A DNA stretch of 64,000 nucleotides, from positions 521,001 to 585,000 of the forward strand of contig NZ_CP040021.1 of assembly GCF_005280275.1 (NCBI RefSeq), read 5' to 3'. The notes under the pieces were generated by a model, which worked only from the letters and a program-made list of their open reading frames with translations, was not told the DNA's origin and did not search any database. The DNA comes from Salinivibrio kushneri. GTDB lineage: Bacteria > Pseudomonadota > Gammaproteobacteria > Enterobacterales > Vibrionaceae. Position numbers and translations under genes: made by a program. Positions 1 through 64,000 of this stretch are shown piece after piece. Each line of letters begins with the position of its first letter. The first letter of the stretch is position 1.

Positions 1-766
1 CACGGGTACGCGCCCACTGACGGTTCCCCTCAATGGTGTTGATCTCGCCGTTGTGGGCAAGGTATCTAAAGGGTTGGGCGAGCGGCCAGCGTGGCTGGGT
101 ATTGGTACTAAAACGCTGGTGGAACAAACAGATGGATGACTCTAAGCGCAGATCCGCGAGATCGGTGTAAAAGCGTGGTAGATCCGCTGGCATACACAAC
201 CCTTTGTAAACAATGGTTTGTGTGGATAGGCTGGTGACATAAAAGTCTGCATCGTCTGCCAGGGCTTTTTCTGCACGGCGGCGCGCAATATACAGGCGTC
301 GCTCTAAATCGCGTGCGCGCCAGCCTGCTGGACCATTAACAAACACTTGTTCAATGACAGGCTGAGACTGTTTGGCGATGTCTCCGAGTACATCTGGGTT
401 GGTCGGTACGGTCCGCCATCCCACCACTGAGAGTGTTTCTGCGTTGATTTCTTGCTCGAAGCGTTGTTTGGCTTGTTGGGCTTTTGCCGGATCGGCACTG
501 AGAAAAATCATGCCAACCGCATACAGGCGGCTTAGCTTCCATTGATTTTGTTCGGCAATAAGGCGGAAAAAGCGGTCGGGCTTTTGCAGCAGCAGCCCAC
601 AACCATCGCCTGTCTTGCCGTCAGAGTTGATGCCACCTCGGTGGGTCATGCGGTCAAGTGCAGCGATGGCAGTACGAACCAGCTTGTGGCTGGGCTCCCC
701 CTCTTGATGGGCGATAAGGCCAAAACCACAGTTATCTTTTTCCAACATTGGGTTGTACAGCGACAT
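1..766 (-). CDS. gltB: Glutamate synthase (NADPH) large subunit, N-terminal part
   Basis: The gene runs off the left edge, so only about 255 N-terminal residues are visible. GltB transfers the amide nitrogen of glutamine to 2-oxoglutarate, giving two glutamates, in the cytoplasm together with GltD. The visible part is the class II glutamine amidotransferase domain. After a 12-residue propeptide, Cys13 in DNCGFGLIAHQEGEPSHK would be the N-terminal nucleophile once processed. Other family blocks seen are MTHRGGINSDGKTGDGCG, YKGLCMPADLP and CLFHQRFSTNT. The ATG at 766 has a GGGAG ribosome site about 8 bases upstream, and its context matches the E. coli protein, whose propeptide is longer. The gene is divergent from the diguanylate cyclase gene. 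Confidence 0.96.
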   Translation of the reverse strand, partial: MSLYNPMLEKDNCGFGLIAHQEGEPSHKLVRTAIAALDRMTHRGGINSDGKTGDGCGLLLQKPDRFFRLIAEQNQWKLSRLYAVGMIFLSADPAKAQQAKQRFEQEINAETLSVVGWRTVPTNPDVLGDIAKQSQPVIEQVFVNGPAGWRARDLERRLYIARRRAEKALADDADFYVTSLSTQTIVYKGLCMPADLPRFYTDLADLRLESSICLFHQRFSTNTQPRWPLAQPFRYLAHNGEINTIEGNRQWARTR

Positions 767-1380
767 TGCAATTCTCCCTTGCTACTGCGTTACGCGCAGT
801 GATTGCATTTATTGTCGTGATCCTCCTGACCACTCTGAACAGCTTCGCTTTGTGACTCTGCGCTCGTTATGTTGTGATTTTTTAACGAGAAAAGTCGGTC
901 ATTTACTCCCTAACTCACTGTTTTATCGATGGATTGACAGAGAGTGCACGGGCAAAGCGCTATTCAGCGACCTTCCAAATTAACGGCAAACCTTGCAAAG
1001 GTCAAATTTTTATATGCATTCTTTATGCATAGTAATCAACGTCTATCTTGATTATAACTGGCTGATATTAATTTGTTTTTTATCGAAACCCTGCCAAATA
1101 ATATCTATTCGCAATTATGCTATTTTGTTAAATAATTATTAAATAAAAGGTGAATTCGAGTAGATATTCTAGCTTTGAGCAGAAATAAAGAAGGGTGCGT
1201 TATATGCCTTCTCTTTCATAGCAAAAAGCACTGTCGATTGATGTAATAAAATAACAAATGATATTCACAAAGCTGTGAACAGGACAATCACGCGTTCTAT
1301 CAAAATTGTGGCAGAATACGTCGCCGGTGAGGCGTTGCGTCAATACGATCAAGGACAGTCATTAGGCAGACAGGAGTGGC
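767..1380. promoter_or_regulatory. Divergent intergenic region between gltB and the GGDEF gene
   Basis: These 614 bases hold no convincing gene. The part from about 980 to 1290 is clearly AT-rich compared with its neighbours, as expected for promoters of two divergent genes. A symmetric site, ATGCAT-N5-ATGCAT, lies at 1014-1030. Its half-site spacing does not fit the ArgR box, so no regulator is assigned. A ribosome site (AGGAG at about 1373-1377) serves the rightward gene. Confidence 0.5.
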
Positions 1381-3174
1381 ATGGGGTTTTTTAGTTTTAG
1401 CTTGGTTCTAGTGTTAGGCGTGTTGCTCGGTTACGGGTGGCGCGCGCGTCGATCGACACTGGCGTTATCCGATTGGCGGGTGTACATGGCTGGGTTAGAC
1501 ACGCCGCATGCGATTGTCGCGGCCGATGATGGTGATATCTTGTACGCCAACGCTTCTTGTGTGGCGTCTTTTTCACTGGTAGGCAGCCATAACCGCTTTA
1601 AAACCGCCAATGAAAAGCAGCAGCAAGCGGTGCGCGCCTTTATTGTGGCGCAGCGCTGGCCTCAGCCGTTTTCTAATGTTGAAGCCAAGGTAAGCGCCCC
1701 GGGCGCAAATCGGGTGCGGGTTGAGGTGACCTTATCTGGCTTGCCGATCCGCTGTTGTGGTAAGCGTGCCTGGCTTATTTCACTTTCTGCCTCTGAACCC
1801 AACACGCAATGGCACCTGCAGCAACAAGAACAAGGTGTGCTTTTAAGCGTGATTAATTCCTTGGCGGAGCTTGTCTGTTTTCAGGATGTGGAGGGCAATG
1901 TGGTAGGCACGAACGCCGCCTTTGATCGTTTCTGGCAAGGACGTGAGCAGGAGGCTGTGCTTTGGCAAGCCGGTGAACCGCTCTCTGAGCCGCGAACCGT
2001 GCGTACCTGGGCGACACAACCTCACGATGAAAGCTGCTTGTTGGAAACCAATATCACGACGCTTAAAAATGACAAGCAGGAAGTGATAGGCACATTGAGT
2101 ATCAGCCATGATGTGACCAATTGGCACCAGATGCAGGAGCGGTTGCAAAAAGAAGCACAACGACGTCACTCGGTTGAGCAAGTGCTGGAGCAGCGAAGTA
2201 ACTTGCTCAGTGCGATTTTCCAAGCCAGTGTCGACCCTATCGGCATTTTTGATCAAGACTATTACCACCTTGCTTGCAATCAAGCGTATGCGGATGCGCT
2301 TGGCACCACCATTGACGCACTCGAGAATGCTCCCGCGCAACATGTGGTGGATCCGGAGATATTTGATCAGCACAAAGCGCGCGATAAGCAGGTGCTGGAA
2401 ACGGGTGGAACCATTACCTATGAAGATGTCATTTTAACCGATACGGGCGAGCAAACTTGGTATGAGGTGACCAAATCACGCATTCAAGATCCGGTGACCT
2501 TGGCTCCGGCTGTGCTGCTGATGGCACGAGACATTACCGAACGGAAAGAGACACAACAACAGTTAGCCGATGCCATCATGGCACTGCAAGATCTCAGCTT
2601 TATTGATAGTCTCACGCAAGTGGCTAACCGACGCAGTCTTGACGAGCAATTAAGTACACTCTGGCGCTCACACGCCAGAGAGCAGACACCGCTTGCGTTT
2701 ATTCTCTGCGATATTGATCATTTTAAGCTTTACAACGATCACTATGGCCACCAGCAAGGTGACTGGGCCTTACAGCAAGTGGCTAAGGCGCTCAAATCGT
2801 CCGTTCATCGCCCGATGGATATGGTTGCCCGCTATGGGGGGGAAGAATTTGCGATTGTCTTACCACAAACAGGGCTAAATGGCGCGATGGATGTGGCTGA
2901 AAGGGCGAGGCAAGCGATATTGGCGGCGAACATCGAGCACTTGGATGCGGCATCAACCCAACAATTGACGATGAGCCTGGGGGCGGCCTGTATGATCCCA
3001 GCGCCGGAACAAGATTATGGTGACTTGGTACAATTTGCTGATCGCGCGTTATATCAAGCCAAACGACATGGCCGCAATCGTGTGAGTGTGCAGCAAGGTG
3101 CGTCTCATTCACGCCCATCAACCACGCAACGAGCCTCGGTGGCTGAATCTATTCACTTCGAACCTGGCGGTTAA
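1381..3174 (+). CDS. Membrane-anchored PAS-GGDEF diguanylate cyclase
   Basis: A 597-residue protein expected to make cyclic di-GMP from two GTP. One hydrophobic segment at residues 2-18 anchors it to the inner membrane. A PAS-like stretch at about 40-130 is followed by two further PAS domains, about 155-255 and 275-395, and the C-terminal GGDEF domain from about 415 to 575. The catalytic signature is GGEEF at residues 486-490, which is intact. RPMD at 477-480 has the position of the RxxD inhibitory I-site, so product inhibition is likely. The start has AGGAG 5-6 bases upstream. The gene ends only 9 bases before arcB, which suggests one transcript. What the PAS domains sense is unknown; no haem or flavin motif is evident. 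Confidence 0.9.
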
Positions 3175-3183
3175 TAAGCCTAT

Positions 3184-5538
3184 ATGAAACAACTTAAAGT
3201 CCTTGCCCAATATTACGTCGACTTACTGGTCAAATTAGGGATTGTACGTTTTAGCATGCTACTGGCTTTAGCGCTTGTGGCGCTGGCGGTAGTGGTGCAA
3301 GTGGGGATCACCTTAGTCCTTGAGGGCACGGTTCAAAATATTGATATCATCCGCTCGGTTTTCTTTGGCCTGGTGATCACGCCGTGGGCGGTCTACTTTT
3401 TGTCGGTGGTGGTCGATCAGCTGGAAGAGTCTCGTCAGCGGTTATCAAAACTGGTCTCCAAGTTGGAAGAGATGCGCGCGCGTGATATGCGCCTCAACCG
3501 CCAACTGACCGAAAATATTGAGCAACTCAACTCGGAAATTGAAGAGCGAGAGAAAGCAGAAAGTGCGCGCCAGCAGGCGATTAAAGATCTAGAAAACGAA
3601 GTCTATCAGCGTGAAAAAGCACAGCTTGAGCTAGCAGAGCAAACCGCGTTACTACGCTCTTTTATCGATGCGTCTCCGGATTTGATTTATTACCGCAATG
3701 CTGATGGCCAGTTCTCGGGCTGTAACCGAGCGATGGAAGAGCTAACCGGTTATGACGAGAAAACACTCAAAGGGCTGACACCTTGGGACGTTTATCGCGA
3801 AGATATTGCTGAAAAAGTGGTAGAAACCGATCAGCAAGTGTTTGATGCCAATGTGTCGATAACCTATGAGCAATGGCTTGAATATCAAGACGGGCGTAAA
3901 GCCTATTTTGAATTACGCAAAGTGCCTTTCTTTGCCCGAGATGGTCGGCACCTTGGGCTGCTTGGGTTTGGGCGAGAAATTACCGAGCGTAAGCGCTACC
4001 AAGATGCACTGGAAAAAGCGAGCCGAGAAAAAACCGCGTTTATTTCCACCATTAGTCATGAATTACGCACCCCGCTTAACGGGATTGTTGGTCTAAGTCG
4101 CATGTTGCTGGAGTCAAACCTGGATGATAAGCAACGTAATTATCTGCGGACGATTTATGTCAGTGCGATCACGCTGGGCAACATTTTTAACGATATCATT
4201 GATTTAGATAAATCCGATCGCAAGCGCCTGTCTCTGCATCCCACCAGCGTGGACTTCAATGAATTTGTCACCGAAATCGACAATATTTCCGAGTTAATGG
4301 CCGAGCAAAAGGGCTTACGCTTTGAGCTTGAACGGGTCACTGAGTTGCCTGACTATGTGGCGGTTGATACCACGCGGCTGCGACAAATCCTATGGAACCT
4401 CGTCGGTAACGCGGTCAAATTTACCAAGCAAGGCTGTGTGATCGTGACAGTCAGCGCTGACGTGACAGGGGACCATGCCGACTTATGTTTCGAAGTCGAA
4501 GACAGTGGCATCGGGATCCCCGCCGATGAACAAGACAAGATTTTTGCCATGTATTACCAAGTCAAACAGGCGGGAGAAAACCTGCATGCCGTTGGTACAG
4601 GGATTGGCTTAGCGGTCTCGCGCAAATTAGCACGTTTGATGGGGGGAGATATTACCCTCGATAGTGAAGAAGGCGAGGGGAGTACCTTTACGGTCACACT
4701 CCGTGTACCACTGAGCGAGCCTGGGGAGGCCGAGACCCCGGCATTGGCACCTGTGGAGAATACGCTACGCATCTTATTGGTAGAAGATATTGAACTCAAT
4801 GTTACCGTTGCCACCAGTTTACTGGAAAGTCTGGGGCATCAGGTGACCGTCGCCCGTGATGGGCAATCGGCGTTAGATGTGTTCTCGCCTGATGCGTTCG
4901 ATCTGGCGTTGCTCGATATTCAATTGCCCGATATGACCGGGTTTGATATCGCGGCCACTTGGCGTGAGCAGTACGTACAATTGCCTCCTTTAGTTGCACT
5001 GACTGCCAATGTTATCAATGATAAAAATAGCTATCTCGCCAACGGAATGGACGATGCGATCAGTAAACCCATTAGTGTGAGTGCACTTAATCAGGTGATT
5101 GAACAGCATGCGCTATCATCCACCACGATGACGGATGTCGAGACAGCGAGTGATCCTGTGCCCAGTCGTCCTATTGCGAATGAACAAGCAGAGCGACTGC
5201 TCGATATGGACATGCTTACCGGTTACGTGGCGTTAGTAGGGGTAGACCCTGTGAAGCAAAGCATTGAAATGTTTGAGTCAACCATGCCAGAGTACATCGC
5301 CATTCTCGACTCGAATATGACGGCAAGAGATCAAGAGGGCATTGTCTCTGAGGCGCATAAGATAAAAGGTGCCGCGGGATCAGTGGGGCTCAAGCATATT
5401 CAAAAAGTGGCGCAGAAAGCACAATCCCCCGAATTACCTGCTTGGTGGGAAAACATTGCTGATTGGATTGATGAAATCAAAGATGGTTATCAGCACGATC
5501 TGGATGTGCTTAAAGCCTGGTTAGATGAGCAAGAGTAA
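3184..5538 (+). CDS. arcB: Aerobic respiration control hybrid sensor kinase ArcB
   Basis: 784 residues; E. coli ArcB has 778. It senses the redox state of the quinone pool and phosphorylates ArcA through a His-Asp-His relay. Two membrane segments lie at about 22-45 and 56-77, then a coiled coil and a PAS domain (about 155-275). The kinase domain has His292 in STISHELRTPLNG, an N-box (LWNLVGNAVKF) and DSGIGIP. The receiver has Asp578 (LALLDIQLPD), and the HPt domain has His725 (EAHKIKGAAGS). Of the two E. coli redox cysteines, Cys180 is present (FSGCNRAME) but position 241 is Tyr (GRKAYFELR). Only 9 bases separate it from the cyclase gene, with no strong ribosome site, so translation may be coupled to it. 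It converges on arcA. Confidence 0.97.
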   Translation: MKQLKVLAQYYVDLLVKLGIVRFSMLLALALVALAVVVQVGITLVLEGTVQNIDIIRSVFFGLVITPWAVYFLSVVVDQLEESRQRLSKLVSKLEEMRARDMRLNRQLTENIEQLNSEIEEREKAESARQQAIKDLENEVYQREKAQLELAEQTALLRSFIDASPDLIYYRNADGQFSGCNRAMEELTGYDEKTLKGLTPWDVYREDIAEKVVETDQQVFDANVSITYEQWLEYQDGRKAYFELRKVPFFARDGRHLGLLGFGREITERKRYQDALEKASREKTAFISTISHELRTPLNGIVGLSRMLLESNLDDKQRNYLRTIYVSAITLGNIFNDIIDLDKSDRKRLSLHPTSVDFNEFVTEIDNISELMAEQKGLRFELERVTELPDYVAVDTTRLRQILWNLVGNAVKFTKQGCVIVTVSADVTGDHADLCFEVEDSGIGIPADEQDKIFAMYYQVKQAGENLHAVGTGIGLAVSRKLARLMGGDITLDSEEGEGSTFTVTLRVPLSEPGEAETPALAPVENTLRILLVEDIELNVTVATSLLESLGHQVTVARDGQSALDVFSPDAFDLALLDIQLPDMTGFDIAATWREQYVQLPPLVALTANVINDKNSYLANGMDDAISKPISVSALNQVIEQHALSSTTMTDVETASDPVPSRPIANEQAERLLDMDMLTGYVALVGVDPVKQSIEMFESTMPEYIAILDSNMTARDQEGIVSEAHKIKGAAGSVGLKHIQKVAQKAQSPELPAWWENIADWIDEIKDGYQHDLDVLKAWLDEQE

Positions 5539-5567
5539 CCATGATTGACTCACCCGTCTAAAAAGAG

Positions 5568-5592
5568 AAAAGGCGCTGGGTAGGCGCCTTTT
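5568..5592. terminator. Bidirectional terminator between arcB and arcA
   Basis: Perfect 9-bp stem AAAAGGCGC / GCGCCTTTT with a 7-base loop at 5577-5583. The A and T runs on the two sides let it act for both convergent genes. Confidence 0.85.
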
Positions 5593-5646
5593 CGCTCTCT
5601 ATTTGCATCCTGCGGAGCGTTCACCGCACGTTTTCAAACAGGCAAG

Positions 5647-6366
5647 TTATTGCTCTTCAATTTCACCGCAGAAGCGATAACCTTCACCATGGATGGTCGC
5701 AATAATTTCAGGTGTGTCATTGTGCGATTCGAAATGTTTGCGGATCCGGCGGATCGTGACATCCACGGTACGATCGTGCGGTTTTAGTTCACGGCCCGTC
5801 ATTTTCTTCAGCAGCTCGGCACGCGTCTGAATTTTGCCTGGGTTTTCACAGAAGTGAAGCAGGGCACGGAACTCAGAGCGAGGCAGTTTAAAGGTTTCCC
5901 CTTCCGGGTTAATGAGCGAGCGACTATTGATGTCGAGTGTCCAGCCGTTAAAGATATACACATCGACATTACGCTTCTCGTCGCTGTCGTTGACACTGCT
6001 CATGGCACGCGTGAGCAGGTTACGTGCACGGATGGTGAGTTCGCGTGGATTGAACGGCTTGGTAATGTAATCATCGGCACCGATTTCGAGTCCGAGGATC
6101 TTATCAACTTCATTGTCACGTCCAGTGAGGAACATCAACGCCATGTCGCCTTGTTCACGCAGCTCACGTGCGAGCAACAAGCCGTTTTTGCCTGGCAAGT
6201 TAATATCCATGATCACTAGGTGAACATGGTGGTTAGACAGGACTTGATGCATTTCGTCGCCATCGCTGGCTTCAAACACATTGTAACCTTCCGCTTCAAA
6301 GATACTTTTCAGCGTGTTACGTGTGACCTGTTCATCTTCTACAATCAGAATTTGCGGGGTTTGCAT
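5647..6366 (-). CDS. arcA: Two-component response regulator ArcA
   Basis: 239 residues; E. coli ArcA has 238. This is the cytoplasmic DNA-binding partner of ArcB, repressing respiratory and TCA-cycle genes when oxygen is low. The receiver domain (residues 1-120) has the acidic pair Glu10-Asp11, phospho-acceptor Asp54 in [12 protein letters not shown], and Lys in the [11 protein letters not shown] to DYITKPF segment. The C-terminal OmpR-type winged helix (about 140-235) contains [20 protein letters not shown] and [11 protein letters not shown]. The gene converges on arcB, an arrangement known in Vibrio; in E. coli the two genes are far apart. The mRNA appears to have a long leader with an FNR box (see the leader entry). 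Confidence 0.98.
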
Positions 6367-6403
6367 TGGCGATACCTAATATCTAAATAGAATCCGGTTG
6401 CAC

Positions 6404-6476
6404 TTCACAGTCTAGACCGCCTAGCCTGTGAAAAAAATTTACAAAAATGCGAGGAGTGTCTACCGTGAACCTCGCA
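6404..6476 (-). promoter_or_regulatory. Two hairpins in the arcA leader, one terminator-like
   Basis: Reading leftwards towards arcA, the first hairpin has a perfect 7-bp stem, TGCGAGG / CCTCGCA (6476-6470 with 6454-6448, 15-base loop). It is followed at once by T-rich DNA (6447 down to 6431), the layout of an intrinsic terminator. The second hairpin, TTCACAG / CTGTGAA with an inner CTAG / CTAG pair (6432-6404), ends 38 bases before the arcA start codon. This suggests attenuation or a short leader RNA. The structure is visible in the sequence; the function is inference. Confidence 0.45.
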
Positions 6477-6682
6477 ACTAACATATGGCACGCCATCCAT
6501 AGAGAAGTGTTCGTCGATGCTAGACAACGCACCGTGAGTTCCAGCTTAAGACGGGGCGTGGCGGCGTTCGTTGACCACCAAGCCAATCACTCTGATATCC
6601 ATTAATTATCGCCAATTGTATTCATTTAACAGCACGCTAACAATATATTAGGATAAGGGTTGATGATTTTTTTCATCCTTTA

Positions 6683-6696
6683 TTGACCCCAATCAA
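6683..6696 (-). promoter_or_regulatory. FNR-type binding site upstream of arcA
   Basis: On the arcA strand the site reads TTGAT-TGGG-GTCAA, 9 of 10 conserved positions of the FNR consensus TTGAT-N4-ATCAA. AT-rich candidate -10 sequences lie about 35-45 bases further towards arcA (6642-6655), giving a leader of roughly 270 bases. E. coli arcA is known to be activated by FNR. The remainder of the 6367-6800 gap shows no convincing gene; the promoter of the rightward DUF3293 gene must also lie here. Confidence 0.6.
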
Positions 6697-6800
6697 AAGC
6701 ATGTTAAGTGTCAGTTAGCGACGCGTTTTAACTTAACTTTATGAATATTCGCGCATAATTAGTCATTAAGCATAGTATGAGTCACGAGCAGGTGTAAACA

Positions 6801-7223
6801 ATGTGTGATCCTGATAACCAGCAAGAATTGTGGAAAACTTACCAATCGATCGCGTTTCACGCCCCTCAAGCGCCAGATGCCGACGCATTTGCTATTCTTA
6901 CCGCATTTAATCCGCGTAGCCAACCTTTATCTGAGAAAGAGAATCAATCGCGTAATGATCAGCTGGAAAGTGCCATGGTGCAACAAGGGATACGCTATTG
7001 GCCAATGAATGGCGGTGCGCCAGATGGGAGTTGGTATGAACCGGGTTTTGCGGTTGCTTTAGATAAGCACGAAGCGATGTTATTGGCGCAACAATGGCAG
7101 CAAAATGCTATCTATTGGGTAGAGAATGATAGCTTGTGGTTGTTGCCTGTTTTGATGGATACGTTTACACCGCAATCACTGAACGTGCGCTTTTCATCCT
7201 TGTTGACGGCCCCCACTCGCTAA
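6801..7223 (+). CDS. DUF3293 family protein
   Basis: 140 residues, cytoplasmic by appearance, with no signal peptide or membrane segment. The core block AILTAFNPRSQPLSEKEN, the central WPMNGGAPDGSWYEPGF, and the following LLAQQWQQNAIYWVEND match the DUF3293 family as I know it. The family has no established function. The gene sits directly before rraA, 34 bases apart, the same order as in Vibrio, and the two are probably co-transcribed. A CAGGTG ribosome site precedes the ATG. Confidence 0.8.
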   Translation: MCDPDNQQELWKTYQSIAFHAPQAPDADAFAILTAFNPRSQPLSEKENQSRNDQLESAMVQQGIRYWPMNGGAPDGSWYEPGFAVALDKHEAMLLAQQWQQNAIYWVENDSLWLLPVLMDTFTPQSLNVRFSSLLTAPTR

Positions 7224-7257
7224 ATTTTCCTCACGACGAAAAAAGGAGAAAGGAATC

Positions 7258-7740
7258 ATGGACGATAAATTGCCGGACTTATGTGATAACCACCCAGAGG
7301 CGGTGCAATGGCTACCTGTGCAGTGGCAAGACTATGGTGGCAAGCGCTGTTTTGAAGGGCGGGTGCGCACGGTACGTTGCCATCACGATAATTCCAAAGT
7401 GAAAGCGATGCTAGCAACCCGCGGTGAAGGGCAAGTGCTGGTGGTGGATGGCTCTGGTGCGATGGATAGAGCTTTGCTGGGCGATCTTATCGCGCAAAGT
7501 GCGGTAGATAATGGCTGGGCAGGGGTGGTGATTGCTGGGCCGGTTCGCGATGCGGCGACGTTAGCGACCTTGCCGATTGGCATTAAAGCCTTGGGTGTCT
7601 GCCCAATTAAAACACAAAAACGGGATCAAGGTGAGGTCGATGTGGCGTTGGCACTTGAAGGGGTATCAGTGATGGCAGGGCATTACCTATACGCCGATGC
7701 TAATGGCGTGGTGGTGTGTGCAGAGCCACTGACCGGCTAA
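7258..7740 (+). CDS. rraA: Regulator of ribonuclease activity RraA
   Basis: 160 residues; E. coli RraA has 161. RraA binds the C-terminal region of RNase E and lowers its activity, altering mRNA turnover. It shares the fold once annotated as MenG. Diagnostic segments are LCDNHPEAVQWL near the start, DYGGKRCFEGRVRTVRCHHD, GQVLVVDGSGAMDRALLGD, WAGVVIAGPVRD and HYLYADANGVVV. A strong AAGGAGAAAGG ribosome site lies before the ATG. Vibrio species can carry more than one RraA paralogue; this copy is in the conserved place after DUF3293. The gene ends 13 bases from the converging outer-membrane protein gene. Confidence 0.88.
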   Translation: MDDKLPDLCDNHPEAVQWLPVQWQDYGGKRCFEGRVRTVRCHHDNSKVKAMLATRGEGQVLVVDGSGAMDRALLGDLIAQSAVDNGWAGVVIAGPVRDAATLATLPIGIKALGVCPIKTQKRDQGEVDVALALEGVSVMAGHYLYADANGVVVCAEPLTG

Positions 7741-7753
7741 TCTGAGCCGCGAG

Positions 7754-8227
7754 CTAAAAGTGCAATCCAACCCCGAGTTGGTAAATCGATTCGGGGGAGG
7801 TCTCGGGACGAAACTCGACATCGAGCCCGGCATTGACATCAATCGATTCACTCAACTGGTAGCGACTGCTTACGCCCCACTGGTTGATCAGCGTATCGTC
7901 ATTATCACGGCTAATTTGGCTCGAAAGGCGCAGCTTGTCGGTAAAACGGTATTCAATCCCACTTAATAACCCCTGTTGCGTGGTGTGTTGATCGTTTTCG
8001 CTTTTCAGTTGCGTGCCCATATAAACAGACACATTGCTGAGTGGGTAACGATAACCTGATTGAATGGTCCAACTGTCAAAGCCTTGTGTCGCCGATGGGA
8101 TAGACTGAATAAAGAAGTGATCAGACATCCCTGTCGGCAGCGTTTGCCAAGTGAACGGGTGGCCCCACGCAGGTGCTGCCACAGCTTGCAAGACGAGGGT
8201 CAACAGTCCTAATTGTTTTATACTCAA
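7754..8227 (-). CDS. Small predicted outer-membrane beta-barrel protein
   Basis: 157 residues that I cannot place in a named family. A signal peptide is visible at about residues 1-22 (MSIKQLGLLTLVLQAVAAPA then WG), with likely cleavage near AWG-HP. The rest alternates polar and apolar residues in several short strands (WTIQSGYRYPL, VSVYMGTQLKSE, GLLSGIEYRF, LRLSSQISRD, WGVSSRYQLS, IDVNAGLDVEF, IYQLGVGLHF). It ends in Phe, the usual last residue of outer-membrane barrels. The size would suit an 8-stranded barrel. Function is unknown. A four-copy heptanucleotide repeat lies about 100 bases upstream of its start. Confidence 0.6.
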   Translation of the reverse strand: MSIKQLGLLTLVLQAVAAPAWGHPFTWQTLPTGMSDHFFIQSIPSATQGFDSWTIQSGYRYPLSNVSVYMGTQLKSENDQHTTQQGLLSGIEYRFTDKLRLSSQISRDNDDTLINQWGVSSRYQLSESIDVNAGLDVEFRPETSPESIYQLGVGLHF

Positions 8228-8329
8228 ATCTTGTGCCTCATTGTTCTTTTTAGGCGTAGCGCAGTTTACGAAGATGCTGATTCGCTGCGATCAGTGTAGA
8301 CAAAAAATAGAGACTGCTGCCGAATTTTG

Positions 8330-8357
8330 CCTCACGCCTCACGCCTCACGCCTCACG
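8330..8357. repeat. Tandem heptanucleotide repeat, four copies of CCTCACG
   Basis: Four perfect consecutive copies of a 7-bp unit, in the 240-base gap between aceK and the small outer-membrane protein gene, about 100 bases upstream of that gene's start codon. Such simple repeats can change copy number by slippage; whether this one does is not known. Confidence 0.9.
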
Positions 8358-8467
8358 AAGAGGGTCGATAGACCAAGATGTCAATGTATTGACGATTCGC
8401 CATTGTATTGGCGCACAAAGGCGGTAACTCTCCCGTGTGCCGTTAATACACGATGACTAAGCAACGA

Positions 8468-10207
8468 TTAGGCCATTTTTGCTGAGAGCGTCGTATGTCC
8501 TAATCGGTTTTCTTCGCTGTAGGGGCGAACATCATGAAAATGCCCGGCCTTTACCTGGCTTTGCAGTTGCTGCCAATAACCGGCTTCGAACAGCTCTGGA
8601 TGAAGTCGGTCAAACTCGTCGGCGACGGTGCGATTAACCAGTAAGAACGTGCGAAATTCTTCCGGGAACACGTCATTGTCGCCCACACTGTACCAAGGCT
8701 CTGCAGCCAGCTCATCTTCTGGGTAGCGAGGCGGCGGAATACGGCGAAAGTTCACCTCGGTGAGGTAAGAAATTTCATCATAATCATAGAAAATAACTCG
8801 GTTGTGACGACTGACGCCAAAGTTTTTAAACAGCATATCGCCAGCAAAGATATTAGCGGCGGCCAGTTCTTTAAGCGCGTCACCATATTCTTGTACGGCT
8901 TGGGTGATGGCGTCCGGCTCGGCTTGCTCGAGATAAATATTTAACGGGATCATCCGTCGTTCCATGTAGAGGTGACGAATGCGCACTTCGTTGTCGGTGA
9001 CGTTGACGCAGGAGGGGGCCACCTCGAGGAGTTCGTCAATCAAGGCATCGCTAAAACGGTCTCGTGGAAAAATGAAGTTGCTATACTCTTGGGTGTCGGC
9101 CATGCGTCCTACTCGGTCGTGCTCTTTTACCAAGCGGTATTTTTCCCTGACTTGGGCGTGGGTCATTTGTTTTTGTGGCGCGAATTTGTCTTTGATGATT
9201 TTAAACACGAACCCATAGGAAGGCAGGGTAAACACTGACATCACCATCCCTTTAACCCCAGGCGCAATATCAAATAAATCATCTGAGTTATCTAGGTGGT
9301 AAAGAAATTCGCGATATAGCTCGGTTTTACCGTGTTTTTGGCAGCCGATCGCCGTGTAAAGCTCGGCGGGTGTTTTATTGGGCATCAACTGGTTAAGAAA
9401 GTCTACCAATGCCGCCGGGACAGGGGCATACACCATGAAATACGAGCGGGCAAAACCAAACACGATGCTGACATCATCACTGTCGGTAAGACACGCGTCG
9501 ATGTACAGCTCCCCTTGCTCGGAAATCGCCAGCGGCAGCACTAAAGGTCGACGTTGGTTAGCCATATCGAGTCGACCGATAAGGTAAGCGCCTTTGTTGC
9601 GGAAAAAAGGCTGACGCACCATCTCGAGGGTAAAGCTCATGGTAAGCTGCGGACCAAACCGTGCTTGCAGTATTTGGGTGATACGCTTGAGATCGCCACT
9701 TTTATCCCGCCAAGGTAGGGTAAACGGCGTGCTATCGAGCATCCGCTCTAAAGTGGCGTAAATGCCTGCTTGCGATTGAAAGCGCCTTAACAAGGGAGTG
9801 GGGTATTTAGGGATCCGTCCCCCTTGGGAGCTTTGCACGAATAGCTTATCGCGGCGGATGTTGCGGTGTTCAAAGATCCGGCAATAAACCGAGTTAAAAA
9901 AGCTCTCGGCGATATCGTATCTCGGGTAGTCATCAAGCAAGGTGACGTAAGCGGCTTTGACTGCCATTAGAAAGGAGCGTGTGGCATGTTCTTTTCCCAG
10001 CATGGCACCTAGCTGCTGACTGACAAGGGCAACATGATGGTCATAGAACTGGATACGCGTTTTAAGCGCTTGTTGAACACTTTTCCAGTCTTGTTGCTCA
10101 AAGCGCTCTTGCGCACCGGAGGTGACATCGAGAAACCGGCCATACATAGCATCCGAGCCTTGTAGAATGGTATTGGCGACTAACTGAGCCATCGCTTCTT
10201 GGGTCAT
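8468..10207 (-). CDS. aceK: Isocitrate dehydrogenase kinase/phosphatase AceK
   Basis: 579 residues from the ATG at 10207; E. coli AceK has 578. This bifunctional enzyme phosphorylates and dephosphorylates isocitrate dehydrogenase, steering carbon between the TCA cycle and the glyoxylate bypass. Family blocks include [85 protein letters not shown] and [19 protein letters not shown] chose ATG 10207 (MTQEAMAQL) because AAGGAG lies just upstream and the length then fits; a longer frame to 10270 has no support. Normally aceK follows aceB and aceA; here it stands alone between the outer-membrane protein gene and the divergent thr operon. Confidence 0.97.
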
Positions 10208-10338
10208 TCGCGCTCCTTGCGATCTGGTTGCTCCCTTGTTCAAGCTCGCAGAGTTTTGTTGAAAAAGCAATCAGGATCACTTTTTTGTTGACCTAAGCAA
10301 CATGATTCGATACACCTAGAGAGAATCAAACAAAACAA

Positions 10339-10434
10339 ATGATAAACGCAACACACATGCAACTAACGATCAGCACCCAGACCACCACAACCACCATTAT
10401 TATTACTGGCACAACGTGTGTTGGTGCGGGCTGA
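10339..10434 (+). CDS. thrL: thr operon leader peptide ThrL
   Basis: A short reading frame ending at TGA 10432-10434. From the in-frame ATG at 10357 it encodes 25 residues, MQLTISTQTTTTTIIITGTT and then CVGAG, with 10 Thr and 4 Ile. It closely resembles E. coli ThrL in design. An upstream in-frame ATG at 10339 (MINATH) gives 31 residues and follows an AGAGAG stretch, so I list the longer form; the true start is uncertain. The runs of Thr and Ile codons let ribosome stalling report charged tRNA-Thr and tRNA-Ile levels. Confidence 0.85.
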   Translation: MINATHMQLTISTQTTTTTIIITGTTCVGAG

Positions 10435-10488
10435 TACGCACAGAATTTCCAAAAAAGCCCGTACCTTCTCAGGTACGGGCTTTTTTTT
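10424..10488 (+). terminator. thr operon attenuator with competing antiterminator pairing
   Basis: The terminator stem AAAAAAGCCCGTACC / GGTACGGGCTTTTTT (10451-10465 with 10472-10486) has a 6-base loop and ends in T8. The left arm GCCCGTAC (10457-10464) can pair instead with GTGCGGGC (10424-10431; one G-U pair), which overlaps the last ThrL codons. Stalling on the Thr/Ile codons leaves 10424-10431 free and favours antitermination. A ribosome reaching the stop codon at 10432 covers it and lets the terminator form. thrA begins 24 bases after the T run. Confidence 0.85.
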
Positions 10489-10512
10489 ATCGTAGAGAGA
10501 GGTTCCAAACGG

Positions 10513-12972
10513 ATGCGAGTTTTAAAATTTGGTGGCACGTCGCTTGCCGATGCTGAGCGCTTCAGCCGCGCTGCCGATATCATTGTCAGTAACCAAGGGC
10601 AGAGCGATGTATCTGCCGTGTTATCCGCCCCCGCGAAAGTCACAAACATTCTCGTTTCTGTGGTCGATAATACGGTCAAACATGGTGAAGCGGAGTTGCC
10701 GCTTAAAGAGCTCGAGCAGCTTTTCGCCGATTTGTTCCATGGTCTTGCTGAGCGGCAGCCCAACCTTGATACCCAGCCACTTTTCGATAAATTAACGCGT
10801 AGTCTCGGCCAACTTCGTCAATATGTGCATGGCATGAGTTTGTTGGGCCTTTGTCCCGATAGCACTTATGCGCGCGTGGTCAGCAAAGGCGAGCGTTTAT
10901 CAGTCGCCGCAATGCATGCGTTGCTCGAAGCGCGTGGCTATGCGGTATTTGATATCGACCCAGTGGCATACTTTGCCGCTTCCGGGAGCCATCTAAGTGC
11001 TGAAGTAGACATCGAAGCCTCATCGCAACGTTTCAAACAATCACCCGTTCCAGCTAAGCACATTGGCCTGATGCCAGGGTTTATGGCGGGAAACGAAAAT
11101 GGCGAGCTGGTGACCCTTGGACGCAATGGCTCTGATTACTCGGCGGCGGTACTCGCGGCGTGTGTACGTGCCGAGTGTTGCGAGATTTGGACGGATGTCG
11201 ACGGTGTTTACAACTGTGATCCTCGCCTCGTACCGGATGCGCGCTTGCTTAAATCATTGAGCTATCAAGAAGCGATGGAGCTGTCTTATTTTGGCGCCAA
11301 AGTATTGCATCCCAAAACCATTGCGCCCATCGCACGCTTCCACATCCCTTGTTTAATCAAAAATACCGCCAACCCGCAAGCCGAAGGCACCTTAATTGGC
11401 GAAGACAGTGGTGAGGATAAGCTGGCCATTAAAGGGATCACTACGTTAAGCGATCTGAGTATGGTCAACCTATCAGGCCCGGGTATGAAAGGTATGGTAG
11501 GGATGGCATCACGCGTGTTTGGTGCGATGTCATCGGCGGGGGTGTCAATTGTGTTGATTACCCAATCTTCTTCTGAATACAGCATCAGTTTTTGTATTCA
11601 AAGCCGGGACAAAGAAAAAGCCGATAAGGTGCTGAGTAACCATTTTGAGCTTGAACTGAAAGATGGTCTGCTCGAGCCTGTCGAGTTTATGGATAACTTG
11701 TCGATTGTCTCCTTGGTAGGCGATGGTATGCGCACTTCGAAAGGTGTTGCCTCTCGCTTTTTCACCTCGTTGGCGGAGGTAAACGTCAATATCGTTGCGA
11801 TTGCTCAAGGTTCATCGGAGCGTGCTATCTCTGCGGTTGTTCCTTCAGAGCGGGTCTCTGAAGCGGTTAAAGCCTGTCATGAAAACTTATTTAATAGCCA
11901 ACATCACTTGGATGTATTTATCGTCGGTGTCGGTGGCGTGGGCGGTGAGCTGATTGAGCAAATCCGTCGTCAGCAAGCCAAGCTCCAGCAACAAGGCATT
12001 GTGATGCGGGTCTGTGGTTTAGCGAACAGCAAAGGGATGTGGCTGAATAGCCAAGGCATTGATTTGAATAGCTGGCGCGATGAACTTCCCAACCACCTAT
12101 CGACGTTTAGCCTCGCGGGGATGATCCAGCTGGTTCAGCGCAATCACATCATTAACCCTGTGTTGATCGATTGCACCGCCGATCAGCAGGTCGCCGAGCA
12201 ATATGCTGATTTCTTGCGTGCAGGCTTTCACGTGATCACTCCCAACAAGAAAGCCAATACCAGTAGCATGGCTTACTATCACCAGTTGCGTCAGGCGGCC
12301 CGCGCGACTCACCGCAAATTTATGTATGAGACCACGGTGGGTGCAGGTTTACCGGTGATTGAAAATCTACAAAACTTGATTGCGGCCGGGGATGAGCTGT
12401 CACGCTTTTCTGGGATTTTATCAGGATCGCTTTCCCACATTTTCGGCAAGTTAGATGATGGCGCCAGCTTTAGCGAGGCGACCCAGGTCGCACGTGAAAA
12501 CGGTTTTACCGAGCCGGATCCGCGTGACGATCTGTCGGGCATGGACGTAGCACGTAAGCTCTTGATTCTGGCACGTGAAGCCGGCATGGAACTTGAGCTT
12601 GACGATGTTGAGGTTGAACCTGCGCTTCCGCCTGGCTTTGATCAATCTGGCGATGTCGAAAGTTTCATGGCACGTTTGCCGCAAGCCGATGACTATTTTA
12701 AACAATGGTCAGAGGAAGCCGCCAAAGAAGGCAAAGTCTTGCGGTATATTGGTGGTATTGAAGACGGACGTTGCTTTGTCAAAATCCAAGCCGTATCCGA
12801 TGATGATCCTATGAATAAAATCAAAGAGGGTGAGAACGCGTTGGCCTTCTATAGCCGTTATTATCAGCCGATTCCTTTGGTGCTGCGAGGCTATGGCGCG
12901 GGAACCGCCGTGACCGCGGCTGGGGTGTTTGCGGACTTAATGCGCACCCTAGGTTGGAAGTTAGGAGTCTAG
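10513..12972 (+). CDS. thrA: Bifunctional aspartokinase I / homoserine dehydrogenase I
   Basis: 819 residues; E. coli ThrA has 820. It catalyses the first step (aspartate phosphorylation) and third step (aspartate semialdehyde to homoserine) of threonine synthesis. The kinase domain starts with [15 protein letters not shown] and includes [17 protein letters not shown] and [15 protein letters not shown]. Two ACT-type regulatory segments follow at about 310-460 ([19 protein letters not shown] and [20 protein letters not shown]). The NAD-binding dehydrogenase part begins at about 470 ([18 protein letters not shown]) and has [18 protein letters not shown] and [15 protein letters not shown]. Threonine feedback is expected from the family. 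It is the first gene after the attenuator and is followed 2 bases later by thrB. Confidence 0.98.
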
Positions 12973-12974
12973 TC

Positions 12975-13934
12975 ATGGCAGTCCGTGTTTATGCACCCGC
13001 ATCGATTGGTAACGTGAGTGTCGGGTTTGATGTCTTGGGGGCAGCGGTGAGCCCTATCGACGGCAGTTTATTGGGTGATGTGGTAGAAGTGGCAGACGGT
13101 GGAAACCAGGCGTTTTCATTGCGCTGCCAAGGCCGATTTATCGATAAGCTACCTGCGAACGAGCAGGATAATATCGTTTATCAAGCGTACCTGGCTTATG
13201 CCGAGGTACTTAAAACCCGTGACTTGGCGGTGAAGCCGGTGGCGATGGTGCTTGAAAAGAATATGCCGATTGGATCAGGACTTGGCTCCAGTGCATGCTC
13301 GATTGTCGCCGCGCTCGATGCGTTAAATCGCTTTCATGACCATGCGCTCGATAAGAGCCGCATGTTAGCGCTGATGGGAGAGATGGAAGCGTCCATTTCC
13401 GGTAGCTTACATTATGACAATGTCGCGCCGTGTTATTTGGGTGGCGTTCAGCTCATGCTGGAAAGCCAAGGGGTGATCAGTCAAGCGGTGCCGCACTTTG
13501 AAAACTGGTATTGGGTGATGGCCTATCCGGGCATCAAGGTGTCGACGGCAGAAGCACGTACCATCTTGCCCGCCCAGTACCGTCGGCAAGATGTGATCGC
13601 TCATGGTCGCTATATCGGCGGCTTTATTCACGCGTGCCACACACAACAGCCTAAATTGGCGGCGAGTTTAATTTGCGACGTGATTGCCGAGCCGTATCGG
13701 CAAAAACTGTTACCGGGATTTGCGGACGCTCGCGACTATGCCGCCAGTTGTGGTGCATTAGCCACAGGGATCTCGGGGTCAGGACCGACGCTGTTTAGCA
13801 TTTGTGATGATCGACAGGTGGCAGAGCGGTTAGCGCAGTGGTTGCGAGAGCACTATGTACAAAATAATGATGGCTTTGTTCATGTATGTCGCATTGATGG
13901 ACAGGGCGCAAAAGAAATAGGAAGTCAGGCATGA
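12975..13934 (+). CDS. thrB: Homoserine kinase
   Basis: 319 residues, a little longer than the 310 of E. coli. A GHMP-family kinase that phosphorylates homoserine for threonine synthesis in the cytoplasm. The start [19 protein letters not shown] is typical, the ATP-binding loop is [20 protein letters not shown], and [20 protein letters not shown] near the C-terminus is the third GHMP motif. I chose ATG 12975: AGGAG lies at 12963-12967, inside the last codons of thrA, and an alternative GTG-type extension upstream has no homology. It overlaps thrC by four bases (ATGA), so translation is probably coupled. Confidence 0.97.
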
Positions 13935-15214
13935 AGCTATACAACATCAAAGATCACAGTGAAACTGTGTCATTCTCGCAAGCTGTCCAGCAAGGGCTCG
14001 GTCGCGGGCAAGGGTTATTTTTTCCTGAAAGCTTGCCCTACTTTGACGATATCGAGGCATTACTGGCCATGCCTTTGGTGGCGCGCAGTAGCAAGATTTT
14101 ATCCGCATTAATTGGCGATGAACTGCCAATAAGCCAAGTGAGTGAACTGGTTAGCAATGCGTTTAGCTTTGCTGCGCCACTTGAACAAGTGGATGACCAT
14201 ATTCATGCGCTAGAGCTTTTCCATGGTCCGACATTGGCCTTTAAAGACTTTGGTGGCCGTTTTATGGCGCAGTCGCTGGCAGCGGTATCGGATGGTAAAA
14301 AGATCACCATCCTCACGGCGACATCTGGGGATACCGGGGCGGCGGTTGCCCACGCCTTCTACGGTATTGATAATATCGACGTGGTCATCTTGTACCCGAA
14401 AGGCAAAATCAGCCCGCTGCAGGAAAAACTCTTTTGTACACTTGGCGGCAATATTCATACGGTCGCGATCAATGGCACTTTTGATGATTGCCAAAGCATG
14501 GTCAAGCAAGCCTTTGATGATAGCGAGCTGCGTCAGGCCATTGGCCTTAATTCAGCGAATTCCATCAACATTAGCCGCTTAATGGCCCAGATTTGTTACT
14601 ACTTCGAGGCGGTGGCGCAGCTCCCTGCGCATAAACGCGATCAGGTGGTGATATCGGTGCCCAGTGGTAACTTTGGTAACCTTACCGCAGGGTTGCTTGC
14701 TAAAGCGATGGGACTGCCGATTAAGCGCTTTATTGCGGGTACCAATGCCAATGATACGGTGCCACGGTATCTCGATTCAGGCGAGTGGGCACCGCAGCAA
14801 ACGGTCGCCACCTTGTCCAACGCGATGGATGTGAGTCAGCCCAACAACTGGCCACGTATCGAAGAGCTTTTCCGCCGTGAGCAGTGGAGGCTGAGTGAAC
14901 TTGCCTCAGGGCGTGCTGATGATGAAGAAACGGCTGAGAGCTTAAAGTCGCTCTCTCAGGCCGGTTACTTGTGTGAGCCTCATGGTGCGATTGCATACCG
15001 GCTGCTGGCGGAGCAGCTTGAAGAAGGGGAAGAGGGGATCTTCTTGTGCACCGCCCACCCGGCCAAATTTAAAGAATCGGTTGACGCGATCCTCGGTAAA
15101 GATATTCCTCTACCTGGGCCGCTGGCGAAGCATGCGCAAATGACGTTGCTTTCACGCGAGCAAGAGCCTGATTTCCAAACGCTACGAGACTACCTGCTTG
15201 AAGTGAATGGTTAA
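13931..15214 (+). CDS. thrC: Threonine synthase
   Basis: 427 residues; E. coli ThrC has 428. A PLP enzyme converting O-phosphohomoserine to threonine. The start [20 protein letters not shown] is standard. The PLP lysine lies in [19 protein letters not shown], and the phosphate-binding region includes [20 protein letters not shown] and [20 protein letters not shown]. The C-terminal [14 protein letters not shown]-like stretch is present as [20 protein letters not shown]. Last gene of thrABC, overlapping thrB by four bases and followed by a clear terminator. Confidence 0.98.
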
Positions 15215-15247
15215 GGTTTAGCCAGTTATCGCGATTATTAATACAAC

Positions 15248-15276
15248 AACAGCCCGCGATTGCGGGCTGTTTTATT
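15248..15276 (+). terminator. thr operon terminator
   Basis: Perfect stem AACAGCCCGC / GCGGGCTGTT with a 4-base loop, followed by TTATTT. It also lies downstream of the converging grcA and may serve it in part. Confidence 0.85.
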
Positions 15277-15309
15277 TGACACACACTCTGGTTTGCCTTG
15301 AACCGCTTC

Positions 15310-15687
15310 TTATAGGGAGCTGGTAAAGGTGCGGGTGATTACGTCACGCTGCTGCTCAGGCGTCAGTGAGTTAAAGCGTACCGCATAGCCAGAGACACGA
15401 ATCGTTAGCTGTGGGTACTTCTCTGGGTGCTTAGCCGCGTCTTCCAGTGTCTCACGCTTGAGTACGTTGACATTAAGGTGCTGACCGCCTTCGTTGACCG
15501 CTTGTGTTTCGATATTCACTTCGCGGTAATCGAATTCACCCAAAGAAGATAGGGCAACTTCCTGATCCGCTTCAAAGCCTTGTTTGGCACAGACACAGCG
15601 TGCTTGATCGGTGTCTTTATCGATCAACCAAATAGAATTAACGAGTTCATCATTGGCTGCTGAGGTTACTTGAATACCCGTGATCAT
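15310..15687 (-). CDS. grcA: Autonomous glycyl radical cofactor GrcA (YfiD)
   Basis: 125 residues; E. coli YfiD has 127. It replaces the oxygen-damaged C-terminal part of pyruvate formate-lyase and so restores activity after oxidative cleavage. The C-terminal half resembles the PflB tail, and the radical glycine is Gly100 in [19 protein letters not shown]. The block [20 protein letters not shown] is also diagnostic. An AAGGGGAT ribosome site precedes the ATG. An FNR-type site lies 92 bases upstream of the start, which fits the anaerobic induction known for E. coli yfiD. Confidence 0.97.
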
Positions 15688-15778
15688 GGCCTATCCCCTT
15701 TTATGATAGTGACTTTTTATGATGTAAGATTTCATCATTTTGAGTGTCTATATATACCCTTTTTAGAGTGGGGTTTTA

Positions 15779-15792
15779 TTGACATAAATCAA
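15779..15792 (-). promoter_or_regulatory. FNR-type binding site upstream of grcA
   Basis: TTGAC-ATAA-ATCAA, 9 of 10 conserved positions of the FNR consensus, centred about 98 bases before the grcA ATG. The gap from 15688 to 16100 otherwise shows AT-rich DNA and no convincing gene. Confidence 0.65.
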
Positions 15793-16100
15793 GTTTATTG
15801 TGTTCTTAACGTTATGATATTTATCTTATATCAATCTTTATTTATCTAATGCGGTTACTGTAGCACGCGCCCTTCCTCCCGACTAGCACTTGCGCAATAC
15901 TTTAATGAAAATTGTAGTAATAAAATTACAAAAGAAAGCGTCGTGTGTGCGCAAAAAAGAGGCAAATTTGCACCACTTGTGCTCATTTTGCGGCTCATAC
16001 TGTTCGGGGTGTTGGCTAATGGTATGATTTTATTGCGTTTGTAAAGTTGGCATTAAAATTTCATTGTCTACGATGAATCCATAATGATGAGGAAAGCACC

Positions 16101-16220
16101 ATGATGAAGCCAACCATGACTCGTGCGAGCTTACCGGCCCCCAACCGTGCGGTACAAGGCCGCTGTCAGCGTCATTACCACGCTCATACCGAACGAACAA
16201 AAGATCGTTCTACACACTGA
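16101..16220 (+). CDS. Possible small basic protein, 39 residues
   Basis: A short frame upstream of ung with a good GAGGAAA ribosome site 6-7 bases before its ATG pair. It begins MMKPTMTRASLPAPNRAV and continues with a His/Arg-rich tail ending DRSTH. I do not recognise it, and no membrane segment or signal is visible. It ends 53 bases before ung. The ribosome site is the only positive evidence, so it may be a leader peptide, a small protein, or chance. A GAACGA / TCGTTC inverted repeat lies near its end (16191-16210). Confidence 0.35.
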   Translation: MMKPTMTRASLPAPNRAVQGRCQRHYHAHTERTKDRSTH

Positions 16221-16273
16221 TTTTGCCAAGCTGCCTCGTTAGAATAGCGCCAATGTGATCAAAAGGAGCAACC

Positions 16274-16957
16274 ATGACTCAGGCGCAAACGTGGCAGCAA
16301 GTGCTGGCTGATGAGAAACAACAAGCTTACTTTCGCGAAACCCTCGCCTATGTTGAACAAACACGTGCCAATGGCGTGACGGTTTTTCCACCGAAAGAAG
16401 ATGTGTTTAACGCCTTTCGCTATACTGAGCTGGGCGACGTCAAGGTGGTGATTCTGGGCCAAGACCCGTATCACGGGCCGAACCAAGCTCACGGGCTGTG
16501 CTTTTCTGTGCGTCCAGGCGTGAAAACACCACCGTCATTGGTCAATATCTACAAAGAGCTTGCCACCGATATTGAAGGCTTTACGCCACCTTCTCACGGG
16601 TATTTAAAAAGCTGGGCAGAGCAAGGTGTGTTGTTGCTTAATACCGTGCTCACCGTGGAGCAAGGGAAGGCACACTCCCACGCCAAACTGGGATGGGAAA
16701 CCTTCACGGATCGTGTCATTGAGGCGGTAAACCAACAATGCCAAGGCGTGGTGTTCTTATTATGGGGCGCGCACGCCCAGAAAAAAGGCAAAGCGATTGA
16801 TCGTCAGCGCCATCATGTACTCACCGCGCCTCATCCGTCGCCACTGTCAGCGCATCGTGGCTTTTTTGGTTGTCAGCACTTTTCACAAACCAATGCGCTG
16901 TTGCAAGCGCAGGGAAAAATGCCCATTGATTGGCAGCCTTATCTCGATACGGAGTAG
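16274..16957 (+). CDS. ung: Uracil-DNA glycosylase
   Basis: 227 residues; E. coli Ung has 229. It removes uracil from DNA as the first step of base-excision repair. The water-activating motif [20 protein letters not shown] contains catalytic Asp64, the same number as in E. coli. The uracil-binding [17 protein letters not shown] and the DNA-intercalation loop [20 protein letters not shown] are complete. An AAAAGGAG ribosome site lies 7 bases before the ATG. It converges on the DUF3545 gene across a shared terminator. Confidence 0.98.
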
Positions 16958-16980
16958 GCGAAGTCGCTGATGGGGGATAA

Positions 16981-17005
16981 AAAAGGTGCTCGATGAGCAC
17001 CTTTT
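16981..17005. terminator. Bidirectional terminator between ung and DUF3545 gene
   Basis: Perfect 11-bp stem AAAAGGTGCTC / GAGCACCTTTT around a 3-base loop at 16992-16994. Confidence 0.88.
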
Positions 17006-17028
17006 CACAATCCTATATTGAGGGTGAG

Positions 17029-17208
17029 TTAATCGAGGTCCAGTTGAGAGAAATCGCCAAAAATATCGATTTCTTCCAATTCTTTTTTTAGCCGCTGTTT
17101 GTCTTTCAGCGCTTCAATTTCTCTCCATTTACGTTTGACTGGTTTTGCGCGTCCGTTGCGTTGTGGCTTGTCTTGCTCGAATAGATCGTTAAAGGCAATG
17201 TTTTCCAT
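17029..17208 (-). CDS. DUF3545 family small protein
   Basis: 59 residues, highly charged, with no membrane segment. The central KPVKRKWREIEALKDKQRLK and the acidic Asp/Leu tail match the DUF3545 family found in Vibrionaceae and relatives next to ung. No function is established. I prefer the ATG at 17208 (MENIAFNDLF) over a GTG two codons upstream because AGAGG sits 5 bases before it. The gene is divergent from the alanine symporter gene. Confidence 0.75.
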   Translation of the reverse strand: MENIAFNDLFEQDKPQRNGRAKPVKRKWREIEALKDKQRLKKELEEIDIFGDFSQLDLD

Positions 17209-17321
17209 AGTCACCTCTTTTTCACCTTGCGGTCAGTTTCTAAATACCACAGCTTCCCCTAACGTAAAATTGAAGTATTTCTCATTTGTGGCAGTCAGAT
17301 GAAGTTTTTATGAGACTGCAA

Positions 17322-17344
17322 TCACTGATTTTTAAAATCAGTGA
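17322..17344. promoter_or_regulatory. Perfect 11-bp palindrome between DUF3545 gene and alsT
   Basis: TCACTGATTTT-t-AAAATCAGTGA, two 11-bp arms around a single base. It lies 107 bases upstream of the symporter gene and 114 upstream of the divergent small gene. A one-base centre suits a dimeric-repressor operator better than an RNA hairpin. No regulator is recognised. Confidence 0.45.
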
Positions 17345-17450
17345 CTGTTGCCCCAGCCGTGATGGGTTTGAATTGACCTAGGCGGTGGTTCACGCGAAGA
17401 TTGCGCCGCATCGCTATTATCCTTACTAAATCACGACGAGGGACAGTCCA

Positions 17451-18875
17451 TTGAGCCTACTCACTTTTATTAATGATCTGATTTGGGGCTCGGTGCTCAT
17501 TTATGTGCTCATCGGTGGCGGAATCTTTTTTACCTTAAAATTAGGGGGGATTCAGTTTCGTCACTTTTCTCATATGTTTTCGGTTATGCGTCATAGTCGA
17601 CGTCGTGAGGGGAGCAGTATTTCGTCTTTCCAAGCCTTGTGTACCGGGCTTGCCGCGCGTGTTGGCACGGGCAATATGGCTGGGGTGGCGGTTGCCCTGT
17701 CATTGGGTGGCCCGGGGGCGATTTTTTGGATGTGGCTAATGGCATTCCTCGGCATGGCCACAGCGTTTGCCGAGAGCACGCTGGCACAAGTGTATAAAGT
17801 ACGGGATCCCGACGGCTATTTTCGCGGTGGTCCAGCCTATTACATGGAATATGGGTTAGGCATGCGTTGGATGGGCGTGCTTTTCTCGATATTGCTGATC
17901 CTGGCGTTTGGCTTGGTGTTTAATTCGGTGCAAGCTAACTCTATCTCACAAGCGGCACAGGTGGCATTTTCATGGCCGCCGGCCTATGTTGGTGCGGGAT
18001 TGGTGCTGGTCAGCGGATTGATCATATATGGCGGGCTACGCCAAATCGCGCGCACGGCCGAAGTGATTGTGCCCGTGATGGCACTCCTGTATTTGTCGTT
18101 ATCCGTGTATGTGGTCGTCACCCATCTTGAGCAGGTACCTGCGGTATTCATGCTGGTGGTAAAGAGCGCATTTGGCCTTCACGAAGCGGCATCGGGGGCA
18201 TTGGGTTACACCTTGGCACAGGGCATGATTCAAGGCATCAAGCGCGGCTTGTTTTCGAATGAAGCTGGCATGGGGTCAGCGCCCAATGCCGCCGCTTCGG
18301 CGACGCCTTATCCGCCTCATCCTGTTTCGCAAGGCTATGTGCAAATGCTCGGCGTGTTTGTCGATACCTTGGTGATCTGCACCGCTACCGTAGCGATTAT
18401 TCTGCTATCAGGTGAGTACATTCCCGGCGGCGAAATCACGGGAGTTGAGTTGACTCAGCGGGCGTTAAGCGCACAAGTGGGTGACTGGGGGGAGCAGTTT
18501 GTGGCCGTCGCGATTTTCTTCTTCGCCTTTACCTCTATTATTGCAAATTATTCGTATGCAGAAACGAACCTGTTATTTATCAATCAGCGTTGCCGTCCGG
18601 CGTTGCCGTACTTCCGTGCCTTAGTTTTAGGCATGGTCATGTTTGGGGCGCTGGCGGAACTGCCGCTGGTATGGACCCTCGCGGATGCGTCTATGGGGAT
18701 GATGGCACTGGTAAACATGATTGCGATTTTTTTGTTATCGGGCATCGTCAAGCGTTTGGCAAAGGATTATCACACTCAACGTTCATTGGGGCGACTGCCT
18801 GTGTTTGACAGTCGTCGTTTTCCTGAGCTGCACAGTCAGCTTGATGATAAGGCATGGCCACTCCCCAAACGTTAG
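17451..18875 (+). CDS. Sodium:alanine symporter, AGCS family
   Basis: 474 residues with about 10 or more hydrophobic membrane segments, an inner-membrane carrier that takes up alanine or glycine with sodium. Family signatures include GLAARVGTGNMAGVAVALSL, GGPGAIFWMWLMAFLGMATA, FRGGPAYYMEYGLG and KRGLFSNEAGMGSAPNAAAS. The start is TTG at 17451, preceded by GAGGG; no ATG nearby gives the expected MSLLTFINDLIWG start. Vibrio cholerae has an orthologue in the same neighbourhood. Substrate preference between alanine and glycine cannot be told from sequence. Confidence 0.92.
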   Translation: MSLLTFINDLIWGSVLIYVLIGGGIFFTLKLGGIQFRHFSHMFSVMRHSRRREGSSISSFQALCTGLAARVGTGNMAGVAVALSLGGPGAIFWMWLMAFLGMATAFAESTLAQVYKVRDPDGYFRGGPAYYMEYGLGMRWMGVLFSILLILAFGLVFNSVQANSISQAAQVAFSWPPAYVGAGLVLVSGLIIYGGLRQIARTAEVIVPVMALLYLSLSVYVVVTHLEQVPAVFMLVVKSAFGLHEAASGALGYTLAQGMIQGIKRGLFSNEAGMGSAPNAAASATPYPPHPVSQGYVQMLGVFVDTLVICTATVAIILLSGEYIPGGEITGVELTQRALSAQVGDWGEQFVAVAIFFFAFTSIIANYSYAETNLLFINQRCRPALPYFRALVLGMVMFGALAELPLVWTLADASMGMMALVNMIAIFLLSGIVKRLAKDYHTQRSLGRLPVFDSRRFPELHSQLDDKAWPLPKR

Positions 18876-18968
18876 CCATCGGTCAGTGCGATGTGCGGTG
18901 GCGGGCGGTGGTTTTTTTATGCGGGAATGATAGGCTTAGCAAAGATATTTAACAAAAGGGCGAGCAAC

Positions 18969-19742
18969 ATGCTGATAGTGGTTTCTCCTGCAAAAACCTT
19001 GGATTATGAAACGCCATTGCCGACAGACCGTTATACCCAACCTCAGCTGACTGAACACTCAGAGGCGTTGATTGAGGTTTGCCGCCAGCTGACGCCGGCA
19101 GACATTGCCTCGCTGATGAAAGTCAGTGATAAAATCGCCAGTCTTAATGCTGTGCGTTTTTCTGAATGGTCTCCCTCTTTTACCCCAAATAATGCACGAC
19201 CCGCTGCGCTTGCCTTTAAAGGGGATGTGTACACAGGGCTAGATGCCAATTCAATGTCCGAGCAAGACTTCGATTGGGCTCAAGATCATTTTCGTATGTT
19301 ATCCGGCTTGTATGGCCTGTTGCGGCCGCTCGACTTGATGCAGCCCTACCGCTTAGAGATGGGCACCAAGTTGTCGACGCCACGCGGTGATAACCTCTAT
19401 CAGTTCTGGGGAGATATCATCACAGAGGCACTGAATGATGATTTGGCGGCGCAAGGCAGTGAGCTATTGGTGAACCTTGCCTCTAATGAATACTTTAAAG
19501 CGGTTAACAAGAAAGTGCTTAACGGCGACATCATCACCCCGGTGTTTAAAGATTATAAAAACGGTCAATACAAGGTGATCAGCTTCTATGCCAAAAAAGC
19601 ACGTGGCATGATGGCGCGTTATTTGATTGATCAGCGCGCGAGTTCAGTGGCAGACATTAAAGCGTTTAATGTGGCAGGCTATTATTTCAGTGAAGCGGAC
19701 TCAAAAGGCAACGAGTTGGTATTTCTGCGCGACGAGCAATAA
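18969..19742 (+). CDS. yaaA: Peroxide stress protein YaaA
   Basis: 257 residues; E. coli YaaA has 258. A cytoplasmic protein of the former DUF328 family that lowers free intracellular iron and protects DNA and protein during hydrogen peroxide stress. Typical blocks are [63 protein letters not shown] and [13 protein letters not shown] chose ATG 18969: AAGGG precedes it, homology begins there, and the upstream extension of 26 residues is low-complexity and unrelated. It is followed by a terminator shared with serA. Confidence 0.95.
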
Positions 19743-19771
19743 GTGTTGCCAGGGATAACAAGCAAGCATCC

Positions 19772-19796
19772 AAAAAGCCCCTGTCGGGGCTTTTTT
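19772..19796. terminator. Bidirectional terminator between yaaA and serA
   Basis: Perfect stem AAAAAGCCCC / GGGGCTTTTT with a 4-base loop (19782-19785), followed by T. Confidence 0.88.
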
Positions 19797-19811
19797 CGTT
19801 TCTGGCACGAA

Positions 19812-21044
19812 TCAGTGCAGGATCCGCGCGCGTATGGTGCCTTCGATCGCTTTTAGCTTTTTCAGTGCTTTGTAGGCATGGTCACTGTCTTCGACATCAA
19901 TCACCACATAACCAATTTGCGACGATGTTTGTAAGTACTGTGCCGCGATATTAACGTTTTCGTCCGCGAACGTTGTGTTAATTTTGGTCAGCACCCCGGG
20001 ACGGTTGGCGTGTATATGCAGCAAGCGCGAGCGGCCTTGATGCTCTGGCAGTGATACTTCAGGGAAGTTGACGCATGACAGAGTCGAGCCATTGTCAGAA
20101 TACTTAACCAACTTACTGGCGACTTCCAAGCCTATATTTTCCTGTGCTTCCTGCGTTGAGCCACCGATATGCGGTGTGAGTAGCGCATTATCAAACGCTT
20201 GTAGCGGAGAGCTGAATGCGTCTTTGTTGGTTTTTGGCTCAACCGGGAAAACATCGATCGCCGCACCGGCCAAATGCTTGCTTTCTAGCGCCCCGCATAG
20301 GGCATCGATATCAACCACGGTGCCGCGTGAGGCATTTATAAAGATTGCCCCTGGTTTCATGCGGGCAAAGGCCTCGGCATCAATCATATTCTGCGTACTT
20401 GGCGTCTCGGGGACATGGAGCGAGACAATATCACTGCGGTTAAGCAGCTCTGTGAGCGAGTTAACTTGAATCGCGTTGCCTAACGAGAGTTTGTTGTCGA
20501 CATCATAGTAATACACGCGCATCCCTAAGTTTTCCGCCAAGATGCTCAGCTGGGTACCGATATGGCCATAGCCAATAATGCCCAGTACCTTACCGCGCGC
20601 TTCAAAAGAGCGGTCAGCAGACTTTTGCCACTCGCCGCGATGCGCTTTAGCATTCTTTTCGGGGATCCCGCGTAGGAGCAGCAGGATCTCACCTAAAACC
20701 AGCTCTGCGACACTGCGGGTGTTGGAGAAAGGCGCGTTAAAAACGGGGATCCCGCGCTTAGCCGCTGCATCAAGATCGACTTGGTTGGTGCCGATACAAA
20801 AGCAGCCAACCGCGACCAGCTTCTTCGCTTTTGCAAAGACAGCTTCCGTTAATTGGGTGCGAGAGCGTAGCCCCACAAAGTGTGCATCTTGGATAGCTTG
20901 TTCGAGATCCTCACCAGTGAGTGAGCCTTTGTGGTACTCGATGTTGGTATATCCGGCCTGCTTGAACGCTTCAACAGCAGTAGGATGGACGCCTTCGAGT
21001 AATAGGATTTTGATTTTATTCTTGTCCAGTGAATAGTGTGACAT
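19812..21044 (-). CDS. serA: D-3-phosphoglycerate dehydrogenase
   Basis: 410 residues, the same as E. coli SerA. First step of serine synthesis, oxidising 3-phosphoglycerate with NAD. The NAD fold has LGIIGYGHIGTQLSILAENL; the active site has NASRGTVVDIDAL and the histidine in LLTPHIGGSTQEAQENIG. The last 75 residues form an ACT domain (LLHIHANRPGVLTKINTTFA), the serine feedback site. I chose the ATG at 21044 (MSHYSLDKNKIKILLLEG); a longer frame of 13 residues has no homology. It faces yaaA and has its own upstream region after the rpiA terminator. Confidence 0.98.
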   Translation of the reverse strand: MSHYSLDKNKIKILLLEGVHPTAVEAFKQAGYTNIEYHKGSLTGEDLEQAIQDAHFVGLRSRTQLTEAVFAKAKKLVAVGCFCIGTNQVDLDAAAKRGIPVFNAPFSNTRSVAELVLGEILLLLRGIPEKNAKAHRGEWQKSADRSFEARGKVLGIIGYGHIGTQLSILAENLGMRVYYYDVDNKLSLGNAIQVNSLTELLNRSDIVSLHVPETPSTQNMIDAEAFARMKPGAIFINASRGTVVDIDALCGALESKHLAGAAIDVFPVEPKTNKDAFSSPLQAFDNALLTPHIGGSTQEAQENIGLEVASKLVKYSDNGSTLSCVNFPEVSLPEHQGRSRLLHIHANRPGVLTKINTTFADENVNIAAQYLQTSSQIGYVVIDVEDSDHAYKALKKLKAIEGTIRARILH

Positions 21045-21284
21045 GCGGGCTGTTCTCTTCCTTAGAAACAATAATGGTAGCAATGTTGCGCCTGAGTGCC
21101 GGGGCGCATCTTACCTTATTCCCTCGCGTGGGTGGCGAAGAGGAGTGGCGGTTGATTGACCTGGTCATTAGCGTGATCTTTTACGTCAAAAGACCGCAGG
21201 GCAGGCGATGTGCCGGTATCAGAACAGTGACCAAGATAACAAAAATTCCCATAAGGGGTAAGAATTATCCGTTCTAGACCATAA

Positions 21285-21310
21285 AAAAGCACCTTGAAAA
21301 AGGTGCTTTT
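21285..21310 (-). terminator. rpiA terminator
   Basis: Stem AAAAGCACCTT / AAGGTGCTTTT with a GAAA loop. On the minus strand it is followed by a T run, so it ends the rpiA transcript. The remaining part of the gap, 21045-21284, holds only the serA upstream region, where I see no other feature. Confidence 0.85.
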
Positions 21311-21397
21311 AACTTATTGATTACATTGAGCGCAAACGTTTGGTTTTTTTTGTTATTCCCCGTGGGGTGTAAGCATTTGATTTGCTGTGTTATGCAC

Positions 21398-22057
21398 TCA
21401 GTTTGCCACTTTTTTCACGCCAGTGTCGGTACCGGTTAACACGATGTCTGCGCCGCGGTTGGCAAACAGGCCAACCGTCACCACACCAGGAATCGCATTG
21501 ATGGCGTCCTCTAACCCTCTGGGGTCTTGGATTTTCATATTGTGTACGTCGAGGATCACGTTGCCATTGTCCGTGATCACACCTTGACGGTAACACGGGT
21601 CGCCCCCTAGCTTGAGCAATTCACGCGCGACATAAGAGCGTGCCATAGGGATCACTTCAACGGGAAGTGGAAACTCACCCAACACATCCACATGCTTGGT
21701 GTCGTCGATAATACAAACAAACTTATCTGCGATTGCCGCGACGATTTTCTCACGCGTCAAGGCAGCACCACCGCCTTTAATCATATGATTGCGCGCATTG
21801 ATCTCATCTGCGCCATCAACATAGATATCTAAACTCGCCACTTCATTGGCGTCGAGTACCTCAATGCCCAAGGCTTTTAGTCGCTCGGTCGAGGCTTCTG
21901 AGCTAGACACCGCGCCTTTGATTTGCTCTTTAATTGGCTCGAGGGCATCAATAAAGTAGTTCACGGTCGACCCCGTTCCCACACCAATGATGCTGCCGGG
22001 TTTGACATATTCCACCGCGGCTTCGCCCGTGGCTTTTTTCTTTTCGTCTTGGGTCAT
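21398..22057 (-). CDS. rpiA: Ribose-5-phosphate isomerase A
   Basis: 219 residues, the same as E. coli RpiA. It interconverts ribulose 5-phosphate and ribose 5-phosphate in the pentose phosphate pathway. Signatures are [39 protein letters not shown] and [12 protein letters not shown]. The start has TAGGAG 6 bases upstream. It lies between serA and fau, the same neighbourhood as in E. coli, although each appears to be its own transcription unit. Confidence 0.98.
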
Positions 22058-22113
22058 GCTAACTCCTGAATCTAGGGGATTGGGCGTGATTATAGCGAAG
22101 CCAATAGATGGCG

Positions 22114-22713
22114 TCAGGGTTTAGGTCGCGAAATACGCGTTGGCCATTGCCAATGTTGGCTGGGGGTCAAAATATGGGGTAAAGGCACATCCCATTGCTC
22201 GGTCGGTAACGCGGGCCATTGCTGGCAATCATGCGCGAGTCCAACCGCGACCGCATCCGGTGCGCATAAGCCGAGTGTACGGTCGTAGTAGCCCCCTCCC
22301 ATGCCAAGGCGTTGTCCTTTTGCATCAAACGCCACCAAAGGTGTGGCAATCACGTCGAGTTTTCTACTCGGTATCAAGGTGCGAATATCGAGCTGGGGCT
22401 CAGCAATCCCATAACCATTAATCTGCATTGGGGTGGTCGGGGTGTAGTGGAGAAACAGTAAGTGACCACGGCTAAAGGGATGAATGACGGGCAAGTAGAC
22501 ATTTTTGTTCGCCCTCCAGCACGCCTCAATGACAGGTGTTGTATCTAACTCGCCATCGAAAGAGAGGTACAGGGCAACGTTTGTGGCTTGTTCAACATCA
22601 GCCAGCGCGATAAATCGTTTGGTCACCGCCTCTGCGGCGAACGTTTGTTGCTCAGGAGAGAGCTGACGACGTGCGTCACGGATGGCGTGTCGTATGTGTT
22701 GTCTAGGCTGCAT
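22114..22713 (-). CDS. fau: 5-formyltetrahydrofolate cyclo-ligase
   Basis: 199 residues (E. coli YgfA has 182). It converts 5-formyl-THF to 5,10-methenyl-THF with ATP, recycling an inhibitory folate. Motifs are [20 protein letters not shown] near the N-terminus, the substrate loop [20 protein letters not shown], and the nucleotide loop [15 protein letters not shown]. It lies directly downstream of 6S RNA, the classical ssrS-ygfA arrangement, and is probably co-transcribed with it. Confidence 0.95.
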
Positions 22714-22744
22714 AACTGTCCTTGATGCTAGCCAAAGGGTGGTG

Positions 22745-22928
22745 AAGAGGACCCCGGGGTGCCGTTGGGATCGATGGCCCTTGAACCCGCTGGTTCAAGG
22801 CGGGTGGGTAGTATAAACCGTAGGCTTCTCGGTGCATGCCGAGCTTGCTCAGTAGCTTATAACAACGCACCCTTAGTTTTGCTTATCGGCTCAGGGACGT
22901 AGATCCGCTGACAAACACCCCAGGGAAT
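22745..22928 (-). ncRNA. ssrS: 6S RNA
   Basis: Recognised by sequence and position between zapA and fau. Read on the minus strand it begins ATTCCCTGGGGTG and ends near CACCCCGGGGTCCTC; these ends pair over 10 bp. Internally it has CCTGAGCCGATA, CCGAGAAGCCT and the CCTTGAACC...GGTTCAAGG hairpin of the E. coli RNA. The ends are set by analogy, giving 184 bases, equal to the E. coli length. 6S RNA mimics an open promoter and sequesters sigma-70 RNA polymerase in stationary phase. Confidence 0.95.
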
Positions 22929-22932
22929 TGGG

Positions 22933-23238
22933 TTATTCTTGCGATCCTTGCGCTGCCATTGCTTTATCGAGTTGTGATGTCATCAGGGCGGTCCGTTGCG
23001 TTACCTGATCTTGCAGTGTCTCTAATGACTGTTTGGCATCATTTAATTCGTGGCAAACATTGAGAGCGGCAATGGCAATTAGCTGTTCTGTATTGCTTAC
23101 TTTAGTGCGCTCAGCCAGCCGATGCAACCGTTGATCGAACTCGCTTGCTGCATCTTTAAGCGCTTGCTCTTGCCCGGGTGGACAATTGACGCGAACAAGA
23201 CGATCTAGAATTTTAATTTCAACCGGTTGTGTGCTCAT
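22933..23238 (-). CDS. zapA: Cell division protein ZapA
   Basis: 101 residues; E. coli ZapA has 109. It binds FtsZ at mid-cell and promotes filament bundling. The N-terminal globular half begins MSTQPVEIKILDRLVRVNCP and contains FDQRLHRLAERTKV; the C-terminal half is a coiled coil (ALNVCHELNDAKQSLETLQD onwards). I chose the ATG at 23238 because homology starts there; a longer frame adds 17 residues without similarity. It is the first gene of the zapA-ssrS-fau cluster. Confidence 0.95.
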   Translation of the reverse strand: MSTQPVEIKILDRLVRVNCPPGQEQALKDAASEFDQRLHRLAERTKVSNTEQLIAIAALNVCHELNDAKQSLETLQDQVTQRTALMTSQLDKAMAAQGSQE

Positions 23239-23549
23239 AGTCCCACGCTGGCTCCTCATACGGCCCGATTTGTCGAGGGCCCAGTACACAATAATATGGC
23301 GCTATTCTAGCAATTATTCTGGTGAATACACTACATCGAAAACCATCTCCGCCACTGGTGCCGCGAATTTAATCAAAAAGTGGTATTCAAACGACGCATA
23401 GGTCTAACAATAACAACCCTTTAAGGGCGATAATATGACGGCAGTCGTGCCTATCATTCACTGAGTGTTTCAGCTTTTAGACAGAACTGTGAATTGGCTC
23501 GCTAAGAGGAAAGCCCCCGCTGGTGTGGGTTGATCCTTGTCATCGTGAT

Positions 23550-23590
23550 TGGCTGGTTGAAGCCTTTACACTGTGCTTATCAACCAGCCA
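23550..23590. repeat. Inverted repeat upstream of ygfB
   Basis: Perfect 11-bp arms, TGGCTGGTTGA and TCAACCAGCCA, around a 19-base loop, with no T run on either side. It lies 131 bases before the ygfB start, in the 482-base divergent gap 23239-23720 that otherwise shows no gene. It could be an operator or an RNA stem. Confidence 0.6.
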
Positions 23591-23720
23591 CCCAACACGC
23601 AATGTACCGCGTGGCCGTTGCATCGGCGTGAGATCGTTTTTAATCGCAATGATTCAGCCCAGTGGTGTGAAATGCTAAACTAAGCCTCTTATTTTTGATG
23701 GCACAGCAAGGGGCAAGATT

Positions 23721-24296
23721 GTGACTGATACCCGTTTACCCGCTTATGCGACAACAGCAGACACACTGAGGGCTGATAGTTTGGCGGTAACGCCTGCAGA
23801 AATGCACGGTTTAATCGCTGGCATGCTCAGTGGCGGGCTAGAGCTGGAAGATGGTAGCTGGCTAACCATGCTTTATGATTACACCCATCAAGGGATGGGG
23901 TGGCCAACAGAGTCTAAGACACTTGCCATGCAAAGCTATCACCAGCTAAAAGCGCAGCTTACCGGCAGTGATCTTGATTTAGATATTTATGTCCCTGACG
24001 ACGAACAATCCGGTGTCGTGGCTCGAGCCGAAGCACTGGTGGAGTGGATCAACGCGTTTTTAGCCGGTGTGGGATTGATCGGAACTAAAGGTCGCACCTT
24101 ATCTAAGGATGTGACAGAAGCGTTGGGCGATCTTAAAGACGTGGCGCAGCTGGGTGTCGATGAAGATGGCGACATGCAAGAGCAAGCAGAGTTGCTTGAG
24201 CAGGTTGTCGAGCATGTGCGCGTGTGCAGCATGGTGGTGCATGCCGAACTTGGGGCGCGTCCGGACAGTGACGATACGCCTAAAACATTGCATTAA
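23721..24296 (+). CDS. ygfB: UPF0149 family protein YgfB
   Basis: 191 residues; E. coli YgfB has 192. A cytoplasmic all-alpha protein of the YecA/YgfB family with no settled enzymatic role. Family blocks are PAEMHGLIAGMLSGGLELED at the N-terminus, WINAFLAGVGLIGTKGRTLS, and the acidic EALGDLKDVAQLGVDEDGD. The start is GTG at 23721, with AAGGGGC upstream. It is followed 56 bases later by ubiH; in E. coli and Vibrio, pepP normally lies between them. Confidence 0.92.
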   Translation: MTDTRLPAYATTADTLRADSLAVTPAEMHGLIAGMLSGGLELEDGSWLTMLYDYTHQGMGWPTESKTLAMQSYHQLKAQLTGSDLDLDIYVPDDEQSGVVARAEALVEWINAFLAGVGLIGTKGRTLSKDVTEALGDLKDVAQLGVDEDGDMQEQAELLEQVVEHVRVCSMVVHAELGARPDSDDTPKTLH

Positions 24297-24352
24297 TCTC
24301 AATGACGCGTTCAGATTGAGGCGTCAGTGACTCAGGGTGAGGAAAGAGTGGG

Positions 24353-25543
24353 ATGAAAGCCTATGACATAGTGATCGCAGGCGGCGCAATGGCCGGGGCG
24401 ACTGCCGCACTGGCCTTAGACACATTGAGTGGCGGCACACTGCGTATTGCCGTGGTCGAGGCGATGGTGCCCGATCATCGCGAGCACCCAGGTTACGATG
24501 CACGCAGTATCGCATTAGCACAAGGCAGTTGTGCAGCCTTTGCGAGCTTAGGGCTTTGGGAGTCACTCGCCCCCTTTGGCACGCCGATTCAGCATATTCA
24601 TGTGTCTGATCGTGGCCACGCCGGACAAACCCATATTGACGCACAGTCGCAGGGTGTGGCTTATCTTGGTCAAGTTATCGAGTTGGCGGATGCCGGAGCG
24701 GTGCTTCACCAAAAGTTGCAACACCGCGAGGCGATCGATGTGTTTTGCCCGGATGCCGTGATGGCGATTGAGCGAACGCCGGCGGCGGTAACGGTGCGAT
24801 TAAAGCAGGGACAATCTCTGACTGCTTCGCTACTCATTGCGGCTGACGGTGGGCGCTCGTCTTGTTGCCAGCAGCTTAATATTCCGCGTCAGCAACACGA
24901 TTTTGGTCAGGTGGCAGTGATTGCCAATGTATCAACCGCACTGCCTCATCAAGGCCACGCCTTTGAACGCTTTACTCAAACCGGCCCTGTGGCGCTGTTA
25001 CCCATGTCGCAAGGGCGTTGCTCGTTGGTGTGGTGTATGACAGCCGAGCAAGCACAAGGGCTGATGCAAGTGAGTGATGATGCGTTTCTTCATCGCCTGC
25101 AGCAGGTGTTTGGCTGGCGTTTAGGCAAGTTGCTGCACGTTGGAGAGCGTCATGCGTATCCATTGACGCTTAACCAAGTGGTTCGCCCGGTGAGTCATCG
25201 TGTGGCCGTGGTGGGGAATGCGGCACAAAGCCTACACCCGATTGCCGGACAAGGCTTTAACCTTGGTTTGCGAGATGTGATGACGTTGGCTCACACGCTG
25301 ACGGAGGCGGCATCGCGTGGTGATGATATCGGTGCGATGCCAACATTGATGGCGTACGCCAAACAACGAACACCAGACCGAGATGCCACAGTGGCATTGA
25401 CATCAGGGTTGGTTCACCTCTTTTCCAATGATAGCCCGCTTCTGGCGGGGGCACGTAATGCCGGGTTAGGATTAATGTCAGCATTAGAGAGTATAAAACA
25501 ACCGCTTGTGCAACGCACCATAGGATGGGTAGAACCGAGATGA
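24353..25543 (+). CDS. ubiH: 2-octaprenyl-6-methoxyphenol hydroxylase UbiH
   Basis: 396 residues; E. coli UbiH has 392. A FAD-dependent aromatic hydroxylase of ubiquinone synthesis. The N-terminal dinucleotide fold is DIVIAGGAMAGATAALAL, the middle DG motif is LLIAADGGRSSCCQQLN, and the second FAD motif is VAVVGNAAQSLHPIAGQGFN with the conserved LGLRD. Distinguished from the paralogue UbiI next to it by its order: in the ygfB-ubiH-ubiI cluster the first hydroxylase is UbiH. The ATG has a GAGGAAAGAG ribosome site. It overlaps ubiI by four bases. Confidence 0.9.
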   Translation: MKAYDIVIAGGAMAGATAALALDTLSGGTLRIAVVEAMVPDHREHPGYDARSIALAQGSCAAFASLGLWESLAPFGTPIQHIHVSDRGHAGQTHIDAQSQGVAYLGQVIELADAGAVLHQKLQHREAIDVFCPDAVMAIERTPAAVTVRLKQGQSLTASLLIAADGGRSSCCQQLNIPRQQHDFGQVAVIANVSTALPHQGHAFERFTQTGPVALLPMSQGRCSLVWCMTAEQAQGLMQVSDDAFLHRLQQVFGWRLGKLLHVGERHAYPLTLNQVVRPVSHRVAVVGNAAQSLHPIAGQGFNLGLRDVMTLAHTLTEAASRGDDIGAMPTLMAYAKQRTPDRDATVALTSGLVHLFSNDSPLLAGARNAGLGLMSALESIKQPLVQRTIGWVEPR

Positions 25544-26772
25544 AAATGATCAATGCCGATGTGGCCATTGTCGGTGGCGGCATGGTGGGGCTCACACTTG
25601 CCGCCTCCCTAGCCGACACGGATTTGCGGGTGGTGGTGATAGAAGGTAAAGCGCCGGAAACGACCTTAAACGACGTACCAGAGAACCGTGTCTCTGCCTT
25701 GAGCCGAGCGAGTGAAAACATACTGCGCACCCTGGATGTCTGGCCGGGCATCGCCTCACGGCGTGCGGCCAGTTACCAACAGATGCGGGTGTGGGAGAAA
25801 GACAGTTTTGCCGACATCCATTTTGATGCGCAGGCGTTTGGCCAGCAAAACCTCGGCCATATTGTTGAAAACCGTGTGATCCAGTTGGCTTTGCTCGATA
25901 AAGTGCAAACGCAGGACAATGTGACTGTGTTGATGCCGGCGCAATGCCAATCCATGCTGCAAGGAGAGAGCGAAACCTGGTTACAACTCGAGTCTGGGGA
26001 CGGCGTGACGGCGAAACTGGTCGTGGGGGCTGATGGGGCGAGATCCTGGGTGCGTGAGCAAGCCGACTTCCCCTTGGTACAGCGTGACTATGGTCATCAT
26101 GCAGTGGTGGCGACGGTGCGCACGGTGGAGCCGCATCAGGGCGTTGCACGACAAGTATTTACACCGGACGGCCCCCTTGCTTTCTTGCCACTTTCAGATC
26201 CGCATTTATGTTCAATTGTTTGGTCTGTTCCCCCAGAACAAGCGACGGATTACGTCGCGATGGACTCAGCGTCCTTTAACCGTGCCTTAACCGCTGCGTT
26301 TGATGTGCAACTCGGCCTATGTGAGGTAATAGGCCCACGCGCCAGTTACCCGCTTACCATGCGTTATGCCCAACACTTTGCGGCGCAGCGCCTGGCTCTG
26401 GTCGGTGATGCGGCGCACACTATCCATCCTCTGGCTGGGCAAGGGGTGAATCTGGGGATGCTCGACGCGGCCGCTTTGGCGCAAACACTGACGTCACTCG
26501 CCGACAAAGGGAAAGATATTGGCCATTACGCCGGCTTACGCCAGTATGAGCGTTGGCGTAAAGCGGAAGCGGTGCAGATGATTGCGGCGATGCAAGGGTT
26601 CCGCAGCTTGTTCGCAGGCGATAATCCGATGAAAAAGCTCGTCCGTGGCGTGGGCATGCGTGCGGTCAATCATTTGCCCGGCGCCAAGCAGCCGTTTATG
26701 GCGCGGGCGTTAGGGTTGGAGGGGAACCTGCCTGATCTGGCAAAGCCTACGACGCGCACGACCACTTTTTGA
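25540..26772 (+). CDS. ubiI: Ubiquinone C5-hydroxylase UbiI (VisC)
   Basis: 410 residues; E. coli UbiI has 400. A FAD-dependent monooxygenase paralogous to UbiH. Motifs are DVAIVGGGMVGLTLAASLAD, the DG motif KLVVGADGARSWVREQADF, and LALVGDAAHTIHPLAGQGVN followed by LGMLD. I chose the ATG at 25540, which overlaps the ubiH stop as ATGA; a second ATG 15 bases upstream (25525) is possible. Position as the second hydroxylase after ubiH supports the name; UbiF is an alternative I cannot fully exclude. Confidence 0.85.
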   Translation: MKMINADVAIVGGGMVGLTLAASLADTDLRVVVIEGKAPETTLNDVPENRVSALSRASENILRTLDVWPGIASRRAASYQQMRVWEKDSFADIHFDAQAFGQQNLGHIVENRVIQLALLDKVQTQDNVTVLMPAQCQSMLQGESETWLQLESGDGVTAKLVVGADGARSWVREQADFPLVQRDYGHHAVVATVRTVEPHQGVARQVFTPDGPLAFLPLSDPHLCSIVWSVPPEQATDYVAMDSASFNRALTAAFDVQLGLCEVIGPRASYPLTMRYAQHFAAQRLALVGDAAHTIHPLAGQGVNLGMLDAAALAQTLTSLADKGKDIGHYAGLRQYERWRKAEAVQMIAAMQGFRSLFAGDNPMKKLVRGVGMRAVNHLPGAKQPFMARALGLEGNLPDLAKPTTRTTTF

Positions 26773-26925
26773 TGATTGCGTGATGGCTGAAATTGGCGAA
26801 AAACAGAGAATATGCTAAATAGCACAAAGACCATTGCCGAGTCGGCATGCGATCAGGTTGTGAGAGATGTTGAATGTACCGATTGACGGTGTGAGTTGTC
26901 ATTGGGTGTAACAAGGAACAAGATT

Positions 26926-27324
26926 ATGAGTGATATCCCATCTGAATTAAAATTTACCGCTACACACGAATGGGTTCGCCCTGAAGGGGAAGGCCTATTT
27001 ACCATTGGCATTTCTGATCACGCCCAGGCCCTACTGGGGGATATGGTGTTTATCGATTTGCCTGATGAAGATGACACTTTTGATGCGGGTGACGATTGCG
27101 CGGTTGCAGAGTCGGTAAAGGCGGCGTCGGATATCTATGCGCCCATTTCTGGTCAAGTCGTGGCCGTCAATGAAGAGTTAGATAGCGCCCCTGAACTGGT
27201 TAACAGCGACCCATACGGCGATGGTTGGTTGTTCCAGATTCAAGCGACAGATGAGTCTGAAATCGATAGCCTGCTCGATGCGCAAAGCTATGAAGAAACG
27301 TTAGGCGATCAAGACGCAGACTAA
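26926..27324 (+). CDS. gcvH: Glycine cleavage system H protein
   Basis: 132 residues; E. coli GcvH has 129. The lipoyl carrier that shuttles the aminomethyl group between the P, T and L proteins. The lipoyl-lysine is Lys65 in [18 protein letters not shown], the same number as in E. coli; [16 protein letters not shown] and YGDGWLFQI are also diagnostic. ATG 26926 follows AAGGAAC; an upstream start adds 10 unrelated residues. No gcvT or gcvP is near, so the operon is split in this genome. I see no glycine riboswitch in the 153 bases upstream. Confidence 0.97.
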
Positions 27325-27379
27325 AGGGTCAGGGGGAAGCACGTATGCTATGCCTGTCCTTTTTATCTAAATAATAAAC

Positions 27380-27406
27380 AGGGGCCCGTCTGACGAGCCC
27401 CTATTT
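27380..27406 (+). terminator. Probable gcvH terminator
   Basis: Stem AGGGGC / GCCCCT with an 11-base loop, followed by ATTTGT. The weak T run lowers confidence. Confidence 0.55.
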
Positions 27407-27422
27407 GTATGGTACGGCGAAG

Positions 27423-27668
27423 TCAGTAAGCGGTCGGCAATGAGCCCGATTTTTCTGGCTCTCGAAGCCCGTCCTGATACACATCTCGAATCAACCCGTT
27501 AACTTCCTTCACGGTTCGGTAGTGACAGATGGTGGCGTGATCCGGTGCTTTTAACCAACCATTATCAAAATCAAATCGGCCTCTTCCTGCAATATAGACG
27601 CGACCCGAGAATAATCGTGTGACATGTTTGGCGACAAGCTTGGGGGAATAGCGATTAAAAACGCGCAT
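27423..27668 (-). CDS. DUF1107 family protein, YtfK-like
   Basis: 81 residues, with no membrane segment. The start MRVFNRYSPKLVAKHVTRLF, then SGRVYIAGRGRFDFDNGWL and VKEVNGLI, matches E. coli YtfK (68 residues) along its length; the C-terminal dozen residues are extra. YtfK is reported to stimulate (p)ppGpp accumulation through SpoT; whether this protein does the same is inference. The ATG has AAGAGG upstream. It appears to be a single-gene unit. Confidence 0.82.
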   Translation of the reverse strand: MRVFNRYSPKLVAKHVTRLFSGRVYIAGRGRFDFDNGWLKAPDHATICHYRTVKEVNGLIRDVYQDGLREPEKSGSLPTAY

Positions 27669-27786
27669 AACCTCTTCTTACTGGTGTGAGTGGTTGTCAC
27701 CCTATAGGGGTGTGAAAACGGCACCGATTGTGAAGTGGGTTTATGTCGCCGTGATGACACTGCCTAAAGAAATAATCACTTTATCC

Positions 27787-28323
27787 TTACCATAAATCCG
27801 CTTGGTTGAAAGCATCGACGCAGCACGGTTTCGCGCCTAATGCCGGTAAGTCGCTATCAATCAGCGATTGCGCCAGCCAACCGTGTGGGTAGCTTAATGT
27901 ATGGGGTGGCACCACCTCGATATGGTCGGCTGGATGAAACCCAAGCTGAGTGTAGAAAGCGGGGTCGCCATAGGTCACCACCGCTTGATAACCCAATGTA
28001 CGTAGCTGTTCGAGCCCAGCGTTGATTAATGCTTTTCCATGTCCTTGGCGCTGATAATCAGGGTAGATAGCCATCGGAGAGAGCAGTGCAACCTTGTCCG
28101 TATGTGGGTAGGTCAATCGTGAGAAAAAGACAGCCCCCACTAACTGCTCACCGTCAAGCATCCCCCAACCATGGCAGTCTTCACGAGGCGTTTCACCGAG
28201 CAGCTTATCGATTAAGTGATGAATAACTTCGCCGGTGTCGGCCCCCTCACTGTGCGTGAACGTTTCACTGACCCGTTGAGCAACGTAAGCAGGATTAAGG
28301 ATCGACAGAGAGACGATGTTCAT
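27787..28323 (-). CDS. GNAT family N-acetyltransferase, YhbS-like
   Basis: 178 residues. The acetyl-CoA binding motif A is clear: VALLSPMAIYPDYQRQGHGK followed by ALINAGLEQLRTLGY, and then the YhbS-type VVTYGDPAFYTQLGFHPAD. The substrate is unknown. Its ATG shares a base with the stop codon of the LysR gene (TAATG), and its ribosome site AGAGGAA lies inside the LysR gene, so the two are translationally coupled and probably functionally related. Confidence 0.88.
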   Translation of the reverse strand: MNIVSLSILNPAYVAQRVSETFTHSEGADTGEVIHHLIDKLLGETPREDCHGWGMLDGEQLVGAVFFSRLTYPHTDKVALLSPMAIYPDYQRQGHGKALINAGLEQLRTLGYQAVVTYGDPAFYTQLGFHPADHIEVVPPHTLSYPHGWLAQSLIDSDLPALGAKPCCVDAFNQADLW

Positions 28324-29294
28324 TAGGTTTCCTCTTGCGCGTGAGGCTGGGTAGATAACGCTTTCAGGGAAGCGACGCGCTTATCGACAATGGTGGTTAT
28401 TTGGCCAATGAGCCACTGCATTTTGGGGTGACCGCTGGCTTGATGTCGCCATGCCAAGCCAATATCAAACCCTGGGACATCAATAGGAGGTGGGCTAAAT
28501 GCCAGATGGTTAGCATCGTTAAAGGTATCAAGTCGCGCCATAAGCTCTGGTACGGTACACAGCAGTTGTCGCCCTTTTAGCAATTGCCTTACGGTTAAAA
28601 AGCGCTGCGATCCCATCACCACTTGTCGATGATAGCCTAGCGCTTCTAAACGCGCATCTATCGGGCTAGAAAGCTGGCCGTAAGTGCTCACCAAGGCGTG
28701 CGGCGTGGCGACAAAATCGGCCACGCTGATGGGGGCATCCAGTCCTGTACTTTGAGGGTCAAACAGACACACGTGTTGTTCGCGATATAATACCTGGCTG
28801 TCGAGAATATCGCTGTTTTCCGGGATCACGCCGATCACCGCGTCGACATCATCATTTTTAATCGCATCCAGACAGTGGCGACGATCGACTGGCCGTAAGC
28901 TAAGTTGTGCTAAAGGAAGTTGTTGGTTGAGGGTATCGAACAACGCCGGCGCGAAGATAAGCTCCGCGTAGTCGGTGAGTCCAAGGCGGATCTGACCATC
29001 AAAAAGGGCAGGTTCAAAAGCGGGCGGAGTCAGCACGTCCGTGGCGAGTGTGTCGAGTAGCGCCTCAATTTTAGGGGCGATATCGAGCGCGCGGGCGGTG
29101 GGCACCATTTGGTGTCCGCGCCGCTCAAAAAGGGGATCGTCTAGCATCGTACGCAGACGCGCCAAGCTGTGGCTCATGGCTGATTGACCCAGAGATAGGC
29201 GCTCTGCAGCCCCAGTCACACTGCGGGTTTCCATTAAAGTGACAAAGGTCACCAACAAGTTGAGATCGTATTTCCGCCAGTATTTTTGCGCCAT
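28323..29294 (-). CDS. LysR family transcriptional regulator
   Basis: 323 residues from the ATG at 29294. The N-terminal winged helix (about 9-66) reads DLNLLVTFVTLMETRSVTGA then AERLSLGQSAMSHSLARLRT, followed by the effector-binding domain. The start was chosen because it leaves a normal LysR N-terminus and has AGGAG upstream; a longer frame would run into the ybaK-like gene. The regulated genes and ligand are unknown. Unlike most LysR genes it is not divergent from a target; it lies within a leftward cluster and is coupled to a GNAT gene. Confidence 0.9.
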   Translation of the reverse strand: MAQKYWRKYDLNLLVTFVTLMETRSVTGAAERLSLGQSAMSHSLARLRTMLDDPLFERRGHQMVPTARALDIAPKIEALLDTLATDVLTPPAFEPALFDGQIRLGLTDYAELIFAPALFDTLNQQLPLAQLSLRPVDRRHCLDAIKNDDVDAVIGVIPENSDILDSQVLYREQHVCLFDPQSTGLDAPISVADFVATPHALVSTYGQLSSPIDARLEALGYHRQVVMGSQRFLTVRQLLKGRQLLCTVPELMARLDTFNDANHLAFSPPPIDVPGFDIGLAWRHQASGHPKMQWLIGQITTIVDKRVASLKALSTQPHAQEET

Positions 29295-29314
29295 CCGTTG
29301 CGTGACTCCTACAT

Positions 29315-29806
29315 CTAACCGTCTTGAACGCGGCATATGTCGCCGCGCAGAGGCTGGCAAAGTACGAGAAGATCTTTCACTCTCACCCATAATCCGGCGT
29401 GAGGATCACCGCTGCTAATGGTGACCGTTTCATAGCGCCAGATCTGCTCATCAAACACCAACGCCAGATCCGGTGACAGTCCCAATGGCGCGACAGTGCC
29501 ACGCGCGTAGCCGGTTGTGCTTTGCACTTGTTGTGCACTGGCAAGCGTCATTCGTCGGCATCCCAGCAGCTGGCGGACTTTGGGCGGGCTCACTTGTTGG
29601 TCGCCTGGTACGCAGGCCACCGCATAACACCCGCCCATATCGCGCAACACCATGGTTTTAAGCATCTGAGCAGGATCAATCCCCCGTTGTGCAGCGGTGT
29701 CTTCAATCGATTGGGTTGCGCGTGACTGCCACAGTATTTGGTAGCGAATATCGGCGCTATCGAGTGCGGCAGTCACGGGTGTTTGCCAATTGGGATCCGT
29801 GTGCAC
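29315..29806 (-). CDS. YbaK/EbsC family protein, possible aminoacyl-tRNA deacylase
   Basis: 163 residues. Proteins of this family hydrolyse mischarged aminoacyl-tRNAs such as Cys- or Ala-tRNA-Pro. Visible family features are the segment DPAQMLKTMVLRDMGGCYAV, with the conserved lysine, CVPGDQQVSPPKVRQLLGCR, and YARGTVAPLGL. The start is GTG at 29806, 3 bases after the ygfZ stop, with no good ribosome site, so translation is probably coupled to ygfZ. Specificity cannot be assigned. Confidence 0.8.
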   Translation of the reverse strand: MHTDPNWQTPVTAALDSADIRYQILWQSRATQSIEDTAAQRGIDPAQMLKTMVLRDMGGCYAVACVPGDQQVSPPKVRQLLGCRRMTLASAQQVQSTTGYARGTVAPLGLSPDLALVFDEQIWRYETVTISSGDPHAGLWVRVKDLLVLCQPLRGDICRVQDG

Positions 29807-29809
29807 GGC

Positions 29810-30787
29810 TCAGTCGTCATCATCGAGTGAATAGGGGAGTGGCTCATGGTGCCATGCATGTGAGGGAGACTCAGCCAGGCGGAAAGCGGTGTCGTCGTCC
29901 AGGTTATTTGGTAGTACGGCTAACACGCTCGCATTACCATTCACATCGCGATAGCCAGCAATAACTGTCCCGCCTGAACGCCAATTGTCGCCCACCGCGC
30001 GTTCGATTTTATCGCCTGCAACAGGTGTGTGCTCGGCTTGGCCGCTGAGTTTGTACATGGCACGCTTGTTCATGCCTCGATACTTGGCTCGCGCCACAGT
30101 TTCTTGGCCGGTGTAACAGCCTTTGGTGAAGCTGATCGCATCCAGCGCCTGAAGGTTTAACGATTGCGGGATAAATTCGCCGCTGGTGGCCTGCTCAATA
30201 CGGGGTAATGCGGCATCAATATCCCACTTATCCCAATACTCATGGGTAAGCAAGGTCGCAGAGGCTTGATTGATAAGCGCTGTGGCGTTGGCCGCGTCAA
30301 CCACCAGTAACCAGCGGTGTGGTTCAATGTATACGGCGGTGCCCGCTTGCCCTTGGCGAACGTCACCTTGCGGGCCAAAGTGATCGGCCACCCATTTGTC
30401 TGCCTGCGTGCCAATCACACCGAGCAGTACGGCATCGACTTTTTCAAACGCAATCTTTGAAAAGATGGCGTACTTTTTCACCTCTTGAACTTGGGTGGCT
30501 TCAATCGAGGCCGGTTGCACCATGGCGAGCCCGTCTTGGTAATGGAAAAAACGCAGCACCGACCAGATTTTGCCTTTTGGATCGCAATGAGCGGCAAGGG
30601 TCGATTTATCCTCTGCAAGGCTGGCAATGTCGCAAGTGAGCTGACCTTGTAAGTAGCTTTTTGTATCGTCGCCGCTCACTTTAGTGATTGCCCAGTTATC
30701 AAGAGCAACTATCGCCAGTTCAGGCTGTGGGTCACTGGGGTGTGTATCCGCAGGCTCAAAGGCCACGGTTTGATACCATTCGCTCAT
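29810..30787 (-). CDS. ygfZ: tRNA-modifying protein YgfZ, iron-sulfur cluster factor
   Basis: 325 residues; E. coli YgfZ has 326. A folate-binding protein, related to GcvT, needed for the activity of iron-sulfur enzymes such as MiaB. The invariant motif KGCYTGQETVARAKYRG contains the essential cysteine. The N-terminal region has KSYLQGQLTCDIASL and HCDPKGKIWSVLRF. I chose the ATG at 30787; a GTG three codons upstream is possible. It is divergent from sdhE, as in E. coli, and starts a leftward cluster with ybaK-like, lysR and GNAT genes. Confidence 0.95.
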   Translation of the reverse strand: MSEWYQTVAFEPADTHPSDPQPELAIVALDNWAITKVSGDDTKSYLQGQLTCDIASLAEDKSTLAAHCDPKGKIWSVLRFFHYQDGLAMVQPASIEATQVQEVKKYAIFSKIAFEKVDAVLLGVIGTQADKWVADHFGPQGDVRQGQAGTAVYIEPHRWLLVVDAANATALINQASATLLTHEYWDKWDIDAALPRIEQATSGEFIPQSLNLQALDAISFTKGCYTGQETVARAKYRGMNKRAMYKLSGQAEHTPVAGDKIERAVGDNWRSGGTVIAGYRDVNGNASVLAVLPNNLDDDTAFRLAESPSHAWHHEPLPYSLDDDD

Positions 30788-31003
30788 AACACTCACGCTC
30801 TCTGTTGAGAAAATATAGACTCTGTCCCGTATACTAATAGGGAGGATAAAGCTTGTCAGCCTTTGTATTGTAGGGCTATTACGGTGTCTTGCTGATTAAC
30901 GCTAGAGAGCTCTCAGATTCACCGTTTGTTTTCCGGCAAAAGTAGTCGCCTGATGGCGGCATTGATAGTATGCAAGCACTGACATCATTGATAGAGGTAA
31001 GCA

Positions 31004-31267
31004 ATGGTTAACACCGAGGATAAAGCGCGGATTCGTTGGGCATGTCGTCGTGGCATGTTAGAGCTGGATGTGTTGGTTATGCCTTATTTTGAAGCCTGCT
31101 ACGACACGCTAAATGAACAAGAAAAGCAGGATTTTGTCGCATTTTTGGAAAGCGCAGATCCGGATTTGTTTGCGTGGTTGATGGGGCATGGTAAACCTGA
31201 CGACCCCAAGATGAAGTCTGTTGTCGATAAGGTCGTCGCTTATAACCGCAGTAAGTTACGTACATAG
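31004..31267 (+). CDS. sdhE: FAD assembly factor SdhE
   Basis: 87 residues; E. coli SdhE (YgfY) has 88. It promotes covalent attachment of FAD to succinate dehydrogenase and fumarate reductase flavoproteins. The RGxxE motif is present as CRRGMLELDVLVMPYFE, followed by FVAFLESADPDLFAWLMG. An AGAGGTAAGC ribosome site precedes the ATG. It is divergent from ygfZ and overlaps ygfX. Confidence 0.96.
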   Translation: MVNTEDKARIRWACRRGMLELDVLVMPYFEACYDTLNEQEKQDFVAFLESADPDLFAWLMGHGKPDDPKMKSVVDKVVAYNRSKLRT

Positions 31268-31646
31268 TCACCTACAGTGCCCGCGTTATGTCACTGTCTG
31301 CCTGGTTTTGCTGGGAACGATGGTGACTTGGCTGGCCATGGCGCATGTTTCCCTTCCTTTAAGTGCTCGTGCTGTGCTAACCCTTTGGGCGGTGCGAGAC
31401 TTGCGCTTTTTCCATGCTCACCTCATCGGTAGCGAGGGGCCTTTTCGCTTTTCCTCTGACGCTTGGGCTGTGATGCCCAATGGACAGTATCGAAAATTAT
31501 CCTGTGTTTATGCGACCCCATGGCTGCTGGTGCTGACCTCTCGTGTGGATGCGCAATACGTGTATATTTGGCGTCATGGCCTTCCAGATTATCATTTTCG
31601 TCTGATTTATCGGCACTGCTGTCAGCAAGGTCGGGATATAACGTGA
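31221..31646 (+). CDS. ygfX: YgfX (CptA) family membrane protein
   Basis: About 141 residues from TTG 31221, or fewer if translation begins later; E. coli YgfX has 135. Two membrane segments lie in PRYVTVCLVLLGTMVTWLAM and the following LPLSARAVLTLWAV, then a soluble tail with WAVMPNGQYRKLSC and YIWRHGLPDYHFRLIYRHC. It follows sdhE as in E. coli, where the pair was proposed to act as a toxin and antitoxin, a role that is disputed. No ATG is usable: the frame overlaps sdhE by 47 bases, so its start is uncertain and probably coupled. Confidence 0.75.
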   Translation: MSIRSSLITAVSYVHSHLQCPRYVTVCLVLLGTMVTWLAMAHVSLPLSARAVLTLWAVRDLRFFHAHLIGSEGPFRFSSDAWAVMPNGQYRKLSCVYATPWLLVLTSRVDAQYVYIWRHGLPDYHFRLIYRHCCQQGRDIT

Positions 31647-31753
31647 CATATTTGTGACAAACTGGTTGCGTGGCTTTACTTTTTCACTTTATCACCGATA
31701 TTCAAGGGACACGGATAAAATCCATTCTGCTCAGATAATGCTGTAGGGTCGCT

Positions 31754-33586
31754 ATGAATATTAAACAAAAACTTTTGTCACTCACCTTGATGTCGGTGTT
31801 GGCACTCCTCGCGGTGGCGGCGATTGCGTGGAAGGCGGAAACACGACTGCAAAAAATGCACAATCAGCTAACCACAGTCTCTGATCTTGAGGTGATATTG
31901 CTCAACTTACGCCGCAATGAGAAAGACTTTCTCGCGCGCATGGATCCTAAATACCTCTCCCGTTTTGATAATAATGTTGATGCGTTTAATCAGCTGCTGA
32001 GTGATTTCCGCGCCCGCAGTGCCTCTCTGGGGTTAGAGACCGCGACCATTGATAAAGTGAAAAGCGCGATGAAAGGATATGCTAGTGGGTTTCGTGATCT
32101 GGGTAAGGGCTACCAAACATTGGGGTTAACCCCTGAGCAGGGGATCCGCGGACAAATGCAAAACGCGAGCAAGAAAATGGTGGCAGCGACCCAAAATGAC
32201 ATTGTGCTGGAGAGTAGCGCTCGCCTGTTAGCCGCAGATGCCAAACTGTTTGTGCAAAGCAGTAACCTTGACTACATCGATGAATATCAAAGCCAAATGC
32301 AAGAGCTTGAAGATTACCTTCGTGGTGACCTACTGGCGTTGTTTCAAGCGCATCAGGCGCAAGTGGACCAAATTGTTGCCCAGAAAAAGACATTGGGGTT
32401 AGCGGCGGACAAAGGTTTGCTCGGACAAATTCGTGGCAAAACCCACCAAGTGGAAGAAATGTTTGATGTGCTAAGCCAAGAGTATGAGCAGGCCATCGAG
32501 CAAGCATTACGCCAAACCGTGACGTTTACTGGCTCGGCGGTATTGATACTGGCACTGATCATGACAGTGATTTCTTTATGGATGAACCGTGGCATTCAAC
32601 AGCGTATTTACCGGTTCAGTGAGCAAATGGCCGCCATCACCAAGCAGCGGGATCTGACCTTGAGAGCGGATGAAAATGGGCGTGATGAGATCTCATTGAT
32701 GGCTAAAGATGTCAATCAGATGCTCGCCAGTGTCCAGGCTATGGTGGTCGACGTGAGTCGCGCCATACAAGCGCTTAACCACAGTGCAGAGCAAGTTGAG
32801 TCGCGTACTGAAGCTACCGGGTCCGCATTGTCTACCCAGTTAGATGAAACCACCCATGCGGCGACCGCGATGAATGAGATGGAAAGTACGATTCGCGATA
32901 TCGCGGGCAACACGGATCAGGCTGCGGAGAATGCGCGTACCAGTTTAAGTCGGGCCGAAAATGGACAAAAAGTGGTCGACGACACCAAGGCAATGATCAT
33001 GACACTGGCAGACACGCTTAGTAATACCAGCAACGAGGTGCTTGAATTAAGTAAGCTGTCTGAAACCATCGGTTCAGTATTAGATGTGATTAAAGATATT
33101 TCTGAGCAAACCAACTTGCTGGCGCTTAACGCGGCGATTGAAGCGGCGCGCGCCGGTGAGCAAGGGCGTGGCTTTGCGGTGGTCGCTGATGAGGTGCGCC
33201 AGCTAGCGACCCGTACTCGTGAGTCGACCGATGAAATTTCTGGCATTATCACCTCGTTGCAAGAGCAAACCCAGTCGGTGTCTGAGCGTATGGAGCAAAG
33301 CCGAGAAGATGGGGAAACATCTGTGGGTAAAGTGGAAGCGGCCTCGCAAGAGCTATCGCAAATCATGGCCGATATGCAAAACATTATGGATATGAGCACC
33401 CACATTGCCACGGCGATCGAGCAACAAAGTTCGGTGGCGAAAGAAGTCAACCAAAACGTGCACAACATTCAAGATATCGCGCAAAACAGTACCGAACGCG
33501 CCAACCAGAACCGCGAAGCGGCACACAAGGTGGCCGAAGAAGCGGCGCACCTTGAGCGTGCAGTGAGCGAGTTTAAAAGCGAATAA
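31754..33586 (+). CDS. Methyl-accepting chemotaxis protein
   Basis: 610 residues. A transmembrane segment at about 7-26 is followed by a large periplasmic helical domain with [20 protein letters not shown], the pattern of HBM (helical bimodular) sensors. The second membrane segment is at about 256-278 and a HAMP region lies near 280-335. The cytoplasmic signalling hairpin tip is [20 protein letters not shown] (451-470), followed by [18 protein letters not shown]. It signals to CheA and CheW. The ligand is unknown; no CheR-binding pentapeptide is visible at the C-terminus. An AGGG ribosome site lies upstream. Monocistronic by its surroundings. Confidence 0.93.
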
Positions 33587-33605
33587 CCACGATGATATCC
33601 AGTAA

Positions 33606-33633
33606 AAAGGCCAGCCTCGTGAGGCTGGCCTTT
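33606..33633. terminator. Bidirectional terminator between the MCP gene and nadB
   Basis: Perfect 13-bp stem AAAGGCCAGCCTC / GAGGCTGGCCTTT around a 2-base centre, in the convergent gap. Confidence 0.85.
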
Positions 33634-33664
33634 ATCGTTAAAGCAGCAGACGGCGCGAAACCCA

Positions 33665-35281
33665 CTAGCAGGGCTGGTCCGGGGTTAACACGGTGGGACC
33701 GGATTGCTCGTTAGGCTCAGGGTAATCAATGGTGTAGTGAAGGCCTCGGCTTTCTTTGCGTTGCATGGCACAGCGAACCATGAGTTCTGCCACCTGTAAA
33801 AGGTTACGTAATTCCAACAGGTTGTTTGAGACCCGGAAATTCGCATAGTACTCATGTGTTTCTTGCTTGAGCAGCTCGATACGGCGTAGTGCTCGTTCTA
33901 ACCGTTTGGTTGAGCGGACAATGCCCATGTAATCCCACATAAAAAGACGTAACTCATGCCAGTTGTGCTGGATCACCACTTCTTCGTCAGAACAAATGAC
34001 CTGACTCTCATCCCAAGGGGGGAGTGCGGTATGGGGCTCGATATGGTCTGAGTGCGCTTTAATATGTTCAGCCGCTGACCACGCATACACCACACACTCT
34101 AGGAGCGAGTTAGAGGCCATACGGTTGGCACCATGCAAGCCGGTGTAGCTTACTTCCCCAATCGCGTATAAGCCGGGCAGGTCTGTGGTGCCGTTTTTAT
34201 CCACCATCACGCCACCACAGGTGTAGTGGGCGGCAGGGACAATAGGGATCGGCTCTTTGGTCAGATCGATGCCGTATTGTTTGAGCTTTTCGTAAATGGT
34301 GGGGAAGTGTTTGATCACAAAGTCAGGGTCTTTGTGGCTGATGTCGAGATACATGCAGTCGGCGCCAAGGCGCTTCATCTCGTAATCAATCGCTCGGGCC
34401 ACCACATCACGCGGGGCAAGCTCGCCGCGTGCGTCGAAGTCTGACATAAAGCGTGAGCCATCTGGGCGTTTTAAGTGTGCGCCTTCACCGCGTAACGCTT
34501 CCGTGAGCAAAAAGTTGCGCGCGTCTGGATGGTACAGGCACGTAGGATGAAACTGGTTGAATTCTAAGTTGGCGACGCGACAACCTGCCCGCCATGCCAT
34601 GGCGATGCCATCACCGGATGACACATCGGGGTTAGAGGTGTATTGATACACTTTGGAAGCACCGCCAGTGGCGAGCACCACATAGTTAGTGCGCACGGTC
34701 TCAACCACTTCTTGGTTTCGGTTCCAGATGTAGGCCCCGAGCACGTGGTTAGCGCCACCCAATCCGACTTTTTTACGGGTGATGATATCCAGCGCATTGT
34801 GCCGTTCGAGCAGGGTGATATTTGGGTGCTGACGGACATTGTCTTGCAGAGAGTTTTGCACGGCCATCCCGGTGGCATCGGCGGTATGCAAGATACGGCG
34901 ATGGCTATGGCCGCCTTCACGGGTTAAATGATACCGAGGGGTGTCGTCGTCGCTATCTTCTTGATCGAACGGAACACCGCCATCAATTAACCACTGCACG
35001 CAATCTTTAGCATTGCGAGCAATAAAGTCCACGACCTGGGTATCGCAGATACCTGCACCCGCGATTTGGGTATCTTCGACATGAGACTCGACCGAGTCTT
35101 GCTCGTCAAACACCGCGGCAATACCGCCCTGTGCGTAAAGCGTGGCCCCTTCACTGAGCGGGCCTTTGCTCAATACAATCACCTTGTGGGTTGGCGCTAA
35201 GCGGAGCGCCAGTGACAAGCCAGCGGCACCACTGCCGATAACTAGCACGTCACATTGATGTTCCTGGGTTGTGGTCGTCAT
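33665..35281 (-). CDS. nadB: L-aspartate oxidase
   Basis: 538 residues; E. coli NadB has 540. A FAD enzyme that oxidises aspartate to iminoaspartate in de novo NAD synthesis. The FAD fold is [19 protein letters not shown], and the active-site and family blocks include [63 protein letters not shown] and [21 protein letters not shown] chose the ATG at 35281, preceded by AGGGATC; a frame reaching 35530 would overlap the rpoE promoter region. It is divergent from rpoE, as in E. coli. Confidence 0.97.
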
Positions 35282-35482
35282 GATCCCTAATCCTCTTTCT
35301 GCGCACCCAATGTTACACCAATTTGACGTAGCTGCGCGCGGTAAGATCAAATCCCGTACCGCTTGGGTGAAAGTTTGCAACCATGGCATGGTTCGGGCGA
35401 CAATGCCCTCAGTCAAAGAGACCGTCTTTGACCATTCCGTCACAGTAATGTGATTCAACGCATAATAAAACCAACATGGTGA

Positions 35483-35510
35483 GGAACTTTTCGCCGGCTG
35501 GATTATCGAA
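35483..35510 (+). promoter_or_regulatory. Sigma-E promoter of rpoE
   Basis: GGAACTT (35483-35489), a 16-base spacer, and TCGAA (35506-35510). This matches the sigma-E consensus and spacing, about 100 bases before rpoE. It implies positive autoregulation. The rest of the 35282-35613 gap contains the divergent nadB upstream region and shows nothing else. Confidence 0.8.
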
Positions 35511-35613
35511 TCGTGTGCGAAAGCTCGCAAGCGGGTTTAACCGCGCTCTGACAACGTCGGGCCTAGAATTTCGATAATCGGGCGGAAAGATCAACCAAGG
35601 AGTAAACGCTCGA

Positions 35614-36195
35614 ATGGGCGAGCAGCTAACCGACCAGGTTCTAATAGAACGTGTACAGAATGGTGACAAGCAAGCTTTCAATCTGTTAGTCGTCAAATAT
35701 CAGAATAAGGTATGTAACCTTATCGCCCGCTATGTCGGTACACACAGTGGCGATATTCCAGATATTGCGCAAGAGGCGTTTATCAAAGCGTATCGTGCAT
35801 TGCCGGGATTTCGGGGCGAGAGTGCGTTTTATACTTGGCTGTATCGCATTGCTGTGAACACCGCAAAAAACCATTTGGTGGCGCAAGGACGACGTCCGCC
35901 AGGCAGCGATATTGATGCCGACGAAGCAGAAAATTACGAAAGTGGGGGGTCTTTAAAAGAAATATCGAACCCTGAAAACTTGATGTTGTCAGATGAGTTA
36001 AGACAGGTGGTATTTTCGACCATAGAAACACTGCCTGACGACTTAAGAACCGCAATTACCTTACGGGAGCTCGATGGGCTCAGTTATGAGGAAATTGCAC
36101 AGGTAATGGATTGTCCAGTCGGTACGGTGCGGTCGCGTATTTTCCGAGCGCGTGAAGCGGTTGAAAAACGCATCCGGCCACTGATGAAACGGTAA
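35614..36195 (+). CDS. rpoE: RNA polymerase sigma-E factor
   Basis: 193 residues; E. coli RpoE has 191. An ECF sigma factor directing the response to misfolded outer-membrane proteins. Region 2 includes DIAQEAFIKAYRALPGFRGE and FYTWLYRIAVNTAKNHL; region 4 has LDGLSYEEIAQVMDCPVGTV then RSRIFRAREAVE. An AAGGAG ribosome site lies 11 bases before the ATG. First gene of rpoE-rseA-rseB-rseC, with a matching sigma-E promoter upstream. Confidence 0.98.
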   Translation: MGEQLTDQVLIERVQNGDKQAFNLLVVKYQNKVCNLIARYVGTHSGDIPDIAQEAFIKAYRALPGFRGESAFYTWLYRIAVNTAKNHLVAQGRRPPGSDIDADEAENYESGGSLKEISNPENLMLSDELRQVVFSTIETLPDDLRTAITLRELDGLSYEEIAQVMDCPVGTVRSRIFRAREAVEKRIRPLMKR

Positions 36196-36227
36196 CGAGT
36201 TTTACTGGCTGCATGACGGTGACTTGA

Positions 36228-36860
36228 ATGACGGATAGAGAAAAAATTTCAGCGTTATTGGATGGCGAATTAGTGGATACGTCAGTGATCCACGAGATTG
36301 AGCGAGATGATAACGCGCAACAGGCTTGGGGGCGTTTTAGCACCATTCGCGATGTGATGCGTGGTGAGGCACCCAGCTCGTTGCAATGGAACATTGCCGA
36401 TTCTGTAGCGTCCGCGCTGGAAGCAGAACCTGCTTATCAAGGCGATCACCTTGATAATAATGTGCACCCGATGCACGAGTCACAGCCGCGTCCGGAAAAG
36501 GCGCGTCGCCACTTACCAGGGTGGCTGCAGCAACTGACGCAGGTAAGCGTTGCCGCGTGTGTCTCGTTGGCCGTGATCGTGGGTGTGCAGCACTATAATC
36601 AGTCTGATGCGAGTTCGCCGGTTGCCAGTACGCAAACCCAGCCGCCCGTACTCGAAACCATTCCTTTTGCAGGGGCAGCTGAACCCGTGAGTTTGAGCCG
36701 TGACGATCTACGTGCCACGCCTTCTGAGGCCGAGTTGATGGAACAGCGTCGCCGCGTCAATGCCATGCTCAAAGACTATGAATTGCAGCTTCGCTTGAAT
36801 AAGGATAGGCTGTCTAACCATCAGACAATGGCACCGTCGACAAGCAGTAATAATCAATGA
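36228..36860 (+). CDS. rseA: Anti-sigma-E factor RseA
   Basis: 210 residues; E. coli RseA has 216. A single-pass inner-membrane protein that holds sigma-E until DegS and RseP cleave it. The cytoplasmic part starts DREKISALLDGELVDTSVIH and includes NAQQAWGRFSTIRDVMRGE; the membrane segment is near residues 106-123 (VSVAACVSLAVIVGVQHY), and the periplasmic tail binds RseB. It ends with four bases overlapping rseB (ATGA). Confidence 0.95.
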   Translation: MTDREKISALLDGELVDTSVIHEIERDDNAQQAWGRFSTIRDVMRGEAPSSLQWNIADSVASALEAEPAYQGDHLDNNVHPMHESQPRPEKARRHLPGWLQQLTQVSVAACVSLAVIVGVQHYNQSDASSPVASTQTQPPVLETIPFAGAAEPVSLSRDDLRATPSEAELMEQRRRVNAMLKDYELQLRLNKDRLSNHQTMAPSTSSNNQ

Positions 36861-37840
36861 AAAAAACTCTGATCGGTGCGCTTGCGCTGGTCAGTTTGAT
36901 GTCTGCGCAAGCCTCGGCCGAACCCTCTGCCGAGGCTTTGTTACATCAAATGGATACCGCAAGCGACACCCTAGATTATGAAGTGTCCTACATCTTGGTA
37001 GGTAAAAATAGCCTCGAACCTCTTCGCTTTCGTCATGCTCAAGTTGGGGATGATGCTTATGGTCACCTTATGTATCTCAGTGGCCCACCGCGAGAAGTGA
37101 TCCGTCGAGGCGGTGAAATCAGTTATTTTGAACCCGGCTACGACCCTTTCACCATTGCCAGTGATCATATGGTTGCGCCTTTGCCTACGCTTATCCAAGC
37201 CGATATCGATGTGCTGGCTAACCATTATGATTTTGTTTCTATGGGGCACGCGCGTGAAGCGGGGATGGATTGCCAAGTAGTTCGAATTACACCGAAAGAC
37301 GGGGAGCGCTATTCGTACGTATTATGGTTAGATGAGAACAGCAAACTCCCTGTTAGAGCGGATTTGCTCGACCGCGATGGCGATCCGCTTGAGCAATATC
37401 GTGCGTTGTCGTTGGTCGTCTCGTCACAAATCAGTACCTCAATGCAAAAGCTGGCTGAGCTGGCTCTGCCACCGGTACTGACCTTGCCGCAAACCACGCA
37501 GCGCTCTGACTTGGACTGGCAGGTCACTGCGTTACCCGAGGGGTTTGAGCCTGTGTACAGCAATCGCCACCGTTTGATGATGACCAAGCGCGCGGTGGAG
37601 AGTCAGATGTTTAGTGATGGCCTATTCAGCTTTTCTGTGTATCTTGCTAAAGCCGATGATGTCTCGGTGCGTAAGCAGATTGTTCGCCAAGGTCGGCGCA
37701 CACTGCATAGCGTGACCAGTGGCAATGCAGAAATTACGGTGGTCGGCGATATTCCTCCTGAAACCGCTAAACGGGTGGCGGAGTCTGTCCGTATTATTGA
37801 TATGCCCGCGAGTCAGTCAGAGCAGGAGGTTGAACCATGA
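36857..37840 (+). CDS. rseB: Sigma-E regulatory protein RseB
   Basis: 327 residues; E. coli RseB has 318. A periplasmic protein with a signal peptide (about 1-21, ending ASA-EPSAE) that protects RseA from DegS until it binds mislocalised lipopolysaccharide. The N-terminal LolA-like domain and C-terminal domain are present, with segments MYLSGPPREVIRRGGEISYF and FSVYLAKADDVS. It overlaps rseA and rseC by four bases each. Confidence 0.94.
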   Translation: MKKTLIGALALVSLMSAQASAEPSAEALLHQMDTASDTLDYEVSYILVGKNSLEPLRFRHAQVGDDAYGHLMYLSGPPREVIRRGGEISYFEPGYDPFTIASDHMVAPLPTLIQADIDVLANHYDFVSMGHAREAGMDCQVVRITPKDGERYSYVLWLDENSKLPVRADLLDRDGDPLEQYRALSLVVSSQISTSMQKLAELALPPVLTLPQTTQRSDLDWQVTALPEGFEPVYSNRHRLMMTKRAVESQMFSDGLFSFSVYLAKADDVSVRKQIVRQGRRTLHSVTSGNAEITVVGDIPPETAKRVAESVRIIDMPASQSEQEVEP

Positions 37841-38334
37841 TCAAAGCATTGGCAGAAGTCACCAGCTACCAAGATGGTTGGTTGTCATTGGCCTGCCAGC
37901 AGCAAACCAGTTGCGGTAGCTGCCAGTCACAAAGCCAATGTGGCACTGGTATTGTGTCCAAAGCCCTTCCGGGTAAGGTTAAACACCTCAAAGTGCGCGC
38001 GCCAAAACCCTTGCCAGCCGGCACCTTAGTCGAAATCGGCTTGGGTGAGGCGACCTTGTTACGCTCCGCGTTATTGGTCTACATGGTCCCTCTGGCGATG
38101 ATGCTAATAGGGGCATTGCTCGGGCAATTCTTCTTCGCCACACTTGCCGGCAGCGGAGAAGGCGGGGTGATCGCATTAAGTCTAGGGCTGGGCGCGGTTG
38201 GTGTGGCGCTCGCCCGTTACCTCGCACCGCGTATCGGTACCCAAGATGAGCAACAACCTCTGCTTTTACGCGTGATGGGGGAGCCGGTCTCAGACTTGTC
38301 CGTCATAAATACCACACAGCAGGATAGCGACTAG
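37837..38334 (+). CDS. rseC: Sigma-E factor regulatory protein RseC
   Basis: 165 residues; E. coli RseC has 159. A membrane protein; two hydrophobic segments lie at about 70-95 and 105-125. A cysteine cluster near the N-terminus, CQQQTSCGSCQSQSQCGTG, has the CX5CX2CX5C spacing of the RseC/RnfG-related iron-sulfur family; in E. coli RseC links SoxR reduction to the Rsx complex. It is the last gene of the rpoE operon, overlapping rseB by four bases. Confidence 0.92.
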   Translation: MIKALAEVTSYQDGWLSLACQQQTSCGSCQSQSQCGTGIVSKALPGKVKHLKVRAPKPLPAGTLVEIGLGEATLLRSALLVYMVPLAMMLIGALLGQFFFATLAGSGEGGVIALSLGLGAVGVALARYLAPRIGTQDEQQPLLLRVMGEPVSDLSVINTTQQDSD

Positions 38335-38412
38335 CCACTATTTTCGGTAGAATCGCGCTCACTTGATCTTAGGATCCCATTCTTATTGATAACGAGTAAG
38401 TCACACCAACAC

Positions 38413-40209
38413 ATGAAGCATATTCGTAACTTTTCGATCATCGCCCATATTGACCACGGTAAGTCGACGCTTTCTGACCGACTGATTCAAGTATGTGGCG
38501 GCCTAACTGACCGGGAAATGGCAGATCAAGTTCTTGATTCAATGGATCTGGAACGTGAACGCGGTATCACCATCAAAGCACAAAGTGTGACACTGAACTA
38601 CAAAGCCAAAGACGGCAATGTGTATCAGCTCAACTTCATCGATACGCCAGGACACGTTGACTTCTCTTATGAGGTGTCACGCTCGCTCAAGGCGTGTGAA
38701 GGTGCTTTGCTGGTGGTCGATGCAGGACAAGGGGTTGAGGCACAGACGCTCGCCAACTGCTACACCGCCATTGATATGGACCTGGAAGTGGTACCTGTTC
38801 TGAATAAGATTGACTTGCCAGCCGCTGATCCTGATCGCGTGGCGCAAGAAATTGAGGACATTGTCGGTATTGAAGCGATTGAAGCGACTCGCTGCTCGGC
38901 GAAAACCGGCATGGGTGTTGATGATGTCCTTGAAGACATTGTACGCCAGATCCCGCCTCCAGAAGGGGATCCTGATGCGCCAACGCAAGCGCTGATTATT
39001 GACTCCTGGTTTGATAAATACCTGGGCGTGGTGTCTTTGGTGCGTATTCGTGAAGGCTCGCTGAAAAAAGGCGACAAAGTGAAAATCATGAGCACGGGCC
39101 AAGAATGGAACGTGGACAGCATTGGTATTTTCACGCCTAAGCGTAAAGAGCTTAATGGCCTGCAAACTGGTGAAGTTGGCTGGGTGATCTGCGGGATCAA
39201 AGATATCCTCGGTGCACCAGTGGGCGATACAATCACCCATGCTAAAAACGGCTGTGAAAAACGCATCGAAGGTTTCCAGCAAGTGAAGCCGCAAGTGTAT
39301 GCCGGACTTTTCCCGATTTCATCGGATGATTACGAAAGCTTCCGTGATGCTTTGGATAAGCTGAGCCTGAATGATGCTTCTTTGTTCTTTGAGCCGGAAA
39401 GTTCGGCGGCACTGGGCTTTGGTTTCCGTTGTGGCTTCCTTGGCATGCTGCACATGGAAATCATCCAAGAGCGGTTGGAGCGCGAGTATAACCTCGATCT
39501 TATCACCACCGCCCCGACTGTGGTGTACGAGGTGACCCAAAATGATGGCGAGATCATTTACGTTGACAGTCCATCCAAACTGCCACCCATCAATGATATT
39601 GAGGCGATTGGCGAGCCAATCTCGCGTTGTAATATATTGGTGCCGAGTGAGTTTGTCGGTAACGTCATTTCACTGTGCGTAGAAAAGCGTGGTGTGCAGG
39701 TTGATATGGTTTATCACGGTAACCAAGTGGCACTGACCTATGATATTCCGATGGCTGAAGTGGTCCTCGATTTCTTTGACCGGATAAAGTCAACGTCGCG
39801 CGGTTACGCATCGTTAGATTATAACTTTGAGCGCTATGAAGTCTCTGACATGGTGCGGGTAGATATCCTCCTTAACGGTGAACGTGTCGATGCGCTGGCG
39901 ATTATCACTCACCGTGCGCACGCACAGCCGCGTGGTCGCGAGTTGGTGGAAAAAATGAAAGAGTTTATTCCTCGCCAACAGTTTGATATTGCTATCCAAG
40001 CGTCGATTGGCAACCATATTATTGCCCGTTCGACGGTGAAACAGTTACGCAAAAACGTGACCGCGAAGTGTTACGGTGGTGACGTGAGTCGTAAGAAGAA
40101 GCTTCTGCAAAAGCAAAAAGAAGGTAAAAAGCGAATGAAGCAGGTCGGTAATGTCGAGCTGCCGCAAGAAGCCTTTTTGGCCATTTTGCACGTGGGCAAA
40201 GATAAATAA
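38413..40209 (+). CDS. lepA: Elongation factor 4 (LepA)
   Basis: 598 residues; E. coli LepA has 599. A ribosomal GTPase resembling EF-G, thought to help initiation or back-translocation under stress. G motifs are [15 protein letters not shown] (G1), [12 protein letters not shown] (G3) and NKIDLP (G4); the C-terminal LepA domain ends [16 protein letters not shown] then LAILHVGK. I chose ATG 38413 from homology; a TTG 27 bases upstream would add 9 residues. The gene heads lepA-lepB-rnc-era-recO-pdxJ-acpS. Confidence 0.98.
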
Positions 40210-40223
40210 CGACGGACTCCATT

Positions 40224-41120
40224 ATGGCCAATACGTTTTCTTTGATTTTAGTGCTGGTGACCTTGGTCACCGGCATTGTTTGGGCGTTAGATAAATACCG
40301 CTGGGCACCGCGTCGTCGTCAGACAGCAGGGGAAACCCTCAAGGTGTCAGCGCGTGAACTGGATGCTGAACAAGTCGCTAAAGTGGCGCCTCAACCGAGC
40401 TGGGTTGAAAATATGGCGTCTATTTTTCCAGTGATCGCGGTGGTACTGGTGCTGCGCTCGTTTATTTATGAGCCGTTCCAAATTCCATCCGGTTCGATGA
40501 TGCCTACCTTATTGGTCGGGGACTTCATCTTGGTGGAAAAGTTTGCCTATGGCTTACGCGATCCTGCCTTCCACACTGAAATTGTCGAAACTGGCAAACC
40601 AGAGCGTGGTGATATCGTGGTGTTCAAATACCCACCTCAGCCTAATATTGATTATATTAAGCGTGCGGTGGGGCTGCCCGGCGATACTGTGGTGTATGAA
40701 GACAAGCGCCTATGTATTCAGCCCAAGGGCGAATCCCAGTGCCAGCCGGTGTCGATTGACGATATCCAGCCAAGCGCGTTTGTTCAAGCGGGCATTAACT
40801 TGGTGCAAGCACAGGAGCAACTGGGTGAACAGTCTCACCAGATCCTTGTCCATCCGAAAAAACGTGACCGCGTGAGTGCGTACCAGCCACGCCCTGGCGT
40901 CAACCGCTGGGTCGTGCCAGAAGGACACTACTTTATGATGGGAGATAACCGCGATAATAGCGCCGATAGTCGCTTCTGGGGCTTTGTCCCTGAGCGCAAT
41001 CTCGTGGGCAAAGCCGTCGCTATTTGGGTCAGCTTTGAATTTGAGCGCTCCAGTGATAGCTGGCTACCATCGTGGGTACCGACAGGCATTCGCTTTAACC
41101 GTATTGGTGGAATTGATTAA
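40224..41120 (+). CDS. lepB: Signal peptidase I
   Basis: 298 residues, shorter than the 324 of E. coli. It cleaves signal peptides on the outer face of the inner membrane. The catalytic Ser91 is in PFQIPSGSMMPTLLVGDFIL and the general-base Lys146 in NIDYIKRAVGLPGD, the same numbers as in E. coli. Two N-terminal membrane segments are at about 4-20 and 66-80. The conserved YFMMGDNRDNSADSRFWGF is intact. It follows lepA by 14 bases; only a weak ribosome site is seen. Confidence 0.97.
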   Translation: MANTFSLILVLVTLVTGIVWALDKYRWAPRRRQTAGETLKVSARELDAEQVAKVAPQPSWVENMASIFPVIAVVLVLRSFIYEPFQIPSGSMMPTLLVGDFILVEKFAYGLRDPAFHTEIVETGKPERGDIVVFKYPPQPNIDYIKRAVGLPGDTVVYEDKRLCIQPKGESQCQPVSIDDIQPSAFVQAGINLVQAQEQLGEQSHQILVHPKKRDRVSAYQPRPGVNRWVVPEGHYFMMGDNRDNSADSRFWGFVPERNLVGKAVAIWVSFEFERSSDSWLPSWVPTGIRFNRIGGID

Positions 41121-41129
41121 TTCTGGACT

Positions 41130-41804
41130 ATGATGACAAAACTAACAGATAAGTTGCAGCGTGATATCGGCTACCAATTTAGCAACGCTGCGTTACTCGA
41201 ATTGGCGTTAACGCACCGCAGTGCCAACGGCACCCATAATGAGCGTCTTGAGTTTTTAGGCGACTCGATTTTGAGCTTTGTAATTGCCGAGGATCTTTAC
41301 CACCGTTTTCCGAAAGTGGACGAAGGCGACATGAGCCGCATGCGGGCCACCTTGGTCAGGGGGAACACCTTGGCAGAGATTGGGCGCGAGTTTTCTCTGG
41401 GCGAAGTGATGCGACTTGGCCCAGGAGAACTTAAAAGTGGCGGATTTCGTCGTGACTCGATTCTCGCTGACGCCGTAGAAGCCTTGATTGGCGCGATCTT
41501 TTTGGACAGTGATATCAACCGGGTACAAGCCATTATTTTAAATTGGTATCAACACCGTCTCGAGACCATTGAACCTGGCGCGAGTCAAAAGGATCCGAAA
41601 ACCCGATTGCAAGAGCACCTGCAGGGTAAACGCAAACCCTTGCCGTCCTATACGGTGATGAAGGTGCGCGGCGAGGCACATAACCAAGAATTTACGGTAG
41701 AGTGCCAGGTATCAGGACTGGAGTGTTCTGTGATTGGAAAAGGCAGCAGTCGTCGCAAGGCAGAGCAAGCGGCTGCAGAACTCGCGTTACAGAAGTTAAC
41801 ATAA
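41130..41804 (+). CDS. rnc: Ribonuclease III
   Basis: 224 residues; E. coli Rnc has 226. It cuts double-stranded RNA in rRNA precursors and mRNAs. The signature [20 protein letters not shown] has the metal-binding Glu and Asp, [20 protein letters not shown] has the second set, and the double-stranded RNA-binding domain covers about 155-224 ([33 protein letters not shown]). Two adjacent ATGs (41130 and 41133) are possible starts. The stop overlaps the era start (TAATG). Confidence 0.97.
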
Positions 41805-42709
41805 TGACTGATACACAGCGCTGTGGCTTTATTGCCATTGTAGGCCGGCCGAACGTCGGCAAATCAACATTACTAAACCGCTTAGTGGGGCAAAAGCTGT
41901 CGATCACTTCGCGTAAACCGCAAACGACACGTCACCGCATCATGGGGGTCGATACCCGTGATAATTATCAAGCGGTCTACGTGGATACCCCAGGGCTGCA
42001 TATCGAAGAAAAGCGCGCGATCAACCGCTTGATGAACCGCGCGGCGAATAGCTCGTTAACCGATGTTGAACTGGTGTTATTTTTGGTCGATGGCACCCAT
42101 TGGACCAAAGACGATGAGATGGTGCTCAACAAGTTGGCACGCTCTGGTCTGCCAACGGTCTTATTGGTTAATAAAGTCGATAATGTGAAAGAGAAAACCG
42201 AGCTCTTTCCACACCTACAAACCTTGTCGGAGAAGATGGCGTTTGTTGACGTGATCCCGGTGTCGGCGAAACACGGCACCAATATCGATGTGGTTGAGCA
42301 GAAGGTACGTGATGCCTTACCGGAAAGTGAGTTTTACTTTCCTGAAGAATATATCACTGACCGCTCTCAGCGTTTTATGGCCTCCGAAATTATCCGCGAA
42401 AAGCTGATGCGCTTTACCGGTGAAGAGCTGCCTTACTCGGTCACCGTCGAAATTGAGCGCTTTGACTACAATCCAGAAACGGACGGCTTTCATATCAATG
42501 GGTTGATCTTGGTTGAGCGCAATGGCCAAAAGAAAATGGTCATTGGTAAAGGCGGTGAGAAGATCAAGCGCATTGGCCGTGAAGCGCGTTTAGATATGGA
42601 AGAGCTATATGAGCGCAAGGTGTATCTTGAGCTTTGGGTAAAAGTGAAGTCAGGTTGGGCCGACGATGAACGTGCCCTGCGTAGCCTCGGCTATATTGAC
42701 GATCTCTAA
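41804..42709 (+). CDS. era: GTPase Era
   Basis: 301 residues, the same as E. coli Era. An essential GTPase that binds 16S rRNA during 30S assembly. G1 is [21 protein letters not shown]2/G3 are TTRHRIMG and VDTPGLH, G4 is VNKVDN. The C-terminal KH domain has [21 protein letters not shown] chose the ATG at 41804, which shares a base with the rnc stop; a longer frame inside rnc has no homology. Confidence 0.98.
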
Positions 42710-42749
42710 GCGATCGACGGATTCCAGTCGCGATGCGAGGAGGGATTGA

Positions 42750-43445
42750 GTGGACGGGTTTCAACGCGGCTTTGTATTGCATACACGCCCTTACAGTGAA
42801 TCCAGTCTGCTTTTGGATATCTTTTCTGAGCACGAGGGGCGCGTTACTCTGCTTGCCAAAGGGGCACGTCGGCCACGCTCGGCGATAAGAGGGGCCTTGC
42901 AGCCTTTTACCCCTTTGTTGCTCAAATGGGGCGGACGTGGTGAACTGCGCACCTTACGCAGTGCCGAAGCCACGGGTCTCGCCCTGCCGTTGTCAGGTAA
43001 TGCCCTGTATTCCGGCTTCTACCTCAACGAGCTGGTAATGCGTGTATTGGAGCCTCACACGCCTTATCCCGCGCTATTTCATGACTATGTGACCGCACTG
43101 ACCCAGCTGGCTCGCTACAATAATCCCGAGCCAGCCCTGCGTTGTTTTGAGCTCGCGGTGTTAGAAGCTTTGGGCTATGGGGTTGATTTTCTTCATTGTG
43201 CTGGCAGCGGTGACCCGATTAACGATAACATGACGTACTTATATCGCGAGCAGCAAGGCTTTGTGGCATCGATCATGAAAAGCCAACACCGACAATTTAC
43301 GGGGGCCGATCTACGTGCATTAGCGATGCGTCACTTTGAGACGGTCGAACAGCTACGTGCCGCCAAGCGTTTTACGCGTATGGCGCTTAAGCCCTACCTT
43401 GGCCCCAAGCCGCTCAAAAGCAGAGAATTGTTTAGAAGGAAATAA
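42750..43445 (+). CDS. recO: DNA repair protein RecO
   Basis: 231 residues; E. coli RecO has 242. It helps RecA load onto SSB-coated DNA with RecF and RecR. The OB-fold N-terminus has [20 protein letters not shown] and [20 protein letters not shown], and [20 protein letters not shown] follows. The zinc-finger cysteines of some RecO proteins are not apparent, as in other Gammaproteobacteria. The start is GTG at 42750, with a strong GAGGAGGG upstream. It ends 2 bases before pdxJ. Confidence 0.95.
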
Positions 43446-43447
43446 TC

Positions 43448-44179
43448 ATGGATAAAATCTACTTGGGTGTGAACATTGACCACATCGCGACCGTGCGCAA
43501 TGCGCGTGGCACCGCGTATCCGGATCCGGTTCATGCTGCTGAGTTGGCAGAGCGTGCAGGTGCGGCCGGGATCACGGTTCACTTGCGTGAAGATCGCCGC
43601 CACATCACTGATCGTGATGTTCGTTTGCTCAAAGAAACCTTGCAAACCCGGATGAACTTGGAAATGGCGGTCACCGATGAAATGGTCGAGATAGCGTTGG
43701 AGACCCAGCCAGAATTTGTTTGTTTGGTGCCTGAAAAACGTGAAGAGCTGACCACCGAAGGTGGGCTCGATGTTGCGGGCCAGCTGGATAAAGTCAAAGC
43801 GGCGACCCAAACATTGACGGACGCAGGGATTAAAGTGTCTTTATTTATCGATGCTGACCGTAAGCAAATTGAAGCCGCTCACCAGTGTGGAGCGCCGTTT
43901 ATTGAACTACACACGGGGCATTATGCCGATGCTGCGACCGACAATGATCGCCAAGCCGAGCTGAAGAAAATTTCCGCGGCCGCCAGTTATGCGGTCGATT
44001 TGGGGATCAAAGTGAATGCCGGTCATGGCTTAACCTACCATAATGTCACCCCGATTGCGGCGATGCCAGAAATGCATGAACTGAATATCGGTCACGCCAT
44101 CATTGGCCGTGCCATGTTTGATGGTTTGCAAAAAGCCGTCGCGGACATGAAAGCGATCATGGAAGCGGCGCGTCGATAA
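43448..44179 (+). CDS. pdxJ: Pyridoxine 5-phosphate synthase
   Basis: 243 residues, the same as E. coli PdxJ. It closes the pyridine ring of vitamin B6 from 1-deoxyxylulose 5-phosphate and 3-amino-2-oxopropyl phosphate. The start [20 protein letters not shown] and the blocks [43 protein letters not shown] and [16 protein letters not shown] are characteristic. It follows recO closely with AGAAGGAA as its ribosome site, and ends directly at the acpS ATG. Confidence 0.98.
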
Positions 44180-44560
44180 ATGGCGATAGCAGGGATTGGC
44201 ACAGACATCGTTGAGATTGCGCGTGTTGAGAGAGTGCTCGCGCGTCAACCACGTTTTGCCGCCAGGATCTTGACCGAGCCTGAGCAAGCCAATCTGGCGT
44301 GCCATCACGCGCCCGGCCGTTTCCTGGCTAAGCGCTTTGCCGCCAAAGAAGCCGCTGCCAAGGCGCTGGGCACCGGTATTGCTAACGGCGTGACATTTCA
44401 CGATTTTACCATTACCAATCAGGCTTCGGGCCAGCCGGCATTGCACTTTTCGGGCCGCGCGGCGGAACTGGCGCAGGCGCGTGGTATCGCACATTACTGG
44501 CTGACGCTATCCGATGAAAAAGCGTATGCTATCGCGCATGTGGTGTTAGAGCGCGCATAA
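44180..44560 (+). CDS. acpS: Holo-[acyl-carrier-protein] synthase
   Basis: 126 residues, the same as E. coli AcpS. It transfers 4-phosphopantetheine from CoA to acyl carrier protein. GIGTDIVEIARVERVLARQP carries the metal-binding Asp, and RFLAKRFAAKEAAAKALGTG carries the Glu and Lys motif. The ATG follows the pdxJ stop with no gap, so it relies on coupling. It is the last gene of the lepA cluster. Confidence 0.97.
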   Translation: MAIAGIGTDIVEIARVERVLARQPRFAARILTEPEQANLACHHAPGRFLAKRFAAKEAAAKALGTGIANGVTFHDFTITNQASGQPALHFSGRAAELAQARGIAHYWLTLSDEKAYAIAHVVLERA

Positions 44561-44613
44561 TCTTACTGCCTATAAGGTGACACTTCACGCGGTGTGACTT
44601 TGGGTGTGTTGAG

Positions 44614-44633
44614 GTGGGCCTTTCCGGGCCCAC
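44614..44633. terminator. Possible terminator between acpS and barA
   Basis: Stem GTGGGCC / GGCCCAC around a 6-base loop in the convergent gap, with a T run only 8 bases further (44641-44646). The offset T run makes this tentative. Confidence 0.5.
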
Positions 44634-44645
44634 TGCCATCCTTTT

Positions 44646-47411
44646 TTAGTCGTTTTGTGAGGCATCCAAGTATTGTGGTGCTAACTGCTCAATGTGCGCA
44701 ATTTCATCTTGCAGCTCTAACAGCTCTGGCTTAATGGTGGCAATATCCGCCCCGGCTTTTAATTGAGTCTCTAGCTCATGACATAAGCTTTTTAGCTGCG
44801 GGACACCGCTATACGCGCAACTCCCATGGAGCTTGTGAATAGCGTGCCATAACGGATCCGTCTCTAACTCTCCCGCCAATGCTTGCTCAACCGCCTCGTT
44901 TACCGACTCAAACGAGGCAAGCAGCATGGCGAGCATTTCTTTGGCCAAGTCGGTTTTCCCTGCTGCTTGATGCAGTGCCCGTTGCCAATCTAGGTGTCGT
45001 GCACTTTGGTCTTGGCTCGCTGAAGGACTTGGAGATGGCACGCTCTGCGCTTGAGAAGCCGCGTCATCAAGGTGCAGCCAGCGTGCGAGGGTAGTCTCCA
45101 GCATGGCTTCTTCAATCGGCTTGGTAAGATAATCATCCATTCCCGCCTCGAGCAGTCGCTCACGCTCTCCGGGCATCGCGTGGGCGGTGACGGCAATAAT
45201 CGGTGTTTGTTGATTGAATCCCGCTTTACGAATTTCTTGGCTGGCGGTGACACCGTCCATTTCTGGCATCTGGATGTCCATCAAAATAATGTCAAACGCT
45301 TGCTGGTGGGCAAGCGCGACCGCTTTGACTCCATCTTCTGCGGTGATCACCTTCTCGACCCGTTCGGCGAGCAAGGCAGTGATCAGCTTTAAGTTGGCTG
45401 GGTTATCATCGACGGTCATCACCGTATAGGGCGCTTTTTGTGATGCACTGGGTTTGGGCAGAGGAAGCGGCGTGGCGTCAGGCGAGCCGATTAATGCCTC
45501 CAACAGCTTACGTTGTGGAATAGGTTTGGCAATACAAGCGCTTACCCCGGCTTTTAAGAGATGCTCAGAGGCTTCTAGTTCCGTGGTAGGCAAACACACC
45601 ACCACGGATTGTGCTTGCTGCTCGCAGACCTGTACCGCTTGTTGCATCGCATCCAGATCCGGCATGCTTCCCGCGTCGAAACAGAGCAGGGCAAAGTGAT
45701 AATGACGGTCTGTCAGCACATTGGTGCCAGATGCGGTGTCCACATTCAGCCCCACTTGCGTCAGTCGCTTACGCAAAATCTCGCGGGTACGCGCATTCGG
45801 CTCAACGATCACGATGTCGCGCCCCACCAAGGGTTCAATGTCAAGCGGCTGTGACACTGGCAAATCGGTTTGGGTGAGCTGCAGGGTAAACCAGAAACTT
45901 GAGCCTTGGTGTAGACGACTGGTAAAGCCAATATCGCCGCCCATTTGCTGGACCAGCTTCTGTGTGATCACCAGGCCAAGGCCGGTTCCCCCATAGCGGC
46001 GTGAGATACTGGCGTCCGCCTGCCTAAAGGCTTGGAAAAGCTGTGCTTGCTGGCGTTCGGAAATGCCAATACCGGTATCTTTCACCATGAGCTGTAATTC
46101 GACAGTTTCATCGTGAAGTTGCTTGAGATCGACACTGACATCAATATTGCCGCGTTCAGTAAACTTGGCGGCATTCCCAATCAGGTTTATCAGTACTTGT
46201 TGAATACGGAGTGGATCGCCCACAGCTCCGGTGGGAATGCGCGCATCGGTGCGTAGGGTAAGTTCTAACCCTTTCTCGTGTGCCATTGGCGCAAGCAGGC
46301 GCATCACTTCATCAAGCATGTCCTGAACATCAAAGGGAATATTTTCCAGCAGCAATTTACCTGCTTCTAACTTAGAGAAATCAAGGATGTCATTGATGAT
46401 GGTGAGTAGGTTGTTGGCCGACTTTTCAATGGTGAGCAAGTAGTCACGCTGGCTGCTGCTGAGCTCAGTTTTGAGCATTTGACGGGTAAAGCCAATCACC
46501 CCGTTTAGAGGGGTACGCAGCTCGTGAGACATGTTGGCCAAAAATTCTGATTTTACCCGCGCCGCTTCTTGCGCATTTTTCTTGGCGATATCGAGTTCAA
46601 CGTTTTGAATTTCTAGCTGTTCGAGGGTTTCGCGCAGATCACAGGTTGCTTGGTCAATGCTTTGCTGCATTTCTAAGTGGTACTCTGACAACGAAATCGC
46701 CATCGCATTAATGCCGTTTTTCAAGGTATCCAACTCACCGAGTAGCTCACCTTCAATCCGGACATCAAGATGGCCGCGCCGAATTCTATCGACCAAGGTC
46801 ACCATGTTACCAATCGGGTGGGTGACATCCGCAATTAAGCGATAGGCAAAAAAGCACGACAATATCCCGCCTAAAGCAACCATCACCAGTGCAGTGATCA
46901 TCTCTTGGTATTGCTTTAACCGCACCGAACTTAAATCCAGCTCCATGGCTATATAGCCCAGCGGGCGCTCAACATTGAGCCCGGGGGTAAACCGACCAAT
47001 CTCCAAAATGGGGGCGCGCAGAATCAAGGTATCCTGCTGTTGGCTTATCTGCAGTTGTGTGGGGATGGGTTGGCCACTGTCAACCGAGAGCATGGCCAGA
47101 TCGCGATGATAGTTCGAGGTGACAAACAGCTCATTGCGACGATCGAACACCGCAATACTGCGCACAAATTGCGAGTGTTGGCGGTGAGCAAAGCCAATCA
47201 ACCGACGCACATTTTCACGACTATCATTTTTTAACCCCACTTCACTGGCAATCGCCAGCGGCTCAATGATCGCAGAGCCGGTGACAGTGAGTTGTTGCTC
47301 GAGGTCTTGGTAGCGGGTGCTGGTAAAAAACGCACTCAGCAGTAAGCCGACAATGAGGGTCGGAGCGATGGTCAGAACGGAGACACGGGTGCGGAGGCCA
47401 TATTTGGTCAT
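44646..47411 (-). CDS. barA: Hybrid sensor kinase BarA (VarS)
   Basis: 921 residues; E. coli BarA has 918, and the Vibrio cholerae orthologue is called VarS. It phosphorylates UvrY/VarA to drive Csr small RNA expression. Membrane segments lie at about 11-30 and 171-191 around a periplasmic loop, then HAMP (about 192-245). The kinase site is His296 in EFLANMSHELRTPLNGVIGF, with INLIGNAAKFTERG, DTGIGIS and GGTGLGLVI for ATP binding. A degenerate receiver-like stretch is followed by the functional receiver (VDDNPANLKLI; FDIILMDIQMPEMDG), and the HPt domain has AIHKLHGSCAYSG. All relay residues look intact. It is divergent from rlmD and relA, as in E. coli. Confidence 0.96.
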   Translation of the reverse strand: MTKYGLRTRVSVLTIAPTLIVGLLLSAFFTSTRYQDLEQQLTVTGSAIIEPLAIASEVGLKNDSRENVRRLIGFAHRQHSQFVRSIAVFDRRNELFVTSNYHRDLAMLSVDSGQPIPTQLQISQQQDTLILRAPILEIGRFTPGLNVERPLGYIAMELDLSSVRLKQYQEMITALVMVALGGILSCFFAYRLIADVTHPIGNMVTLVDRIRRGHLDVRIEGELLGELDTLKNGINAMAISLSEYHLEMQQSIDQATCDLRETLEQLEIQNVELDIAKKNAQEAARVKSEFLANMSHELRTPLNGVIGFTRQMLKTELSSSQRDYLLTIEKSANNLLTIINDILDFSKLEAGKLLLENIPFDVQDMLDEVMRLLAPMAHEKGLELTLRTDARIPTGAVGDPLRIQQVLINLIGNAAKFTERGNIDVSVDLKQLHDETVELQLMVKDTGIGISERQQAQLFQAFRQADASISRRYGGTGLGLVITQKLVQQMGGDIGFTSRLHQGSSFWFTLQLTQTDLPVSQPLDIEPLVGRDIVIVEPNARTREILRKRLTQVGLNVDTASGTNVLTDRHYHFALLCFDAGSMPDLDAMQQAVQVCEQQAQSVVVCLPTTELEASEHLLKAGVSACIAKPIPQRKLLEALIGSPDATPLPLPKPSASQKAPYTVMTVDDNPANLKLITALLAERVEKVITAEDGVKAVALAHQQAFDIILMDIQMPEMDGVTASQEIRKAGFNQQTPIIAVTAHAMPGERERLLEAGMDDYLTKPIEEAMLETTLARWLHLDDAASQAQSVPSPSPSASQDQSARHLDWQRALHQAAGKTDLAKEMLAMLLASFESVNEAVEQALAGELETDPLWHAIHKLHGSCAYSGVPQLKSLCHELETQLKAGADIATIKPELLELQDEIAHIEQLAPQYLDASQND

Positions 47412-47557
47412 GCTAGATAAACTATGGGAAAATAATCACGACATTTAGCCGCCAGTGTACATGATTCAATCACAAAATAGTCAGCGAACTATCACAACTC
47501 CCACTGGCAGGATCTCTTGACTGGCTTGATGACAAGCTTTTAACACTGGAATAAATC

Positions 47558-48883
47558 ATGGCGCGCTTTTTTAAGCCCGAGAAAAAGAAAAAGGTTGAGC
47601 AAAAGCATCAACTACTGACGATAAAACGCCTGGATCATCATGGTGACGGCGTCGGTTTTTGGCAGAAAAAGCCTGTTTTTGTCCCAGGCACCTTGCCCGG
47701 CGAGCAAGCCCTGGTGCAATTGACCGAGCAAAAGCGCCAATATGCGCGCGGTCAGCTTATTAAGTTGGATAGCCATGCGGCGCAGCGCGTGGAGCCTGGT
47801 TGCCCGCTCTATCAGCAATGTGGCGGTTGCAGCCTGCAGCACTTGAGTCATCAAGGGCAGGTGGCGCACAAGCAGCAAGCGCTGAATGAATTAATGCAAA
47901 AATTTGCCGGTGATGAGATCACGCTGTCAACGCCGATAGAGGATGCGCCGTGGCATTATCGCCGTCGTGCGCGTATCAGCTTACAAGTTGATAAAAAAGG
48001 CGCATTGGCAATGGGCTTTCGTGCGCGTCAGCGCAGCGCCATTATCGATGTCAGTCATTGCCCGGTGTTAAGCGAGCCATTAAATCACATCTTGGCTGGA
48101 TTACGCGCCTGTTTAGATAGCTTGCGTGGTCGCCGAATTTTAGGCCATTTGGATCTTATCGAAGCCGATAATACGCGTGTGGTGTCGCTACGCACCACCA
48201 AGGTTTTACACAGTGATGACCGCCATACCTTAATGGAATGGGCGCAGGCACAAGATTGCACACTGTATTTGCACCAAGGTGATAGGGATGCCGAGCGTTT
48301 GACGGGGCCAGCCCCCTACTATCAAGTGGCTGGTTGCCAATTGGCATTTGCCCCCAGTGACTTTATTCAGGTGAACGCTAGGGTCAATCAACAAATGGTG
48401 GCGCAGGCACGCGAGTGGTTAGCACTGGAGCAAGACGATCGCGTGTTGGATCTTTTTTGTGGCTTGGGTAACTTTAGTGTGCCGATGGCTCAGCATGTTA
48501 ACCAAGTGGTTGGCGTTGAAGGCGTACAGGCGATGGTTAATCAAGCGGCGGATAACGCAGCGGCCAACCAGTGTGATAACGCCTCTTTTTATCAAGCCGA
48601 TTTAAACAGCGACCAGCTGATGGGTGAGTGGGTGCAACAGGATTTTACCAAAATCTTACTCGATCCGGCACGCGCAGGGGCTGCTGGTGTCATAGACTTT
48701 GTGGCACAATCTAATGCTTCACATATTGTTTATGTGTCTTGTAATCCAGCCACGTTGGCACGTGATGCACGTGTACTGCTCGATAACGGCTATCAGTTAG
48801 TGAAGCTGGGTATGTTGGATATGTTTCCACAAACAGGACACATGGAGTCGATGGCCTTGTTTATGCCGGTAAAGAAAAAATAG
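47558..48883 (+). CDS. rlmD: 23S rRNA (uracil-1939-C5)-methyltransferase RlmD
   Basis: 441 residues; E. coli RlmD (RumA) has 433. It methylates U1939 of 23S rRNA using SAM. The N-terminal TRAM domain is followed by iron-sulfur cysteines (CPLYQQCGGCSLQHL, with a fourth in SHCPVLSEPL), the SAM motif VLDLFCGLGNFSVPMAQH, LLDPARAGAAGVIDFV, and the catalytic cysteine motif VYVSCNPATLARDARVL. The neighbourhood barA-rlmD-relA-mazG-pyrG-eno is the classical gammaproteobacterial order. Confidence 0.97.
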   Translation: MARFFKPEKKKKVEQKHQLLTIKRLDHHGDGVGFWQKKPVFVPGTLPGEQALVQLTEQKRQYARGQLIKLDSHAAQRVEPGCPLYQQCGGCSLQHLSHQGQVAHKQQALNELMQKFAGDEITLSTPIEDAPWHYRRRARISLQVDKKGALAMGFRARQRSAIIDVSHCPVLSEPLNHILAGLRACLDSLRGRRILGHLDLIEADNTRVVSLRTTKVLHSDDRHTLMEWAQAQDCTLYLHQGDRDAERLTGPAPYYQVAGCQLAFAPSDFIQVNARVNQQMVAQAREWLALEQDDRVLDLFCGLGNFSVPMAQHVNQVVGVEGVQAMVNQAADNAAANQCDNASFYQADLNSDQLMGEWVQQDFTKILLDPARAGAAGVIDFVAQSNASHIVYVSCNPATLARDARVLLDNGYQLVKLGMLDMFPQTGHMESMALFMPVKKK

Positions 48884-48965
48884 GCATCAATAAGCGTGGC
48901 CCTTGTGGCCGATCGATACGGATACGCCTCTCTGGTCAGTTTGAGAGATAAGGATAGGAACGGTT

Positions 48966-51182
48966 ATGGTTGCGGTACGAGAAGCCCACCTACATGAAAA
49001 CGAAGCGTTTGAACTCAGCACTTGGGTAAAGCGGTTAGGGCAAGACGCATCGACCACCCAAGCGCTGGTGGATGCTTACCAATACTGCCGAGCATTGAGC
49101 GAGGAGGAGTCAGATCTTAGCCAACCATTGTGGCGTGGCCGAGAGATGATCGAAATTCTCGTCACCTTAAGCATGGATGCCGATACCTTGTTGGCTGCCC
49201 TGTTCTTTCCCGTGGTGGAAGCCAAGCTCGTCAGCCTAGAGACCCTTGCTGACACCTATTCGACGTCGATCGTTTCCCTGATTGAAGGGGTGCAACAGAC
49301 GGCCGCTATCCGTCACTTAAACACCCAAACCGAGACAGAAGCTACCTCGTCTCAGGTCGACAATGTTAGGCGTATGCTGTTGTCGATGGTGGAAGATTTT
49401 CGCTGCGTGGTAATAAAACTGGCGGAGCGTATCTGTTACTTGCGTGAGGTGAAAGATGCCTCGGAATCGGTTCGCCAACAAGCGGCAAAAGAAAGTGCGA
49501 ACATCTACGCCCCGCTAGCCAACCGGTTAGGGATTGGCCAATTAAAGTGGGAGTTGGAAGACTACGCGTTCCGTTACCAGCATGCGCAAACCTACAAACA
49601 AATCGCCAAGCAACTCGCGGAAAGGCGGATTGATCGTGAACACTACATCACTGATTTTGTCGACGATCTGCAGCAGGCGATGGAAGCGTCCAACATTAAT
49701 GCGCAAGTCTATGGCCGCCCTAAACACATTTACAGTATTTGGCGCAAAATGCAGAAAAAGAACCTGCAATTTGACGAGTTGTTTGACGTGCGTGCAGTAC
49801 GCATCATCGCTGAAGAGTTACAAGACTGTTACGCCGCATTGGGGGCGGTGCACACCAAATTCCGCCATCTACCCAAAGAGTTTGATGACTACGTCGCTAA
49901 TCCGAAACCGAATGGTTATCAATCCATCCATACCGTGGTGTTAGGGCCGGAAGGTAAACCGGTAGAAATTCAAATCCGCACCAAGCAAATGCACGATGAT
50001 GCAGAGCTTGGGGTTGCGGCACACTGGAAGTACAAAGAAGGGGCGGCCAGTGGTCGCAGTGGGTACGACGAGAAAATTACCTGGCTGCGTAAACTGTTGG
50101 CATGGCAAGAAGAAATGTCAGACTCGGGGGAAATGCTCGATGAATTGCGCAGCCAAGTGTTTGACGATCGCGTCTATGCCTTTACTCCGCGCGGTGATGT
50201 GGTGGACTTGCCCAGCGGCGCCACGCCGTTGGATTTTGCTTACCATATTCACTCCGAGGTCGGGCATCGGTGTATCGGTGCCAAAGTGGAAGGGCGTATT
50301 GTTCCGTTCACCTATCACCTTCAAATGGGCGATCAGGTAGAGATCATTACCCAAAAAGAGCCCAACCCCTCGCGAGATTGGCTAAATCCCAGCCACGGCT
50401 TTGTGAATTCCAGCCGGGCACGTGCCAAAATTAATGCCTGGTTCCGCAAACAAGATAAAGACAAGAACATTGCCGCGGGTAAAGAGATCTTGGATACCGA
50501 GCTGCAAAAGATTGGCGGTACCAGTAAAGATGCAAACTTGGCGCTAAAACGCTTTAACGTGAATACCTTAGATGAATTGTACGCTGGGATAGGTAGCGGT
50601 GATTTGCGTATTAATCAGGTGGTTAACCATATCAATGGCCTGATTAACAAGCCAAGTTTGGAAGAAGAAGAGCAGCAGCTATTAGAAAAACTACAACAAA
50701 GCGAGCAAAAGCCGAATACGGGCAAGGCACACCGTGATGCAGTGGTGGTTGAAGGGGTCGATAACCTCATGACTCACTTGGCGCGTTGTTGTCAGCCACT
50801 ACCGGGTGATGAGATCAAAGGTTTTGTTACTCAAGGGCGAGGCATTTCTGTGCACCGCGCTGACTGTGAGCAACTCAACGAACTGAGTCACCACGCGCCC
50901 GAGCGCATTATTGCCACGGTTTGGGGCAAAGGGCACATTGGCCAATACCATGTGCGTATCCGCTTATCTGCCAATGAGCGCACCGGATTGGTGAAAGATA
51001 TTAATACCGTGTTGAGCAATGAGAAAGCACGCGTAGCGGGCATGCAAAGTCGCGTGGATTACAAAAAGCAAATGTCTATCATGGATTTTGATTTAGAAAT
51101 CTCCGATCTCGACACCCTGAGCCGCGTGGTTAATCGGCTTGAACAAGTGAAAGACGTGGTTGAGGCTAAACGTCTTCGCTAA
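48966..51182 (+). CDS. relA: GTP pyrophosphokinase RelA
   Basis: 738 residues; E. coli RelA has 744. It makes (p)ppGpp on ribosomes stalled by uncharged tRNA. The N-terminal hydrolase-like domain lacks the HD pair: the stretch LLAALFFPVVEAKLVSLE stands where active hydrolases have HDxxED, as in other RelA proteins. The synthetase domain (about 235-370) has GRPKHIYSIWRKMQKK, FDVRAVRIIAEELQDCYAAL and NPKPNGYQSIHTVVLGPEGK. A TGS domain (about 405-465) and a C-terminal ACT domain (about 660-738) follow. AAGGATAGGAA precedes the ATG. Confidence 0.98.
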   Translation: MVAVREAHLHENEAFELSTWVKRLGQDASTTQALVDAYQYCRALSEEESDLSQPLWRGREMIEILVTLSMDADTLLAALFFPVVEAKLVSLETLADTYSTSIVSLIEGVQQTAAIRHLNTQTETEATSSQVDNVRRMLLSMVEDFRCVVIKLAERICYLREVKDASESVRQQAAKESANIYAPLANRLGIGQLKWELEDYAFRYQHAQTYKQIAKQLAERRIDREHYITDFVDDLQQAMEASNINAQVYGRPKHIYSIWRKMQKKNLQFDELFDVRAVRIIAEELQDCYAALGAVHTKFRHLPKEFDDYVANPKPNGYQSIHTVVLGPEGKPVEIQIRTKQMHDDAELGVAAHWKYKEGAASGRSGYDEKITWLRKLLAWQEEMSDSGEMLDELRSQVFDDRVYAFTPRGDVVDLPSGATPLDFAYHIHSEVGHRCIGAKVEGRIVPFTYHLQMGDQVEIITQKEPNPSRDWLNPSHGFVNSSRARAKINAWFRKQDKDKNIAAGKEILDTELQKIGGTSKDANLALKRFNVNTLDELYAGIGSGDLRINQVVNHINGLINKPSLEEEEQQLLEKLQQSEQKPNTGKAHRDAVVVEGVDNLMTHLARCCQPLPGDEIKGFVTQGRGISVHRADCEQLNELSHHAPERIIATVWGKGHIGQYHVRIRLSANERTGLVKDINTVLSNEKARVAGMQSRVDYKKQMSIMDFDLEISDLDTLSRVVNRLEQVKDVVEAKRLR

Positions 51183-51190
51183 TTATTTCT

Positions 51191-51217
51191 CGCCCTGTCT
51201 CGACAGGGCGTTTTTTT
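51191..51217 (+). terminator. Terminator between relA and mazG
   Basis: Perfect 9-bp stem CGCCCTGTC / GACAGGGCG with a TC centre, followed by T7. It ends 15 bases before the mazG ATG, which leaves no room for a separate promoter after it. Confidence 0.88.
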
Positions 51218-51232
51218 AGAAGGAACTCTTTC

Positions 51233-52030
51233 ATGGCAGCCATCGAGCAATTACTGACCATCATGACCACCTTACGTGATCCAGACAACGGCTGTGAGTG
51301 GGATAGGGCGCAGACTGCTGACACCATCGTGCCTCATACCTTAGAAGAAGCCTATGAAGTCGCGGATGCGATTGAGCGTGAAAACTGGTCAGACCTAAAA
51401 GATGAGCTAGGTGACTTACTTTTTCAAATTGTGTTCTACAGTCAATTGGGGCGGGAAAAAAACCAATTTGATTTTGAGGATGTGGTGCGTGGCATTTGTG
51501 ACAAACTCATCCGTCGTCACCCTCATGTTTTTGGCCCCAAAGATCCGCAGGGACAGCCCTTAATGGCTGCAGACTGGGAAGGCATCAAAGCGCAAGAGCG
51601 CGCCGAGAGCGCAGCCTCTATGCAACCGCAAAGTGTGCTGGATGGGGTGACTCAAGGACTACCCGCTTTAACAAGAGCGCACAAATTGCAAAAGCGTTGT
51701 GCACGAGTGGGCTTTGATTGGCCGACGGTGGCTCCTGTGATAGATAAAGTGCAGGAAGAGATTGCAGAGGTTGAGCAAGAACTGGCGCAAGCCTCTGTTG
51801 ATCAGGCGCGTGTGGATGAAGAAGTCGGGGATTTGTTATTCGCGGTGGTGAATTTGGCGCGCCATCTGGGGACGGATGCCGAGCACGCGTTGCGCCGTGC
51901 CAACCAAAAGTTTGAAGCTCGCTTTCGTGGTGTTGAAAAGCACTTACGTGATAATGAAAAAAATATTCAACAATGTCAGCTAGATGAACTAGAATCGGCA
52001 TGGCAGGCCGTCAAAAAGGCGAGTAAGTAA
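51233..52030 (+). CDS. mazG: Nucleoside triphosphate pyrophosphohydrolase MazG
   Basis: 265 residues; E. coli MazG has 263. It hydrolyses NTPs to NMPs and is linked to nucleotide sanitation and the starvation response. Two MazG domains are seen: the first has CEWDRAQTADTIVPHTLEEA and DLKDELGDLLFQIVFYSQL; the second has GFDWPTVAPVIDKVQEEIAE and DEEVGDLLFAVVNLARHLG. Both have the ExxE...ExxD metal motif. AGAAGGAAC is the ribosome site. It follows relA, as in E. coli, but across a strong terminator. Confidence 0.96.
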   Translation: MAAIEQLLTIMTTLRDPDNGCEWDRAQTADTIVPHTLEEAYEVADAIERENWSDLKDELGDLLFQIVFYSQLGREKNQFDFEDVVRGICDKLIRRHPHVFGPKDPQGQPLMAADWEGIKAQERAESAASMQPQSVLDGVTQGLPALTRAHKLQKRCARVGFDWPTVAPVIDKVQEEIAEVEQELAQASVDQARVDEEVGDLLFAVVNLARHLGTDAEHALRRANQKFEARFRGVEKHLRDNEKNIQQCQLDELESAWQAVKKASK

Positions 52031-52151
52031 ATACCCTGTAATTGGCATAATTGATTTGTGACAATTAAAAACACCAGGGTGTATGGTAGCTTTCACATTG
52101 TGGGAGTCAGTGGGGTCTGGTATCATAATATCCCGTCCAGAACTTCATTAA

Positions 52152-53816
<1,665 letters not shown>

Positions 53817-53874
53817 ACGAGATTCGAGCGGTCGCCTGAAAATGGGCAGCCGCTTTTATTTTTAAAAACAATGA

Positions 53875-55191
<1,317 letters not shown>

Positions 55192-55214
55192 TCGGCACGT
55201 AAGCACTTTTTACC

Positions 55215-55248
55215 AAAAAGCCGTCCCGTTTAACGGGGCGGCTTTTTT
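55215..55248 (+). terminator. eno terminator
   Basis: 15-bp stem AAAAAGCCGTCCCGT / ACGGGGCGGCTTTTT, with one T-G pair and a 3-base loop, followed by T. Confidence 0.88.
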
Positions 55249-55349
55249 CATTTAGGAAAACCATGACACCAGCCAGCGGATCCGCTAGCCTATGCGGTTA
55301 GTCAATCAGGGTGTGAATACCCTGAGCCGATATTGGAAGGAGTACAGGT

Positions 55350-55628
55350 ATGAGGCTGCTATCGGTTGCACTGTTTCTCACGCTGGTGTGGCTGCAGTAT
55401 GAACTGTGGCTGGGTAAAAATGGCGTGACAGACTATTGGCAAATTGAAGCCAATGTCGCCGTACAGCAACAAGCCAACCAAAAACTCGTTAAGCGTAACC
55501 AGCAAATGTACGCAGAAATTGCCGATTTGAAGCGTGGGCAAGAAGCGATTGAAGAGCGCGCCCGCAATGAGCTGGGCATGATAAAGCCGGACGAGACCTT
55601 TTTCCGATTAGTCGATAAATCCCAGTAA
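55350..55628 (+). CDS. ftsB: Cell division protein FtsB
   Basis: 92 residues; E. coli FtsB has 103. A bitopic inner-membrane protein of the FtsQBL complex in the divisome. One membrane segment at about 3-19 ([17 protein letters not shown]) is followed by [20 protein letters not shown] and a coiled coil that ends in [20 protein letters not shown], the conserved C-terminal block. AAGGAG precedes the ATG. It lies between eno and ispD, the usual place. Confidence 0.95.
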
Positions 55629-55669
55629 CTGACAGCCGTTGCTGGCGGTACAACCAAAGAAGATAACTT

Positions 55670-56386
55670 GTGGTCGAACAACCCCCTTTGCAGCACAACA
55701 CCGCTTTACAACCCGGAATAAGCGCCGTGGTCCCTGCCGCAGGTGTCGGCAGCAGGATGCAAGCTAGCTGCCCGAAACAATACCTCCCTCTCGCCGGCAA
55801 AATGCTGATTGAGCATACCGTTGAGCGTTTGCTCTCTCACCCTGCCGTGGCCGACGTGATCATCGCCATTGGTGCGGACGATCGCTACTTTGCGGACACT
55901 CGCTTGAGTGAGCGTCCAAATGTGCGTGTTGTCTTGGGTGGAGCAACGCGTGCCGCGTCGGTGCAAGCTGGACTCGACGTGGTCAATACGCAATGGGTGA
56001 TGGTGCATGATGCCGCACGCCCTTGCGTGTCGCATGCCGATATCGATGCCTTGATTAAACAGGCGCAATCTCACCCCGATGGCGCTTTGCTCGCCGCGCC
56101 GGTTAGAGACACCATGAAGCGTGCAGACGCGCAAGGACAGGTGGCGCATACGGTTGAGCGAGCGGCGCTTTGGCATGCATTGACCCCGCAAATGTTTTTA
56201 ACTCACTTGCTTATAGACGCCCTCGCGAAAGCCGGTGAACAAGTGACGGATGAGGCGTCTGCCGTTGAAGCCCTCGGAGGGAAGCCGGTATTGGTCCCTG
56301 CCAGTGCCAGTAACATTAAAGTCACTCATCCCGAGGATAAGTGGCTGGCCGAGTTTTACCTTTCACAACAAGAAGGCAAATCATGA
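55670..56386 (+). CDS. ispD: 2-C-methyl-D-erythritol 4-phosphate cytidylyltransferase
   Basis: 238 residues; E. coli IspD has 236. Third step of the non-mevalonate isoprenoid pathway, making CDP-methylerythritol. The CTP-binding loop is [20 protein letters not shown], followed by [35 protein letters not shown] and [14 protein letters not shown]. The start is GTG at 55670, with only a weak GAAGAT ribosome site. It overlaps ispF by four bases. Confidence 0.97.
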
Positions 56387-56865
56387 TTCGAATTGGACAT
56401 GGGTTCGATGTACACAAATTTGGCGGAGACGGCCCTGTCATTATCGGCGGGGTCAGTGTCCCTTATGCGCAAGGTTTGGTCGCGCACTCAGACGGTGATG
56501 TGGCGCTTCATGCACTGTGTGATGCCCTGCTGGGCGCGATAGCGGCGGGCGATATCGGTCAACATTTTCCCGACACCAGTGACGAATGGAAAGGTGCCGA
56601 CAGCCGTGTGCTTCTTCGCGATGTATACAGCAAAGTACGCCGAAAAGGGTATCAATTAGGTAACGCTGATATCACTATTATCGCCCAAGCGCCGAAAATG
56701 GGCCCACATATCGACGCCATGCGTGAAGCCATCGCCAGTGATTTGTGTGTGACGGTAGATGCGGTTAACGTCAAAGCCACCACCTCTGAGCGTTTGGGCT
56801 TTACCGGACGCAAAGAGGGCATTGCCTGTGAGGCGGTGGTGCTATTAAACAAAGAGGCCGTATGA
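56383..56865 (+). CDS. ispF: 2-C-methyl-D-erythritol 2,4-cyclodiphosphate synthase
   Basis: 160 residues; E. coli IspF has 159. It forms the cyclic diphosphate in isoprenoid synthesis as a zinc trimer. The metal ligands are in [16 protein letters not shown] and [38 protein letters not shown] and [20 protein letters not shown] are also typical. I chose ATG 56383, which overlaps the ispD stop as ATGA. It overlaps truD by four bases. Confidence 0.98.
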
Positions 56866-57896
56866 CAGACTTACTCGCGCCCTTGGCTTACTTACATGGC
56901 CAACCAACACAGCCAGGCACCTTAAAAGCGTCACCGGACGATTTTATTGTCTCGGAGTCCCTAGGTTTCACCCCATCAGGTCAAGGCGAGCACTTTTTAG
57001 TGCGGATTAAAAAGCGTGGTGAAAATACCAAATACGTGGCCAATGAGCTGGCAAAAGCCTGTGGGGTTAGCTCCCGACAAGTGAGCTGGGCGGGCCTTAA
57101 AGATCGTCACGCCGTGACTGAGCAGTGGTTCAGTGTTCACCTGCCAGGCAAAGCGGATCCGGACTTAGCGGCGTTCGTCGAAAACCACCCAGGCGTTGTG
57201 AGCATTGAAGGGACAGCCCGCCATCAGCATAAATTGCGCCCTGGCGATCTGACCGGCAATCAGTTCACGCTCTGTATTCGTGATCTGGCGTCGCCACAGG
57301 CTTTAGTGCCGCGGCTAGAGGCTATCGCAAAGCAGGGCGTGCCCAATTACTTTGGTGCGCAGCGGTTTGGTCGTGATGGCAATAATGTCGAGATGGCGCG
57401 CGCCTGGGGGCGTGGAGAAATAAAAGTCCGTGACAAGAGCAAGCGCAGCTTTTATCTCTCAGCAGCCCGGTCGCTGCTGTTTAATCAGGTGGTGTCTGCA
57501 CGGATAGAAGCGGGCGTCTTTGCCTCTACTCTGAGCGGCGACCTATGTCTCGATGAACAACAGCAAACCTACTTGGTTGAGCAAGAAGGCCGTCATCAGC
57601 CTGGCATTACCGGCCCGTTAACGGGCGACAATGCGTTACCCACCGAGGGGCAGGCACAGCACTTTGAGCAAGCGGTGGTCGACAAAGAGCCTGAGCTATT
57701 AGGCGTGATCCGTGATAATCGCATGCGTCATGACCGTCGTGTGCTGTGTTTACTGCCGCAAGCGATGACCTGGACACACGATGCTGACACCTTAACCGTG
57801 CGTTTCTTTTTACCCGCGGGCGCATTTGCCACCGCGGTGATGCGAGAGTTAGTCGTCGCGACCCCACAAGGAGAGCACAATGCGAATATTGATTAG
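56862..57896 (+). CDS. truD: tRNA pseudouridine(13) synthase TruD
   Basis: 344 residues; E. coli TruD has 349. It makes pseudouridine at position 13 of tRNA-Glu. The catalytic aspartate lies in [40 protein letters not shown] and [20 protein letters not shown] are family signatures. It overlaps ispF by four bases and surE by 17 bases, so the run ispD-ispF-truD-surE is tightly coupled. Confidence 0.96.
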
Positions 57897-58617
57897 TAAC
57901 GACGACGGTTATCACGCCCAAGGGATCCAAACCTTGACCGAGGCGTTATCGACCATTGCAGATGTGGTGGTGGCCGCGCCTGATCGCAACTGCTCAGGCG
58001 CGTCAAATTCACTCACATTAGAAAACCCCTTGCGCGTGCGCGAACTCGCACCGCAGCGTTATGCGGTTCAGGGGACCCCCACAGACTCGGTGCATTTGGC
58101 GCTAAGGCAATTGGTGCCCTGGGAGCCTGACTTTGTGATCACTGGGATTAACCATGGTGCTAACCTCGGTGATGATGTGCTTTACTCGGGGACAGTGGCC
58201 GCGGCGACAGAGGGCTTTTTCCTGGGCGCGCCAGCTATTGCGGTCTCACTATGTGGTCACCAACACTTTGAGACAGCTGCGCACGTCGTGAAACAATTCT
58301 TAGCTAAGAACCAGCGCCATGCCGCGCCCAGTCATCGCCTCATTAATATTAATGTGCCCGATGTGCCAATCGATAGCCTAGAGGGGTGGAAGGTGACACG
58401 CCTTGGCGCCCGTCATCACGCCGAAGATGTGATAAAGCAAAGCGATCCACGGGGTAAACCGATATACTGGGTGGGGGCGCCCGGTCAAACCCAAGATGCA
58501 GGACCAGGAACCGATTTTCACGCCATTGCGGCGCAATACGTTTCTATAACACCACTGCAGGTAGACTTAACCGCGCATGATACCCTGGGCGTGTTTTCAC
58601 AATGGTTAAGCGAGTAG
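57880..58617 (+). CDS. surE: 5'/3'-nucleotidase SurE
   Basis: 245 residues; E. coli SurE has 253. A metal-dependent nucleotidase and exopolyphosphatase needed for survival in stationary phase. The metal site begins [20 protein letters not shown], followed by [32 protein letters not shown] and [20 protein letters not shown]. The ATG lies inside the truD end and has AAGGAGAG just before it. It is followed by pcm, nlpD and rpoS as in E. coli. Confidence 0.97.
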
Positions 58618-58702
58618 GCGGCAGATACGCCATCGTTGGTGAGCCGCATTGAGGCGGCGGCCGTTTCAATAGACTTATACTCAGTGATAAAGGAAGCAGA
58701 CG

Positions 58703-59323
58703 TTGAGTCAAGCGCAATCACTTATTCAATTTTTGCAGCAACAAGGTGTGACTGACACCCATGTGCTAAACGCCATGCAGGCTGTGCCTCGGCATTTATT
58801 TGTCTCTGAAGCCATGACCCACCAAGCTTATGGAAACAATGCGTTACCCATTGGGTGGGGACAAACTATTTCACAACCTTATATCGTGGCTAAGATGACA
58901 TCATTGCTCAATTTGCGACGCGATAGTCGCATTTTGGAAATTGGCACCGGATCCGGTTATCAAACGGCGGTCCTCGCTAACTTGGTGGATCATGTTTATT
59001 CTGTCGAGCGGATCAAGCCACTACAAATGCTAGCCAAACGGCGCTTAAAGCAGCTAGATATTTATAATGTCTCGACAAAACATGGAGATGGTTGGCAAGG
59101 GTGGCCGTCGAAGGGCCCCTATGATGCGATCATGGTAACGGCAGCCGCGGCGCACGTGCCCGATGCGTTGTGCGATCAGCTTAATGACGGCGGCGTGATC
59201 TTGATTCCGATTGGTGATGATGAGCAAACATTGATGCGGGTCACTCGCCAAGGCACCACTTTTCACACCGAGACGGTTGAATCGGTTAAGTTTGTTCCCC
59301 TGGTGGCAGGTGAGCTGGCATAA
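58703..59323 (+). CDS. pcm: Protein-L-isoaspartate O-methyltransferase
   Basis: 206 residues; E. coli Pcm has 208. It repairs isoaspartate damage in proteins using [43 protein letters not shown] and [19 protein letters not shown] are characteristic, with the C-terminal [12 protein letters not shown]. The start is TTG at 58703 with AAAGGA upstream; no ATG nearby fits the homology. Confidence 0.96.
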
Positions 59324-59357
59324 ACTGTCTCAGAGATGGAGCTGTGTTTAAAAACAG

Positions 59358-60260
59358 ATGAAAATCGCGCTTTTTCTTTCACTGCTAGTGGTTATATCTG
59401 GTTGCTCTTGGCGAGGGCCGGCGCCGGTATCCAGCGTGACACCCGACTATACCAGCGTCGATAGAGGCAGCTATCGCGGCAGCTATTACGAAGTTAAGAA
59501 GGGCGATACCCTCTACTATATCGCTTATATCACGGATCGTGATATCGACGACATCATCGAACACAATAATCTACAGCCCCCCTATACCATTTATCCCGGG
59601 CAGACACTGGCGCTGTGGAAGCCCGCCTATCAACGTCCTGACGTGGCTCAATCCACATCAGGCGCGACAAATGTGGCCTCTGCCACGGCGTCAGCTGCAA
59701 GCGCGAGCGTGGTAGCATCTTCTTCTAGAAAAAGCGCTAAATCTAGCAAATTCGAGGAAAAAAAGAAGTCAAAAACCGCGAGTGAACGCACAAAAAGCGT
59801 TGAATCGGGGTCATCGTCGAGGTACAGTCAACCTAAAGATAAAAGTAAACAAGCTGTTAACAAGCGGACCGCTAGCGCATCTAACCAACAGATCAGCTGG
59901 CAATGGCCATCCAGAGGCCGAATGGTGTCCCGATTTTCTAGCACAGAGCGAGGCAATAAGGGCATAGATATTGCTGGACAACGAGGACAGGGCATTCAGG
60001 CAGCGGCAGATGGAAAAGTCGTTTACGCCGGAAGCGCACTTCGAGGTTACGGTAAGTTAATAATAGTGAAACACAATGATGATTATCTAAGTGCGTACGC
60101 GCACAACGATTCGTTTTATGTTTCAGAAGGCCAAGCTGTCAAAAAGGGGCAGAAAATAGCTTCCATGGGCAGTTCTGGTGCAAACAGTGTTCGGTTGCAT
60201 TTTGAAATTCGCTACAAAGGAAAATCGGTCAATCCGTTACATTATCTGCCAAAGCGGTAG
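59358..60260 (+). CDS. nlpD: Murein hydrolase activator NlpD
   Basis: 300 residues. An outer-membrane lipoprotein that activates amidase AmiC at the septum. The lipobox is VVISGCS, with the lipid-carrying Cys at residue 16. A LysM domain (about 45-90: YYEVKKGDTLYYIAYITDRD then TIYPGQTLALW) is followed by a Ser/Lys-rich linker and an M23-like domain (about 180-300). That domain is degenerate: where active enzymes have HxGxD it has NKGIDIAGQRG, as in other NlpD proteins. In E. coli the main rpoS promoter lies inside nlpD, so one may be present here. Confidence 0.95.
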   Translation: MKIALFLSLLVVISGCSWRGPAPVSSVTPDYTSVDRGSYRGSYYEVKKGDTLYYIAYITDRDIDDIIEHNNLQPPYTIYPGQTLALWKPAYQRPDVAQSTSGATNVASATASAASASVVASSSRKSAKSSKFEEKKKSKTASERTKSVESGSSSRYSQPKDKSKQAVNKRTASASNQQISWQWPSRGRMVSRFSSTERGNKGIDIAGQRGQGIQAAADGKVVYAGSALRGYGKLIIVKHNDDYLSAYAHNDSFYVSEGQAVKKGQKIASMGSSGANSVRLHFEIRYKGKSVNPLHYLPKR

Positions 60261-60361
60261 CACAGGGTAACCAAGGTGATATCGCCGCAGCCACCAATGT
60301 GACGGGGCCGGTATAAGCAGAAATGAGTTCTGCTTAGCTGCTACGTCATTAGGGAGGCGCT

Positions 60362-61337
60362 ATGAGCCAAACAAATACCGCAAAGAAACTGGACGGCTTG
60401 AACCAAGACGTTGAATTCGACACCGTGGAAGCACAAGCTGACGAGGTGCTCGAAGAAGTCGAAGAGGCAGTACAGCAACAAGCGGCCACTTCAAAGGCCT
60501 CTGATGCCACCCAACTCTACCTCAGCGAAATTGGCTTTTCACCGCTGCTTACCGCTGAAGAAGAAGTGCTCTATGCGCGCCGAGCGTTGCGTGGTGACGA
60601 GGTTGCTCGCAAGCGTATGATTGAGAGTAACCTTCGCTTGGTGGTGAAAATTTCACGTCGCTATTCTAATCGTGGTTTAGCGCTGCTCGATTTGGTTGAA
60701 GAAGGAAATCTTGGCTTGATTCGTGCGGTGGAGAAGTTTGACCCTGAACGCGGCTTCCGCTTTTCAACCTACGCAACCTGGTGGATTCGTCAAACCATTG
60801 AACGTGCCATCATGAACCAAACGCGCACCATTCGTCTGCCGATTCACGTCGTCAAAGAGCTGAACGTGTACCTGCGTACCGCGCGTGAGCTGGCACAAAA
60901 GCTTGACCATGAACCGACCGCTGAAGACATCGCGGCGCAGCTAGATAAGCCGGTAGAAGATGTGAATCGGATGCTTCGTCTCAACGAGCGTATTGGCTCC
61001 GTGGATAACCCCATTGGTGGTGATTCGGAAAAAAGCCTTGTTAGACATCATTCCAGATGAGAAGCAAGACGGCCCAGAGTACACCACACAAGACGATGAC
61101 ATGAAAAAGTCGATTGTCCAGTGGCTACAAGAGCTTAACCCAAAACAACGCGAAGTATTGTCACGGCGTTTCGGGCTTCTCGGTCATGAAGCATCAACGC
61201 TGGAAGATGTGGGACGTGAGATTGGCCTAACCCGAGAGCGGGTACGTCAAATCCAGGTGGAAGGGTTACGCCGCCTGCGCGACATGCTGACGCATCAAGG
61301 GCTGAGCATCGAATCGCTCTTTAACGTAGAGCAATAA
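60362..61337 (+). pseudogene. rpoS: RNA polymerase sigma-S factor, broken by a +1 frameshift
   Basis: As written, translation from ATG 60362 gives RpoS residues 1-224 and then eight foreign residues (SLVRHHSR), stopping at 61058-61060. The rest of sigma-S, from [10 protein letters not shown], continues in the +1 frame to TAA 61335-61337. The break is an A run of six (61029-61034) where GAA AAA GCC needs five; with five, the protein would be 324 residues (E. coli has 330). Regions 1.2, 2 and 3 are kept ([37 protein letters not shown]). Region 4, with the helix [18 protein letters not shown], is lost, so the product could not read -35 elements. It could be a true null allele or a homopolymer sequencing error. 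Confidence 0.93.
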
Positions 61338-61395
61338 TCAGCCTGTTAATGTCGCATCAGTCATAGAGCGAGAATCACAGTTATAGATATTAATG

Positions 61396-61427
61396 AAGGG
61401 ACAGCGATGGCTGTCCCTTTTTGTTTG
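61396..61427 (+). terminator. rpoS terminator
   Basis: Perfect 10-bp stem AAGGGACAGC / GCTGTCCCTT with a 4-base loop, followed by TTTGTTT. It may also serve the converging mutS. Confidence 0.87.
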
Positions 61428-61472
61428 CCCAGCGAAGCTGGCATGACGCTCACAGGATGATGGCGTGGTCGA

Positions 61473-64000
61473 TTAGCGAGATTGCTGTAACGCCTTGAGC
61501 GCATAGAGGGCGTCTAAGGCTTGCCGTGGGGTCATCTCATCGGGGTTTAAGGCATCGACCGCGTTATCCAGTTCGCTAGGCTCAGGCAGTAAGGCGAGCT
61601 GAGCGGGCGCTGGATCACCGACCGTTTGTTCAGCATGAATGGTATGTTGGCCGCTTTGCTCTAATTGTGCCAGTTTATGCTTAGCACGCCGTATTACCGG
61701 CTTGGGAACCCCCGCGAGGCTCGCGACGGCTAGGCCATAAGACTTACTGGCTGCGCCTTCCTGCACAGCGTGCATAAACGCAATGTCATCGCCATGCTCC
61801 ATGGCATCAAGGTGCACATTCACCAAACCTTCCATTTGCCCTGGCAGTTCGGTGAGTTCGAAATAATGGGTGGCAAACAAGGTCATTGCATGAATTTTCT
61901 CTGCCAGCCATTCCGCACTGGCCCATGCTAAAGACAAACCATCGTAGGTACTGGTGCCGCGGCCAATTTCGTCCATTAACACCAAGCTGTTTGCCGTCGC
62001 GTTATGGAGAATATTGGCGGTTTCCGTCATTTCCACCATAAAGGTTGAGCGGCCGGAAGCGAGATCGTCAGAGGCGCCGATACGGGTAAAAATCCGATCA
62101 ACAGGCCCAATAGTCGCGCGATCAGCGGGCACATACGCACCAATATGGCTCAGCAAGGTGATCAATGCCGTCTGGCGCATATACGTGGATTTACCCCCCA
62201 TATTCGGCCCGGTAATGATCAACATCCGCCGCGCAGGGCTTAAGGCGATGGGGTTAGGGATAAAGGGGTCACTCATGACTTGCTCTACCACTGGATGGCG
62301 GCCCGCTTCGATATCGATGCCCGGTTTGTCGGTAAGCACTGGGCGATGATAATTGAGCGTCTCAGCGCGTTCAGCAAGGTTGCACAGCACATCAAGGCCA
62401 GACAATGCCTCAGAAGCATGTTGCAGTTGAGCCAAATGTGGCAGCAATAAATCAAATAACTCTTCCCACAGCCGCTTCTCTAACGCTAATGCGTTGGACC
62501 GAGAGCTTAAGACCTTATCTTCGTGCTCTTTTAGTTCGGGGATAATGTAACGCTCTGCATTTTTAAGCGTTTGCCGGCGGATATAATGTGCAGGTACTCG
62601 GTCACTTTGCGCGCGGCTGATTTGAATGTAAAAGCCGTGCACCTGGTTATAACCCACCTTCAGGGTATCGATGCCATATTGCTCGCGCTCGCGGGTTTCG
62701 AGTTCTTCTAAGTAGCGTGATGCGCCTTCAGATAAGTCACGCCATTCATCCAGTTCCGCGCTGTACCCTGGCGCAATCACGCCGCCATCACGGATCACTA
62801 CCGGCGGGTTCTCGACCACCGCGCGGGTGAGCAAATCTTGCAGCTCTGGCATCGGTGTGGTGGCCGTTTGGTAATCGCAAAACGCACGGTGATCTAGCTC
62901 GGTGAGCAGCGTCTGTATCTCAGGCAGCTGCGCCAATGCGGTGCGCAGCCTTGCCATATCGCGGGGGCGAGCAGAGCGCATCGCCAAGCGAGCCAGTACG
63001 CGCTCGATGTCGCCAACCGGTTTGAGTGCGGCGCTTAACTCGGTGTATAGGCCACTATCAAGCAGCGCGCCGATCGCATCCAAACGTTGGTTGAGCACTT
63101 GAGGGTCGCGCAGGGGTTGATGGAGCCAGCGTTTCAGTAAGCGACTGCCCATTGGCGTTGTCGTACGATCCAAAACGTCAGCCAGGGTGTTGTCGGTGCC
63201 GCCAGCGAGGTTTTGGGTGATCTCTAAATTACGTCGTGTCGCGGCATCCAACACCACAGAGGTGTCTTGCTGATCTTTGATGATGGCACGAATATGGGGA
63301 AGCGCAGTGCGCTGGGTTTCTTTGGCGTATTGTAATACACAGCCGGCGGCACTGAGCCCCAGCACGCAGTCTTCCACGCCAAAGCCGACTAAATCGCGGG
63401 TGCCAAATTGACTGGTCAGTTGACTGCGAGCGGTGTCGAGATCGAATTCCCAAATCGGTCGGCGCCTTGCGCCGCGGCTCGCTGCGAGTAAATCAGGGTA
63501 GGGAAAGTCTTCTGGATAAAGCAGCTCAGCCGGTTGCGTGCGTTGCAGCTCGGCTTGCATTTGCTCGTAGGTAGCAGGCTCGGTCAGCACAAATCGCCCC
63601 GAGGTAATATCTAAGGTGGCGAAGCCAAACTGCTCGTTATCACAAGTCAGTGCGGCAACCAAGTTATCAACCCGCTCGCTAAGCAGCGCTTCATCGGATA
63701 CTGTGCCGGGGGTGACGATTCGCACCACCTGGCGCTCAACCGGGCCTTTACTGGTGGCCGGATCGCCAATTTGCTCACAAATCGCCACCGGCTCGCCCAA
63801 TTGCACTAACTTCGCTAAATATCCCTCCACGGCATGAAAGGGCACACCCGCCATGGGGATCGGCTCACCGCCTGAGCTGCCGCGCTTAGTCAGTGATATA
63901 TCCAAAAGCTGAGAGGCGCGTTTGGCATCGTCGTAAAAGAGTTCGTAAAAATCCCCCATGCGGTAGAACAGCAGCTCTTCAGGGTGCTGCGCTTTGAGTT
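61473..64000 (-). CDS. mutS: DNA mismatch repair protein MutS, N-terminus cut off by the window
   Basis: About 841 residues are visible; E. coli MutS has 853, so only a short N-terminal piece lies beyond the right edge. The reading frame continues upstream of the internal ATG at 63959 as [20 protein letters not shown], matching E. coli, so that ATG is not the start. It recognises mismatches as a clamp and ATPase. The mismatch motif is GDFYELF; the Walker A site is [20 protein letters not shown], and Walker B is [20 protein letters not shown]. The gene converges on rpoS. All key motifs are intact. Confidence 0.98.

Follow-up and report, generated by a model that had tools for sequence, protein, structure and literature searches.

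Whether metabolism runs aerobically or anaerobically is a switch set by ArcA. In E. coli, arcA is preceded by an FNR box and an ArcA-type repeat, the box lying at -81.5 by the promoter rule applied here, and its 5' untranslated region (5' UTR), ~200 nt by the same rule, is long. FNR control and autoregulation of arcA in the Vibrionaceae are among the predictions of a 2007 study (PMC1805755). At the post-transcriptional level, a paper on Erwinia amylovora (PMC6895013) reports that the small RNA (sRNA) ArcZ activates an arcA 5' UTR translational fusion, its predicted site lying 50 nt upstream of the start codon. Other systems that bear comparison are leaders that cover the ribosome-binding site (RBS), a known kind of element, mRNA leaders controlled by CsrA, and intrinsic terminators serving as leader attenuators.

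Here, we describe the region upstream of arcA in Salinivibrio kushneri, within a stretch of 64,000 nucleotides (the window; NZ_CP040021.1, positions 521,001 to 585,000) from a genome of 3.44 Mb in two contigs. Sequence comparison suggests that the arcA leader may well be a translational control element that covers the RBS, placed under an FNR-type promoter with an ArcA-box-like repeat.

The arcA locus and its promoter

In the window, arcB and arcA adjoin tail to tail (3184-6366), and the divergent gene upstream of arcA (6801-7223) encodes a DUF3293 protein. In E. coli MG1655, arcA sits between creD and yjjY, and arcB lies elsewhere in the genome. The features of the locus and promoter are:

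3184-5538, plus strand: arcB, with an ArcB transmembrane domain (domain match)
5647-6366, minus strand: arcA coding sequence, with response regulator domains (domain matches)
6367-6608, minus strand: predicted arcA 5' leader, ~242 nt (promoter comparison and fold)
6608, minus strand: predicted transcription start, 7 nt after the -10 hexamer (from promoter comparison)
6615-6643, minus strand: core promoter, TTGTTA (6643-6638), 17 bases, TACAAT (6620-6615) (mechanical scan and family comparison)
6627-6642, minus strand: direct repeat TGTTA-N6-TGTTA, 11-base-spaced, over the -35 region (comparison)
6683-6696, minus strand: FNR box TTGATTGGGGTCAA, its centre at -81.5 from the predicted start (pattern count and conservation)

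Two sets of sequences were compared. The genus set comprises the window and seven congeners, eight genomes in all. The family set holds 133 arcA upstream regions, including a few duplicates from named records, and 129 distinct leaders; the named ArcA relatives include Photobacterium and Vibrio. Four of 97 newly fetched loci (L142, L197, L205 and L211) were dropped as having no ArcA start by the pattern used, and L033 and loci outside the family were excluded from the 133. In L049 arcA is frameshifted, hence its RBS window is 2 nt off.

A preliminary description of this DNA, made from the letters alone, had noted a near-perfect FNR site upstream of arcA, and this is confirmed: the pattern TTGATNNNNRTCAA has two matches in the 64-kb window against 0.28 expected, and the box is invariant in all eight genomes of the genus. 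The -10 candidates that it placed just after the box, and the leader of about 270 bases that they implied, are not borne out. TTGTTA-17-TACAAT, which it had missed, is better supported by comparison, being listed by a mechanical promoter scan, invariant or nearly so in the eight congeners, and recurrent across the family. It is this promoter that puts the predicted start at ~6608 and the length of the leader at ~242 nt. A second near-consensus FNR-type site, TTGATTTATGTCAA, lies on the minus strand at 15779-15792.

Across the family, an FNR box with at least nine of the ten consensus bases is found in 120 of the 133 upstream regions, the other 13 having a weak best match only. Its centre falls at -81.5 (49 regions), -80.5 (7), -70.5 (61) or -71.5 (2) from the predicted start in 119 of these 120, and at -83.5 in one, giving a helix-phased spacing (-80.5/-81.5 or -70.5/-71.5) in 119 of the 133. 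The two spacing classes stand one helical turn apart, which fits an activator site of the upstream (class I) type. By sequence, the arcA promoter has the features of a class I FNR-dependent promoter, and its activation by FNR is predicted. The TGTTA-N6-TGTTA repeat is found over the -35 region in the window and nearly all relatives; we take it to resemble the ArcA box, and as a candidate ArcA box it has the sequence expected of an ArcA-autoregulated promoter. Sequence comparison establishes this promoter architecture and its conservation, and the conservation supports FNR control of an arcA transcript whose leader is long and structured. The arrangement differs only in detail, namely the exact spacing classes and the position of the repeat over the -35 region, from the FNR-activated, ArcA-autoregulated promoter of E. 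coli and of the Vibrionaceae prediction. As it was predicted in 2007, the promoter part is known in kind and its arrangement ordinary. Between the FNR box and the promoter, the inverted repeat GATGAAAAAAATCATC (6662-6677) is present in all eight congeners and is possibly the site of a second regulator.

A conserved leader strand complementary to the ribosome-binding site

The features of the leader, in the order in which they would be transcribed, are:

6477-6544, minus strand: leader core (identity to congeners)
6487-6500, minus strand: AUGGAUGGCGUGCC, AnGGA followed by the anti-RBS strand (6495-6487) (alignments, duplex and fold predictions)
6448-6476, minus strand: hairpin 1, a 7-bp stem with a 15-nt loop, -9.9 kcal/mol (fold and terminator search)
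6431-6447, minus strand: T-rich linker TTTTTGTAAATTTTTTT between hairpins 1 and 2 (alignment)
6404-6432, minus strand: hairpin 2, TTCACAG.CTAG/CTAG.CTGTGAA (compensatory changes in relatives)
6367-6379, minus strand: arcA RBS UUAGGUAUCGCCA, including GGUAUCGCCA (6376-6367), complementary to the anti-RBS strand (alignments, duplex and fold predictions)

The leader core is 0.91-1.00 identical to the seven congeners, against 0.48-0.79 for arcA's four-fold degenerate sites; the RBS does not vary. The 3' part of the core, AnGGAUGGCGUxCC, is the most conserved leader segment across genera besides the RBS and the T-rich stretch. Within this 3' part lies a strand complementary to the RBS; the two sequences are UGGCGUGCC and GGUAUCGCCA in the window, GGCGUACC and GGUACUGCC in genus g8, GGCGUU and AACGCC in g3, and GGCGG and CCGCC in g12. 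In RNAalifold predictions made genus by genus for five genera, the conserved GGCG strand pairs with the arcA RBS every time, and the minimum-free-energy fold of the window leader includes the same helix. A leader that sequesters the RBS should carry a conserved strand complementary, in register, to the Shine-Dalgarno/start region, and in alignment A1 92.8% of cells pair in the anti-RBS/RBS register, versus 12-52% when it is slid. Compensatory changes within the helix, which would be supporting but are not strictly required, are lacking: in a fixed-register count, none of the eight pairs shows a double-sided change, and shuffles score as high as the real alignment.

The motif GGAnGG (GGAnGGnn) occurs 70-180 nt upstream of the start codon in 122 of the 129 distinct leaders, and is missing, by the pattern used, from seven. 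In 104 of the 122 no other part of the leader forms a better duplex with the RBS than its strand does, and in nine of the other 18 an upstream GGCGUACU takes this place. The latter is seen in g12 leaders (L024, L025, L174, L178, L180, L182, L225, L226 and L228), as if the anti-RBS strand had moved. The native duplexes average -10.73 kcal/mol, as compared with -10.33 (sd 0.16) when RBSs are swapped among the 45 haplotypes; as strong a mean arises in 21 of 2000 permutations, in a test that ignores relatedness. The predicted cost of opening the RBS is 4.6 kcal/mol in the window leader, and 3.5-7.1 kcal/mol in the 12 leaders computed.

The full ensembles and the shuffled controls speak in part against this reading. 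At least four expected motif:RBS pairs are present in the full ensemble of 63 of the 122 leaders, and of 3 of 34 in g12. The duplex strength of g3 leaders is equalled in up to 46 of 100 shuffles, and that of the weakest g12 and g7 cases in up to 97 of 100. The whole window leader is scarcely more stable than its shuffles (z -1.10); moderate stability is seen in the 137-nt domain that begins with the anti-RBS strand and runs up to the start codon (z -2.13). Given the lack of covariation, the ensemble pair counts and the strengths reached by shuffles, the modelled anti-RBS/RBS pairing is graded as likely for three genera (the window's own, g8 and g10) and as uncertain for g12 and g7. An alternative fold, computed from 6680, in which the RBS pairs with the segment immediately following the -10 hexamer (~6617-6608), was rejected, as no base of this segment lies beyond the predicted start and the segment is unconserved.

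In the mechanism we propose, arcA would be transcribed from a class I FNR-type promoter, starting at ~6608 and with the ArcA-box-like repeat over its -35 region, as a transcript opening with a ~242-nt leader that acts in translational control. The anti-RBS strand would pair with the RBS and so close a domain made up of hairpin 1, the U-rich linker and hairpin 2; in the full leader, GGUAUCGCC is predicted to be paired. In the closed state the Shine-Dalgarno sequence would be paired and arcA poorly translated, and a trans-acting factor, bound at the conserved core, where AnGGA stands beside the anti-RBS strand, or at the U-rich linker, may shift the balance. It is from the sequences that we infer that the helix forms in the cell, lowers translation and is regulated by a factor. 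If this is correct, oxygen control in the whole family would gain a post-transcriptional layer through a conserved RNA element that gates ArcA translation, parallel to the ArcZ-arcA link of Erwinia but unlike it in sequence.

The element is compact and specific to arcA. A covariance model (R1), built from 38 leaders and searched in 61 whole genomes, gave exactly one match per genome in 29 of the 37 family genomes, each ending at the arcA start codon; ten of the 29 match sequences are absent from the training alignment. Eight of the 37 family genomes gave no match, nor did any of the 24 genomes from outside the family, which may not include Enterobacteriaceae. The restriction of R1 to the region before arcA and to this family identifies a family-level, arcA-bound cis element. 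A known RNA family was rejected for the leader, as Rfam 15 gave no match at E values up to 5 in 6330-6800, and among the open-access papers listed for an arcA leader element or for control of arcA translation, none appeared to deal with such an element in the Vibrionaceae. By these searches, the arcA leader is an undescribed leader, probably of the RBS-covering kind.

Candidate partners of the leader core

Since the anti-RBS base pairs are mostly invariant, they may be conserved for another reason. The core could be chiefly a binding site for a protein, CsrA recognising AnGGA, or for an sRNA, with the RBS complementarity secondary; we consider this rather unlikely as the main explanation. Within the genus the core is nearly invariant and more conserved than the predicted stems require, an excess that suggests a sequence-specific partner. 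AnGGA is present in 111 of the 122 leaders while the base before GGA varies, and its position beside the anti-RBS strand makes CsrA a candidate. A modelling preprint (PMC12889724) lists arcA among predicted CsrA targets, V. cholerae included, whereas a term search finds no mention of arcA in the main text of the V. cholerae CsrA paper that the preprint cites (PMC7858070). The leader is thus like CsrA-controlled mRNA leaders in having a conserved AnGGA adjoining an RBS-covering strand. It differs in that the GGA stands outside hairpin loops in the predicted folds, that of the window included, and tends to be paired in most groups; by its sequence it is a candidate CsrA site.

The ArcZ-activated arcA leader of Erwinia amylovora (PMC6895013) shares with the Vibrionaceae leader a long 5' UTR under post-transcriptional control, predicted in the latter case. 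The two differ in that R1 matches none of the 24 genomes outside the family, with the reservation on Enterobacteriaceae given above, and in that the window's own genome has no match to the ArcZ model RF00081, a control search with which finds ArcZ in E. coli. ArcZ was consequently rejected as the partner in this genome. The enterobacterial arcA leaders L051 (E. coli), L056 and L057 are ~200 nt long and very conserved among the three sequences; those of L051 and L057, folded here, give a different fold.

Hairpins of the leader and the remaining alternatives

The preliminary description had read a 7-bp stem followed by T-rich DNA as an intrinsic terminator on the arcA strand, allowing leader attenuation. 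The stem and the T-rich stretch are present as hairpin 1 and the linker, but their resemblance to a terminator is confined to this genus. A terminator scan with loops of up to 8 nt reported none on the minus strand at hairpin 1. With loops of up to 20 nt, it was found in all eight leaders of the genus, with at least five G-C pairs in seven of them; the corresponding region holds a terminator-like site in six of the 121 other distinct leaders, all of them weaker and none with at least five G-C pairs. A site of the same grade is contained in 36 of 100 dinucleotide shuffles of the window leader (loops of up to 20 nt), so that hairpin 1 in one sequence alone does not exceed chance. Together, these counts make the terminator resemblance a genus-level feature that is not strong alone.

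Hairpin 1 and the T tract might nevertheless form a genuine, leaky terminator in this genus, at which a fraction of FNR-driven transcripts stops at ~6440. The stem has five G-C pairs and a predicted energy of -9.9 kcal/mol, TTTTT follows it immediately, and it is maintained in all eight congeners, shifted yet restored in the most diverged. Against this stand the 15-nt loop, the presence of just 4-5 U ahead of GUAAA, the scarcity of such sites in the rest of the family and their frequency in shuffles; moreover, inspection by eye of the genus alignment and the predicted folds revealed no antiterminator, that is, no mutually exclusive pairing. The proposal of attenuation thus finds weak support: it is possible in this genus, but not the main signal, and as an account of the leader we judge it improbable. 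Translational control fits better, because hairpin 1 is nested in a predicted fold whose closing helix covers the RBS. Established attenuators, such as the threonine leader in this window (10373-10489), likewise place a stem before T-rich DNA in a leader, and the arcA leader departs from them in its long loop, its weak conservation outside the genus, and its lack of a coding leader and of a recognised antiterminator.

Termination at this site could also release a short sRNA (~6608 to 6440) acting in trans. The conservation of the core and the terminator-like 3' end, both within the genus, would suit such a product, but most of the family lacks the terminator-like end and retains the core motif, and R1 matches solely in front of arcA, as expected of a cis element; a released sRNA is very unlikely. 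A broader reading combines several of these elements. The arcA leader of the Vibrionaceae would be an undescribed class of cis-regulatory RNA, its RBS opened or closed by a dedicated trans factor bound to the AnGGAUGGCG core (either CsrA or an Hfq sRNA in place of ArcZ, which the genome seems not to have), and the window's genus would also have gained a terminator, with FNR induction yielding both arcA mRNA and a short regulatory RNA. This is speculative, and we would expect it to prove wrong in the whole, though it is a little less remote than the released sRNA by itself.

The other hairpin that had been noticed, close to the start codon, proved to be real. In the alignments, 90.3% of cells pair in hairpin 2 and sliding the partner destroys the pairing; ten cells changed on both sides, versus 2.9 in shuffles, and none of 500 shuffles scored as high, although related sequences can exceed such shuffles without structure. 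Despite this caveat hairpin 2 is convincing, because its stems differ from genus to genus (CACAG/CTGTG, CATAGAGT/ACTCTGTG and ATAGAAT/ATTCTAT). Comparative folding of the leader in relatives had been suggested as a check: hairpin 2 covaries, RBS pairing is predicted in five genera, and the terminator form of hairpin 1 is a genus-level feature.

The T-rich stretch might instead be the spacer of a second promoter, as TTGCCT or TTACCT, an 18-nt spacing and TAGAAT can be read in the g8, g10 and g12 alignments. In the window's genus and g3, however, CACAG/CTGTG replaces the -10-like bases while compensatory change preserves the hairpin, which indicates that hairpin 2 and not a -10 hexamer is conserved; a second promoter is scarcely credible and was rejected for the window's genus. 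A leader peptide has next to no chance of being the explanation, since the open frames of 67 and 40 amino acids that overlap the leader are both broken by one-base indels among congeners.

Elsewhere in the window, Rfam matches mark the threonine operon leader (10373-10489) and 6S RNA (22747-22929).
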